Part shown: positions 1-64,000 of the stretch, in pieces
Layout of the letters: every line of letters starts with the position of its first letter
Numbering within the stretch: position 1 is the stretch's first letter
Assembly: GCA_963965975.1 (NCBI GenBank)
Contig: OZ014413.1
Location: 11,142,601 to 11,206,600, forward strand
Origin: Xestospongia bergquistia
Taxonomy: Eukaryota > Porifera > Demospongiae > Haplosclerida > Petrosiidae
Length of the DNA stretch: 64,000 bases
Direction of reading: 5' to 3'
The notes under the pieces: generated by a model
The model's database searches: none
Told to the model about the DNA's origin: nothing
Seen by the model: only the letters and a program-made list of their open reading frames with translations
Program-made: the position numbers and the translations under genes

Positions 1-175
1 AATAAAATTAGAAAATAGGACACGCCCAATGGGCGATTTAAGATAAAGAATTTTTGCCCCTGTATTGAAAACATGAGCTTAAACATGATTCAAACAAGCG
101 AAGAAGCTGAAGAGAAACAAACAAGTGGGCCAATATATACATTATTGCTAACTTCCTAACGTGTTCTTTCTGCAG

Positions 176-2683
176 ATGGCAGTATACACTCACAGAACGA
201 ACTAGTCCTAGCTGGAGAACTTGGCACAAAAGACAAGTATCTCTTTGTAGCTAAAGACCATCCTACTGAAGCTTTTACAGCTATGCAGGAGCTAAGAGAT
301 GAACAAAAGCTCTGTGACATAACCCTGATTGTCCAAGGCCAAGAAATACAGGCTCACAAAATAGTTTTGGCAGCTTCTAGTCGCTATTTTCGGTCCATGT
401 TTGCAGGAGACATGTTAGAAAGTCGTAGCTCTGTTGTTGAGCTAAAAGATGTAGAACCTGAAGCTATAGAGTTATTAGTTGAATACTCCTATTCATCACA
501 GCTTGAAATTACTTCTAATAATGTTCAATCTGTCATGGCAGCTGCCTCTATTTTTGACTTTCCTGCTGTTTTAAATGCTACAGCAAATTTTCTAGCAACT
601 CATCTTCATCCTTCAAACTGTTTAGGTATGCGAGCGTTTGGCAAAACTTATGGCAGCGAATCTCTAGTAACAGCTGCTTCTTGGTACTTTAGAAATCATT
701 TCACAGATGCCGTGAAAAGTGAAGAATTTCTCACTCTACCATCAGATGTATTTGCAGATCTTTTAGACAGTGATGATGTTAATGTGAGATCAGAGGAAGA
801 CATATTTCGGGCATTAGAACTGTGGTTAAAACATGACCCAGAAAACAGAAAAGACCACTTACCCTTGCTTTTGAGACATATTCGTTTGCCTCTATTGTCT
901 TTGAGTTTTTTAAAGCAATTTGTAGAACCTAATCAATATATTAGACGGAATTTAGAATGTAGAGACATACTTGATGAGGCCAAAAACTATCATTTGTTTC
1001 CTGATGATTACTCTCAATTAAAGGGGACACAGTTTCATCCTCGTAAATCGACTGTTGGTGTTCTGTTTGCTATTGGTGGGCGTGGTGCTGTTGGAGAACC
1101 ATTCTGTAGTGTAGAGTGTTATAACTTCCGAACTAACCAGTGGTATGAAGGACCAGAATTAAGGTATGTCATTTTATTGTACTCTCTTGTAGTTAGCTTG
1201 CTCATGTGGTTAGTGTGTGTCATAAGTACAATTACTGTGAGGAGGTGTCTAATAAAATTATGGCTTATTTGGTATTGTAGGCAGACCTTGGTTGCTATGG
1301 TAACCAGTCCTTACTAGCTTTAGGCCATAAACACTTACCACAGTGATGCAGATGGCTTTGTAGATAGAGTAGTAGTTAGTACATAATAGGATATGCTTTT
1401 CAAATGTTACCTCTTGGCTTCTTTGTTTTGGTCAAGCACAGCATTCTGTAATAATGATATATACAATGTCTAATACTATATTATACATATAGAATATAAT
1501 ATAATATATATACATTATATAATACATATATATGACATATATATTATACATATTGAGTGTAATATAATATATATACATTATATAATACATATATAATTAT
1601 GTACAATGACTAGTAATATTATTACTATAGGATTTGTGGTATTTAGGATAATTAAATAATGTCTTGTGTCATAGCAGGTGGCTTTTATGGTTTATCGAGT
1701 ACATGATTAGATGTTATGATAATAATGTATTGTTTTAGATCACGACGAAGACATGTGGGCGTGGCTTGTCTCCATGGTAAATTATATGCAGTGGGTGGTC
1801 ACGATGGAAATCAACATCTCAATACAGTAGAATGTTATGACCCCAAGGTCAGTGTTTGTCGCCACTTGTATTGTGTACATGTGTACATTCATCTCTTCAT
1901 TTCTTTTTCCTATCCATTCTTTAAACTATCAATCATGTTAGGTTGGTCGTTGGGAGTATGTTCAACCGATGAAGACATTAAGACGTGGTATAGCTGTAGG
2001 TGTACTAGAGGGACCGATGTATGCTGTAGGTAAGTGATGTCATTATAATGTATTATATCAACTAATAGTGTTGATATTATTAGTATGAATGATGTTTTGG
2101 AGAAAGAACAAGTTGTTTTAAATTATAAGTTTATTATAGCATACTCTCTATATAATACTACATAGCATTAATGTTGTATTAACATTATACATAGTAATTA
2201 TATATTTTAGACATTTTATATTATTTCTATAATAGGGCTATTGTTTAGTTGCAATTAAGGAGACAGGAAATAGTTTTATTGTTTATTAATTCCATGTATT
2301 CTTTTTAATTAGGTGGTCTAGATGACGTCAATTGTTATCGTACTGTTGAGAGATATGATCCTCAATCAGATGAATGGACTGAAGTAGCAAGTCTAAAAAG
2401 TCCCCGTGGTGGAGTGGGTGTGGCTACACTTGGGAAGTATTTGTATGCAGCTGGTGGTAATGATGGGAGTGCTTCACTACAGACTGTAGAGAGGTATGAG
2501 TTGGTGACATGTGATAGTCATGTGATGGTCATGTGACAGGTATGATCCTCATACAAATAAGTGGATGGAAGTAGCTCCTATGGCTAAAAGAAGAGCTGGG
2601 GTTGGACTAGCTGCTTTGAATGGATATTTATATGCAGTAGGTGGATTTGATGATGCTTCACCTCTGGACACAGTAGAAAGGTA

Positions 2684-2720
<37 letters not shown>

Positions 2721-3026
2721 TCACTCACTATTTCCTTTTATAGATTTGATCCACATACAAATATTTGGCAATTTGTAGAGCCAATGAATGTCTGTCGTGG
2801 AGGGGTGGGGCTTACAACACTTGGACAATACTTGTGTGCAGTTGGTGGCCATGATGGTAAAGTCTATCTTAATTCAGCAGAAATGTACAACCCAAAAACT
2901 AACTCATGGGAAATGGTGTCTTCCATGAACACTAGTCGAGCTGGAGCAGGTGTGGTTACCTTGGCAACATCATCTTTTAATTTCGCTGGTTGTACACCTA
3001 TTCCAGAGTCTTTGTATTCCTTATAA
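176..3026 (+). CDS. KLHL8: Kelch-like protein 8 orthologue (BTB-BACK-Kelch), 5' partial
   Basis: Substrate adaptor of a Cullin-3 ubiquitin ligase by family knowledge: BTB binds CUL3, BACK links, the Kelch propeller binds substrate. Exons read: 176-1163, 1739-1847, 1942-2029, 2313-2493, 2540-2680, 2744-3026; all junctions keep frame. The first exon opens after an acceptor (tctttctgcag) and is open upstream of the first Met at 283, so the true start is probably in an exon outside the window. Order: BTB (motifs [22 protein letters not shown]), BACK ([24 protein letters not shown]), then six Kelch blades with repeated GG and RRAGVG/GGVG motifs. Blade sequences such as [16 protein letters not shown] and SRAGAGV fit KLHL8 better than KLHL20 from memory. 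The 46-bp intron 2494-2539 is very short. A (CT)n run lies just before the last acceptor. The 3' half is duplicated at 5.9-6.6 kb. Confidence 0.88.
1470..1605. repeat. AT-rich, partly palindromic tandem repeat in KLHL8 intron
   Basis: Two imperfect copies of a block rich in TATA/ATATAATATA, centred near 1500 and 1565, each ending in acatatat. Lies inside the 575-bp first visible intron of KLHL8. Low-complexity; no function seen. Confidence 0.7.
2687..2717. repeat. (CT)n microsatellite before last KLHL8 exon
   Basis: A run of about 15 CT units that forms an extended polypyrimidine tract ahead of the acceptor at 2743. A shorter version is at 6282-6305 in the duplicated copy. Confidence 0.85.
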
Positions 3027-3320
3027 GGACATTGAGACTATTTTTATCTCAATAATCACTGCCCTACTCTTTATTATACTATTACCTCCTGTTTTTGATA
3101 TCAGTCTTCTCTCCGTCATCTTGAGTAGTTCTGTGCACAACATCTTGTAAATAACATGTTAAATGTTTTGACAGGTGGAGTCATTGTTTGTTAAAAGCTG
3201 TTTTTAAAAAATCTTTATGTAACACACAAAACATATTTTTATGTTGTAAATAGTTATTGTATAAAAATGTTCTATACATAAAAATATTTTTTCTTCAGTT
3301 AAATTTAAAAAATTCTCTTT

Positions 3321-5178
3321 TTACTTCAGAGACATAGCACCAACTTGACTACTAATATCAGATATTTCCTCTTCAGTAATAGTCCATTCTCCATTAAATG
3401 GATTATAGATTAACAATAATGATAGTTTGTTATCTAAACAAAAATTAACCTGATATATAAATGTACATGATAGCTTACCTTTCTCTTTGAATAGGTGGAA
3501 ATCTCTTGTAACAGGAGGTTCTCCATAATGAGCATGAAAGTTTAGAGTAACCTGTACAATTATTTCAGGCTTCTCAATTGGTTTCCATGGAAACTGGAAA
3601 CTGAATGGTTCAGAGAGGTAATGAGTTTGTCCATAAGTGGTCACTGAAACCTAAAGATATGAAAGACAAATAAAGTATTGTAAACAATGATCAAGTGACA
3701 TTATTTGTTTACTAATCAAATATTCTTAGTCGATAAAAATTATAAATAATTTTATTCCCTTAGCTCCATTTATCTCTCTGTCCATCTATCCATCTATCTG
3801 TCCATCCATTCATTCATTCATCTACTAGCATACACTCTTAAGTAGAGAGAAAGGATGTCCATAGATATCACGTCCCTCTATAGACAGAGATGTCATATCT
3901 TTGTCTTTACATGATCCTTGTATAATGACACGTCTTTGCAAACGAAACTCTGGTATATCAAGACCTAGTTTAGTCATTAACATTTTAGACACATCTTCAC
4001 ATTTAGCATTAATGCAAAGACTGGCTAGATGATCTAGTGGAGTCCTCTGTAAATTAACTATTACTAATCGTTGTCTCCTCTTTCCTACACGCTAAAAATA
4101 ATTTTTAAAATAATTCTATCTTTAAAAAATAGTTAATACCTGAGGGATGTTAGCTGCAGGAGTTACTGTTAGACTAGACCCCATTGCAATACAAAGGTCA
4201 GCAACTTCAGCCTCTTCAAATGATTTTGTTAGTTCATCTGATTAAATAAAAGTTAAAATAGATATAACTTAATTTTTTCAACAAATTAAAAGTCGTACAT
4301 TTTGGAAGACTCTCTCCAAAATTAATAATGGTGTCTTTGAGTGGACCACGACAACTTGGATTATCACATTTTTGATCAGTTTGATGATCATAAACTCCAT
4401 GAGCTGTCCTCACTTCATAGTCTCGTAAATATTCACACCCACATTTTGTGCAAATTTCCAAATTGGTGTTGCCATGGAGCTCATAAAGTGCTGTAGATAA
4501 TCACATGACTGTCACATGCAGTTACAATTACAGTACCTGCTTTAGGAAGACCACTTCTGCGATGAAGACCATCAACGTTCTGACTCACACAGCATTTAAG
4601 TATACCTTCCTATAATGGATGGATAGATGGATGCATAGATCGGTGTATGGATTAACACACAGATGGATAATGGATACATATATATGTTGACAATATCTTT
4701 ACCTGTTGTAGTTTAACTAACATCATATGAGTTGACGTAGGAATGGCTTTAACAATTGAAGTCACTCGATGTCTCTTATCTCTTAAAGCACCTTGAGCTT
4801 GTAACTCCCACACACCAGGTCCTAATGCAAGCAAAGATTCAATTGAGACTATGAGATGACAAGATACTTACTTACCAGTACTGAGAGCAGTGTTCATACC
4901 ACTGCGAAAATCTGGTACTGAAATAGAATTATATACAAATTAGTGGATTTATTTAATTCATCCTTACTTCCAGCTCCAGTACTGATTCCAGCACCCTAAT
5001 AATAATAATATATCATATTATGGTAATATTATGATTTGTTAACAAAACTCACAGTAAATGTAATCATATGTTTACTCTCCCTAATCCATTGAGCTAGTTG
5101 TTCCACTTTACTTTCCAGTACTTCTGGAGGATCAAAAAATTCTTTCTTTTCATCTTCTGCGCGAGCAGTGTGTGCCAT
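3321..5178 (-). CDS. Class IV (SIRT6/SIRT7-like) NAD-dependent deacylase, copy A
   Basis: Sirtuin: removes acyl groups from lysine using NAD+; class IV members are mostly nuclear (SIRT6 chromatin, SIRT7 nucleolus). Multi-exon, ATG at 5178 (MAHTARAEDEKKEFFDPPE). Core motifs in order: GAGIST + GIPDFR (NAD site, split over introns), VSQNVDGLH, catalytic His in ELHGN, zinc knuckle CTKCG...CDNPSC (all four Cys), DTIINFGE, AMGSSL, VIVNLQ. After the core it continues as LGLDIPEFRLQRR and a long C-terminal extension ending in SQVGAMSLK. The first exon resembles SIRT6 (FDPPE), whereas INFGE and the VNLQxTPxD region resemble SIRT7, so I do not assign either name. Frame across the last intron (after FKEKG) is inferred. 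Tail-to-tail with KLHL8 (~295 bp). Confidence 0.85.
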
Positions 5179-5227
5179 AATTATAAAGTTTGCATAAACT
5201 GAAAATTGTAGCTCTATAAATAATATT

Positions 5228-5311
5228 GTATACGGACGTATACGGAAACATTCTAAAAATAATATTTGTAAAAAAATAATAATTATGCTTAAAATATCAG
5301 TCTCCGTATAC
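5228..5311. promoter_or_regulatory. Inverted GTATACGGA / TCCGTATAC box pair upstream of sirtuin A
   Basis: About 50 bp upstream of the sirtuin A start. Left part holds GTATACGG twice (gtatacggacgtatacgga) followed by AAACATTCTRAAA. About 55 bp later come the inverted box TCCGTATAC and then a run into cttttaacgcg. The same arrangement is found upstream of sirtuin B and of RUVBL2. Either a promoter element or a very small inverted-repeat transposon. Confidence 0.6.
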
Positions 5312-5918
5312 TTTTAACGCGTAAGTTATTCTATTTATAGTAACAATCAATGAGGTAAGCTTACCAAGAATAAATACCCATTATTATAATAAAGATAACT
5401 GTCTGTGTAAACGCATGTCATATGATGTCATACTTATGTAATATAAGTATATAGTGACATTGATACCATAAATAGCAGTAGTGTTGTTAATAAGATTCCA
5501 ATATATAAAAATGTTTACTTTTATAGTTTATGTGAGCAAGTGTAGTTTTCATAACAATTGTTTGTATGTTTCATTGCATCTCTATTTCAAAAAAAATCAA
5601 ATCCTTTGAAGACTTTTGTCCACATCCTAAATCTTTCTATTGTTATTACTTTCAAGTTTATTTTCTTTCACTTAATTGTTAATAATTTAACTATTAATTA
5701 TTATTAAGTTATTAAATTATTTTAAATGTCACTGTTAAAATTTTTGTCTGATGCTTATCCATCCATCCATCTATACATTCATCCATTTTATATCTACCCA
5801 TTGATCTATTAATCCATTCATTTATCTAGCACACATCTCAATACAGTAGACTATATGATACAATTAAGGAGACAGGAAATAGTTTTATTGTTTATTAATT
5901 CCATGTATTCTTTTTTAG
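5312..5918. other. Intergenic between sirtuin A and duplicated KLHL8 fragment
   Basis: No coding signal. The part up to ~5720 belongs to the duplicated unit; 5755-5830 holds short atcc-type tetranucleotide repeats. The duplication junction lies near 5859, just before the copied intron and acceptor at 5918. Confidence 0.6.
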
Positions 5919-6603
5919 GTGGTCTAGATGACGTCAATTGTTATTGTACTGTTGAGAGATATGATCCTCAATCAGATGAATGGACTGAAGTAGCAAGTCT
6001 AAAAAGTCCCCGTGGTGGAGTGGGTGTGGCTACACTTGGGAAGTATTTGTATGCAGCTGGTGGTAATGATGGGAGTGCTTCGCTACAGTATGAGTTGGTG
6101 ACATGTGATAGTCATGTGATGATCATGTGTAAGTATGATCCTCATACAAATAAATGGACGGAGGTAGCTCCTATGGCTAAAAGAAGAGCTGGGGTTGGAC
6201 TAGCTGCTTTGAATGGATATTTATATGCAGTAGGTGGATTTGATGATGCTTCACCTCTGGACACAGTAGAAAGGTAAATTCTCTCTCTCTCTCTCTCTCT
6301 CTCTCTTACTCACTCACTATTTCCTTTTATAGATTTGATCCACATACAAATATTTGGCAATTTGTAGAGCCAGTGAATGTCTGTCGTGGAGGGGTGGGGC
6401 TTACAACACTTGGACAATACTTGTGTGCAGTTGGTGGCCATGATGGTAAAGTCTATCTTAATTCAGCAGAAATGTACAACCCAAAAACTAACTCATGGGA
6501 AATGGTGTCTTCCATGAACACTAGTCGAGCTGGAGCAGGTGTGGTTACCTTGGCAACATCATCTTTTAATTTCACTGTTCCAGAGTCTTTGTATTCCTTA
6601 TAA
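5919..6603 (+). pseudogene. Headless KLHL8 3' fragment with retained intron (Kelch blades only)
   Basis: Copy of KLHL8 exons 4-6 without BTB, BACK or the first blades. Three changes separate it from the parent. The 46-bp intron has lost its donor through a 12-bp deletion (TVER codons plus splice site) and its acceptor through substitutions (acag to gtaag). The former intron now reads as 15 in-frame codons ([15 protein letters not shown]) joining SASLQ to YDPHTNKW. The tail lacks the AGCTPIP residues. The reading frame stays open from 5855 to 6277 and again to the stop at 6603 through a (CT)n-containing intron. No promoter or start is obvious. It could be transcribed as an orphan Kelch protein, but pseudogene is the cautious call. 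Confidence 0.75.
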
Positions 6604-6894
6604 GGACATTGAGACTATTTTTATCTCAATAATCACTGCCCTACTCTTTATTATACTATTACTTCCTGTTTTGAGATCAGTCTCTTCTCCGTCATCTTGA
6701 GTAGTTCTGTGTACAACATCTTGTAAAAACATGTTAAGTGTTTTGACATGTGGAGTCATTGTTTGTTAAAAGCTGTTTTTTAAAAATCTTTATGTAACAC
6801 ACAAAACATATTTTTATGTTGTAAATAGTTATTGTATAAAAATGTTCTATACATAAAAATATTTTTTCTTCAGTTAAATTTAGTAAATTCTCTT

Positions 6895-8748
6895 TTACTT
6901 CAGAGACATAGCACTGACTTGACTACTAATATCAGATATTTCCTCTTCAGTAATAGTCCATTCTCCATTAAATGGATTATAGATTAACAATAATGATAGT
7001 TTATTATCTAAACAAAAATTAACCTAATATATAAATGTACATGATAGCTTACCTTTCTCTTTGAATAGGTGGAAATCTCTTGTAACAGGAGGTTCTCCAT
7101 AATGAGCATGAAAGTTTAGAGTAACCTGTACAATTATTTCAGGCTTCTCAATTGGTTTCCATGGAAACTGGAAACTGAATGGTTCAGAGAGGTAATGAGT
7201 TTGTCCATAAGTGGTCACTGAAACCTAAAGATATGAAAGACAAATAAAGTATTATAAACAATGATCAAGTGACATTATTTGTTTACTAATCAAATATTCT
7301 TAGTCGATAAAAATTATAAATAATTTTATTCCCTTAGCTCCATTTATCTCTCTGTCCATCTATCCATCTATCTGTCCATCCATTCATTCATTCATCTACT
7401 AGCATACACTTTTAAGTAGAGAGAAAGGATGTCCATAGATATCACGTCCCTCTATAGACAGAGATGTCATATCTTTGTCTTTGCATGATCCTTGCATAAT
7501 GACACGTCTTTGTAAACGAAACTCTGGTATATCAAGACCTAGTTTAGTCATTAACATTTTAGACACATCTTCACATTTAGCATTGATGCAAAGACTGGCT
7601 AGACGATCTAATGGAGTCCTCTGTAAATTGACTATTACTAATCGTTGTCTCCTCTCTCCCACACGCTAAAATAAGTTATGATAAATCTATCTTCAATAAA
7701 ATAGTTAATACCTCAGGGATGTTAGCTGCAGGAGTTACTGTTAGACTAGACCCCATTGCAATACAAAGGTCAGCAACTTCAGCCTCTTCAAATGATTTTG
7801 TTAGCTCATCTGATTAAATAAAAGTTAAAAATAGATATAAGTTAATTTTTTTCAACAATTAAAAGTCATACATTCTGGAAGATTCTCTCCAAAATTAATA
7901 ATGGTGTCTTTGAGTGGACCACGACAACTTGGATTATCACATTTTCGACCAGTTTGATGATCATGAACTCCATGTGCTGATCTCACTTGATAGTCTCGTA
8001 AATATTCACGCCCACATTTTGTGCAAATTTCCAAATTGGTGTTGCCATGGAGCTCACAAAGTGCTGTAGATAATCACATGACTGTCACATGTATTTGTCT
8101 TATTACAATTATAGTACCTGCTTTAGGAAGACCACTTCTGCGATGAAGACCATCAACATTCTGACTCACACAGCATTTAAGTATACCTTCCTATGAATAG
8201 ATGGATGCATAGATCGGTGTATGGATTAACACACAGACAGATAATGGATACATACATATGTTGACAATATCTTTACCTGTTGTAGTTTAACAAACATCAT
8301 ATGAGTTGACGTAGGAATGGCTTTAACAATTGATGTCACTCGATGTCTCTTATCTCTTAAAGCACCTTGAGCTCGTAACTCCCACACACCAGGTCCTAAA
8401 GCAAATAAAGATTCAATTGAGACTATGAGATGACAAGATACTTACTTACCAGTACTAAGAGCAGTGTTCATACCACTGCGGAAATCTGGTACTGAAATAG
8501 AATTATATACAAATTAGTGGATTTATTTAATTCATCCTTACTTCCAGCTCCAGTACTGATTCCAGCACCCTATAATAATATATCATATTATGGTAATATT
8601 ATGATTTGTTAACAAAACTCACAGTAAATGTAATCATATGTTTACTCTCCCTAATCCATTGAGCTAGTTGTTCCACTTTCCTTTCCAGTACTTCTGGAGG
8701 ATCAAAAAATTCTTTCTTTTCGTCTTCTGCGCGAGCAGTGTGTGCCAT
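6895..8748 (-). CDS. Class IV (SIRT6/SIRT7-like) sirtuin, copy B
   Basis: Tandem duplicate of sirtuin A with the same exon plan, start at 8748 (same MAHTARAEDEKKEFF start). All key motifs remain: GAGIST, GIPDFR, catalytic His of ELHGN, zinc cysteines in CTKCGREY...CDNPSC, DTIINFGENLPE, VIVNLQRTPLD. Differences from A are mostly conservative (YEVRTAHGVYDHQTDQ in A, YQVRSAHGVHDHQTGR in B); B keeps the HQTGR form shared with SIRT7 and copy C, so A seems to have drifted there. The upstream box pair is also kept (8805-8879). No stop or frameshift seen in exons; probably a functional gene. Confidence 0.83.
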
Positions 8749-8804
8749 AATTATAAAGTTTGCATAAACTGAAAATTGTTTAGATCAGCTCTATAAATAA
8801 TATT

Positions 8805-8879
8805 GTATACGGAAGTATACGGAAACATTCTGAAATTTATATAATAATCTAAGTGCTTAAAATATCAGTCTCCGTATAC
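8805..8879. promoter_or_regulatory. Inverted GTATACGGA / TCCGTATAC box pair upstream of sirtuin B
   Basis: Duplicate of the pair at 5228-5311: gtatacggaagtatacggaaac, then TTCTGAAATTT, a diverged spacer, and TCCGTATAC. It starts ~57 bp upstream of the start codon. The boxes are intact although the spacer has changed. Confidence 0.6.
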
Positions 8880-9436
8880 TTTTAATGCGTAATTACTCAG
8901 CGAATAGTGTTCTTTTTATAATAACAAACAATGACGTAAGCTAGCAACCATAAAAATTTAATATCTCAGGCATTTATAATTATGAAGACGACTGATTGTC
9001 ATATCATAATTATGATGTCATACTGACGTAATCTAAGTATTCAGTGACATTGATACCATAAACAGCAGTAATGCTGTCAATAATATTGCCACATAAAATA
9101 TTAATCATTACATAATAATGTTTACTTTTATAGTTTATGTGAGCAAATGTAGTTTTCTTAACAATTATTTGTATATTCCATTAAATTTATATTTAAAAAA
9201 AATTCTAACCTATTTGAGACACTAGACAATGGCCTTTTGTGCACATCCTAAATCTTCTATTGTTATTACTTCCAAGTTTTATTTTCTTTCATTTAGTTCC
9301 TCATAATTTAATTTAGTAATCATTATTAAGTGATTAGCAAGCAAATATTAATGATAATACATTATTGTAATTTATTTACAAAAAGTTAATGTTTACTCAT
9401 TCAGCTGTTAAAGAAAATAAATAGAGTTATAGTCAT
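8880..9436. other. Intergenic, sirtuin B to sirtuin C
   Basis: AT-rich, no coding signal. Degraded copy of 5312-5720 up to about 9340. Confidence 0.6.
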
Positions 9437-11335
9437 TTACTTCAGAGACATAGTACCAACTTGACTACTAATATCAGATATTTCCTCTTCAGTAATAGTC
9501 CATTCTCCATTAAATGGATTGTAAATTAATAACAGTGATAGTTTATTACCTAAATAATATAGAAAAGTCACTCCAATATATTGGATGTGGTCATTTACTT
9601 TTTCCTTTGACAAGGCGGACATCTCTTGTTACAGGAGGTTCTTCATAGTGGCCTTGAAAGTTTAGAGTAACTTGAACAGTCAGTTCACGTTTATCAACTG
9701 GTCTCCATGGAAACTGAAGCATAAATGGCTCAGCTTCAAGGTGATGTGCATGTCCATATATGGTCGCTGACACCTAAGAGAAGATAATTAGTAAATGAAA
9801 TTTAAAACTGTAGTGATAATAAGGTCTTGTTAACACTTGGTTTGTTAGAGCACCTGCTCCAAATTATTTTAAAGTTTACTGTTAAAATTTTTACCTTATG
9901 TTCATCCATCCATACATCCATTCACTTAATTATCTATCCATCTATCTGTCCATCCATTCATTCATTCATCTACTAACATACACTCTTAAGTAGAGAGAAA
10001 GGATGTCCATAGATATCACGTCCCTCTATAGATAGAGATGTCGTATCTTTGTCTTTACATGATCCTTGTATAATGACACGTCTTTGCAAACGAAACTCTG
10101 GTATATCAAGACCTAGTTTAGTCATTAACAATTTAGACACATCTTCACATTTAGCATTGATACGAAGACTAGCTAGAGGATCTAGTGGAGTCCTCTGTAA
10201 ATTGACTATCACTAATTGTTGTCTCCTCTCTCCCACACGCTAAAATAAATTTTAATAAATCTATCTTCAAAAAATATTTTATACCTCAGGGACATCAGCT
10301 GCAGGAGTTACTGTTAGACTTGAGCCCATTGCAATACAAAGGTCAGCAACTTCGGCCTCTTCAAATGCTCTTGTTTCTTGATCTGTATGATTAATTTAAA
10401 TTAGTCAGTTTTAAATAGATTATTAAAATGCATACCTTCTGGAAGGTCTTCCCCAAAATTAATAATAGTATCTCTGAGAATACCACGACAACTAGGATCA
10501 TCACATTTTCGACCTTAACAAAGAAGAAGTAAAATATATTCCACTTTATTCCTAACCTGTCCTGTGATCATGAACTCTTTTAGCAGACCTCACTTGATAG
10601 TCTCGTAGATATTCACGTCCACATTTTTTACAGATTTCTAAGTTGCTGTTGCCATGGAGTTCACAAAGTGCTATAGATAATAAATGACATGACTGTCACA
10701 TGTAGTGGTTTTATTATAGTACCTGCTTTAGGAAGACCACTTCTGCGATGAAGACCATCAGTGTTCTGACTTACACAGCATTTAAGTATACCTTCCTATA
10801 AAAAGGAGATACATGATTGGGTCTACTAAATCATGCAAGAATTAATATCTTTACCTGTTGTAGTTTTACAATCATCATATGAGTTGGTGTAGGGATGGCT
10901 TTAACAGCCAATGTTACTTGATGTTTTTTATCTCTTGTAGCTTTTTTAGCTCGTAACTCCCACACACCAGGTCCTAATTAAGTGAAGAGAGATACAAATG
11001 AGAGTTTAATTAAGGTAATGAGTTATATACCAGTACTGAGAGCAGTCTTCATACCACTGCGAAAATCTGGTACTAAATAGAGACAATATGTTTACATTAA
11101 TTAGTAGTAAGTGGTTCATTTATCCTTACTTCCAGCTGCAGTACTGATTCCAGCACCCTAAATCATATCAAAGAATTAATATTCTGTGACATGATCTGGT
11201 AAAACTCACTGTAAAAGTGATCATGTGTTTACTTTCTCTAATCCATTGAGCGAGTTGTTCCAGTTTCTCTTCTAGGACTTCTGGAGGATCAAAAATTTCT
11301 TTCTTTTCTTCTTCTTTTCGAGCAGTCTGTGCCAT
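9437..11335 (-). CDS. Class IV (SIRT6/SIRT7-like) sirtuin, copy C
   Basis: Third sirtuin of the cluster and the most diverged: exon sequences align with A and B, introns mostly do not, and the GTATACGG boxes are missing upstream. Start at 11335 (MAQTARKEEEKKEIFDPPE). Motifs: GAGIST in the exon near 11150, GTR/PDFR region near 11065, ELHGNSNLEICKKCGREY with GRKCDDPSC (zinc site), DTIINFGEDLPE, VIVNLQRTPLDPLA, LGLDIPEFRLQRR. The C-terminal extension is VSATIYGHAHHLEAEP...PPVTRDVRLVKG then NKLSLLLIYNPFNGEWT, ending at 9437. The last ~40 residues are almost identical to A and B while the exon before differs, which suggests gene conversion or strong constraint. Function as for copy A. Confidence 0.83.
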
Positions 11336-11744
11336 GATCTATTCTTTATTTGAAATACTTTAGTAATTTTTCTATAAACTTATATAATAAATGGACTATT
11401 ATTGCTATAGTAAAACAAACAATAAACAAGTATGACGAGGCTAGCAGTTCACTAGATTACCACCTCACAACACACAAATAATATTCATAACAATTACTGT
11501 ACAACTAATAAAATGCAGTGATGTCATTATGAGGTAATAGTAAAATTCATTACGTTTTGTTAACAATATTCATGTCATGAGCAGGTCTAATGTATATGTA
11601 ATAATAGCAAGTTAATAATTTTTGGTTGATTATATTCTGAAATTCAATAATAAATAAGTTAAAAAAAACTCAAAAAGGTTATGGAAACTCTTTTAGTGAA
11701 AACAATTATTATTATGTCATGATTTGTAATATTTGTTAATATAA
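11336..11744. other. Intergenic, sirtuin C to WD40 gene
   Basis: About 410 bp, AT-rich; no ORF, RNA or repeat recognised. Must hold the sirtuin C promoter and the 3' end of the WD40 gene. Confidence 0.6.
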
Positions 11745-12692
11745 TTAAATCCAAAGATGTATCTTGTGATCATTTGATCCAGTTACTAGATAAACACCAT
11801 CAGGAGAAAAGGCCACTGTTTGTATCCAATTGTCATGAGCCTTAGCATGATACACTGGTGGAGAATGAGGATCTGTAATGTCCCATAAAGCATAAGTCTT
11901 ATCTCCAGAAACAGTTGCTAGGATACCACCATCAGGTGAAAATGCACATGACAAAACAGGAGACAAGTGATGACCTTCGAGAACAAAAGCAATTTCATTA
12001 GTTAAGACATTCCAAATTCGTACCCTCTCTCCATCGACAACTCCTGCAATCAATGTTCCATCATGATTATATTGGCAAGTCAATATGGGACTGTATTTGT
12101 CTTTTAACTTAGCAACTACCTTCCCTGAACTGCGATTCCACAAAATTATTCTTTTGTCATTGCCACAAGAAGCTAGTTGGATATTGTCAGGAGAGAAACA
12201 CACTTGAAAGACGATACCACTGTGACCTTCTAATACTCTTTTCCTTACTTTGTGTGATTGTATCTCCCAAATAGCAATGCACTCTCTTTCACTAGCTGTA
12301 GCAAACATCTTGTTATTGTCCAAAGCAAAGGCACAATGCATTAATGGACCATAAGTGCTTAAGTGAGTTGAGAACAACCTGTCTCCTTTCTTTACATTCC
12401 AGAGGTTTACTTTGCAGTCTCGACTGCAAGATAAGAGGATGGTGCTGTCTGGAGAAAAAGACACTGCATTTACTTCAGATTTGTGTCCCTTTATATGATG
12501 CAGTGGCTTCATGTTACGTAACTCCCATATAATTAGACATTTATCAGCTGAACATGAAGCTAAATACCGACCATCAGATGAGAAAGTGCAACATAAAACA
12601 TTGTCTTTATGGCCATCTAGTGTAGCAGCTAGAACTCCACGATGTGGCTCACCAGCTGTCTTCCTCACAGCCTTAGATCCTTTACCACCCAT
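11745..12692 (-). CDS. WD40-repeat protein with N-myristoylation-type N terminus, intronless
   Basis: Single-exon, 315 residues from the ATG at 12692; the frame is open a little further upstream but without an ATG. It is almost entirely WD40 propeller: seven repeats recognisable by GHxxxV...FSPDxxxLASCSxDxxIxLW, from GHKDNVLCCTFSSDGRYLAS to the last repeat that ends at the C-terminus (DHKIHLWI). The N-terminus MGGKGSKA fits the myristoylation rule (Gly2, Ser6, Lys7), so membrane anchoring is plausible. I cannot name an orthologue; resemblance to WDSUB1 repeats is generic. Divergent from the CSPP1-like gene with a shared 188-bp promoter region. Confidence 0.85.
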   Translation of the reverse strand: MGGKGSKAVRKTAGEPHRGVLAATLDGHKDNVLCCTFSSDGRYLASCSADKCLIIWELRNMKPLHHIKGHKSEVNAVSFSPDSTILLSCSRDCKVNLWNVKKGDRLFSTHLSTYGPLMHCAFALDNNKMFATASERECIAIWEIQSHKVRKRVLEGHSGIVFQVCFSPDNIQLASCGNDKRIILWNRSSGKVVAKLKDKYSPILTCQYNHDGTLIAGVVDGERVRIWNVLTNEIAFVLEGHHLSPVLSCAFSPDGGILATVSGDKTYALWDITDPHSPPVYHAKAHDNWIQTVAFSPDGVYLVTGSNDHKIHLWI

Positions 12693-12880
12693 TTCTGCAG
12701 ATTTGTACTTACTCAGCTCCACCCAAGAAGTCTGCAGCAAACAGCCGCACCCACTTTGAAATAATTAAAGCCGCACCCACTAAAACTGTTGCTGTGGAAA
12801 CCAATAAACCACGTGTGAGGCTGTGAGCATGTCAACTTCAACTAGCTGCAAACGCTGATGTAACACTGATATAGAACAAA
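12693..12880. promoter_or_regulatory. Divergent promoter region, WD40 gene / CSPP1-like gene
   Basis: 188 bp between opposed start codons. Contains two agccgcaccca(c/c) repeats and an accacgtg E-box-like site near 12810. No clear TATA box. Confidence 0.4.
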
Positions 12881-15800
12881 ATGGCTTTCTTAGGTGAGTT
12901 TTCTCCTAACTACCGATACAAAGGATTCCACAAAAATGGCTACATGACTCCAGTACAGACCAGTAGTAACCATAGCAACCCATTACAAGACAATCGTCGT
13001 GTTACTCAGTTTGTTGCTAAGGGAATTGATAAAATAGATCCTAGTTTACAAGGTCTACAATATGGGAGTGGTCAAGAACACAATAATGCAAGAAGAATAA
13101 ATGAACAAAAGTATGACATCATAATTATTGTATTGTGACTATTGTTTTATGGAAATAACCTTGACAATATCTATTATTATATGACTAATGTCTATTAGTT
13201 GTAGTATAATAAGTTGAATTGATAAAGTCCATTCAATAATATTATAATAACATAATTATTAATAATTTAATAATATTATAAAAAATATTATTAATATTAT
13301 TATTATATATTATTTACATTTATTATAATATTAATTATATTTTATATAATGTAGTAATAATATTATTTATTAAGTTTTGCAGACAAGCTAAAGAGACAGC
13401 GTCAGTTACAACATGCTGGTAAATGATATGATATGAGTGACAATGACATTATATTTGTATCTCATAGAGGATGATCTTAGAACATACCGAGAGAGAAAGA
13501 AGAAAGAAGATGAGGAGAAAATAATTGAACAAAAAAAGGTTATCATTTAAATTTAGAGATTGTATAATTTTTCAATTTAGGATTTGGAAATGTTAAAAGA
13601 TTATCATCCCTGGGGTGCAGGAGGAGGCGGAGCTCCAAGGGTAATTCTTCTGTTGTTACTAAAAATAGCATTACCATTTATGGTCTGTTGTTGTAGTATA
13701 CTAACTCTGGAGATATCCAAGCTCGTCGTCAAAGAATTAGTGATGCTTCAACTCTTAATGAAAAGGATGCAGTTTACAACCCTTTTGGGAAACCAGGGGG
13801 TGGGGCTCCTCGGAGGAGTGAATCAGGAACTGCCATTACTACTGTAATTGCAGATCCTAATACAAGATTTCAAAAGCAATTGAAGAGAGAAGTGGAACAC
13901 TCATTAGTAAGTTAATGTAAAGGGTTTTACTGTTTTATTAAAATATGTTTAGCGTTACAAGGATGATCACAAAGATGACAAGCCATATGCCACGCCTACT
14001 ACCACACCCATTAAATTAAAGAGAACTGAATCAGAAGTTGAGAGAAGAAAACTGGATAAAGAAGAAAAAACAAAATATGCTATCAGATTAGGTAATAATG
14101 ACATCATTCTATTTATAACAATGTTACTAAACATAGAATTATATTATTTTCTATTATTACTATAGACAAACAAATAAAAGAACAACAATTACATCAAACA
14201 AAACAAGTACACAAGTCTACTATATTTATAAGATATATATTACACTACATTTCTTTCTAAGGAAACCTCTAGTTCTCTTTCATTTTATCCTTGGGGTCGT
14301 GACCATCCTAGTCGAGATGGCAGTGGGAAGATCTTACGACGACCAAGAGTGTTAGAGAAGTCTAGTCCACTTGAAGATGAAAGTAAAAAGATTGAAGGTG
14401 GATGGTTACTGCGACTTGGTGAGAAAACCCAGTCTATGAAAATCCCCAAAACTAAGGATACAAAAAATGGTATGCTATTAATAGTAGTGTGTTACTAAAT
14501 ATACTCTGTGGTTATGATGTCATAGATTACGATCCTTGGGGTAAGCCAGGAGGTGGAGCTCCATTGACGAGTGATGATGGAAAAAAGATAGCAAATGTAT
14601 TTGGAAATTTTGGAGGAAGAAAAGATCTTATTATGATAAATGTAATTTACAATGATTAATCCATTTATTGATCTATTCATCCATTGTAGAGAACTACAGA
14701 TGATAATGGAGATAGTGACTCAGTAAGAATATACTAATAAATTATTTTAAGATACATTAATTTACTAACAGATGGAACTAGCAACATGGTTACGTCGTGG
14801 GTGTGTTGGTCAACCTAAGAAAGATACTGATAATGGTATCATTATAGGAGGACAAATGAAACAAACATCAGATGTCACTTCTCAGGTATGTGTGTATAGG
14901 AATGAGACTTGACAATAGAGCATGTGTGGATAGGAATGAGACTAGATGTGAGAGTATATATGTATATAGGAATGAGACTACACAACAGCATATGTACTTA
15001 TAGGAATGAAACTAGATAACAGAGTATGTAGTGTATGTATGTATAAGAATGTGTGTATGGGAATGAGGCTAGACAAGATATAAATGAGCTAGTTTCATTC
15101 TGATAAATAGATGTTTTATTATTAGTCTTATTATCTATTGTACAGCTGTTGTCTTGTTTATTATTTAACATGATATCTTTCTTCTAGCGTTTTGATATTA
15201 GAAGAGCTGCCCCTCAACAGACAGTACCATACCACTCACCTCGTGAGGTGCCATTAGAGGGCAAACCTGTACAGGAACCTCCTTATCATAGTCCGCCAAA
15301 AGAGGCATCTCCTCCTGATGAGAGCAAATCACATCCAATAGATCTACCATACCACATACCAATGAAACACCCTTTACAAGTGAACAAAGATGAGAGAATG
15401 AGAATTGTAGAGTTACATAAAAAGAACCATTTGTGGCAGTCATCAGATCTAGAGTCTTCCAGTAATTATCAGGTCAGTAATGCCGGTATATCACATGTAC
15501 ATTACCAGTATATCACATGTACATTACCAGTATATCACATGTACATTATCATTATATCACATGTACATTTATAACTCAATGTTAGTAAGTACTTGTTCCT
15601 ATTAAGTTTTAATATAAGACATTAAATTGATCATTAATTGTTGTTAAAGAACTATCACTATATATGACATAATAACATGTAAAATTATATAAGTCTGTAA
15701 TCATAAAACTTGTTAATACTTCATACAATTAATATAACATAATTACATTAATATTATGTAATATTAGGATAAATTAAAGACAGATTATAAAACTGATCTT

Positions 15801-16143
15801 ATCTCAACAATGAAACAAAGAAAACAAATTAACACTAACAATAAACAACAACAATTAGAACAAGAGAAACAGGTATAATACAATTATATACATGTACATA
15901 TAATATAATATAATATAATATAATAATATTATAATAATATACATGTAATATAATATAATGTATATATATACATATATTATTATGTAGCATATACAAGCTT
16001 TTAATGATATTTGGGGTCGACCAGGAGGTGGAGCTCCAAGGAGAAATAAGGTGACACTACAAGTAGAGACTGCCCCTCGTAATTATGGAGTATTATTATC
16101 TGAGACAACAAATACAAGTCAATATAAATATCGTAGATTATAA
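12881..16143 (+). CDS. CSPP1-like centrosome/cilium protein with repeated PWGxPGGGAP motifs
   Basis: About 14 small exons: 12881-13110, 13375-13418, 13468-13538, 13581-13640, then exons starting near 13696, 13953, 14166, 14261, 14525, 14690, 14773, 15188, 15769 and 15988, ending at 16143. The first junction uses the acceptor at 13374, which keeps frame (NFADKLKRQRQ). The protein is charged and coiled-coil-like (KLKRQRQLQHAEDDLRTY, RERKKKEDEEK) with a recurring short motif: DYHPWGAGGGGAPR, NPFGKPGGGAPRR, FYPWGRD, YDPWGKPGGGAPL, NDIWGRPGGGAPRR. This motif series is what I remember from CSPP1 (centrosome and spindle pole-associated protein), which acts at spindle poles and ciliary axonemes. Orthology is likely but from memory. 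The neighbouring CCDC103 is also ciliary, though not adjacent. Confidence 0.65.
14890..15080. repeat. Intronic tandem repeat, taggaatgagact unit
   Basis: Five degenerate copies (~40-50 bp apart) of a unit containing taggaatgagactagacaa inside a CSPP1-like intron. Confidence 0.65.
15481..15570. repeat. Intronic ~20-bp tandem repeat (tatcacatgtacattaccag)
   Basis: Four to five near-perfect copies directly after the donor at 15474; the last copies diverge. Confidence 0.8.
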
Positions 16144-16714
16144 AAATATCACTTAAAATACAATATAATTGATAAATAATAAATTGAGATAATAAAAAAG
16201 AACAGTCATTCATTACAAATGTAGTGAGTGATGTACTTTAGTATGATTATTTAAAATGGACCTTTTTAATATTATTGAGATCTTCATATTGTGAATATCT
16301 CTCTCATGTCGTTGTCTGAGAGAAAGATAAGTTGTGACATTTAACATTGATTATATAACTGTTAGTTAGTTTACTCACACAGTGTAATCTACTAATACAC
16401 ATTTCTATTACATTTTAAAAAAGGTATGTTTTGTTATTCCAAACAAGCTTACTGACTCAATGGTGGAACTTATTATCCAGGATCCATTGAAAACTATAAT
16501 ATTGACAATGTTGTGATGATAGCACAAGGAGAAGATCTTAGTCAGTGAGACATCACGGATGTTGTCACCAAATATCTATTATAGTTAGTGTTATGTTGAA
16601 CTGAAATTAAAGGAACTTCCAATATGTCCTTTAATTTTGACTTTTAGCAACAACATTAACTTTACTTTGGATTGGCTGACATTCTCGTAGTTTAAATAAT
16701 AAAGTTAAAGATTT
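16144..16714. other. Intergenic, 3' of CSPP1-like gene
   Basis: No coding or RNA signal. Ends at the A-run which, on the minus strand, is the terminator of the RNA gene at 16722-17074. Confidence 0.5.
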
Positions 16715-16721
16715 AAAAAAA

Positions 16722-17074
16722 AAAACATGTTGTGTTGCCCAAACGATTCCTACTCGCTCACCCACTCAGGCTTCCACTTAGGCTCCAGGATTCCCTGCTA
16801 TTGCTAGCTGGGACCGCCACCTGGCTTGGTAACCCTCGTCTTCGCGAGGTAATCCTGGCTGGAGCATCGCCCTAACTTAAAACCAGCCGTACGGGATTCC
16901 AGCTCTTAGGGAATGTCGCATTCAGGAACCGGGAACCACAAATACACCAGCCTCTTCTCGTTTAAAGGGAGACTACCAGCCCTATCCTAGTCGGCCTTTC
17001 GGATACTCCGTAGAGTATGCTGGTAACCATCTCAGAGGTCTGATGCATTGCAGAACGCTGGCCCACAACACAAC
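16722..17074 (-). ncRNA. Unidentified ~350-nt structured RNA gene, copy 1
   Basis: Minus-strand unit bounded by an snRNA-type promoter (TATA at 17097-17107) and an 11-T run (16715-16725) that would terminate RNA polymerase III. The predicted ends pair: gttgtgttg at the 5' end with caacacaac just before the T-run. Internal hairpins include ATACTC-TACG-GAGTAT (UNCG loop), CC-GAAA-GG, CCTCG-CGAAGA-CGAGG, GGCTGG...CCAGCC and CCAGGATT...AATCCTGG. GC content is clearly above the surroundings. By eye it differs by one base over ~400 bp from the inverted copy at 60.7-61.1 kb. No ORF. It does not match my memory of 7SK, 7SL/SRP, RNase P/MRP, U-snRNA, Y or vault RNA. Confidence 0.65.
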
Positions 17075-17096
17075 CTATCCAAGGTGGTTTTCATTT

Positions 17097-17170
17097 CCTT
17101 TTATATGTACTGCAAATTTTGTCTTTATGCTCTTGTGGGGCGCGCTGTTTGTCGCCTATGAATATCATTA
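17097..17170 (-). promoter_or_regulatory. snRNA-type promoter (TATA and PSE-like block) of RNA copy 1
   Basis: catataaaagg (minus strand) lies ~25-30 bp upstream of the predicted RNA start. A second block shared with copy 2, cgccccacaagag (minus strand, ~17130-17143), lies where a proximal sequence element would be expected (-55 to -70). Sequence between the blocks differs between the copies. Confidence 0.5.
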
Positions 17171-18369
17171 ACGCTAGTTTGTGATTACCAGCGTCAGTGA
17201 GCTAACGACATCTATGAACATGATTACTATAGTATCGATGAGACTGCTAATAAAATTAATACTACTAAAATACTGTAACTTTCAAGAGCCAAGAATAAAA
17301 CTAGCCCTACTTAAGCAAACCTAAGACTGTCTATATAACAGTTAATACAAAAGTGGACATTCATAATTTTATGTCTCAATTTTATAAGAAGTGATGGCAT
17401 AACTTTAAGCTTTAAAAAGTGCAATAAAAAATATAGTACATCAAGAGAAGCCAGGTAAATAATAAGTTATATTGACAAAGTTAAAAATACCAGCTAAACA
17501 GGATTTGGATATAATAAATCTATATTATCAGTCACAACGAAGGACAGGGGTCAACTCCCTTCTGGATTATAGGTGCATACCCTTCACAAATGTAGTCTAG
17601 AATATTGTCTGAATTATCTAACTCATCAAAAATCAAGTCCTGAAGGTGAATTTCTTGTTACCCTGTTTAACATAATATTGAGTATCACTCTTAATATCAT
17701 CACTAACATTAATTAATAATAAAAACTTCAATATTGTTATTTCTAATATTTACAAATACAATTATAACAAACAAACTAGACTAAATTGTACATTAATAGT
17801 CCTCTAGTTAGTAGCTATATAAAATTAAATATTATCACTACGTCTAATACCACTAATTACTACTGATAATAAAAAAATCCATTAATTAAAGCCAATTAAT
17901 TTATCAAATCACCTAAAACTTATTTCCTACACACACAGTTCACTTAACAAATTAATATTATATTTAATAACATGTTCTATTTAATAATACACTCACTTTT
18001 AACAATTCCATTAAAATACTGATCCATTCAACATCAGAAGATTTTTTGATAACATTACAACTATTAACTTACTACTAAACAAACTTAGTTTCTATTAACT
18101 CTCCTGTCTATTAAACCTTATATCTCATATAGGCAGGTTTTTAAATTATTGATTTTTAATAATTGAGTGAATGATGTAATATATTGTAAGCCACAAGACA
18201 TAGTCATGGCGGGATTCTACTGACCAATCGGATTACTTTATTTATGATAATAACACGTCCATTGTACTTATCAAAGTAACACTTATTTTATATTGTTTCT
18301 ATAATACAATGCAGTGACTGGTAAAACCAGTTTCTCTGACAAGTTGCTCTAGTTTATATCTTACTGCGC
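17171..18369. other. Intergenic, no feature recognised
   Basis: AT-rich, stops in all frames; no exon, RNA or repeat that I can support. Confidence 0.5.
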
Positions 18370-18384
18370 ATGCTCAAAATAAAA

Positions 18385-18440
18385 CCCGGGAAAAACGTGG
18401 TATAAAAACAGTACAAATCTGCTCTGTTCTTCTGTTTGAC
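18385..18440 (+). promoter_or_regulatory. TATA promoter candidate
   Basis: cgtggtataaaaacagtac preceded by a GC-richer stretch (actgcgcatgctc, cccggg), unlike the AT-rich surroundings. Transcription would start near 18430. Just downstream are two copies of ttgatccctggagaagag (18463 and 18531). Confidence 0.45.
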
Positions 18441-19964
18441 TGAATGCAGAGCTGGTGAATATTGATCCCTGGAGAAGAGGTACTCTCTGTTGCTAATTTT
18501 CTGAAGGAACTACCGCGTTTTGTCCCAGCATTGATCCCTGGAGAAGAGCTATATGCAATTGATCATGACTAGTACTCTGAGTGTTGTCAAATGCAGCTTC
18601 TCAATTCAGAGAGGGAAATATTGCAGTTTCGTTATTTAGCTGTGTTTGTATATTGAACATCTCTACAGAGATGATGGACAAGTAAGCCTATTTGTTTATT
18701 TATTGATATTGAGTAGAACTGAGCATTCTTGCTCCATTAAAATAAAGTAGGCATTTACTAACAAAAGACACATTTAGTTTTTATTAGTCTTTACTTCACA
18801 ACTAAGTTTGTCATTAGTTCTTCACTCTATATGATCTCTTCCTCTTCATTAGGACATTGTCTCTATCGATGTTACTTGGTCTTGCTAACAATCTTTGCCC
18901 AATAATGTCATGAGGATCATTAATAGTCAGTCATTATCAAACACTCATATTATTCACTGTATACATATGGAGCTCAAACTAATACTGTTATTTGCCAAAA
19001 GACTGATGACTACTTCAGACCATGCTCTCTACATTATATTCTGACAGAAGATAAAAGTGAGTACCAGTACTTATAGTCTATGTTGTCAACTAGTATAGAG
19101 CTGTCTTCATTCTCCCCTTAATATTAGAGTGCTTATTAGTATAAAGTTATATTAATGATATATCTTATGTATAACTGTAGTATTTCAATTAGTACATTAA
19201 TTGTGAATGTGAAGCATCCCAAAAAGGAAATGCATGTTGTTAGAAATAGCTGAAATAAACATATATATTTGTGAGGATTAAAATTGTTTTTGTTTTAAAA
19301 TCATTTTTCTATGTATATATCATTGTAATAACTGGTTTTAGCCCCTAATGGCTGTTTTTCTATCTTCCAGTGTTTATCTTTTATTTTTCTATCTGTAGGA
19401 CAATTAAAACCCTGGATTTATTGTGTCACTTATCTCTGTTAATGTGGGCTATCATGTTGCGTACCACTCTGGAGTAGTTGTGATTCTATTGAGGAATGTT
19501 GTATTGTTGGTAACCTGTAAGTCTGTTCATGTATGTAGTGTACACTGTCTCATGTATTGGATAGTTGCATGATGGACAACATACATATGATGGACTAAAG
19601 TGAAGACTTGCATGTTAACGGCTCATGACAATATAGACTTCCATCTCCCTATGTTCTGTTACAAGTCCATTTGTTGATACACCGCTGTATCTAAGGGATT
19701 TGTTTGTGTTTAGTTGGGTTATCACTGTGTGTTCGCTTCAGTAGAGAATCATTTCTGGCCCACAGTTTGGCTTTGACCCTGACGATATCTGGGCCATCTA
19801 GTTTTTGTAGACTGGGCCACCACTTAGATTTTATAGACCGGGTCATCTAGTTTTTAATAGGAGTGCATGATCGACAAGGTATCATGTGCTCCTAGTTTTC
19901 TGAGGTCTAGATAATTGATACATTTTGAGCATGTAGACTAGTTTTTTTGTGGCCCATCTACTTT

Positions 19965-20040
19965 TTACCCAGCTTTTTCTGGGCTATCTAAGTTTACCCA
20001 GCTTTTACTGGGTCTAGTTTTTCCCCAGCTTTTACTGGGT
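19965..20040. repeat. Three consecutive CCCAG-loop-CTGGG hairpins
   Basis: acccagctttttctgggc (~19967), acccagcttttactgggt (~19995) and ccccagcttttactgggt (~20023): identical stems, six-base T-rich loops, spaced ~28 bp. Related gggcc...ggtc fragments lie at 19780-19850. Confidence 0.75.
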
Positions 20041-20504
20041 GTATTATGTTCACATTCACCTCTGTATTATTTTATTTTATTTGTTGTTGTTGTTGTGGCT
20101 TGTCTTGTCTTGCTTGTCTTTCTTCAAAACTGTGAGTTACCTTGTCTTTTTGTTTAGTAACTGTACGTTATGTGACATTAACTGTACTACTACATACTAT
20201 AACAGAACTAGGCACTAATACAGTTCATTATAAGGAGATGGAAGTCCTAATATATAATGTATTGTAGAAACTAGTGATACCTCTGTGTACCTGTAGTACA
20301 TGAGGACTAGTTTCTATTACTCTATTGTATTTATTGCTGTTGCTGCATTGCAATGTGAGCATTAGCTTCAAGAGTTTCTTCAATGAAAGCTTTTCCGATA
20401 TTGCTTCTGACTTAATTGCTATTATCAAATGTCAATTCATCATCTTCAGATTAGTATTGAGTTATCATTAGTTTTGTAATATTTCATTGACTATTGAGGA
20501 CTTA

Positions 20505-20930
20505 CAGAGAGCTTTAAAGACAGCTTAATGCAAAGATAGCACAAGGCATTCATTATTTTATTGAACATGGACATTTAGAGACAGCTTATCATAATAACTA
20601 AAGAGAATATTATTAAGGTCAGGTCTCGGGCATTTAAAGATAGCTTATCATTATTAAGCTAAAGATAGCTTAGCATTATTGGACTAAAAGACAGCTTTGC
20701 ATTTATGAGTTTGGATATTCAAGACAGTTACATGTTGGCATATATAGCGTGTGCTATTAAAACTTCACGTATTTTACGTTTGGCATTCATTTTGAAGCAA
20801 TTTTGTTGATTTAATTGAGCATTTAAAGACAGTGTGTGTATGTTTCATTTTCTTCTCAAATATAGCTTATTTTTGAAGATTGCCTCACATTATACTGACA
20901 TTGAGGATTTAAAGACAGCTTAATTTTCTA
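20505..20930. repeat. Dispersed short repeats, TTTAAAGACAGCTTA
   Basis: At least seven copies of (cat)ttaaagacagcttat, e.g. near 20512, 20573, 20632, 20661, 20685, 20820 and 20909, spaced irregularly. Confidence 0.7.
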
Positions 20931-21239
20931 GTTTATTTCAATTTTTTGAACTTTTCATGAATATAAATTTTGTATTGCTTTGCATATTTTCTAATTTAAT
21001 GAGCTCTTCATGAGTCACTATCTTCGGGCCTTATTTATTTTTAGATTATTTTCTATATCTTCCATTCATTCTTGTGAAAACAGGTTTGTTAATGAAGTAA
21101 GTTATTGTAATCTAAATTGTCATTACTGTCCAGCTATTAATATGTTCATATTTTCTAATATTGTATCAAGAAGTTCTTTAAATTATTTTACTATGTTGAG
21201 AATTCTATACTATCAATCAAAAACTACCATATGCATTGA

Positions 21240-22640
21240 TCAAGGAACTTCCAGTGAGTTTTAAACACACTTTACTATGTTGCTTTGAATAGAAAAGAGA
21301 ATTCTACCATCATTCAAAAACTATACCATTGATCAAGGAACTTCCAGTGAGTTTTAAACACACTTTACTATGTTGCTTTGAATAGAAAAGAGAATTCTAC
21401 CATCATTCAAGAACTATACCATTGATCAAGGAACTTCCAGTGAGTTTTAAACACACTTTACTATGTTGCTTTGAATAGAAAAGAGAATTCTACCATCATT
21501 CAAGAACTACCATTGATCAAGAAACTTCCAGTGAGTTTTAAACACACTTTACTATGTTGCTTTGAATAGAAAAGAGAATTCTACCATCATTCAAGAACTA
21601 TACCATTGATCAAGGAACTTCCAGTGAGTTTTAAACACACTTTACTATGTTGCTTTGAATAGAAAAGAGAATTCTACCATCATTCAAGAACTACCATTGA
21701 TCAAGGAACTTCCAGTGAGTTTTAAACACACTTTACTATGTTGCTTTGAATAGAAAAGAGAATTCTACCATCATTCAAGAACTATACCATTGATCAAGGA
21801 ACTTCCAGTGAGTTTTAAACACACTTTACTATGTTGCTTTGAATAGAAAAGAGAATTCTACCATCATTCAAGAACTATACCATTGATCAAGGAACTTCCA
21901 GTGAGTTTTAAACACACTTTACTATGTTGCTTTGAATAGAAAAGAGAATTCTACCATCATTCAAGAACTATACCATTGATCAAGGAACTTCCAGTGAGTT
22001 TTAAACACACTTTACTATGTTGCTTTGAATAGAAAAGAGAATTCTACCATCATTCAAGAACTACCATTGATCAAGGAACTTCCAGTGAGTTTTAAACACA
22101 CTTTACTATGTTGCTTTGAATAGAAAAGAGAATTCTACCATCATTCAAGAACTACCATTGATCAAGGAACTTCCAGTGAGTTTTAAACACACTTTACTAT
22201 GTTGCTTTGAATAGAAAAGAGAATTCTACCATCATTCAAAAACTATACCATTGATCAAGAAACTTCCAGTGAGTTTTAAACACACTTTACTATGTTGCTT
22301 TGAATAGAAAAGAGAATTCTACCATCATTCAAGAACTATACCATTGATCAAGGAACTTCCAGTGAGTTTTAAACACACTTTACTATGTTGCTTTGAATAG
22401 AAAAGAGAATTCTACCATCATTCAAGAACTACCATTGATCAAGGAACTTCCAGTGAGTTTTAAACACACTTTACTATGTTGCTTTGAATAGAAAAGAGAA
22501 TTCTACCATCATTCAAGAACTATACCATTGATCAAGGAACTTCCAGTGAGTTTTAAACACACTTTACTATGTTGCTTTGAATAGAAAAGAGAATTCTACC
22601 ATCAATCAAGAACTACCATTGATCAAGGAACTTCCAGTGA
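21240..22640. repeat. 93-bp tandem satellite, about 15 copies
   Basis: Units of 93 bp (some 91 bp, lacking 2 bp in actataccatt) run head to tail from ~21240 to ~22640. Conserved core: gttttaaacacactttac, tatgttgctttgaatag, aagagaattctacc, ttgatcaaggaacttcca. Identity between units is very high; the outermost units are diverged. Alternating 91/93 lengths break any reading frame, so it is not coding. Confidence 0.95.
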
Positions 22641-22875
22641 GTTTTTTAACATATTTAATTGTGTTGCTTTGGATAGAAAAGAATTTACCATTAATTAATT
22701 AGTGAGTTTTTTCTGGTCATATTGGATGAAGAACACTACAATTGATCAAGACTCAATCCAGTATATACAGATAAGTTTTTTTACAATATCTTCTACAGGA
22801 CATCACAGATTGATCAACTCCAAAACATTTTGAAGTACATTATATTTAATTGATATATCTCTTCTCCTTCCAAAC

Positions 22876-23130
22876 AGTGTGGGCAACAATGTAGTACTAC
22901 CTCCACATAGTGTTGCCTGGGGTCTCAATTGTCCTTTAATGAGGAGTTTGAGATACTAAATGTACTACAACATAGAGTTATTGTGTGCTATTGAACATAT
23001 TTATTTATTTCTTGTAGGAAGACTGTCTATCGAGGATTGTGTGTGTGCAGTGTGTGCAACATTATATACTACCTCCACGTAGTGTTTCCTGGGGTCTCAA
23101 CAGTTCTTGTAGGAGGAGTTTGAGATACTA
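22876..23130. repeat. Duplicated hairpin module (two copies)
   Basis: Two ~85-bp copies (22876-22965, 23040-23130) share actacctccac(a/g)tagtgtt, cctggggtctcaa and gaggagtttgagatacta. gtctcaa can pair with ttgagat in both, and an inner TCCT/AGGA stem is possible in both although the loop sequences differ. Confidence 0.6.
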
Positions 23131-23300
23131 CAACAGACAAAAGAACTGCTTAAATTTAAGATTAATGTTCTAACAACCTTTTGAACTTTTATCTTTTTAT
23201 TGATATCATGTTTGTTTCAAAAATGATATGAAGTATTTTGACTCCTAGTTACAGAGGTTACTAACTGTATGATCTGTTCGTACATGTTATCAATAAATCA

Positions 23301-24543
23301 TTTCCACTATTCTCTTTGTAAAATGTAATTGTCACAATTTCACTTCTCCTTTCTCCAATATACATTTGTACTATTCTATTCTCTCAAACTCTTACTAGTA
23401 ATATCAAAATGCTGTGCTTATGTCAATCAATTCATGTTCTCTATTTCTAATTATGTTCATTAAATTTTCTTCTCTGTACCTGCTCCTTTTGCTGCTAATT
23501 AGTAATTCATCTATTCTTTTATAAATGAAAAAACCACCACTAGTACTTTTTCAGTTCTTACACAATTTATCTCACTCACATCAACAATCATGTTACTTTA
23601 AATTAAGAGGTCTGTATTAGGTCACCTATAGAGCACATACTACTAATTATTACATTACAAAATTGAGCCAACTGCTATACCATCAGATTATGGCTGACTC
23701 TGTTTTTAATATCTCATCACAACACTATCTCGTACATAATTATGTTAATAATTAAATATTGATAACATATTTTAACAACTACAGCTATCAGAGTTCATCT
23801 TTATTATTTACTGATGCTCTTCATCAGCGAGTTCAGGATGTAAGAACTCTAATAATTGAAAAAATATTAAATGTGTTCTATTTTTAGTAAGTGTACTCAC
23901 TTGATTTAGCCTTTGCTTCATCTAAATATAGTAACAAAAAGTTATAAAAAAGTTTAAAGAATTTAAAATGTAATATACTACATATTATAGTAAGTGTCTA
24001 GAGTATCAATAATGTTTGAACTTTATTTCTGAATATTAAGTGTATTAATATCTTATGAAGTATAGTTACAAGCAGCCTTAGACCATGGTACCTTGACCTT
24101 GACGTACCTGATATAGGGATCTTGTAGATTAACAGTAATAGACTGTATCTAGTAGTTAGCAGTTTTGTTAGTTAGTTATCTTCTATCATTAGTAGTTTCT
24201 AGTAAAGAAGACTTAAAGCAGTAAAGACTTAAGTAGCATCTCCCCAACTGATATTAAAACAATACTATTAATTACACAACAACTAGATAACTATTATAAA
24301 TGACCTATTGTCACATTAGGAATAAAAGTTTCATTAAAATATCATTAAGTCTCTCCACTATACCATAATTATAAATATACTTCAAATAGTTAGTTTATTA
24401 ATTATTTCAATATTTAGGAAACTAATAAGAGGTGGAGCCCCAAAGAGAAATATATACAGGAGTTTATATTAATTTGTAGAACATAAGAATAATCATGATA
24501 TCATTATGTCACATATTAATATACAATAGTATTTTATATATTA
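23301..24543. other. Intergenic with weak exon-like remnants
   Basis: No confident gene. Two weak signals. (1) Minus strand 23817-23925: two short exon-like pieces with good splice sites reading ...GCAAAGGCTAAATCA / TTCTTACATCCTGAACTC and a stop (residues AKSKFLHPELADEEHQ). (2) Plus strand 24419-24475: after a good acceptor, NKRGGAPKRNIYR then a stop, resembling the GGGAPRRN motif of the CSPP1-like gene. Neither can be joined to other exons. Confidence 0.3.
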
Positions 24544-26214
24544 TTAATTATTGCTTTCAGCTCGTCTCTCTTTTAAGACAGACTTTATAAAGAACTCTCC
24601 AGCTTTATAAGAGGACCTGACTAATGGACCACTAGCTGTATAGAGGAACCCTAACTTGTTACCTACGTCTTCCCAAAACTTGAACTTCTCAGGTGTTACA
24701 TACTCCTTCACCTAAAAATAGATAGATCATGTATTATAAATATGAAGGATTATTTCAATTTTGACAAGATAATCCTTCTAAAAAAATTTGTAGTGAGGAT
24801 CTATATTTTCTATGGGTTTTAGTCTCCACAGTCTCAAATCTATGAGGATAGTCTACTATAATTCCAAACTCTTAATGTGTTTCCTTATTGATTTATTAAT
24901 GATATTGTTTACCTTAAGATGCCATTTAGTAGGTTGCATATATTGACCCAATGTGACACACTCAACTCCAGCATTTCTTAAATCTAGAAGATGTTCTTAA
25001 CTAGATTCATACCTTGATATAATGATACCTTCTAATGTTTGAAGGACTTGAGTATCTGTCTCTCCAACTCCCAACATAATTGAACTCTTAGTAACTAAAT
25101 CAGGTTTAACCTGTTTAGCGTGTTCAAGTACTGAGAGACTTTGTTTGTAGTTTGCTCGTGGATCTCTCACTAACCTATCATGAGGACATATGCAAAGCAA
25201 TAATGGATTAGGGACACAGAGGACACCTACCATTGTAGATCTGCAACAGTTTCTACGTTATGTGCATATACATCAAGTCCTGAATGAGCAACATTAGCTA
25301 CACAATCTAAGTCACCTCTAAAGTCTGGAGTCAAACACTCTACTAATATGGAAGAATTTCTAAAGAAAGAGAGTTTGTATAAAATGTGTCTGTTGTATAT
25401 TGTCTAGTACCTTTTCTTTATCTCTCTGACTGTCTCTGCAAAATGTTCAGCTCCTCCATCACTTAAATCTAAATGATTTTAAAGTGCATAAATCTTTCTC
25501 TCTCTCTTTCTCTTCCTCTCACCATCTCTATCAACAGATGTTAATACAACATAGTCCAGACCCCAGGCTGCTATAGCAATAGCAGTGTTGACTGGTTCAT
25601 TAGGATCAGGAGGAGGTGGAGCTCGTGATGTCTTTACAGAACAGAACCGACAACCTCTAGTACACTGATCACCAAGTACCTATTATAATGTTACTATAGT
25701 ATCATCATTATTAATAACTATTAATAACCATTATTGTAGCAGTGGCTGTTTGATGTTCACCACCACCCCAACATTCACCAATATTAGGACATTTAGCTTC
25801 TTCACAGACCTGTAAAGAGTGGGTGGAGTAAAGGGTGTGGTCATTTGTTAACTTACAGTGTGTAGTTTTAGATCACGAAGATTCTGTTTTAATCGATGAT
25901 AATTTTTACCAATTGGGATATCTGTTTTTAGCCATTCTGGTAATCGAAGGCGTTGGCCTTTCTTCCTTTTAAGGAAATCAGGTGTAGTTGGCGCATTATC
26001 AGCTACAAAGTGCTCTAGACCAGGTCCGTTGGCAATGAGGTGACGTTGATCAGGAGAGAGAGTCGACTTGAGACGATTACCTGGTATTACAGAATGACAT
26101 CTAGCGCTTCTAATAGTCTGGAATGATAAGTTATTTAATAGGATATAATAAATAGCGAAGACGTACCTTTAGGGCTCCTGCAAAAAAACAGTATGTCAGA
26201 TCAACTCTTTGCAT
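24544..26214 (-). CDS. LIAS: Lipoyl synthase, mitochondrial
   Basis: Radical-SAM enzyme that inserts two sulfurs into octanoyl groups on lipoyl domains (mitochondria). Read as about eight exons from ATG 26214. Motifs in order: a targeting-like N-terminus rich in [14 protein letters not shown] (auxiliary 4Fe-4S cluster, Cx4Cx5C), CTRGCRFC (SAM cluster, Cx3Cx2C), VDRDD + [48 protein letters not shown], and [11 protein letters not shown] near the C-terminus (conserved serine ligand). The end ERRAESNN then stop is at 24544. Length and motif order match the family. Divergent from CCDC103: start codons only 21-51 bp apart. Confidence 0.95.
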
Positions 26215-26265
26215 TTTGTAATGGGTGTGGTTTGAATGACAGAACCACGCCTATTAGACTCAACA
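26215..26265. promoter_or_regulatory. Ultra-short bidirectional promoter LIAS / CCDC103
   Basis: At most 51 bp between the start codons (21 bp if CCDC103 starts at 26236). Contains gggtgtggtttg and ccacgcctatt, i.e. CACCC/GTGTGG boxes that recur in other gaps of the window. 5' leaders must overlap or be nearly absent. Confidence 0.45.
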
Positions 26266-27371
26266 ATGGCTGGTGTTAATCTTCGAGGTTTGGAGAAAGA
26301 GTTAGCCATTGCACTCGAAGCTGATAGACGCTATGCAAGAGAAAATGACGCAAAATTTCGTGCTATTCATCAAAAAGTGGGTTCATATGAAGAATTCAGG
26401 TATTTTAATATAATTCAATTTCCAAGAGCTCCACCCATTTTTTGGTGCAGAGATATTGTCAAAGCTTCTCACTTGCAGCCTCTGGATCGTGCAGATATTA
26501 TTGGAGGATCTCGACACCAGCCTTGGAATCCAATCATTTCAGATGGTTCCCAATCTAAAGAGGGTGTGGCTAATCTATGTGGAAGTGGTCCACCCACTAG
26601 TGGTCAAGAATTTATACGACAATGGCGTCAATTGCAAAGAAGGTCACATGATCAATACAAGTTAGACCATTGTTTTATTGTTTTATCTTTATTGTTATTT
26701 TTGTAGACTCTTAGTGAACCTGGCGTCACAAGACATGCCAAAAATACTTAAGGCAGAGACAAGGTATGTCACATGACATATCACATGACTTTCATGTTAT
26801 TTTCTAGTGTGGCTATCTTAGGAAATATTCTACAAGTTTTGCAAAATGTAAGTTGTTAATCAAAATCACAGGAGTATATTAATATAATAATACAATACAG
26901 TGCTTTAAATAGAGTGCTGTTATATAAAGACTATTGTATGAGTATGTGTTATTGTTATTATATAATACTTCTAGATAATTATAGTAAATAATATTAGATT
27001 TACTAAATAAGTAAATTGTCCTTTTCTTAGCACTTTTCAATAGATGATGTTAAAGTTATCATTGAGGTATTATTAGTTCTGTCAGAAATACCACGTTTTA
27101 GTCTCTCTATTGAACTACTGAACAGACAAGAAAGAGCAGCTGTGAGTTCATATCATAGATCATATGACAATGTAGCGACCATCACATTAAGACCACATGA
27201 CTATAAAATCAAAACATCACATGATATTATAATGGAATGTTGTTTTTATAATAGATTGATCAATTGTTCACTCAAATTTCATCATCACTAGAAGATAATA
27301 AAGAACAGACTATAATATTCAGTAAAGAAACAATTGATTACCTTTATAATGTCTACAAGATCATTAGCTGA
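26266..27371 (+). CDS. CCDC103: CCDC103 orthologue (dynein arm assembly factor DNAAF19)
   Basis: Ciliary protein needed to attach axonemal dynein arms; oligomeric microtubule binder in vertebrates. Exons: 26266-26399, 26451-26660, then exons starting near 26707, 26808, 27032 and 27256, stop at 27369-27371. N-terminal block LRGLEKELAIALEADRRYA, KVGSYEEFR, IVKASHLQPL and GGSRHQPWN matches vertebrate CCDC103 closely (LEKEL, RVASYEEFRG, ASHLKPLERKD, PWN). The second half (EFIRQWRQL, ILGNILQVLQ, RFSLSIELLNRQERAA) matches its RPAP3-C-like helical region. An alternative ATG at 26236 adds ten residues and brings the start within 21 bp of LIAS; the start at 26266 fits the family better. Confidence 0.9.
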
Positions 27372-27665
27372 TGTAACATTGTCTGATCATTACAACACTT
27401 ATGATAACAATTGTCATTACATCATCTTTATAATCACTGATAGTCACATGACTAATGATCTTATAATACAAACAAACAGCTATTGTTTAATAAAGACGTC
27501 TATACTTTATTTGAATTATGACGTAATTAGGTAATTAACATTCCACAGATAATAATAAGTCTGTCACGTGGTCCATCATTCGATCGTGTTACGTTATTAT
27601 AAATAATACTCGAGAGGCGTATCTTATTAAAAGTTTTGCACACAAAATTTGCTATATACCAAGCA

Positions 27666-30600
27666 ATGTCTTTGGAAGAACCACGAGATGAAGGAGGTGG
27701 AAGAGAACAGTCTCCAAGACGCTCTTCCCCAAGAAAGTTAATTGTTCAGCCTTTCACTTCCAACGTTAAAGAAGACGAGAAAAATATTGAATTGCAAGAC
27801 TTTGAGACTAGTGCTCTAGCTGTCTTGAAAGAGGAAGATGAACCCACCAAGAAAACGGTCAGAGTATCTGAGTCGTATGAAGATGCTATAGCACGTCCCA
27901 GCAAAGAAAGCAAGAAGTAAATAAATATTAATACAATTGCAGCATTGTTATATTATTATAATAGGAAAAGCTGGAAATTTTGGCAAAAAGACAATGAAGA
28001 CAAAGATAATGAATATAAAGCTAAACCAGTACCTGTCTACAAACTGGTTAGTCATTTTTAACGTATAAACTTTTCAACTTTCATTTTCTGTTCTAGTTCC
28101 GATATGCTACCTGGTTTGATCTAATATTGATAATAATCAGCTTTATAGCTGCTATACTTCATGGCAGTGCCCTACCAGCATCAATGTACGTCTTTGGAGA
28201 CGTAACCAACTTATTTACCAATCATGAAATCTCTCGGGAAGTATTTGCTGGTATCAGAAGCAACTACACTAATGCTTATCAAGGTTTTACATTCAATGAA
28301 ACAGCTAATATCTCAAATATTACTGAAGCTGTTAATAACAGAATTATAACAGAGAATGTCATGCAAACAGAGAGTCAATTGACTAATCTTACTGTCCTAA
28401 TACTTCAGACATACTACAACATCAGTGTCAATGCTAGTGATATAAAAAGTTTAAGTTGTATCGTATTTAGTTATGCTGACACTAATGTCAATGGCCTATA
28501 CACCCCCTTCTTGGTGTTACAAGCAATAGTAACAAACAATGATTTCTCTATGCCTGTTACAACTGAAGCTTGTGATTGTTTAGTAACTCAATTTCAAGAA
28601 TATAATTCGGAAAGTCGTTGTCTTAGTGACTACACTTTTATAAATGGAGAAGGAGGAGTTGATGGCATATTATGGATAATTTATCTTTTCTTGATTATCA
28701 CTGTGGGCGTGTTCATACTAGCATATATACAGATATCTTTTATTCAGTTGGCCTGTGAAAGACAAATACACAAGATTAGACTGTTATATTACTCTTCAGT
28801 ATTAAAACAAGAAATTGGTTGGTTTGATTTGAATCCAAGTGGAGAATTATCTAGTAGATTAAATGAGTAAGTTAATGTAGATATATAATGTTAATATTAC
28901 AATAGTAAGTTAATGTAGATATATAATGTTAATATTACAATAGTAAGTTAATGTAGATATATAATGTTAATATTACAATAGTAAGTTAATGTAGATATAT
29001 AATATTAATATTACAATAGTAAGTTAATGTAGATATATAATATTAATATTACAATAGTAAGTTAATGTAGATATATAATATTAATATTACAATAGTAAGT
29101 TAATGTAGATATATAATGTTAATATTACAATAGTAAGTTAATGTAGATATATAATATTAATATTACAATAGTAAGTTAATGTAGATATATAATATTAATA
29201 TTACAATAGTAAGTTAATGTAGATATATAATGTTAATATTACAATAGTAAGTTAATGTAGATATATAATATTAATATTACAATAGTAAGTTAATGTAGAT
29301 ATATAATGTTAATATTACAATAGTAAGTTAATGTAGATATATAATGTTAATATTACAATAGTAAGTTAATGTAGATATATAATGTTAATATTACAATAGT
29401 AAGTTAATGTAGATATATAATGTTAATATTACAATAGTAAGTTTAGAGTAGATCACTATCACATGAGGCACCATCACATGAGAGACACTGGTCATGTGAG
29501 AGACATTGGTCATGTGAGATTTAAAAGTGATTGATTATCAAAATTAATGTTTTTATAGTTAGTAATGTTGTAGTGATTATGTTCAATTACTTTAATTTAT
29601 ATTTCCTCTTCTCTATCTTGCAGTGATATTGACAAGATACATAATGGTATTGGTGATAAACTGGCTATTTTAATTCAGTGGTTGGCTACGTTTGTTGGAG
29701 GGTTTGTCATTGGATTTATAAGAGGATGGCAGCTGACTCTATTATTAATAGCCATCACTCCATTTACTGCTTTGTCAGCATTTATTTTTTCTAAGGTAAA
29801 TAGGAGAGTGGCTTTTTAGTTAGATATATCTCTCTCTTTCTAGATTGGTACCATATTTACAAGTCATGAACAAAAGCTTTATGCATCAGCTGGTGCTATA
29901 GCTGAGGAGGTACTCACGTCAGTTAGAACTGTTATCTCATTTGGTGGAGAGTTTAAAGAAGTAGACAGGTGGGTGTGGTTAAGTGTCTTGATTACATATT
30001 AACAATTGATGTGTAGGAATGTAGTAAACTGGTTTGACTGGTTTTGTGGTTATATTTTAATTTTAATTACTACATTGTTACACTTCTCTTACTACATCTA
30101 TAGCTAGCATCAAATTTATATGATGTAATAATGACATCATTTTACAGATACAAGGTAAAATTAACTGATGCTCGTCGAGTTGGCGCCAAAAAGGGTGTGT
30201 CTATTGGTCTTAGTATGGCATTTATTTATTTCTTTGACTTCTTCACATATTCAGTTGCTTTTTGGTTAGTCAGTTTTCTATCATGCATTGATCTAACTTG
30301 TATATTAAACAGGTTTGGTGGGTTTTTAATCAGTGAAGAGATCTTGTTGGCTGGTGATGTGTTAGCAGTTTTCTTTGCTGTAATTATTGGTGCATTCTCC
30401 CTTGGTCAAGCTGGTCCTAATGCAGAGAGCCTTATCACTGCAGCAGGATCAGCTGGTGAAGTCTTTGAAATTATTGACAGAGTAATGATTTTAAAAAATA
30501 TTATCATTTATTATGTTATTTTAATTTAGGAGCCACCCATTGATTCCTCTTCAAATGAAGGTCAAACTCCTGATAACTTTGAGCCTTTTGTAAAGTTTCA

Positions 30601-33600
30601 AGACGTTTGTTTTACATATCCTGCTCGTAGTGATGTTCAAGTTCTTCATGGATTGGATTTAGAGGTCAAAGTGGGTCAGACAGTTGCCCTTGTAGGTCCC
30701 AGTGGGTGTGGTAAGAGCACTGTTGTTCAATTAATTCAACGATTTTATGACATTTCTGGTGGTGAAGTAAGTTCCTCTGACTCTAATTAATTAATTATTG
30801 ATTAATTAATTATAGATAACAATTGGAGGGTATGACATTAAAGATCTTAATCTGAAGTGGCTTCGTTCTAATATTGGAGTTGTATCTCAAGAACCTGTCC
30901 TATTTGATACCACTATTGCTGAAAATATACGTTATGGAAGAGAAGATGCCACTATGGCAGACATTGAAGCTGCAGCCATAGCAGCTAATGCTCATAACTT
31001 TATCTCTGAATTACCTGATGGTTATAATACTCTAGTTGGTGACAAAGGAACACAGCTAAGTGGAGGTCAAAAACAACGTATTGCTATAGCTCGAGCTTTA
31101 GTACGAGACCCTAAGATCTTGTTACTTGATGAAGCTACTTCAGCTCTTGACACAGAGAGTGAGAAAATAGTTCAAGAAGCTTTAGACAAAGCTAGAGAGG
31201 GAAGGACCACCATTGTTATTGCTCATCGACTGTCTACTATTCAAACAGCTGATGTAATAGCTAGTATAGAAAATGGTCGTGTTGTTGAGATGGGTACCCA
31301 TGAAGAACTTATGAAGAACCAAGGACTTTATTATGAACTTGTCAATGCTCAAGTAAGTACTGTCCATTCGGGATATTCCCACTTCGTCTAATCCCATTTT
31401 GTCTAAAATACACAATTCAGTGCCAACTGGTCTAAGTTGTAAATTAATAATAATAGTAATGTCTAAAGTAATTGTTAATAATAATACTAACTTATTTTGA
31501 GTTGTCGAAAATTCCACAACACATGACTTTATTCTAAATTCTACAACTCTTGAATTTATATCTACTACTGCTCTGTATACAATATATTAGTCAAAGACAT
31601 AAAATATGTCAGTAATTGCTTGGTATTTAATCAGCTAATTGGTAAAAAGTGTTAACTGAGAACTGGTAATTGCTCAAACATGTCCACTACATTAGACCAT
31701 TTGGTACTGAATCATGTGTTTCAGACAAAATGGGATTAGACGAAGTGGTACTAAACTGTCCATTCAACTGAGTATGTATCCATTTTACTCTATGTGTCCA
31801 TTTTCAGTCATATGGTGATACTGGTGAGGCCTTTGCCATTGAAAGGGATTTCAAACAACGTACTCGAACTCGTAAAACCTTAGAGTCTCATGATGAACCA
31901 CTGGTAAAGAAATCAAGTGTCAGAATCAAACGTCAAATTTCACATCAAGTGTCACAAACAACTGATGAACCAGAAATATCAGAAAAAAAACTAGAAAAAC
32001 TAGTTAGTCCTGTTCTACTGGTTGATATATTAGTGATGTTCTATTCTCCTTTATAGGAAGAAGAATGGGATAAAGATATACCAGAGGTGTCACTGTTAAG
32101 AGTATTAAAAGCTAATGCTAATGAATGGTGGATAATAGGTCTAGGACTATTTGGATCGTTTTTCTTAGGAGCTATCTATCCAGCATTTGCCATTTTCTTT
32201 GGAGAAATACTTGATGTCTTTACTAGACCAGCAGATCAAATCCTTGATGGACTTCATTTGTGGGCATCATTGTTTCTCATACTTGCTATTATATCAGGAA
32301 TCGCTGTCTTCCTTAAGGTAATCCAATCAGCTATTATTGTCTATCTTTAACTACTGCTATCATATAGAATGTGTGTTTTACAGTAGCCGGTGAGAACCTT
32401 ACAGCTCGTCTCAGGGAATGGTCTTTTAAATCTATGTTACGACAAGAGATAGCATGGTTTGATGAAGAGAGAAACTCATCTGGTATTCTTGCCACTAGAT
32501 TAGCTCAAGATGCATCTCGTGTACAAGGAGTAAGTAATGATTTGTAACTAGTCAAAGTCTCATAAGACGCAATCAATAAATTTGAATAAAAAAGGAGGTA
32601 CAATATGAATGAATAAACTCTATTAGAAAGAGTCAGTTATAAACTCCTGGGACTTGAACCAGTAATGTACATGTTAAAATTTTATTTGATATTTAATAAT
32701 TTTTTTTTTCATTTTTGCTGATAATTTTGTTATACAGGCTACTGGTGCACGTTTGGGAACACTTTTTGAGTCATTTTTAGGTATGGCACTGGCTGCTATC
32801 ATAGCTCTGGTTTATTCCTGGATGTTGACCCTTGTCCTCTTACTTCTTGTACCTGTTATAATGGTTGCTGGTTTCCTGCAACTCAAAGCTACTGTTGGTC
32901 ACGCTGGATCAACCAATAAAGCATTAGAAAAGGCTGGCAAGGTAATCTATGTACTTAATTATCCATCCCTTATTTAAAGAAAAAATAATTTTTTAATTTC
33001 TAATTAAACACAGATTGCTGTAGACTCTATGGAGAGCATGCGTACTGTAGCTTCATTAGGAGTAGAAGATAAATTTTACAATGCATACACTGAAGAAATT
33101 CGTCAACCATATAGGTATGATATACTAAAGTATACTGAAGTATACTGACATTTATTATAGGCGTGCTCAATGTAATACGTCAGCATATGGCATTACATAT
33201 GGGTTTTCTCAAGGTGTTCTCTTCCTTGCTTTTGTTGTTACATTTGGATTTGGTGCATATCAAGTCACTCGTCAACCTGGTCACATTGCTCATGAGAGTT
33301 TTAGTGACGTATTCACTGTGTTTATAGCTATTATATTTGGTTCTTTTGGAGCTGGAGCAGCTTCATCTTTTGCTCCCAATTATGCTAAAGCTAAACAATC
33401 TGCAAATAGAATATTTGCATTGTTAGATAGAGAACCTGTTATTGATGGATACTCTGAAGAAGGACTAAAACCAGTAAGTAAATAGATAGATAGAGGAAAG
33501 ATCATGATATCCTTTTCTTTAGGAAAAGTTTGTTGCTCAGTTAGAACTTAGAAAGGTAGCTTTCAATTATCCTGCTCGTCCTGATGTACCAGTTTTACAA

Positions 33601-34399
33601 GATCTCACTATTGATGTTAAACCTGGTAATACATTGGCTCTTGTTGGACCTAGTGGGTGTGGTAAAAGTACTGTGGTCGCTCTTATTGAACGATTCTATG
33701 ATCCTTTGAGTGGAAGTTTGTTCCTACATGAATGTGATCTTCAAGATCTTAATATTCGTTGGTTAAGAAGTCAGATTGGTATTGTATCACAAGAACCTGT
33801 ACTATTTGATACTTCTATTGCTGATAATATACGTTATGGTGCTAATTTTAGAGAAGTGTCTGATGAAGAGGTTATTGAAGCAGCCAAAGCTGCTAATATT
33901 CACAATTTTATTGAAACACTGCCTCAGGTAAAGAATACTTTGTGTGTTAAACTCACTAGTTTTATTCTTTGATTGTTAGGGTTATGCTACCAATGTTGGA
34001 TCTAAAGGAACACAGCTAAGTGGAGGTCAAAAACAACGTGTTGCTATAGCTCGAGCTTTAGTACGAGACCCCAAGATCTTGTTACTTGATGAAGCTACTT
34101 CAGCTCTAGACACAGAGAGTGAGAAAATAGTTCAAGAAGCTTTAGACAAAGCTAGAGAGGGAAGAACCACCATTGTTATTGCTCATCGACTGTCTACAAT
34201 TTACAACTCTAACTGCATTGCTGTCATTAATAAAGGGGAAATATCAGAGAAAGGTACTCATTTAGAACTGATGGCTCAGAAAGGAATTTATTATCGACTC
34301 AATCAGTACCAATTACAAGAGAAGGATGATGATATAAAGAGTAGATCATTATCACCTAGTGGAGATGATGTAGATACTTCTGTTACCTTGGAGATTTGA
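27666..34399 (+). CDS. ABCB-type multidrug transporter (P-glycoprotein-like), tandem copy 1
   Basis: Full transporter (TMD-NBD-TMD-NBD) in about 19 exons; ATG at 27666 (MSLEEPRDE). Exports hydrophobic compounds across the plasma membrane by family knowledge. N-terminal acidic tail ~125 residues, TM1 ([19 protein letters not shown]), then an unusually large first extracellular loop (~150 residues, several Asn-X-Ser/Thr sites such as NYT, NET, NIT, NLT, NIS, NAS) before TM2. NBD1: Walker [18 protein letters not shown] signature, Walker [13 protein letters not shown], His-switch IAHRLST (to ~31352). NBD2: GPSGCGKST (33643), [25 protein letters not shown]; ends SVTLEI. No broken exon seen. The third intron holds a 38-bp minisatellite, the intron after NBD1 a MITE, and the intron at 32531-32737 a SINE-like piece. 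Confidence 0.93.
28867..29440 (+). repeat. 38-bp minisatellite made of repeated splice donor, ABCB copy 1
   Basis: Fifteen exact 38-bp units starting at the exon-intron boundary itself (AATGA|gtaagttaatg). Each unit begins GTAAGTTAATG and ends in TTACAATA, so every unit carries a consensus 5' splice site. Units vary at one or two positions (atgtta / atatta). A last gtaagttta at 29437 closes the array. Confidence 0.95.
31370..31754. mobile_element. MITE with long terminal inverted repeats in ABCB copy 1 intron
   Basis: 385-bp insertion flanked by an 11-bp duplication ACTGTCCATTC (31359-31369 and 31755-31765). The ends are inverted copies of CACTTCGTCTAATCCC + ATTTTGTCTaAAA, and similarity continues inward (attcagtaccaa) for ~60 bp. 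The paralogous intron at 41050-41097 has the uninterrupted site (actgtccattcaactgag), a clean empty site. No coding capacity. The 9-11 bp target duplication suggests a Mutator-like family. Confidence 0.88.
32575..32710 (-). mobile_element. Possible tRNA-derived SINE fragment
   Basis: The minus strand holds a perfect Pol III B box, GGTTCAAGTCCC (32652-32664), followed ~70 bp later by a T-run (ctcctttttt). No A box is found upstream, so the 5' part is lost or absent. The matching intron of ABCB copy 2 (41849-41921) lacks this sequence, which supports an insertion. Confidence 0.4.
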
Positions 34400-34637
34400 G
34401 ATAGAACAAGACACTGCTGTCATTGGAACAACCCAACATTGTCATAATGCATTATTTTTAAGTAGTCAAGCAAAACATTTAGGCATTTTTTTCATTTTGG
34501 GTTAGTTACACGTGTATGTAGTATATTATTATAATAACTGTTATCTTGGAGATGTGAATATATTATAGGATGGTATTGTTTTATTTTTATTTTTCCTAAA
34601 AATTATTAACCTGAAACACTTTTACATTTTGATCAAA

Positions 34638-35005
34638 TACATTTTGTGAGACGTGTCTTCCTTTAGTCATGCAACATTTATATGACAATGGTCAGCGACC
34701 ATCATTGTATAAATATCACATGATGTATCACATGACTGAACATATATGTGACTTGATTTGCAACAAGGAACCACTTCTGTCAAAACATTTGTCACATGAT
34801 TTGTGATAAGGAACCACTGTTAAAATGTCTCAAAGTAAGTTTTGTATACATAGAGTTACTACATATATATACACAACTATTTATGGTAACTGTAAGTATA
34901 CAAAACTATTTTTGAGGTGTTTTAACAGTTGGTTGTACTTCATAAATCATATAACATGTTTTGACAGATTGCAAATCAGGTCACATATGTCTCACAAAAT
35001 GCATT
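34638..35005. repeat. Imperfect long inverted repeat (hairpin element)
   Basis: Outer arms attttgtgag (34641) and ctcacaaaat (34991) pair. Inward, catatgtgacctgatttgc, ctgtcaaaaca and actgttaaaa segments pair with copies on the opposite arm up to a short centre near 34830-34910. Arms are ~110-180 bp and diverged; probably an old MITE. The longest plus-strand frame here (34825-35067) lies across the hairpin and is not a gene. Confidence 0.5.
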
Positions 35006-35409
35006 TAAACAAGCACAAAGGATCACATAACTACATCTTATTGTGCATGAATATTATGTCTGTATGAGTTCATTATGTCAGTCTGTTCATTTACTTGAAA
35101 GCAATTTGAACAGAAATAATACAAGTGATGAGTAAAGCCATTTTAAAACTATATTTCTAAGATGATGACATATTATGGTACCATTACAGCAATTATCAGT
35201 AATGTATGTGTGATATCATTAATTATTTTATTAAGGTCAATTATTATTACATTTTCCTTGCTGCATTATACTGACCTTACTTCCTTTGTCTTGTTATTGC
35301 TATTCTCACATTTCATACCATCAAGAAAATCATACCATATAAGGTAATCTATAGTTGACCTATTTTTAGACTATGATGTAATTGGTTGTTGTCTATATTT
35401 ATAAGTTGT
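35006..35409. other. Intergenic, no feature recognised
   Basis: AT-rich; includes a repeated phrase (gaccta...ataaggtaatcta at ~35340 and ~35420). No supported gene. Confidence 0.45.
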
Positions 35410-36901
35410 CTATGATACCAAATAAGGTAATCTATTTTTAAAAGTGGTCTCTGAGACAATGTCATTTTTAAGACTTTTGGTTTGAACTTTGCTGATTATC
35501 TCACTCAGTGGGGAAGTACAACTGATGATGATGTCATTATTATTTGTTCTATTTTTAGAAATCTCAATCAACAAATTACTAAACTTTTTATTAAAGAGAT
35601 GTTGGTCCAGGCCATTCTGACAACCAGCTACTTTGGGGACTAAATCGAACAACTCGTTGGGATTTTCTTTTTTCCCCTTTCCCTTGATCTAACAATAAAA
35701 ATTTGTCATAATGTGTTACTATAGTTACAATAACATATTAGAATATACCTGTACAGGATAGCTTGGGTAATTTGCATGGAGTACCATAGTCACTGGTATA
35801 TTGTGTTTTACTAGCTCCAATAATACTGTGTGGTGATACTATAGTAGGCACTAAATAATGAATATAATATACCATTATTAACACTATTATAATGGAACCT
35901 CTCATAAGGGACAATATGAATGAAGGGCCACACCACTTTATTTAGGACACTTATCCTGCTAACACTTCATTGCAATGAAAGAAAACTCAACATACTACAT
36001 CATTTCTGTATGGGATGTTACTATCATGTGACAGATTATTATTGAGAACACTATACTAGGGACAGTCACCAACTTCCTTATAGTGAGTAACTACTCAGGA
36101 GCCCATAAAAGAATGTATTTTTATGGTTCCTGGTTCACTATATGGAGAGGTTATAATGTTACATACACACATATATTTATACTGATGTATTACTCTCTTA
36201 CATGCTCCTTTGGCTATTTTGACCATTTCTCTGTTACAGTCATATCTAGTAGTGAAGTTTCTCAGTTTACTTGTTCTGTGGGGTATCTGATATGCTCTAC
36301 GAGTAGTGGATTGTAGACTATAATTTGCTTGTGGAATGGATTCTTTGACATTTTTAAAATATTCTAGTGAATGTTGTATTTCCTTATGTTGAATACCACA
36401 GAAATGGTCATCATATGTTGATAAGAATCTCTCATTGTCTAGTATAGTGTCCACTGGTATGGGAGGGAGGTTGTCATGGATACTACTGGATGTGGTATGA
36501 GTGATAGTGGACTGTTTTATAGAGGGCAACCTCCATATCATGAATGCCTAGAATGATTAATATATGGATGAATGAGCTAATGAATGGATGGATGGATAAA
36601 TTTCTACCATTGATGGATGAGGATTGTTACTACGGCAACCTGAAGCAGTCCCTGCTCTAATACTTTCAGTATACACAACAGGTTTTGCAGTATAGTCACA
36701 TTTATAGCTTGGTAAATAAGATACTTCTCGATTTTCTGTCAAAAGTTTAAAAGAACTTGACTTTGGCCTGCAATAATGGAACTCATCATAGCTCATTTTC
36801 AATGTATGTTCTGACCTGGTCTCTATCATTGTTCTTCGTAATGATCTATGAGGTATTTGTCTGGTCTCTATTTGTCTTGTACAGTTATTTCTCACTAACA
36901 T
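35410..36901 (-). CDS. Unidentified protein, four exons; possibly an axonemal/sperm microtubule protein
   Basis: Exons on the minus strand: 36901-~36611, ~36549-36202, ~35862-35751, ~35690-35410, with good splice sites and matching phases (GAGCAT|gtaagag joins TG CCT). About 350 residues. Basic, low-hydrophobicity protein with short tyrosine-rich phrases: KMSYDEFHYCRPKS, STYDDHFCG, TRRAYQIPHRTSK, ASKTQYTSDYGTP. The TxYxxDY-type phrases remind me of SAXO/microtubule inner proteins, but I recognise no specific family. Start: ATG 36901, 259 bp from the ABCB copy 2 start on the other strand. The C-terminal exon (KGKGKKENPNELFDLVP...) is weakest. Confidence 0.6.
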
Positions 36902-37019
36902 ATTGTTAAGGTGTTGTTATTTGTGCAACCTAAAAGTGTTAGATTGTAGTTCTGCTTGCTGTCAACTTGAAACAATAAAAATTATTAAAATTAGCGTCTA
37001 GTCAATGAATATTATTAAT

Positions 37020-37080
37020 ATTATTATGTCATCGATAGCACGTGTTCGTGGTTAGTACGTGTATAAAAGGTGTTGTACAC
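37020..37080 (+). promoter_or_regulatory. TATA promoter with E-box, ABCB copy 2
   Basis: agcacgtgttcgtgg then tagtacgtgtataaaaggtg (TATA near 37063), ~95 bp upstream of the ATG. ABCB copy 1 also has a CACGTG (27556) about 110 bp upstream of its ATG but only a weak ttataaataa box, so the two promoters have diverged. Confidence 0.6.
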
Positions 37081-37159
37081 TGGGCGAATTTTACATTTTT
37101 TGCTTTAAGGGCCGTTATTTAAACATTAAAGCGGTACTTGCTTGAAAACTGTCTTAACA

Positions 37160-39190
37160 ATGTCTCTGGAGGAAGCACAGGACAGCGGAGGTGGAACTAA
37201 ACAGTCATCAGCGTCAAGAAAACTAATTGTTCAGCCTTCCACCTCCAAAGCTAAAGAAGATGAGAAAAGTATTGAATTGCAAGACTTGGAAAATGGCGAG
37301 GCTAGTACTCCAGCTGTCTTGAGAGAGGAAGATGAACCTACCAAGAAAAAAGTCAGAGTATCTGAGTCGAATGAAGAAGATGTTGTTGTACTTCCAAGCA
37401 AAAAAGACAAAAAGTAAAAATTAATATTTAACACATTGTTGTTTTTATTATTTTATCACGTGACCTTTTAGAAAGAGTTGGAAATTTTGGCAAAAAGACA
37501 ATGAAGAGGATGATGAATATAAAGCTAAACCAGTACCTGTCTACAAACTGGTTAGTCATTTTTAACATAAACTTTTCAACTTTCATTTTCTGTTCTAGTT
37601 CCGATATGCTACCTGGTTTGATCTAATATTGATAATAATCAGCTTTATAGCTGCTATACTTCATGGCAGTGCTCTACCTGGAGCCATGTATGTCTTTGGA
37701 GACATAACCAACTTATTTGCAAATCATGAAATCTCCCGGGAAGTATTTGGTGGTATCAGAAGCAGATTCACTAATAGTTATCAAAATATTACATTCAATG
37801 AAACAGCTAATATCGCAGATATTACTGAAGCTGTTGATAACAGAATTATAACACCAAATGTCGTGCAAAACGAGAGTCAATTGACTGATCTTAATATCCT
37901 TATACTTCAGACATACTTCAACACCAATATCAGTGCTAGTGATTTAGAAGGTTTAAGTTGTGTTGTGTTTAGTTATGCTAACACTAATGTCAATGGCCTC
38001 AACACTCCCTTCTTGGTGTTACAAGAAATAGCAACAAACAATGATTTCTCTATGCCTGTTACAACTGACGCTTGTCGTTGTTTACAAACTGAGTTTCAAG
38101 AATTTAATTCAGAAAGTCGTTGTCTTAGTGACTACACTTTTATACATGGAGAAGGAGGAGTTGACGGCATATTATGGATAATCTATCTTTTCTTGATTAT
38201 CACTGTGGGCGTGTTCGTATTTGCATATATACAGATATCTTCTATTCAGCTGGCCTGTGAAAGACAAATACACAAGATTAGATTGTTATATTACTCTTCA
38301 GTATTAAAACAAGAAATTGGTTGGTTTGATTTGAATCCAAGTGGAGAATTATCTAGTAGATTAAATGAGTAAGTTAATGTAGATATATAATATTAATATT
38401 ACAATAGTAAGTTAATGTAGATATATAATGTTAATATTACAATAGTAAGTTAATGTAGATATATAATATTAGTATTACAATAGTAAGTTAATGTAGATAT
38501 ATAATATTAATATTACAATAGTAAGTTAATGTAGATATATAATATTAGTATTACAATAGTAAGTTAATGTAGATATATAATATTAATATTACAATAGTAA
38601 GTTAATGTAGATATATAATATTAATATTACAATAGTAAGTTAATGTAGATATATAATATTAGTATTACAATAGTAAGTTAATGTAGATATATAATATTAA
38701 TATTACAATAGTAAGTTAATGTAGATATATAATGTTAATATTACAATAGTAAGTTAATGTAGATATATAATGTTAATATTACAATAGTAAGTTAATGTAG
38801 ATATATAATATTAATATTACAATAGTAAGTTAATGTAGATATATAATGTTAATATTACAATAGTAAGTTAATGTAGATATATAATATTAGTATTACAATA
38901 GTAAGTTAATGTAGATATATAATATTAATATTACAATAGTAAGTTAATGTAGATATATAATATTAGTATTACAATAGTAAGTTAATGTAGATATATAATA
39001 TTAATATTACAATAGTAAGTTAATGTGATATATGGTATTTATTGTTATTGATTTTCACCTAATGTTGGGATATGGTACATATTATCTCATTTAGACATTT
39101 AGTGTGAAAGATTATTTTACTGTATTTTGTGTATTTTGTAAACCTTGTGTAAATGGAATGGAGTTAGTGATATAGCAGTGACTCTCTCTT

Positions 39191-39235
<45 letters not shown>

Positions 39236-42200
39236 GTGACATTGACAAGATACATGATGGTATTGGTGATAAATTGTCTATTTTAATTCAGTTGTTAGCT
39301 ACATTTGTGGCTGGATTTTTAATTGGGTTTATAAGAGGATGGCAGCTGACTCTGTTGCTAATAGGTGTCACTCCATTTTTGGTGGTATCTGCTGCTATTT
39401 TTTCGAAGGTATTATTTATTAAGTAAACAATTTGTTTGCTTTTGTTAGTAATTGTTAATGACAATATGTTGGCACACAATATTAATATGTGATCTCTTTC
39501 TCTCTTTTCAGATTGCTACAACCTTTACAAGTCATGAACAAAAGCTTTATGCATCAGCTGGTGCTATAGCTGAGGAGGTACTCACGTCAGTTAGAACTGT
39601 TATCTCATTTGGTGGAGAGTTTAAAGAAGTAGACAGGTGGGTATAGCTAAATGTCTTAATTAATTTGTTTAATGTTTATCATGGAATGTACTAAATTGGT
39701 TTGACTGGTTTTGTGGTGGCTATTAAACCACTAATTAATTATAAGTATTCCCTGATGACTAGAAGGTGATCCCACTCACATTGGCTCTGGATCCTCTGTT
39801 ACTAATAATAGTATCAACTGTATTATATAATAATGACATCATTTCTTAAAGGTACAAGGCAAAATTGGCAGATGCTAGACGAGTTGGTGCCAAAAAAGGT
39901 TCCTCTGTTGGTTTAAGTTTGGGACTTGTCTATTTTATGATATTTAGTACATATGCAGCTGCTTTTTGGTAAGTGACTTTTTTTGAAATAAAACTTTCAT
40001 TAGTAAACAGGTTTGGTGGGTTTTTAATCAGTAAAGAGATCTTGTTGGCTGGTGATATGTTAGCAGTTTTCTTTTCTGTAATTATTGGTGCATTCTCCCT
40101 TGGTCAAGCTGGTCCTAATGCAGAGAACCTTATCACAGCAGCAGGAGCAGCTGGTGAAGTCTTTGAAACTATTGACAGAGTAATGCTTTAAAAAATATTA
40201 TTATTTATTATGTTATTTTAATTTAGGAGCCACCCATTGATTCCTCTTCAAATGAAGGTCAAACTCCTGATAACTTTGAGCCTTTTGTAAAGTTTCAAGA
40301 CGTTTGTTTTACTTATCCTGCTCGTACTGATGTTCAAGTTCTTCATGGATTGGATTTAGAGGTCAAAGTGGGTCAGACAGTTGCCCTCGTAGGTCCCAGT
40401 GGGTGTGGTAAGAGCACTGTCGTTCAATTAATTCAACGATTTTATGACATTTCTGGTGGTGAAGTAAGTCCTCAGTCTGACCCTAATAATTAATTATTAG
40501 TTAATTTATTATAGATTACAATTGGAGGATTTGACATTAAAGATCTTAATCTGAAGTGGCTTCGTTCTAATATTGGAGTTGTATCTCAAGAACCTGTCCT
40601 ATTTGATACCACTATTGGTGAAAATATACGTTACGGAAGAGAAGATGCCACTATGGCAGACATTGAAGCTGCTGCCATAGCTGCTAATGCTCATAACTTT
40701 ATCTCTGAATTACCTGATGGTTATAATACTCTAGTTGGTGACAAAGGAACACAGTTAAGTGGAGGTCAAAAACAACGTATTGCTATAGCTCGAGCTATAG
40801 TACGAAACCCCAAGATCTTGTTACTTGATGAAGCTACTTCAGCTCTTGACACAGAGAGTGAGAAAATAGTTCAAGAAGCTTTAGATAAAGCTAGAAAGGG
40901 AAGGACCACCATTGTTATTGCTCATCGACTGTCTACTATTCAAACAGCTGATGTAATAGCTGGTATAGATAATGGTCGTGTTGTTGAGATAGGTACACAT
41001 GAAGACCTTATGAAGAACCAAGGACTTTATTATGAACTTGTCAATGCTCAAGTAAGTACTGTCCATTCAACTGAGTATGTATCCATTTTATTTTCAGTCA
41101 TATGGTGACACTGGTGAGGCCTTTGCTATTGAAAAGAATATCTCTCGTCGTTCCACAAGAAGACGTACTCGAACTCGTAAAACCTCAGAGTCTCGTGATG
41201 AACCACTGGTAAAGAAATCAAGTGTTAGAATCAAACGTCAAAGTTCACGTCAAACATCAACTACAACTGATGAACCAGAAGAAATAGAAATATCAGAAAA
41301 AAGACTAGAAAAACTAGTTAGTCCTGTTCTACTGGTTTATTTATTAGTGATGTTCTATTCTCCTTTATAGGAAGAAGAATGGGACAAAGATATACCAGAG
41401 GTGTCACTGTTAAGAGTATTAAAAGCTAATGCTAATGAATGGTGGTTAATAGGTCTAGGACTACTTGGATCTTTAGTACTAGGATCTGTCTTTCCAGCAT
41501 TTGCCATTTTCTTTGGAGAAATACTTGATGTCTTTACTAGACCAGCAGATCAAATCCTCGATGCACTTCATCCATGGGCTGGATTGTTTCTTGTTCTGGG
41601 TACTGTATCAGGGATTGCTGTCTTCCTTAAGGTAATTCTAGTCAGTTGTTATTGTCTATCTTTAACTGATCTTATCATATTTAGTCTGTATGTATGACTA
41701 TAGCTGGTGAGAATCTTACAGCTCGTCTCAGGGAGTGGTCTTTTAAAACTATGTTACAACAAGAGATAGCATGGTTTGATGAAGAGAGAAACTCATCTGG
41801 TATTCTTGCCACTAGATTATCTCAAGATGCATCTCGTGTACAAGGAGTAAGTAATTAATTAAAAAGGCTCATTCAAAAATTTTGAAAGGTATTCACTTAA
41901 AATTTAATGACATCTATTTAGGCTACAGGTGCACGTTTGGGAACACTTATTGAATCTTTTCTTGGAATGATACTAGCAGTTATTATAGCTCTTGTATACT
42001 CATGGATGTTGACCCTCGTCCTTCTCCTGCTGGTTCCATTTCTTATAATTGCTGGATTTCTACAACTTAAAGCTATTACTGGTCATGCTGGAGCAACAAA
42101 AAAAGCATTAGAACAGGCTGGAAAAGTAAACAAATTTTTAATCATCAGTTACATATTTTAAGGAAATATTTTCACTATAGATTGCTGTAGACTCTATGGA

Positions 42201-43688
42201 GAACATGCGTACTGTAGCTTCATTGGGAATTGAGCAAAAATTCTATGATGCATACAATGAAGAAATTCAGCAACCATTCAGGTATATCTCATCCAAGTAT
42301 ACTGAAGTATACTGAGATATTCTAAAATATACCCAAATATACTAATTTTAAAATAATCATACTGAAATATACTGAGATATTCTAAAATATACTGAAATAT
42401 ACTAATTCTAAAATAATTATACTGGTATTTGTATCTTTCATTTAGACGTGCTCAGTGTAATACATCTGTTTATGGTTTATCATATGGGTTTTCTCAAGGG
42501 ATCCAGTTTTTGGGGTTTGCCATGGCCTTTGGGTTTGGTGCATATCAAGTCACTCGTCAACCTGGTCACATTGCTCATGAGAGTTTTAGTGACGTATTCA
42601 CTGTGTTCTTGGCTATTATATTTGGTTCCATTGGAGCTGGACAAGCTTCATCTTTTGCTCCCAATTATGCTAAAGCTAAACAATCTGCAAATAGAATATT
42701 TGCATTGTTAGATAGAGAACCTGTTATTGATGGATACTCTGAAGAAGGACTAAAACCAGTAAGTAAATAAATAGATAGATAGAGGAAAGATCATGATATC
42801 GTTTTCTTTAGGATAAATTTGTTGCTCAGTTAGAGCTTAGAAAGGTAGCTTTCAATTATCCTGCTCGTCCTGATGTACCAGTTTTACAAAGTCTCACTGT
42901 TGATGTTAAACCTGGTAATACATTGGCTCTTGTTGGACCTAGTGGGAGTGGCAAGAGTACTGTGGTTGCACTTATTGAACGATTCTATGATCCTTTGAGT
43001 GGAAGTTTGTTCCTACATGAATATGATCTTAGAGATCTCAATATTCGTTGGTTAAGAAGTCAGATTGGTATTGTATCACAAGAACCTGTATTATTTGATA
43101 CTTCTATTGCTGATAATATACGTTATGGTGCTAATTTTAGAGAAGTGCCTGATGAAGAGGTTATTGAAGCAGCCAAAGCTGCTAATATTCACAATTTTAT
43201 TGAAACTTTGCCTCAGGTAAAGAATACTTTGTGTGTTAAACTCACTAGTTTAATTCTTTGATTGTTAGGGTTATGCTACCAATGTTGGATCTAAAGGAAC
43301 ACAGCTAAGTGGAGGTCAAAAACAACGTATTGCTATAGCTCGAGCTTTAGTACGAGACCCTAAGATCTTGTTACTTGATGAAGCTACTTCAGCTCTAGAC
43401 ACAGAGAGTGAGAAAATAGTTCAAGAAGCTTTAGATAAAGCTAGAGAGGGAAGGACCACCATTGTTATTGCTCATCGACTGTCTACAATTTACAACTCTA
43501 ACTGCATTGCTGTCATTAATAAAGGGGAAGTATCAGAGAAAGGTACTCATTTAGAACTGATAGCTCAGAAAGGAATTTATTTTCGGCTCAATCAGTACCA
43601 ATTACAAGAGAAGGATGAGGATATAAAGAGCAGATCATTATCACCTAGTGGAGATGATCTGAATACATCTGTCACCTTGGAGATGTGA
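37160..43688 (+). CDS. ABCB-type multidrug transporter (P-glycoprotein-like), tandem copy 2
   Basis: Paralogue of the gene at 27.7-34.4 kb with the same exon plan. ATG 37160 ([11 protein letters not shown]); the upstream in-frame TTG at 37142 is not needed. Same large glycosylatable first extracellular loop (37.70-38.19 kb) with many substitutions against copy 1, while TM helices and NBDs are nearly identical. NBD1 [45 protein letters not shown]2 Walker A is GPSGSGKST (Ser for Cys in copy 1). The linker has extra RRSTRRRT residues. Ends TSVTLEM at 43688. All exons open. The NBD halves of the two genes are more alike than the loops, consistent with gene conversion or with relaxed/diversifying selection on the loop. 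Confidence 0.93.
38369..39020 (+). repeat. 38-bp minisatellite made of repeated splice donor, ABCB copy 2
   Basis: Seventeen 38-bp units, same unit and same anchor as in copy 1 (AATGA|gtaagttaatg), with a third variant (atattagtatt) not seen in copy 1. So the array predates the gene duplication or was homogenised afterwards, and its copy number has changed. Confidence 0.95.
39184..39236. repeat. (CT)n(CA)n microsatellite next to acceptor
   Basis: tctctctctctc followed by cacacacaca runs directly up to the acceptor (acacacacag|TGACATTGAC) of the fourth ABCB copy 2 exon. Confidence 0.9.
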
Positions 43689-43907
43689 GATCAAGACACT
43701 TTTTGTCATAATTGGAACAAGCTTCTACATTATTTTAAGTAGTCAAGCAAAAACAAAACATTTAGGCATTTTGGGTTAACACTATAATATAAGTAGTCAA
43801 GAAACTGATTTCATTCATGGCATAACACTATAATATAAGTAGTCAAGAAACTGATTTCATTCATGGCATAAGTTAAGTATATTTCATTCATATGACATAA
43901 GTATATT

Positions 43908-46900
43908 TCAAGTTGAGTTATTAAAAATAATTTGTACCACTTCTTCATCATTGTCTTCTTGTACCAGTTTACGTGACATTAATGGTTTCATAGCCGAACA
44001 AAGACTGTGAAATAAATTAGGAAAAAGCAGTTCTTGTGCAGCTAACAGCTGCTTCATGCGTTCACGTTCCTATTTACGACATCATAATGTGACTCATTAT
44101 TGGTTGCCATGGTTACCTTGGGAGCTGTAAAGCATGCTGGACAGTTTTCAGGTATGACTGGTAGAGGAGCTTGCTTAGCAAACAAATTTAACTCCTTTTC
44201 TCTTACATAAACAAATGGTCGTATGATTCTAAGATCACCTTTTCTAGTAGTAAAATAAGTGGGTGTGGTTATTAAATTGCTGGGCGGGGCTAGAACTTAC
44301 TGGACTGTATAATTAGCTTTCATAGTCCTCAAGAATCCATTGTGAAAAATTGACATTAATAGACTAAAGAGAAAAAATATTTCATTATTATGACTTAAAG
44401 TGTACAATAAATTGTGTTATCTATGAACGTGTACAACTGGCACAACTGGTATAACTGGTTAACTACTTACCTTTCTGCCAGGTCATCTAAATGTTGACCT
44501 AACGCAAGGACATTGTATCCCTCTCGACGAGCACAGGCATAAAGACGTCCTCTCTTCATACGAGAACAAAAACTACAAATAGATTCCAAATTATTAATGG
44601 CAGCTGCTTGGTCCATGATACCTGTGTGCAAGGGGAAAAGTCAACAAGGGGGTGGAGTCAACACTGACCTTGTTCCTCAAAGAAGTAAGGCACACCCAAA
44701 CTATTTAAATATGGAATTAATGGGCGGGGATTATAGGCAGAGCTTTTAGGATCTACAGTGACTGCTCCCAATTCAAAAAAGACACCCTTTACATTTAAAA
44801 TACAATATAATATCTGTCCAACATATATATACATATGTACTTTACCTGAGACCTAGCTATATACTGATATTGTTTAAGAGTATGGAGAAGAGAGAGAGAA
44901 TCTTTGCCTCCTGATAAACATACCAATATTCTGTCACCATTTTCTATCATTGAATATTCCACAATAGCCTACATGCAATAATAACATTTAAGATTTAATG
45001 GAAGAATTAATTATGTCATCATCTATTATCATAACAGGTGTATCATGAACACATATTATATGCTATCTATAAATCTAACCACACCCATATTATTAAGACC
45101 ACACTCGTTATTATTATGACCACACCTACCTCCATTGTTGGTTTAAGTATTGATTTTGGTGGATGATGGAATTTAATAACTGGAGACTTTATCTTCTCTC
45201 GTTCAATCTCTTCCACCTGTTCAGTATCACTGTGACATTCTTTATAAATCTTGGGAGTAAATGGAGGAGGTGTGATAGTGGGTGTGGTTTCTCCTAAAAG
45301 ATATTCCTGTGCTTCACTTGGCAATAAAAACCATCTCAAGTCTTCCGCCTCTTCTGATAAGAACAATGACTGGTCTCCAAGACGTTTTGAGTCTGTCTAA
45401 TGTGAAACCACACCCATTAATTATAAAGGAACATATATTGTCAAGTATACCTTGACTTTATTGGCTGAGTCAAAAATTTTCTCAGCAATTTTTAATGTTT
45501 CCTAATTTTATTAAGACTTAATAAACATGATATTATTAATTACCTCATAATTAGGAGGTGTGATAGAAGTGGGTGTGCCTGAAGGATTATGCTGATATAC
45601 AAAAGCCGACAGACATTTTCTTTCTGATTCAGGATGATAATCTGAATATCGAAATAATCCAGTCTCTGGATTGAACTGGTACTAAAATGTAAAGAAAATG
45701 ATATATTGTATAAATTATACCAGTATGGGAATGAGGCTACATTAGAATGCAGTCTGGAAATGAGGCTATTAGAATGCAGTCTGAGAATGTAGACTCAGAA
45801 TTGTTATGGACCTGTGGGAGGAGTTTCCAGCTGTGGGAAGCAATCATTGACACTGCTTTCACAACATAGTCAATAGCTTCTTGACTCATAAAGTAAGGAA
45901 AAGAGAGGCGTGTCATACCAGGACGAAGGACCTCCCTCTCAGAGAGCTCATGAGAAACTTTCATATGAGCTTGTAAAAGTCGACTAAAAATTATGGCATA
46001 ATATTACAACATTAATGACCACACCCACCTATCTCGCATAATTATGCAGCGATACTTATCAGCTAATGATTCATTAATACCCAACAATCCCTAGCAATAG
46101 TAATATTGAAATATTGTATGTATAATTAGAGTTCTTACTTGCGCATATGGTCCAGCACATGAGCATCCTCCCCTAGCCTGTATTCCAAACAAGTCTGATA
46201 ACAAAGTACAAATGAAGTTATGATGAAGATATTTTCCAGAGGGAGGATGTAGAAAAATTAGAGAAAATATTGGTAGTCGAGAGACATTTTGTGGAGGAGG
46301 TCCAACAACATATAATTCTGGTATCTTCTCCCATTTTGAATAAACGTAACTATCATAGAAGACACTATATATAACATCTCTCTCTCTCTTTACTCACTTG
46401 GATATTTCATCCTCTTTAGTAGCTATGGTTACAGGACCAATAGTCTTATTATTAAACATGGTATTGACAATAAACTTGTATATAAAACTGGTCATACCTG
46501 TTTTAATTGCATAGCCAGACCAGCTCGTATTGATCCAATTATACTAGGGGTACCTCCCTCTTCTCTCATTTCTATTGTTTTGAAGTAATGATGGCTACTA
46601 GGAGTAACCTGTGCTAATATAACTTAACTGTGATGAACAGACAACTCACAAAGAATACTGTCCCCCCTCCACAATGATCGGGAGTTGAATTTTTAAACAA
46701 GTGTTTCTTAGCAACCAAAACTCCCGGACTGTCAGGCCCACCCACAAACTTATGCATTGAAAAATACACAGCATCTTTGTAGGCTAGTTCAGCATGTTTC
46801 CTGTGGCAGCAATGTATTGGTTGCCATGACAACATTACTTACCTAATTACAATAGGGTTCATGTCAATTTTAAGATAAGGAGCTGAAATTAAAAAAATTA

Positions 46901-47857
46901 AATTATATTAAAACCATTAAAACTAGGGTTTACCTGAGCTAGCATAATCCCAGAAAACCACACCCCCATAACGATGAATGAGACAAGATACAGGAACAGT
47001 ATCAGTAATAACACCAGTAAGATTAGATGCCGCATTAAAAGCACCTATTAATTGTACCTCAGCTGTAGTATATAACTATAATAATAATATTATAATAATT
47101 AATTAATTATTATTAATTACTTTTAGTTTCTCTTCAAGGTCATTTAAATCAAAGGAGCCATTGTCTCCCTCTTTAACCCAAACAATCTAATTATGACATC
47201 ATAATGACTACACGCATCAAATAATGAAACTGACTTTGGCACCTAATTCTCGCCATGGCAACAGATTAGAATGATGTTCAAAAGGACCTACAAACACAAC
47301 CTATGATATAATAATATAACAATTGAGTTAATAAAGGGTTAAATTACTAACCAATGGTGACGAAGCATTTCTCAGTTCAAGTACATGTATTAATTTATGA
47401 ACAGCTCCAGTACATCCATTACCAGCAAATATGACACAATCATTATCTGATGCATTAACTGAATTACGAATTATATCTCTAAAGATGAAAATACAATAAT
47501 TAATTCTTAATAAATCATTTAATAGACATACCTTGCTTCTTCTCTGAAGTAAGTAGTTTGTCGTGAACAATAAGATGTACCAGTGTGGGTGTTAGCATAC
47601 AGTGGTAAGACTTCTCTCTCAATATAGTCCTCAATAGACTTAAGGGGCCTGAATTGTTACCATGGCAACTAAGTTTGGTAAACATCTAGTTCTGACTTAC
47701 CTACCTGATGCAGTATAGTCAGTATAAACAACTAAAATGAGGGAGATGGGGAGAAGTGATAATTGAACATGTTGGACTTACTTCTTCTCTCTCCAAATGG
47801 GCCAGGACTGGTTGCATGAAACCCAATCTGGTCACTTTCTATTCTCTCAAGTTCCAT
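43908..47857 (-). CDS. Fusion: class V aminotransferase (cysteine desulfurase type) + TtcA-like PP-loop tRNA thiolase
   Basis: About 17 exons, ATG 47857 ([12 protein letters not shown]), stop 43908. First half is a PLP-dependent cysteine-desulfurase fold: [46 protein letters not shown], the PLP-lysine motif [16 protein letters not shown] and the active-site loop [13 protein letters not shown], which has the catalytic Cys position. Then a ~110-residue linker ([17 protein letters not shown]...[10 protein letters not shown]). Second half is PP-loop ATPase of TtcA type: [64 protein letters not shown]; CxxC plus the later Cys are the expected 4Fe-4S ligands. TtcA makes 2-thiocytidine in tRNA with sulfur from a desulfurase; here both activities seem to be in one chain. 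Exon phases are continuous across the linker, so I see no sign of two separate genes. Confidence 0.85.
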
Positions 47858-47946
47858 GTGGATCCGTAATTTTTCAGTATTTTAATAGTATACTATAAAT
47901 TAATGAATACTTTTTGGCGCAATAATAATATAACATTATTGTTTAA

Positions 47947-49179
47947 TTAAAGAGGTGTGGCTGTACGTCCAAAACAAATTACTAACGGTTTATCATGCAT
48001 TAAAAATCCATTAGCAAGTTGTAAAGCATCACAAGCTGTTGATATTGCTAAAATGATAAATAAAAAAACATTTACTTAAGTCATCTAAAAATCACTCACT
48101 ATTAAATTCAATAAAAGCTTGCCCTCTCATACGCCCACTCTTCATTAGTTTAATTTTAATCCTTTCATTCCCACAATTGTAACGACCAAAGACAGCCATT
48201 AAATCATCTTCAGACACCTTTGAGTGAATATTTTTTATGTATAAAACCTATTAAAATTACAAAAAGTTAATTAAAGGGTGTGGCTAACTGACTTTGCTCG
48301 GAATACCAGGTTCATAATTTCTAAACTGAGGTAATGATTTTATTTCAGCTACAGTAAGACGATGTCGACTCATCACTTCCACTGGTAGAAGTAAAGCAGA
48401 TACATTGTGGCATTGACTGGCTCCGATATCATGATGGGTGTGGTCAGATGGCTGAGTGGGTGGAGTTAAAGATGATCTAATTAGAATATATAATAGCTAT
48501 AAAGTAACTGAATTGTACATACTTTTTTTGAGGATGTTTTTTAGACAAAAGTTTATCTAAGAAATTATTTTTATTAATAAAATAAACCACACCCATTAAT
48601 TATAAAGGCATTATTGTATTACCTTTTACAATTTGGTGAGCTAGACTTTGAACCCCCTTAGGTTGACGTAGGAGGTTCTTCTTTAGATCTTTATCAGTAG
48701 AAATCAATGCTTCAAGAGACGTTGAAGATGAGAATTGTTTGCCTACACTCTATTTATAAACAATTCAAAATTATTGATATACATTGTGTGAGTGAGTACC
48801 TCTGATTTCTCTTCAACTGATTCTTTCTCTCTACAATAAAAATCACATGACAGTCACATGATATATATATTACCTGATGTCTTTGTCTATTTTCTCTCGA
48901 ACTACCTGGTATTCATTTAGTGTGTGTGTTCCACTGATATTATCAGTAAGTATTGGAAGAGATTGGCTATCACTAGCTGGAGGCTGAAACTCAGCCTTTG
49001 AAACTGGTAATCTAACATCAGTGATAATAACACATTGTATTTGGACATTGATTACTGTGTGCTCTTCTGTTGTTGAGATTGGACGAGTTTTTTTAGTTTA
49101 CATTGGACCGTTGCCATGGTTTCAGTAACATCTTCATTATCACTGTCATCTTGTTCCCACTTTCGTTTTCTGTTGTGAA
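47947..49179 (-). CDS. RBM41-like RNA-binding protein (C-terminal RRM), 5' end uncertain
   Basis: Exons on the minus strand end at 47947 (RTATPL stop). N-terminal part is acidic/charged (NRKRKWEQDDSDNEDV), followed by HTLNEYQVVREKIDKD and QPKGVQSLAHQIV. Then the conserved lead-in SRHRLTVAEIKSLPQF + RNYEPG and an RRM: RNP2 VLYIKNIH, RNP1 GRMRGQAFIEFN, end DALQLANGFLMHDKPLVI. This lead-in plus RRM is the pattern I know from RBM41 and the U11/U12-65K protein RNPC3, which bind U12/U6atac of the minor spliceosome; RBM41 fits better. An upstream exon likely exists (acceptor just before 49179); ATG within this exon at MATVQCKLKK is another option. Ends 90 bp before the start of the fusion gene, same strand. 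Confidence 0.7.
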
Positions 49180-49433
49180 CTACAAGTGATAACAATAGAT
49201 CAAAGAAATGAGAACAATAAAACTACATGAGAACATAAGTAATAAAAAAGATTACATTGCATCTTTAATGAGATTCATAGCCAAGTAAATAATTAAAAAT
49301 TGATCGATTAATTTTAAAATAATGAAATAAATACAGCAGACTTTTTTAAAAATTACACTATGTATGTATAAGGAGAAGTATTAATGTCATATATAATAGA
49401 GAGAGAGAGAGATTAGGACTTAGAGACAAATTA
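49180..49433. other. Gap between RBM41-like gene and tetraspanin
   Basis: Probably holds the first exon/promoter of the RBM41-like gene; I could not place its start codon. A (GA)n run lies at 49398-49412. Confidence 0.4.
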
Positions 49434-50636
49434 TTAAAGTTTGTTCATATCTTTATTAAGCCTATTTTGATGGCCTTGTTGCTTTTTAATTTGTTTCATT
49501 GCCTTTTGTTCTTTGCGTACATCAATAGCAAGTCCAGCTGTCAGCATAATATTGACAAGTTGAAATACAAGAATACCAATTCCCACACCAGCAATATAAT
49601 AAAGATATTGTTGAAATAGTTTCTCAAAAGCTGGCACACATCCTGTTGTATAAATTCCTTGAAGATATCGAGTCTAGAAAGAGAAAAACAATATATAAAA
49701 TATTTAGTATATTGTACTTACTGAAGAATTCACATCAAGAGTACGATAACCACATTGTACGTTGATGACATTGTCCATACCCTCTTCCTAGAAAAAAACA
49801 TTTCTTTAGTAACTATTATCTACAAATCAATCCTTTAAAGGCTCGAATCTTTCCCTCCATCCATCCATCTATTCATTCATCTATCCATACCGGTATACAA
49901 CATGAGAAGGGAACACTACACCGCTGATAAGCAATGCTACTACAGTTAAAGTAAACATTTCTTTGCCAATCATCAGGACTATTTGCACCACAGCACTGAA
50001 ACTAAGAAAGAAATTAGTGGGCTTTATTTAGAATAAATGTCTTACATATTGTTGAACTAGGTCAATAAGATCTTGTAAGTTAGCATCGTCATAGTAACGC
50101 TCAATAGGTGTCTCCAAGGAGTTACTAAATGTTTGTTTAGCCTGTCAAAGTCATGTGAGAATCATGTGATCAATAATCAACCCTGCCTACTCACTCGCTC
50201 TTGCAGGAAATATATTGCCACAGCTAAACCAACTTCAATGAGTACAATAATTGTAAGAACTGCTGCATACTAGAAGAGAGTAACTTAGAAATACTTCATA
50301 ACAAACTCACAATGACTAGGAGAATAAAAATCTCTCTTAACGCCCCCAGACAACCACATAGTCCCAAGATAAACAAGACTCCGCCCAATATGATTAATAT
50401 TATACTCGGACTTGAGAGAACACTTCCTAATCCAATTTGATTAAATGTTCCAATTTCTATTTGAGCAAAGATACCAGCTGCCAGTAAACCACATCCTAAT
50501 AGCTACACAATAAAAAGAGTATAACACACTACCTATCATTATTATAGTTTACCCAGATTAAAAAGTTCATGACAAATAGTGCAAACTTAATGATCAAGTT
50601 ACACCAACCAAAATCATTACTTTCACCGTACGCCAT
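49434..50636 (-). CDS. Tetraspanin
   Basis: Four-helix membrane organiser. ATG 50636 (MAYGESNDFGWCN), about seven exons. TM1 LIIKFALFVMNFLIWLLG, TM2-TM3 in the exons at 50.3-50.5 kb (IILIILGGVLFILGL with CGCLGALRE after it; VLTIIVLIEVGLAVAIYF), large extracellular loop with the hallmark QCCG, plus PFSCC, VINVQCGY and TTGCVP (disulfide cysteines). TM4 YYIAGVGIGILVFQLVNIML, then a basic cytoplasmic tail ending in KDMNKL. Subfamily not assigned. Divergent from EIPR1 (125 bp). Confidence 0.92.
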
Positions 50637-50761
50637 CTCTGTCTATTCTCCAACAGGAATCTTGTTCAGTTATTCCAACTCCGGATATGGTGTTGGAATG
50701 TTTGAAATTACTTTTAATACCATAATAACAAAGAAATTCTAATTAACCGTGCAAGTCAGCC
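50637..50761. promoter_or_regulatory. Divergent promoter region, tetraspanin / EIPR1
   Basis: 125 bp between opposed start codons; no TATA box, one ggatatggtgttggaatg stretch. Nothing more specific seen. Confidence 0.35.
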
Positions 50762-52660
50762 ATGTCTGAGAGACCTCCTTTAATCCATGGACTCGAATTC
50801 CAAGTAAGATAACTTTCCACTATTAACTAATCCTGTGTTCTTTCTTTGACAATAGAGCCGTGCATTAGCCGCCAGAGCAGCTGAAACAGACAGGATACAG
50901 TTTCTTTGTGGTACTCTAACCATTCGAAATGAGAACCAAGTAAACTCCACCCACTAATTATACTTAAATATCTAATCACTACATTATATTTATAAGATTC
51001 ACTTAGTGGATTATGATGACGAGACAGGAGTCCTTAATAAAATGGTCTATCCTTATCCCAATGGAGAAATATGGTATATTCCATATATGGTCATTATATC
51101 ATGTCCATGTATCACACATGATGTAGGGATCTAGCAACGAGTCATGTTGATAAAGATCTTATTGCTGTTTGCTACGGAGGTCTAGAAAATGGAGAATATG
51201 TGCGTCATGCTTGTCTAGCTAAATTAGATGGTCAGTCACCTGACGAGACAGACGTAGGTACTATTGAAACTTTAGGAATGTTTGAGACAGCTGATACCAT
51301 CCATAGGTATATGACGATATTTCATCCATCCATTTTTGTCTTACCATCCATATAAGGGTATTAATATATTTCCTTTTCTCAGAGTATGCTGGCATCCTAG
51401 TGGTTTTCAGAATCAGTTAGTAACAGTTAATGATAAAGCAGGTATATCTCTTTGGTCTATTGATGGTGATAAACCACAGGAGATGAGTAAATTACAACTT
51501 GATTCAAGGGGACGTCTCAATTATTCAGCACTGTGTTGGAATTCTCATCACAATTATAACCAGGTCTTTATAACTGCTGACTCCGCCCTTTTTTCATGGG
51601 ACATACGAACTAAAAGGTAATAGTATCTACTTATATTAAGGGGTTACCTCATTTAATTAGTTAATTAATATTAATTGGTTTTTTGAAAACTGTGGTACTT
51701 GTAAATTATTAGAAATATCATTGGAATTTTAGAACCTGTCCTTAATATAAATGTACTCATTATTGAGTACATATCCCTATAATTAATTGAGTACATACCC
51801 CTTATAATTAATAAGTACATACCCCTTATAATTAATATAGTACATACCCCTTATAATTAATTGAGTACATACCCCTTATAATTAATTGAGTACATACCCC
51901 TTATAATTAATAAGTACATACCCCTTATAATTAATATAGTACATACCCCTTATAATTAATTGAGTACATACCCCTTATAATTAATAAGTACATACCCCTT
52001 ATAATTAATATAGTACATACCCCTTATAATTAATTGAGTACATACCCCTTATAATTAATTGAGCACATACCCCTTATAATTAATATAGTACTCAGCTCTT
52101 ATTGGATCATTATCATGGACCATGTGTTCGTTGTATTGATTGTAATCCAAATCGTCCTTATTATTTTGTATCTGGTGGTGATGACTGTAATATACAATTT
52201 TGGGACTGGCGTAAACTAGAAAAGCCCCTCCTATCTCGTCAAGACCATTCCCACTGGGTGTGGTCTGTTCAATACAATTTCTCATATGACCAATTAGTAC
52301 TTAGTGGAAGTAGTGACAGTCAGGTAAGCCCCTCAAACCACACCCATTTTTTATAACATTTAAAATAGGTAATACTTTCACGAATTGCCAGTATAGCATC
52401 AGAGCCACTTAGACATTTAGATGATGAGAACCAGGAACCAGTCCCGTGAGTTGAGACTCATTTCTATTCTATAGACTGATTCCCATTCCAGAACTCCAAA
52501 TGATGAAGTTATAGCAGTATATGAAGAACATGAAGATAGTGTATACAATGTAAGATGGAGTACTACAGATGCTTGGGTATTTGCTTCGCTCAGTTATGAT
52601 GGGAGACTAGTTATAAATCATGTACCTTCTAATGAAAAATTTGCCATACTTACTGCTTAG
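50762..52660 (+). CDS. EIPR1: EARP/GARP complex-interacting protein 1 (TSSC1), WD40 protein
   Basis: Recruits the EARP tethering complex for endosome and dense-core vesicle trafficking in animals. ATG 50762 ([14 protein letters not shown], human IYGLEFQARAL). Exons continue with [82 protein letters not shown], then after the repeat-filled intron [70 protein letters not shown] and [17 protein letters not shown], ending at 52660. Match to EIPR1 runs the whole length. The exon after the repeat begins at 52088 (tatag|TACTCAG), which keeps the frame ([13 protein letters not shown]). Confidence 0.94.
51758..52087 (+). repeat. 25-27-bp minisatellite ending in the splice acceptor of EIPR1
   Basis: About 13 units of gtacataccccttataatta + (attga / ataa / atatag). 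The unit type ending aatatag|tac occurs four times, and its last occurrence is the real acceptor at 52087. Variants follow a repeating order (tga, aa, atag), i.e. a higher-order repeat. Confidence 0.92.
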
Positions 52661-52795
52661 CTCTCTTAATTTTAGTACGATTATCCACCAATTTTTAAAC
52701 CATTAATTAGATAGGTTATTAAGGGGTTCCTCTTAAATACATGATGGACTTTTTAAGAGAATAAGGGGTGTGTCCTTTTTAGTTTGTGGGCGGAG

Positions 52796-54876
<2,081 letters not shown>

Positions 54877-54934
54877 AATCGGTATTATTGGGTGGACTTG
54901 CTGGATGGTTACACGTGGTCGAATAGTTTACGTA

Positions 54935-55010
54935 CGTATACGGAAACGTTCTGAAATTTCTGTACGAATGTAAAGGGGAATAAATCTAATTAAAAATTCA
55001 ATTCCGTATA
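54935..55010. promoter_or_regulatory. Inverted GTATACGGA / TTCCGTATA box pair upstream of RUVBL2
   Basis: cgtacgtatacggaaacgttctgaaatttc then ~45 bp and attccgtatattacgc. The left 20 bp match the sirtuin boxes almost exactly (GTATACGGAAACRTTCTRAA). It lies ~60 bp upstream of the RUVBL2 ATG, the same distance as in sirtuins A and B. It also lies in the shared RUVBL2/ACAD8 divergent promoter. Confidence 0.6.
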
Positions 55011-55162
55011 TTACGCTACAAGGTCTAGAGGTATTGTTATGTATAATCTAATACTCCTTTGACTGGAATACTCTCCAATTTTTTCAAAGTAATTTATCTG
55101 TATATAACAATATTAGATGTAGTTGTGTTACCTCTATTTCTCTCTCCATTTTAGTACTTGTC

Positions 55163-56901
55163 ATGGCTGTCTATCGGCTCTTACGAAATCTCAATACAAA
55201 ATATTCTAAGATTCCAGGATTATTACGATCTGCTTCCATATTGACTGGAAAAAGTATTGATGGTATATATGATAGCTAGCCACACCCATGACCACACCCA
55301 CATTATTGTTTACATAGCTTCATATGGTTTATCTGATGATCAAAGAGAATTTCAGAAAGTAGCGTTGAATTTTGCACAAAATGAAATGGCCCCACATATG
55401 AGGCAATGGGACGAAGAGGTGAGTGGGTGTGTTTGATCATGTGATTATCACATGACTGTTCTAGGAAATATTTCCAGTTGAGACAATGAAAAAAGCAGCT
55501 GAATTAGGTTTTGGAGGTAAAGGCCATTTAACAGAACAATTATTGTACCAATATAGGTATTTATGTCCAAGAGGATGTTGGTGGGAGTGGCCTGTCACGA
55601 CTTGATACATCAGTAATATTTGAGGCATTAGCAACAGGCTGTGTCAGTACTACAGCTTACATTAGTATACACAAGTATGTACATATACATGTACATGTAC
55701 ATATACATGTATAATATCTTTACAGTATGTGTGCTTGGATGGTGGATGCATTTGGGAATCAAGAACAAAGAAAAAAGATAGTTCCCGATCTCTGTAGTAT
55801 GGAAAGATTTGCCTCCTATTGTCTTACAGAGCCATCAGCTGGCAGTGATGCTGCTAACTTAGAAACTAAAGCTGTGAAAAAAGGAGATCATTATTTCTTG
55901 AATGGATCAAAGGTTACCATGGTTACCTCCTCACTTGTATTAATGTTTATTCTTCTCTCTTTTGTAGGCCTTTATTAGCGGCGCTGGATCATCAGGAGTA
56001 TATCTTGTAATGTGTCGTACTGGTGGTCCTGGACCAGAGGGTATCTCTTGTTTACTAGTGGATGCTGACACACCTAACATGTCATTTGATGCTAAAGAGA
56101 AAAAGGTTACTTGTAAACTAACACAATACCTCCTGATAATAAATATGTAGGTTGGATGGAACTCACAGCCAACGCATCTGATAAGATTTGAGGACTCGCC
56201 AGTCCATGTTAGTAATTTACTCGGACAAGAAGGAGAGGTACTACCCTCTATTGAAAGGAGATAATGCTGATTCTCTCTCTCTCTCTTCACTAGGGGTTTA
56301 AAATTGCAATGAAAGGTCTAAATGGAGGGAGAATTAATATAGGTAAGACAACATTATATTGACGTTGTTTTGTTATAGAACTGACTGCATATAATAGCCT
56401 CATGTAGTCTGGGAGCAGCTTGGTCATCAATTGAATTAACAATACAATATTTAAAGAATCGTGTTGCCTTTGGAAAACCTTTAGCCGACTTCCAAGTAAT
56501 TAAGAATCACATTAATCCATTTGTCTCTCTGTTCATCCATTTTACAGTACCTACAATTCAAACTGGCAGAAATGGCAACAGACCTTGTTGCCTCACGTCT
56601 TATGGTCCGTGAAGCTGCTCGTTCCTTAGACAATAATGCTCCTTGTCATGTTGCATTATGTAGCATGGCTAAGTTAATAGCTACTGATAAATGTTATGAT
56701 ATTTGTAATCAAGCATTGCAATATCATGGAGGATATGGGTATTTAAAAGGCTATGCTGTCCAACAATATATGAGAGATTGTAGAGTGCATCAAATATTGG
56801 AAGGTATTGTAATATATAATATTTGGGTTTGTTAATATTTATTATTTTCAGGTACTAATGAAATAATGAGACTATTAATAGCTCGAGATATTCTGTCATA
56901 A
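55163..56901 (+). CDS. ACAD8: Isobutyryl-CoA dehydrogenase, mitochondrial
   Basis: FAD enzyme of valine breakdown (isobutyryl-CoA to methacrylyl-CoA). ATG 55163, targeting-like start [16 protein letters not shown]. Exons read through [71 protein letters not shown] (acyl-CoA dehydrogenase signature 1), [87 protein letters not shown] and HQILEGTNEIMR (catalytic Glu region), stop 56899-56901. The GWNSQPT and CSLGAA blocks are typical of ACAD8 rather than ACADS or ACADSB. Confidence 0.95.
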
Positions 56902-57018
56902 TTTGTCATATTTTATGTCTTAATAATTCAATGGGTGTGGTTGGTTATGAATATAGGTTCTGTTATTCATTAAGCTGGTGGGTGTGGCTAGTTATTAATA
57001 GCTATTTACACAGTAGCC

Positions 57019-57290
57019 ATGTGGAGACAGAGGTTAATGGTAGTGCTCTCTATAACACGTACTATATTCAAATGGAGTTGGATTCCTTTTATTCTCTATT
57101 TAGGTGAGAACTATTCTAATATTTCATACCATATATTATAGCTCCTCCCTCTTCAATATAGGGTTGCAACATGGCAGCTCTGATCCTATGCTACCAGAAC
57201 CCACGTTATTTAAGTAAATATACCAATTATTACATCATCATTACATCGTATTATGTAATCTTTTTATGTAGTGCTTTATGGGTACTGTGA
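57019..57290 (+). CDS. TOMM7: TOM complex subunit Tom7
   Basis: Tiny gene in three exons: 57019-57103, 57162-57213, 57272-57290; about 51 residues. Tom7 is a single-helix subunit of the outer-membrane translocase that tunes TOM assembly and PINK1 stability. Translation: MWRQRLMVVLSITRTIFKW, then SWIPFILYLGLQHG, SSDPMLPEPTL and FNALWVL. Human Tom7 has the same layout (QRLQQLF...IRWGFIPLVIYLG...DPGMPEPTVLSLLW), so the membrane helix and the PxMPEPT tail agree. Too short and too split to appear as a long ORF. It lies 117 bp after ACAD8 on the same strand. Confidence 0.88.
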
Positions 57291-57476
57291 TACAACCAGC
57301 ATGATAATGGACACACCCACCAATCATATCTGGAGAATATTATCAACCTATTAATATTATAATTAAATTTAATGTAATGTTTATATTATCACTGATATTT
57401 GACTATCACTATAAAATATAAATTTAAAATTAATTAAGTCTATTATAATTAATTTGCTACTAATAGTTAATTAACT
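57291..57476. other. Short AT-rich gap between TOMM7 and OXNAD1
   Basis: Nothing recognised beyond 3' UTR/promoter sequence. Confidence 0.4.
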
Positions 57477-58615
57477 ATGTTGGCTCTGAGATGTAGTTTT
57501 TTAATTAGAAGTTCATTATTAAGGAGTAGAACAATGGCTATATCCAATGGAGGTACACATCCTGAGAGAACAAGCAGCAGTTACAGAAGTAATGTATGTC
57601 AGTACTAGTACTATATAATGTACTATCTTTCTATTGTAACATTTCCCCTGACAGTCACTGTTAGAGGTAGAGGTATCTGACATAACAAAGCTATCACCAA
57701 CTGTCAAAGGTTATGAACTTGCGTTAAAAGAACCCACACCCACTATCACTTTCATAGCTGGACAATGGTATGTCATCAATACAATGGTAATGATGTTATG
57801 GTCGTCTATTAGGTTGGATGTCCATATACCAAACAGAGACAATGTTATTGGTGGATATTCTTTGACTTGTTCTCCAAACTTGTTTGACCAGTCTGGTAAG
57901 CTAACATTAGCTATCCAGTATAGTGATCACCCACCCACACATTGGATGCATACTCAATGTAAAATTGGAAGTGTGTTCAAAATTAGAGTAGGTGGAGACT
58001 TCTTTTATGACTCCACCCCTTCAACTCCTGTGGACCTCCTGTTAATAGCTGGTGGTATTGGTATCAATCCAATTTATTCCATTTTACAACACCAAGTTAG
58101 TTTATTAAAGGGGCAAGGAGATACATTCCCACAAACTCATCTTCTATACTCTGCTCGTAATTTGGAAGAACTTATCTTCAAGGTTTGAAAAGATGTTAAT
58201 AAGTACATGATATTTATTGAATAATACAGGACAATATTGATTGTCTACAATATGGCTGCCATTCTATGTCAGCTAAATACTTTGTAACCAGAGAAGAGAA
58301 TCATGTTCCTGATATCATAAGTAAGCTAGCTATTGTAGCTCTCTGTTTTCAGATGTTATAGTCTCATTCCCATACCAACAGTGAATGTGGGTATGGAAAT
58401 AATATTAATGTTATGTAATCAGCAGTAATTATAACTCTTTGGTAGATCGGAGAATACAAGAGGATGATTTGAGAAAAACTTTGACTTATTTCTCTCAAGA
58501 ACAATCACTCAAATGTTACATATGTGGACCACCCCTATTTATTAATGAGATAATATATGAACTTCAAAAACTAGGACTACAAGACCATCAACTACACTTT
58601 GAAAAATGGTGGTAA
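57477..58615 (+). CDS. OXNAD1: Oxidoreductase NAD-binding domain-containing protein 1
   Basis: Mitochondrial flavin reductase-like protein of unknown exact role. ATG 57477 with a classic targeting N-terminus (MLALRCSFLIRSSLLRSR). Exons: LLEVEVSDITKLSPTVKGYE, TFIAGQW joined to LDVHIPNRDNVIGGYSL (FAD-binding part), YSDHPPTHWMHTQCKIG, RVGGDFFYDSTP, DLLLIAGGIGINPIYSIL (NAD(P)-binding Gly motif), LLYSARNLEELIFK, CYICGPPLFINEI and the C-terminal FEKWW, which also ends human OXNAD1. In-frame splice at 57767/57812. Confidence 0.9.
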
Positions 58616-58725
58616 CAACTTTAAAATAATTTATTAATTCAATTATAAACACTAAAAACACTAGATTTAGATGATATTGATTGTAAACAACTATATTGGC
58701 AGTTGGCTCCACCCAGCAATTGTCC

Positions 58726-59392
58726 CTACTCATAAATCCATGGTGTCAGACAGGGGGTCCAGTCAACAAGCTCTTCATTTTTGAACCACAATGCTATCTC
58801 TTTCTTTGCTGTGTCAACACTATCACTGCCGTGACATATATTCCTAACAATATAGTCACATGACTAACAATATGAGGTCACATGATCATGTATGTACCTG
58901 CCAATTTCAATGCAGTAATCACCACGGATAGTACCTGGTTTAGATGCAGCCTATGATGTCATAATGATGTCATGTAACTGTCATTATAAATTAATCTTAC
59001 AGGATTAGTTTCACCTAACATGTCCCTACCAGTCTTGACCACGCCCTTACCTTCCCACACCTACATTAATTAAGTTTAATAAGTTAAATAATAGCTATTG
59101 TTACCATGGGGACAACAGGCCCTGATGACATGTACTTGATGAGTCCTGGGAAGAAAGGCTTACTGCTCAACTCTTCATAATGTTTTTTCAACAGATCATC
59201 AGAGGCCTAGAGGGAAATATTTAACCCTTTTATTGTAGATACGGTTAAACCACATACCCACATGAACTTGATGGCCACTAACTTAAACCCTTTCTGTTCA
59301 AATCTCTTCATAATGTCGGAGATTAGTCCACGATGAACTGCATCAGGCTTAAGCATAATAAAAGTACGTTCAGTAACGTCTCCTTTAGCCAT
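58726..59392 (-). CDS. Nucleoside diphosphate kinase (NME1/2 type)
   Basis: Transfers phosphate between nucleoside tri- and diphosphates via a phospho-histidine. Five to six exons; ATG 59392 ([20 protein letters not shown]). Motifs: [74 protein letters not shown], active-site [17 protein letters not shown], end [11 protein letters not shown]. Full family length (~150 residues) with all catalytic residues. Group I NME; which vertebrate gene it matches cannot be said. Confidence 0.95.
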
Positions 59393-59540
59393 TTTACAAG
59401 TTCTTTTGTCTTCTAATTATCACGTGTTGAGCAGACCTACTAATTAAATATTCATTAATAATAATAACTATAAAATTAGTTTCTATTATTTTATTGTTGA
59501 GTGGATCATGAATCTCATTATATTGTGCTATATTCCATTT

Positions 59541-60019
59541 CAATAGTGTACATTTACTGATTGTATGTAACTGTTATCATATAAAAATACATGTACATAT
59601 ATAGTCCAGTGGTTCTCCTGTGATATCATATGTTCTAAACATTGATACAATGCCTCACTCATTGTTTGGACCTATGGAGGTGTGGTCTAAAAACATCCAT
59701 TCGAAGTAAGGGTTAAAAATTATACCTCATCTTTTAGACTTCTAGGTAATCAAAGATTTAGTAATTTAGTTGAGCATTGTTTAGGAAATAATTAATAAAT
59801 ATATAATTTTATATATTATAATTATTTAATCATACTTCTACCTGTTTGGTTGTTGTAATAGGAGGTACATGTACAATATAGGTGTCATCATTATTACAAA
59901 GTATTAATATAACAGATCTAATAATGATATAACAAAGTAAAAGAGTGATACATTAATAACAACCTGTCAAATATAATGTGAATATTGTGAACCATTAGCT
60001 TAGCAATTAACATTACCAT
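59541..60019 (-). CDS. Possible small multi-exon protein, unidentified
   Basis: Three exon-like pieces on the minus strand with correct GT/AG and phases: 60019-~59968 (MVMLIAKLMVHNIHIIFD), ~59920-59844 (SVILILCNNDDTYIVHVPPI), ~59674-59541 (VQTMSEALYQCLEHMISQEN...VNVHY, stop). About 87 residues. I recognise no family; the last exon has the most protein-like composition. Could also be noise in AT-rich DNA. Confidence 0.35.
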
Positions 60020-60039
60020 AGTAATAGTGAGTCATTCCC

Positions 60040-60070
60040 ATAATGTCTAATCCCATAATGTCTAAAGGTG
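60040..60070. repeat. Direct repeat resembling MITE terminal sequence
   Basis: cccataatgtctaatcccataatgtctaa repeats a phrase similar to the inverted ends of the MITE at 31370-31754 (gtctaatcccattttgtctaa). No matching opposite end was found nearby. Confidence 0.3.
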
Positions 60071-60215
60071 ATAACTGAGATGTTAATATAACAATGAGTA
60101 TTTCAAGAGCAATAGATTTTTGTACTATAATAGATTAGATAGCTAGAAAATGTTATATCAGTTACCTAAGTGCATTTATAAATGCAGCATGCCAAGTTAA
60201 TCACTAAATGCAGTT

Positions 60216-60477
60216 ATGGAGTTCATTACTACACAAAAAGGTGGAGAAGCCCTTATCTGGCAGGGATGTAAATTTACTCTCAATCTCAAGATGGCTAATG
60301 GTATAAGATATATGAGATGTGGAAAGAGGAGCTGCCCAGCTAGAATTACAACAGAGGGAGATGAAGTCTTGCAACAAACAAATGGTCATAAGGACTGAAG
60401 ATGGTGTACATGCTAAAGTGGACAGAGTTAAGCATGGACTACATAAACGAGCCCAAGAGGAAATCACACCAATATAA
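60216..60477 (+). pseudogene. FLYWCH-type zinc finger fragment, frameshifted
   Basis: Frame 60216-60398 reads MEFITTQKGGEALIWQGCKF, NLKMANGIRYMRCGKRSCPA, RITTEGDEV...NGHKD then a stop. The pattern F..T.KGG..L...G..F, RC...CPAR, and a later H is the FLYWCH Cys/His finger. After the stop another frame continues the expected downstream sequence (EDGVHAKVDRVKHGLHKRAQ, EEITPI), so a small indel near 60395 seems to have broken it. FLYWCH fingers are often found alone or on Mutator-like transposases; no transposase follows here. Confidence 0.6.
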
Positions 60478-60654
60478 TATAATAAAATCAAATAATAATA
60501 ATAATTATTATAATTAATAGTGTTGTTCTAAGTAGGACTAGTTTTATTCTTGGCCCTTAAAAATATAGTTTTAGTTTTAAGTCTTTTTTAGTTCAGCGAT
60601 GCTAGTAATCATATTCATACTTGCCGTTAATGAGATTCATAAGCGTACACAGTG

Positions 60655-60700
60655 CCGCCCCACAAGAGACTGAAGACAAAATCGTAAGTACATATAAAAG
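60655..60700 (+). promoter_or_regulatory. snRNA-type promoter (PSE-like block and TATA) of RNA copy 2
   Basis: gccgccccacaagag (60653-60668) and catataaaagg (60691-60701), spaced ~24 bp; the same blocks and spacing precede copy 1. The RNA start predicted from stem pairing lies ~25-30 bp after the TATA box. Confidence 0.5.
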
Positions 60701-60722
60701 GAAATGAAAACCACCTTGGATA

Positions 60723-61076
60723 GGTTGTGTTGTGGGCCAGCGTTCTGCAATGCATCAGACCTCTGAGATGGTTACCAGCATACTCTACGGAGTATCCGAA
60801 AGGCCGACTAGGATAGGGCTGGTAGTCTCCCTTTAAACGAGAAGAGGCTGGTGTATTTGTGGTTCCCGGTTCCTGAATGCGATATTCCCTAAGAGCTGGA
60901 ATCCCGTACGGCTGGTTTTAAGTTAGGGCGATGCTCCAGCCAGGATTACCTCGCGAAGACGAGGGTTACCAAGCCAGGTGGCGGTCCCAGCTAGCAATAG
61001 CAGGGAATCCTGGAGCCTAAGTGGAAGCCTGAGTGGGTGAGCGAGTAGGAATCGTTTGGGCAACACAACATGTTTT
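60723..61076 (+). ncRNA. Unidentified ~350-nt structured RNA gene, copy 2
   Basis: Inverted near-identical copy of 16722-17074; by eye one substitution (gcgatattcc here, gcgacattcc in copy 1) from the TATA box to the T-run. The 12-T run (61073-61084) would terminate Pol III. Homology also covers ~12 bp past the T-run (aaatctttcaact / aaatctttaactt) and, with more changes, ~100 bp upstream, so the promoter was copied as well. That argues for gene duplication rather than retroposition. Terminal stem gttgtgttg (60724-60732)/caacacaac (61061-61069). Confidence 0.65.
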
Positions 61077-61084
61077 TTTTTTTT

Positions 61085-61991
61085 ATAAATCTTTCAACTC
61101 TACAACTATTGCCTCGCTGTTCAGAGTCTGCATGGGCAATTCGCTGACCACTATCAACAACTATATCCAACAAAAGGTCAAATAAATTGGTTATATTTTG
61201 CAAATTTTTCCAACTCAAAGGGATGACTAACTGCATAAAATTTCAAGTAATGACTGTTGACAAGTATGCTGAAGAACAGCCTGTAGGCTGGATGATTTCA
61301 AATTGAGAAGACACTTCAGCATTGATAATGCTTTTAAGAGAGCAAAAAGGATAGATGTGACAATAATTATTGTACATCATTGATTTACGTCCAATGATGT
61401 AGATCAATATTTTAATGATTGGGAAGGATATACTAGTAACCTGTGTATGGCATGTTATAGTTTTAAAAATAGTAAACTTAATTAATCTGTATAAGTAAAA
61501 ATTGCAAGAGCTTCTATTTTGCAGTGCTTACTTTAAAGAAAATGACAGCAATTATGCCAAGAGATTATCCGGATTCAGTGTGACATATACTTTATATGGA
61601 TGTTTTGTCATGTACTGTACCAAAACATGCACACACCCCTGACAATTACACGAGTCACTTTTGTAACCAAGAAACACTTATGAACTAAAAGTAAGTATAT
61701 TATACTAATATCACATTACACCACTATATACCACTAAACCAGATCATGTATGATTAGAGAATTATCATGTATTGTATTTTGATAAATTTATGCATCCCAG
61801 TGTGAACATTAGTTATATTGAAGACAACTGCTAATAAAAATACACTTATTTATATAACTGGAGTCAAGTAAGTGCCCTGAGAAATGTTTCTCAGTAAACA
61901 CGTGCAGGATAAGCGAATGTGTATCACGTGAACGTATAATACGCACAAAAAACGCACAAAAGAGTTAAAAATTTTCTCTAACTTCCTTCGG
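61085..61991. other. Intergenic upstream of UNC50
   Basis: No gene recognised. AT-rich, with stops in all frames; a cacgtg site at ~61901 and a second acgtga at 61926 are close to the UNC50 start and may be part of its promoter. Confidence 0.45.
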
Positions 61992-62980
61992 ATGATGGCT
62001 AGTAAAAAATTTTTCAGTAGATTGGTCAAGTTTAAACACATGGAGTTTGATGCTGCCTTACAGCAATTAGCCTGGGCGGTTGTTTCACCCAAGAAATTGT
62101 AAGACACACCCATTGCACAACACACATCAATATTAACCCCCTCTCTCCTCTAGGTACAGACATCATGAGGCCCAATATAGTATGTATTATTACAAACATT
62201 ATATAATTTCTATTTATTTTATTAGAGACCAGAGACAGTTGGTCTCGTGATGACCCCGCCTTCCTTGTTTGTATTTGTGCTTTCCTTGTTGTCTCCACTC
62301 TTGGTTACACCCTCATCCTCAGATTGGGTGTGGGTGGGTTCTTTTTAGCGTTGCTATGGACAATTCTAATAGATTGTATTGGTACTGGATTATTGGTAGC
62401 AACAATCCTCTGGTAGGGGTTCCTGTAACTGATATAATATTAAAACAAGGGTCCCAATGTAGGTTTATATGTAACAAGTTTCTACTAAAGAAAAGTGCAC
62501 GTGATGGAATAGAGTGGGGCTATGCATTTGATGTCCATCTCAACTCTTTTGTACCTTTGGCTCTGATAATTTTTGGACTACAAATGCCTTTAATTGGAGG
62601 TGTGGTCACTGTCTCATTTGCTCCACCTTCTTATATTGTTTTCTCATATCTAGTTCTTCAACATAGGACAGCACTGTGGACAGTACTTGCTAATATTTTG
62701 TGGGTATGTGCGTTATGCAGTTATATATACAGCACCTTCTTAGGTTACTCAGGTAAATAGCTAAAGATATGAGAGAGCCCCTAGTTTTAATTGTATTATT
62801 ATATAATTATTATTAGTTTTAATTATTTTTCTTGTAGTGATGGGACGATTACAAAACACTGTCATTCTCTTATTACCAGTGTTACCCCTCCTTGCAGTGG
62901 GTGTGGTCTCTATCCCACTCAAATGGAACTACAGTACATGGTTTGCTGCCTATTTTCGTGCAAGAATTGGACAAGGTTGA
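61992..62980 (+). CDS. UNC50: UNC-50 orthologue (inner nuclear membrane / Golgi membrane protein)
   Basis: Multi-pass protein of the Golgi required for nicotinic-receptor trafficking in worms and linked to ARF-GEF recruitment. ATG 61992 (MMASKKFFSRLVKFKHMEFD). Exons: MEFDAALQQLAWAVVSPKKL, YRHHEAQYRDQRQL, SRDDPAFLVCICAFLVVSTL, then RLGVGGFFLALLWTILIDCI and GTGLLVATILW spliced at 62410/62461 to FICNKFLLKKS, EWGYAFDVHLNSFVPLALII, a 52-bp intron (62599-62650), LANILWVCALCSYIYSTFLG, YSVMGRLQNTVILLLPVLPL, WNYSTWFAAYFRARIGQG, stop 62978-62980. The EWGYAFDVHLN and FLGYS motifs are diagnostic. Skipping the 52-bp intron removes a stretch absent from human UNC50. Confidence 0.93.
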
Positions 62981-63145
62981 TATGTCAAATTATATTATGG
63001 TAATCAGCAAAAAAATTGATGACAACCTCGAGTAAAATATATAGATCCATTCTACGAAGGCCAGACTAACAGCACAGAAATAAAAAAAAGTGAAAATAAT
63101 AGAAATAAAAATTTGAAGTGATTATAGCATGTATTATTTGAATAA
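62981..63145. other. Short gap between convergent UNC50 and INPP4-like gene
   Basis: 165 bp, 3' UTRs of two convergent genes; AATAAA-like sites near 63080-63110 only. Confidence 0.4.
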
Positions 63146-64000
63146 TTAAGTTTGTAGTTTTTTATAAGTGCCCTCGGGTGGTCGGAAAAATTTAGGTAAT
63201 GCTACAACTTGAATTGCATTAAAAGCATATGATGGAACACCAATATTCTTTTCAGCGTTACGTATTCTAGTACCTTGACTGGAAAGACAGACAAACAACA
63301 TTATCTATGTGACTATATAGTGTCTCATAAGGAACAACACTTAACCTCTCTACATTGAGAGAACAGTGTCACATTGAGGACACCTCTATACTAAGGACAG
63401 TGTCCAAGGCTGTTTCATAGTAGATATATGATATAGAGGATTTTACACTTAAGGTTTAAGAAGTACAACAACAATACAAGATATTATATGTACATATAGA
63501 GGAGATGCATATATCTACCTTCTCATCATGTCCAATGATTGTTGGAAGAAACTGGGCTCCATATCATTACTAAGTAAAATATGAGCTTGTTCTAGTGTCA
63601 CTGACATAGCTGTTCTATCTTTGGCACTTTTACAACTTGTAATTCGACCACATTCTAAGACACGACACAACTAGAGTGTGAATATTATTAACTGCAGTTA
63701 CCATGACAACAAACCTCAGAGCTGAGAGTTAAGATATCGGTATTTTTAGTTTTGCGAGTGTGTATTTGTGTTCGTAGTTGATGTAATAGATTATTGGCTG
63801 TTTTGGCTTTATTAGAAAAGGTCATACCTGCTGTACCAAACCTCTCACGAAATTTATCACAATATTGTGTAAGACGTTGTAGACTTTTTAAGTTTATTTG
63901 GTCCTGTAAATGAGAGTCTCCAAACCTGAAATGGTTAAATAAATATACTTATGGACACATAAATTAAATGAATGGATACATAAATATTGCAATAATGGAT
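63146..64000 (-). CDS. Inositol polyphosphate 4-phosphatase (INPP4A/B type), C-terminal part
   Basis: Removes the 4-phosphate of PtdIns(3,4)P2. Only the last exons are in the window; the gene continues beyond 64000. Exons read (N to C): [17 protein letters not shown] (near 63.9 kb), [20 protein letters not shown] and [16 protein letters not shown], then [20 protein letters not shown] + [14 protein letters not shown] with the phosphatase signature CKSAKDR (Cx5R), and the last exon [20 protein letters not shown] + [18 protein letters not shown], stop 63146. Human INPP4B has [16 protein letters not shown] and [20 protein letters not shown], so assignment to the family is firm; A versus B cannot be decided. 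Confidence 0.93.

Follow-up and report, generated by a model that had tools for sequence, protein, structure and literature searches.

Two segments of the window, that is, of the whole 64,000-nucleotide stretch of sponge DNA analysed here, look like a single RNA gene present twice in opposite orientation, and the question is which RNA they would encode. Much of the original prediction, made from the letters of this stretch, holds on closer reading. The segments at 60656-61083 (+) and 16715-17142 (-) are indeed inverted copies with 98% identity across 428 nt, and between TATA box and T-run one base distinguishes them (gatattccc/gacattccc), close to the one difference that had been counted, apart from the T-run itself, which is 12 T long in one copy and 11 T in the other, the two lengths that had been given for the terminator. 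The TATA box lies at about -30, in the predicted range of -25/-30, and the ends of the putative RNA are complementary as proposed (GUUGUGUUG/CAACACAAC). Upstream of the TATA box the two copies have diverged, except for the PSE-like block already pointed out and for a distal element, which we found to be shared as well (Table 1).

Table 1. Positions of the predicted RNA genes, their putative control elements and related family copies (window coordinates unless a contig or locus is named).
Feature	Position	Strand	Remark
RNA gene copy 2 (type A), ~354 nt	60723..61076	+	predicted; start 60722/60723 placed by U6-like spacing
Distal element TTAATGAGATTCAT, copy 2	60627..60640	+	similar sites 5' of both U6 genes
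PSE CCCCACAAG...ACAAAAT, copy 2	60658..60682	+	common to U6 and RNase P genes
TATA box ATATAAAAG, copy 2	60692..60700	+	
T-run terminator, copy 2 (12 T)	61073..61084	+	
RNA gene copy 1 (type A), ~354 nt	16722..17075	-	predicted
Distal element TTAATGATATTCAT, copy 1	17158..17171	-	
PSE, copy 1	17116..17140	-	
TATA box, copy 1	17098..17106	-	
T-run terminator, copy 1 (11 T)	16715..16725	-	
Type B copies near U6 / SRP genes	C5:8814868 and C8:7407010		
3' fragments, a few hundred bases 3' of intact copies	L053:2418-2553, L070:2309-2422, L073:2686-2858, L039:2254-2365	same strand	

The window also holds a tandem duplication, three-fold in part, at 3300-11400, with nearby open reading frames that we take to be Kelch/BTB-like from their reading, and tandem repeat arrays of 93 bp at 21141-22732 and of 25 bp at 51750-52110. 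Two arrays of a 38-bp minisatellite (28706-29575 and about 38208-39100) occupy matching places in two tandem genes, which on reading their frames are presumably ABC-transporter-like.

We compared the locus with known RNA families. An Rfam scan of the whole window at gathering thresholds gave no match, and a lax scan of the locus (E up to 10) returned only Qrr (15.3 bits) and SNORA38 (11.8 bits), both at chance level, in keeping with the earlier failure to recognise SRP, 7SK, RNase P, MRP or a U-RNA in it. A Pol III promoter and a size of this order are shared by some known essential RNAs, and a diverged RNase P, MRP, SRP, telomerase or U RNA was considered; the original prediction had named RNase P and MRP among the choices. 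The genome search did not bear this out: elsewhere in the genome RNase P (best 156.7 bits, at least four loci above the cut-off) and MRP (118.2 bits, at least one gene) both exceed their family cut-offs, and SRP (226.2 bits, at least one gene) and U6 (RF00026, loci L032 and L033, 114.1 bits, at least two genes) are found as well, all of these counts being lower bounds and the U6 count coming from the best 48 of 15937 candidates scored. A telomerase RNA is unlikely, since no template longer than 6 nt was present for the three repeats tried (CCCTAA, CCTAA and CCCTAAA; the host telomere repeat may be another). Altogether, we regard the identity of the gene with one of these essential RNAs as close to negligible in probability. 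A guide RNA was also considered, and the alignment described below contains no variable guide segment; a snoRNA and a spliced leader were set aside by Rfam and by eye only. An exact 20-mer pattern in bacterial and archaeal contigs and one pattern in viral contigs gave 0 matches, a search confined to prokaryotes and viruses, and none of the titles and abstracts listed from the open-licence PMC literature described a comparable Pol III RNA in a sponge.

We then asked how many such genes the source assembly contains (146.5 Mb in 21 contigs, of which C1 to C15 make up about 146.3 Mb, with two lengths assumed). The 18,997-base contig C21 opens with a tRNA-Phe(GAA) gene, and behind it the first 600 bases hold what we read as a mitochondrial small-subunit rRNA, which would fit the mitochondrial genome of a sponge. 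The best 40 of the 424 candidate places in an assembly search were 98-100% identical over about 428 nt. The 5' end of the window copies, which we call type A, occurred at 159 places (first 36 nt, at most 3 mismatches). A DNA search with a truncated paralog brought to light another 5' end, type B, present at 439 places, and the 3' end followed by TTTT was found at 319; reversed-pattern controls for the three ends gave 0 each. From these counts we estimate a family of roughly 300 to 600 members that keep one or both ends. As there are 598 5' ends (A+B) for 319 3' ends, many copies may be truncated or diverged. On contig C1 an exact 3' end stands at full-length distance from 46 of the 51 exact type A 5' ends, and one of the other five (L025) is of full length with a variant end. 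Conversely, of the 76 exact 3' ends on this contig, 30 lack an exact type A partner on the 5' side; their sources are type B genes, copies whose 5' end has changed, or fragments. L087, a type B copy carrying one mismatch, proved on full reading to be of full length and 96% identical.

The types differ in where they lie. Among the 98 exact B copies (of 439) used for position statistics, 70 are within 0.5 Mb of a contig end (10% expected) and 90 within 1 Mb (20% expected), the lengths of C10 and C14 being assumed from the length order. Among the type A matches listed (100 of 159, all on C1-C4), 17 are within 1 Mb of an end (12% expected). The start of contig C12 carries what appears, by eye, to be a diverged family copy. 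The distance to a U6 gene is about 1.7 kb for one type B copy, and another lies about 10 kb from the SRP gene. In four stretches, two of them taken from one cluster on C1 and the others from clusters on C2, we found no coding partner shared by all (ORFs of at least 90 aa); one ORF of the C1 cluster is, as we read it, DDE-transposase-like.

Looking at the regions upstream of the copies (65-67 places were analysed in detail, overlapping loci being dropped), we found the same elements at the same distances. ATATAAA is present at -30/-31 in 63 of 67 copies, and CCCAC, the start of the PSE, at -63/-64 in 51 of 67, as counted with a plain pattern that in some cases hit a later occurrence. Further upstream, ATGAnWTTCA occurs in 57 of 67 copies, 41 of them with the motif at -92, and in 0.3% of shuffled upstream regions; it resembles POU-type sites. 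Both U6 genes of this genome share this arrangement, with a CCCAC or CCCCG start at -63, ATATAAAA at -30, an ATGAnATTCA element further upstream (ATGAAATTCA at -111 in one and ATGATATTCA at -103 in the other) and a T-run. The 33-nt spacing between PSE and TATA box recurs in three RNase P genes, one of which also carries the distal motif. A PSE-TATA matrix was built from 38 distinct sequences, taken from the 54 of 66 copies in which the TATA pattern was found. At the promoter position the U6 genes scored 25.9 and 1.4 and three of the four RNase P loci -2.0 to -6.6; the next best window score (both strands, two copies excepted) was -14.8, below these U6 and RNase P promoters. The matrix missed the promoters of MRP, SRP and the fourth RNase P-like locus. 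Judged by the matrix, the family promoters are U6-type Pol III promoters, and the snRNA-type promoter of the original prediction is borne out, with transcription itself putative.

All 40 type A copies that were read past the 3' end run into at least five T, and among 66 copies of both types the T-run is 5-19 long, TTTT having been a condition of selection. An internal TTTT is also present at position 198 of types A and B and could end transcription early.

The RNA was then examined by aligning 33 distinct sequences that have both ends, 17 of type A and 16 with B-type ends (3 of them diverged), the truncated members L024/L042 and L044 being left out. RNAalifold predicts for these 33 sequences a consensus of two domains closed by a stem between the ends. 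In this end stem a U-A pair is present in 17 sequences and a G-C pair in 16, with no mixed sequence among the 33, so that the difference between types A and B reads as a compensatory U-A/G-C change. Across the 119 modelled pairs, 99.8% of the cells are paired, in a structure derived from the same alignment that served the covariation test. Changes on both sides were seen at 6 of the 119 pairs, compared with a mean of 1.5 in shuffles and 0-1 when the partners were shifted 1-3 columns along. Further pair types showed no excess over the shuffles (25 vs 24.4, and 199 of 500 shuffles reach 25). The strongest covarying pair is that of the end stem; the other five of the six rest on one to three diverged sequences, possibly decaying copies, and the covariation is modest. 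Of the stable UNCG- and GNRA-type hairpins predicted at first, the former stands, as a UACG loop that is UUCG in 5 of 33 sequences; the GNRA-type loop is weak because its GAAA is carried by only 2 pairs in the consensus fold. In another hairpin the CGAAGA loop is swapped for UC-UUCG-GA and variants while the stem is kept. The folding energy of the RNA alone is unremarkable (z of -1.44, with 9 of 100 shuffles folding equally well).

How the copies evolve was studied on 242 of 2145 locus pairs, those with a flank identity of at least about 80% and few gaps. Counting mismatches only, we obtained a mean divergence of 11.3% for the flank, 9.3% for the promoter region and 1.7% for the RNA. Within the body of the RNA, 24 pairs of sites show all four combinations of alleles, also across the end-types; this count is based on 30 sequences, the 3 diverged ones being left out, and the 24 site pairs are not independent, columns 251-254 forming one hairpin variant. 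One example is given by a type A copy (L021) and a type B copy (L050) of the same contig, which have an identical body and share part of the downstream flank, and which differ at both ends. Exchange between copies acting on the body, together with selection on the paired ends, would explain reassortment with linked ends; recurrent mutation is a weaker alternative for the allele combinations. Several loci carry partial copies downstream of intact ones on the same strand, mostly 3' or inner-3' fragments, the exceptions being a promoter piece (L022) and an inner 5' piece (L041); at L042 there are two 5' halves, one upstream of the intact copy and one on the other strand. At L022, 33 nt of promoter (1365-1397, minus strand) lie inside the flank, and the upstream flank of L017 holds about 17 nt of RNA sequence (by eye). 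Sister copies lack both pieces, as though template switching had put them there.

Could such a family be a selfish repeat instead, spreading as a unit transcribed by Pol III, either SINE-like or as a small DNA element, with no function for the host? Pol III SINEs also have many dispersed copies, and hundreds of dispersed truncated copies were what the original prediction expected of a SINE-like repeat. Here the copies are indeed dispersed by the hundred, many perhaps incomplete, with degenerate fragments beside intact ones; for many pairs homology stops near 94 nt upstream and shortly past the terminator (median end past the first TTTT of 13 nt for A-B pairs, 16 for B-B and 73 for A-A), and a spreading unit would likewise yield near-identical copies. 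However, most exact type A copies of C1 are of full length, and the promoter, which is external and would not be transcribed, belongs to the shared unit and was copied along with the gene; since a SINE spreading through its transcript would lose such a promoter, this is not SINE behaviour. The left edge of the shared unit varies, with modes near 94 and 200-300 nt, and target-site duplications showed no excess over mismatched controls, direct repeats of at least 9 nt flanking 1 of 66 copies compared with 3 of 324 controls (6 of 66 and 24 of 324 in a wider window). There is thus no sign of retroposition in these sequences, and at duplicated loci the RNA is far less diverged than the flanks, so that a selfish repeat seems unlikely to us. 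A family of silent copies, promoter-bearing pseudogenes that are homogenised by exchange and never transcribed, would fit the crowding of exact B copies at contig ends, where exchange is common. It would not account for promoter spacing and terminators that persist in otherwise diverging flanks, nor for paired ends that are kept through change, and we hold it to be very improbable.

The remaining candidate is a strongly diverged 7SK RNA of this animal, holding P-TEFb inactive via HEXIM and amplified to hundreds of genes. 7SK is of a similar size class, with a Pol III type 3 promoter, paired ends and a U tail, all of which the family RNA resembles in general. It has in addition a 3' hairpin directly before the U tail, and a gene number in the hundreds would be unusual for it. 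The genome contains a HEXIM gene (L084, 114.2 bits), and since HEXIM is present a 7SK-like RNA should exist somewhere in the animal; yet a genome search with RF00100 found no 7SK match, as it found none in control genomes either. At the locus itself no Rfam 7SK family matched at E up to 10, and in the consensus fold what follows the closing stem, up to the U tail, is predicted to be unpaired and forms no hairpin. Variation of 7SK sequence among protostomes, reported in PMC8406779, would make a diverged form easier to accept, and a Drosophila 7SK-like RNA is described with GAUG instead of GAUC. A repeated GAUC in the 5' hairpin, the HEXIM site, is nevertheless given as a feature of 7SK in PMC8406779, and in our alignment GAUC is present in 3 of 33 sequences, all diverged members (L055, L052, L045), and in none of types A and B proper. 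Taken together, the lack of an Rfam match, of GAUC in types A and B and of the 3' hairpin, and the hundreds of copies, make a 7SK identity quite doubtful.

We favour a functional, lineage-specific, high-dosage Pol III RNA family built on one structured RNA of ~354 nt, which we consider the probable reading. It draws on copy number, promoter and terminator anatomy, pairing of the ends with compensatory change, constraint and reassortment of the body, all read from the DNA; that Pol III transcribes the genes, that the RNA is abundant and that it serves as a scaffold in an RNP are our inferences. Each gene would be transcribed, putatively by Pol III, from a U6-type promoter (distal element, PSE and TATA box) to a T-run terminator. 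The RNA would be closed by a stem between its 5' and 3' ends, inside which the 5' domain is a long hairpin bearing an arm with a UNCG cap and the 3' domain is branched, the two end-types enclosing a common body. The many gene copies would provide high dosage, and exchange between copies together with purifying selection would keep the RNA uniform while the flanks drift. Its most likely role would be that of an RNP scaffold, as for 7SK and SRP RNA.

A comparable case may be the Class I RNAs of dictyostelids. As described in PMC7919456, these are also lineage-specific and encoded by many genes with a conserved upstream promoter element, and they have a 5'/3' end stem with compensatory change and a suspected Pol III transcription. 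They are about 60 nt long and variable between loci in that account, whereas the sponge RNA is ~354 nt long and nearly uniform, the likeness drawn here being one of description (PMC7919456).

The animal has at least two U6 genes, whose transcript is unrelated to the family by Rfam, and at least one SRP gene, next to which the copies of the unnamed RNA gene number several hundred. Few kinds of U6-type Pol III gene exist (U6, 7SK, RNase P, MRP and some others), and as a rule each has a small number of copies. If transcribed, the family RNA may be among the abundant RNAs of the animal, and such a putative RNA would have escaped notice since neither poly(A) sequencing nor protein-based annotation picks up RNAs of this kind. 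A HEXIM gene with no recognisable 7SK provides one concrete and testable hypothesis. The linked end-types and the reassorting body would constitute a natural experiment in which concerted evolution is held in check by RNA pairing. We see about an even chance that these genes represent an abundant new class of animal RNA, ~354 nt long and in two subtypes, with several hundred near-identical genes, exact type B copies near chromosome ends and an RNP role of its own. Several hundred copies of an unrecognised RNA gene suggest that an animal genome may harbour an abundant RNA that is as yet undescribed.
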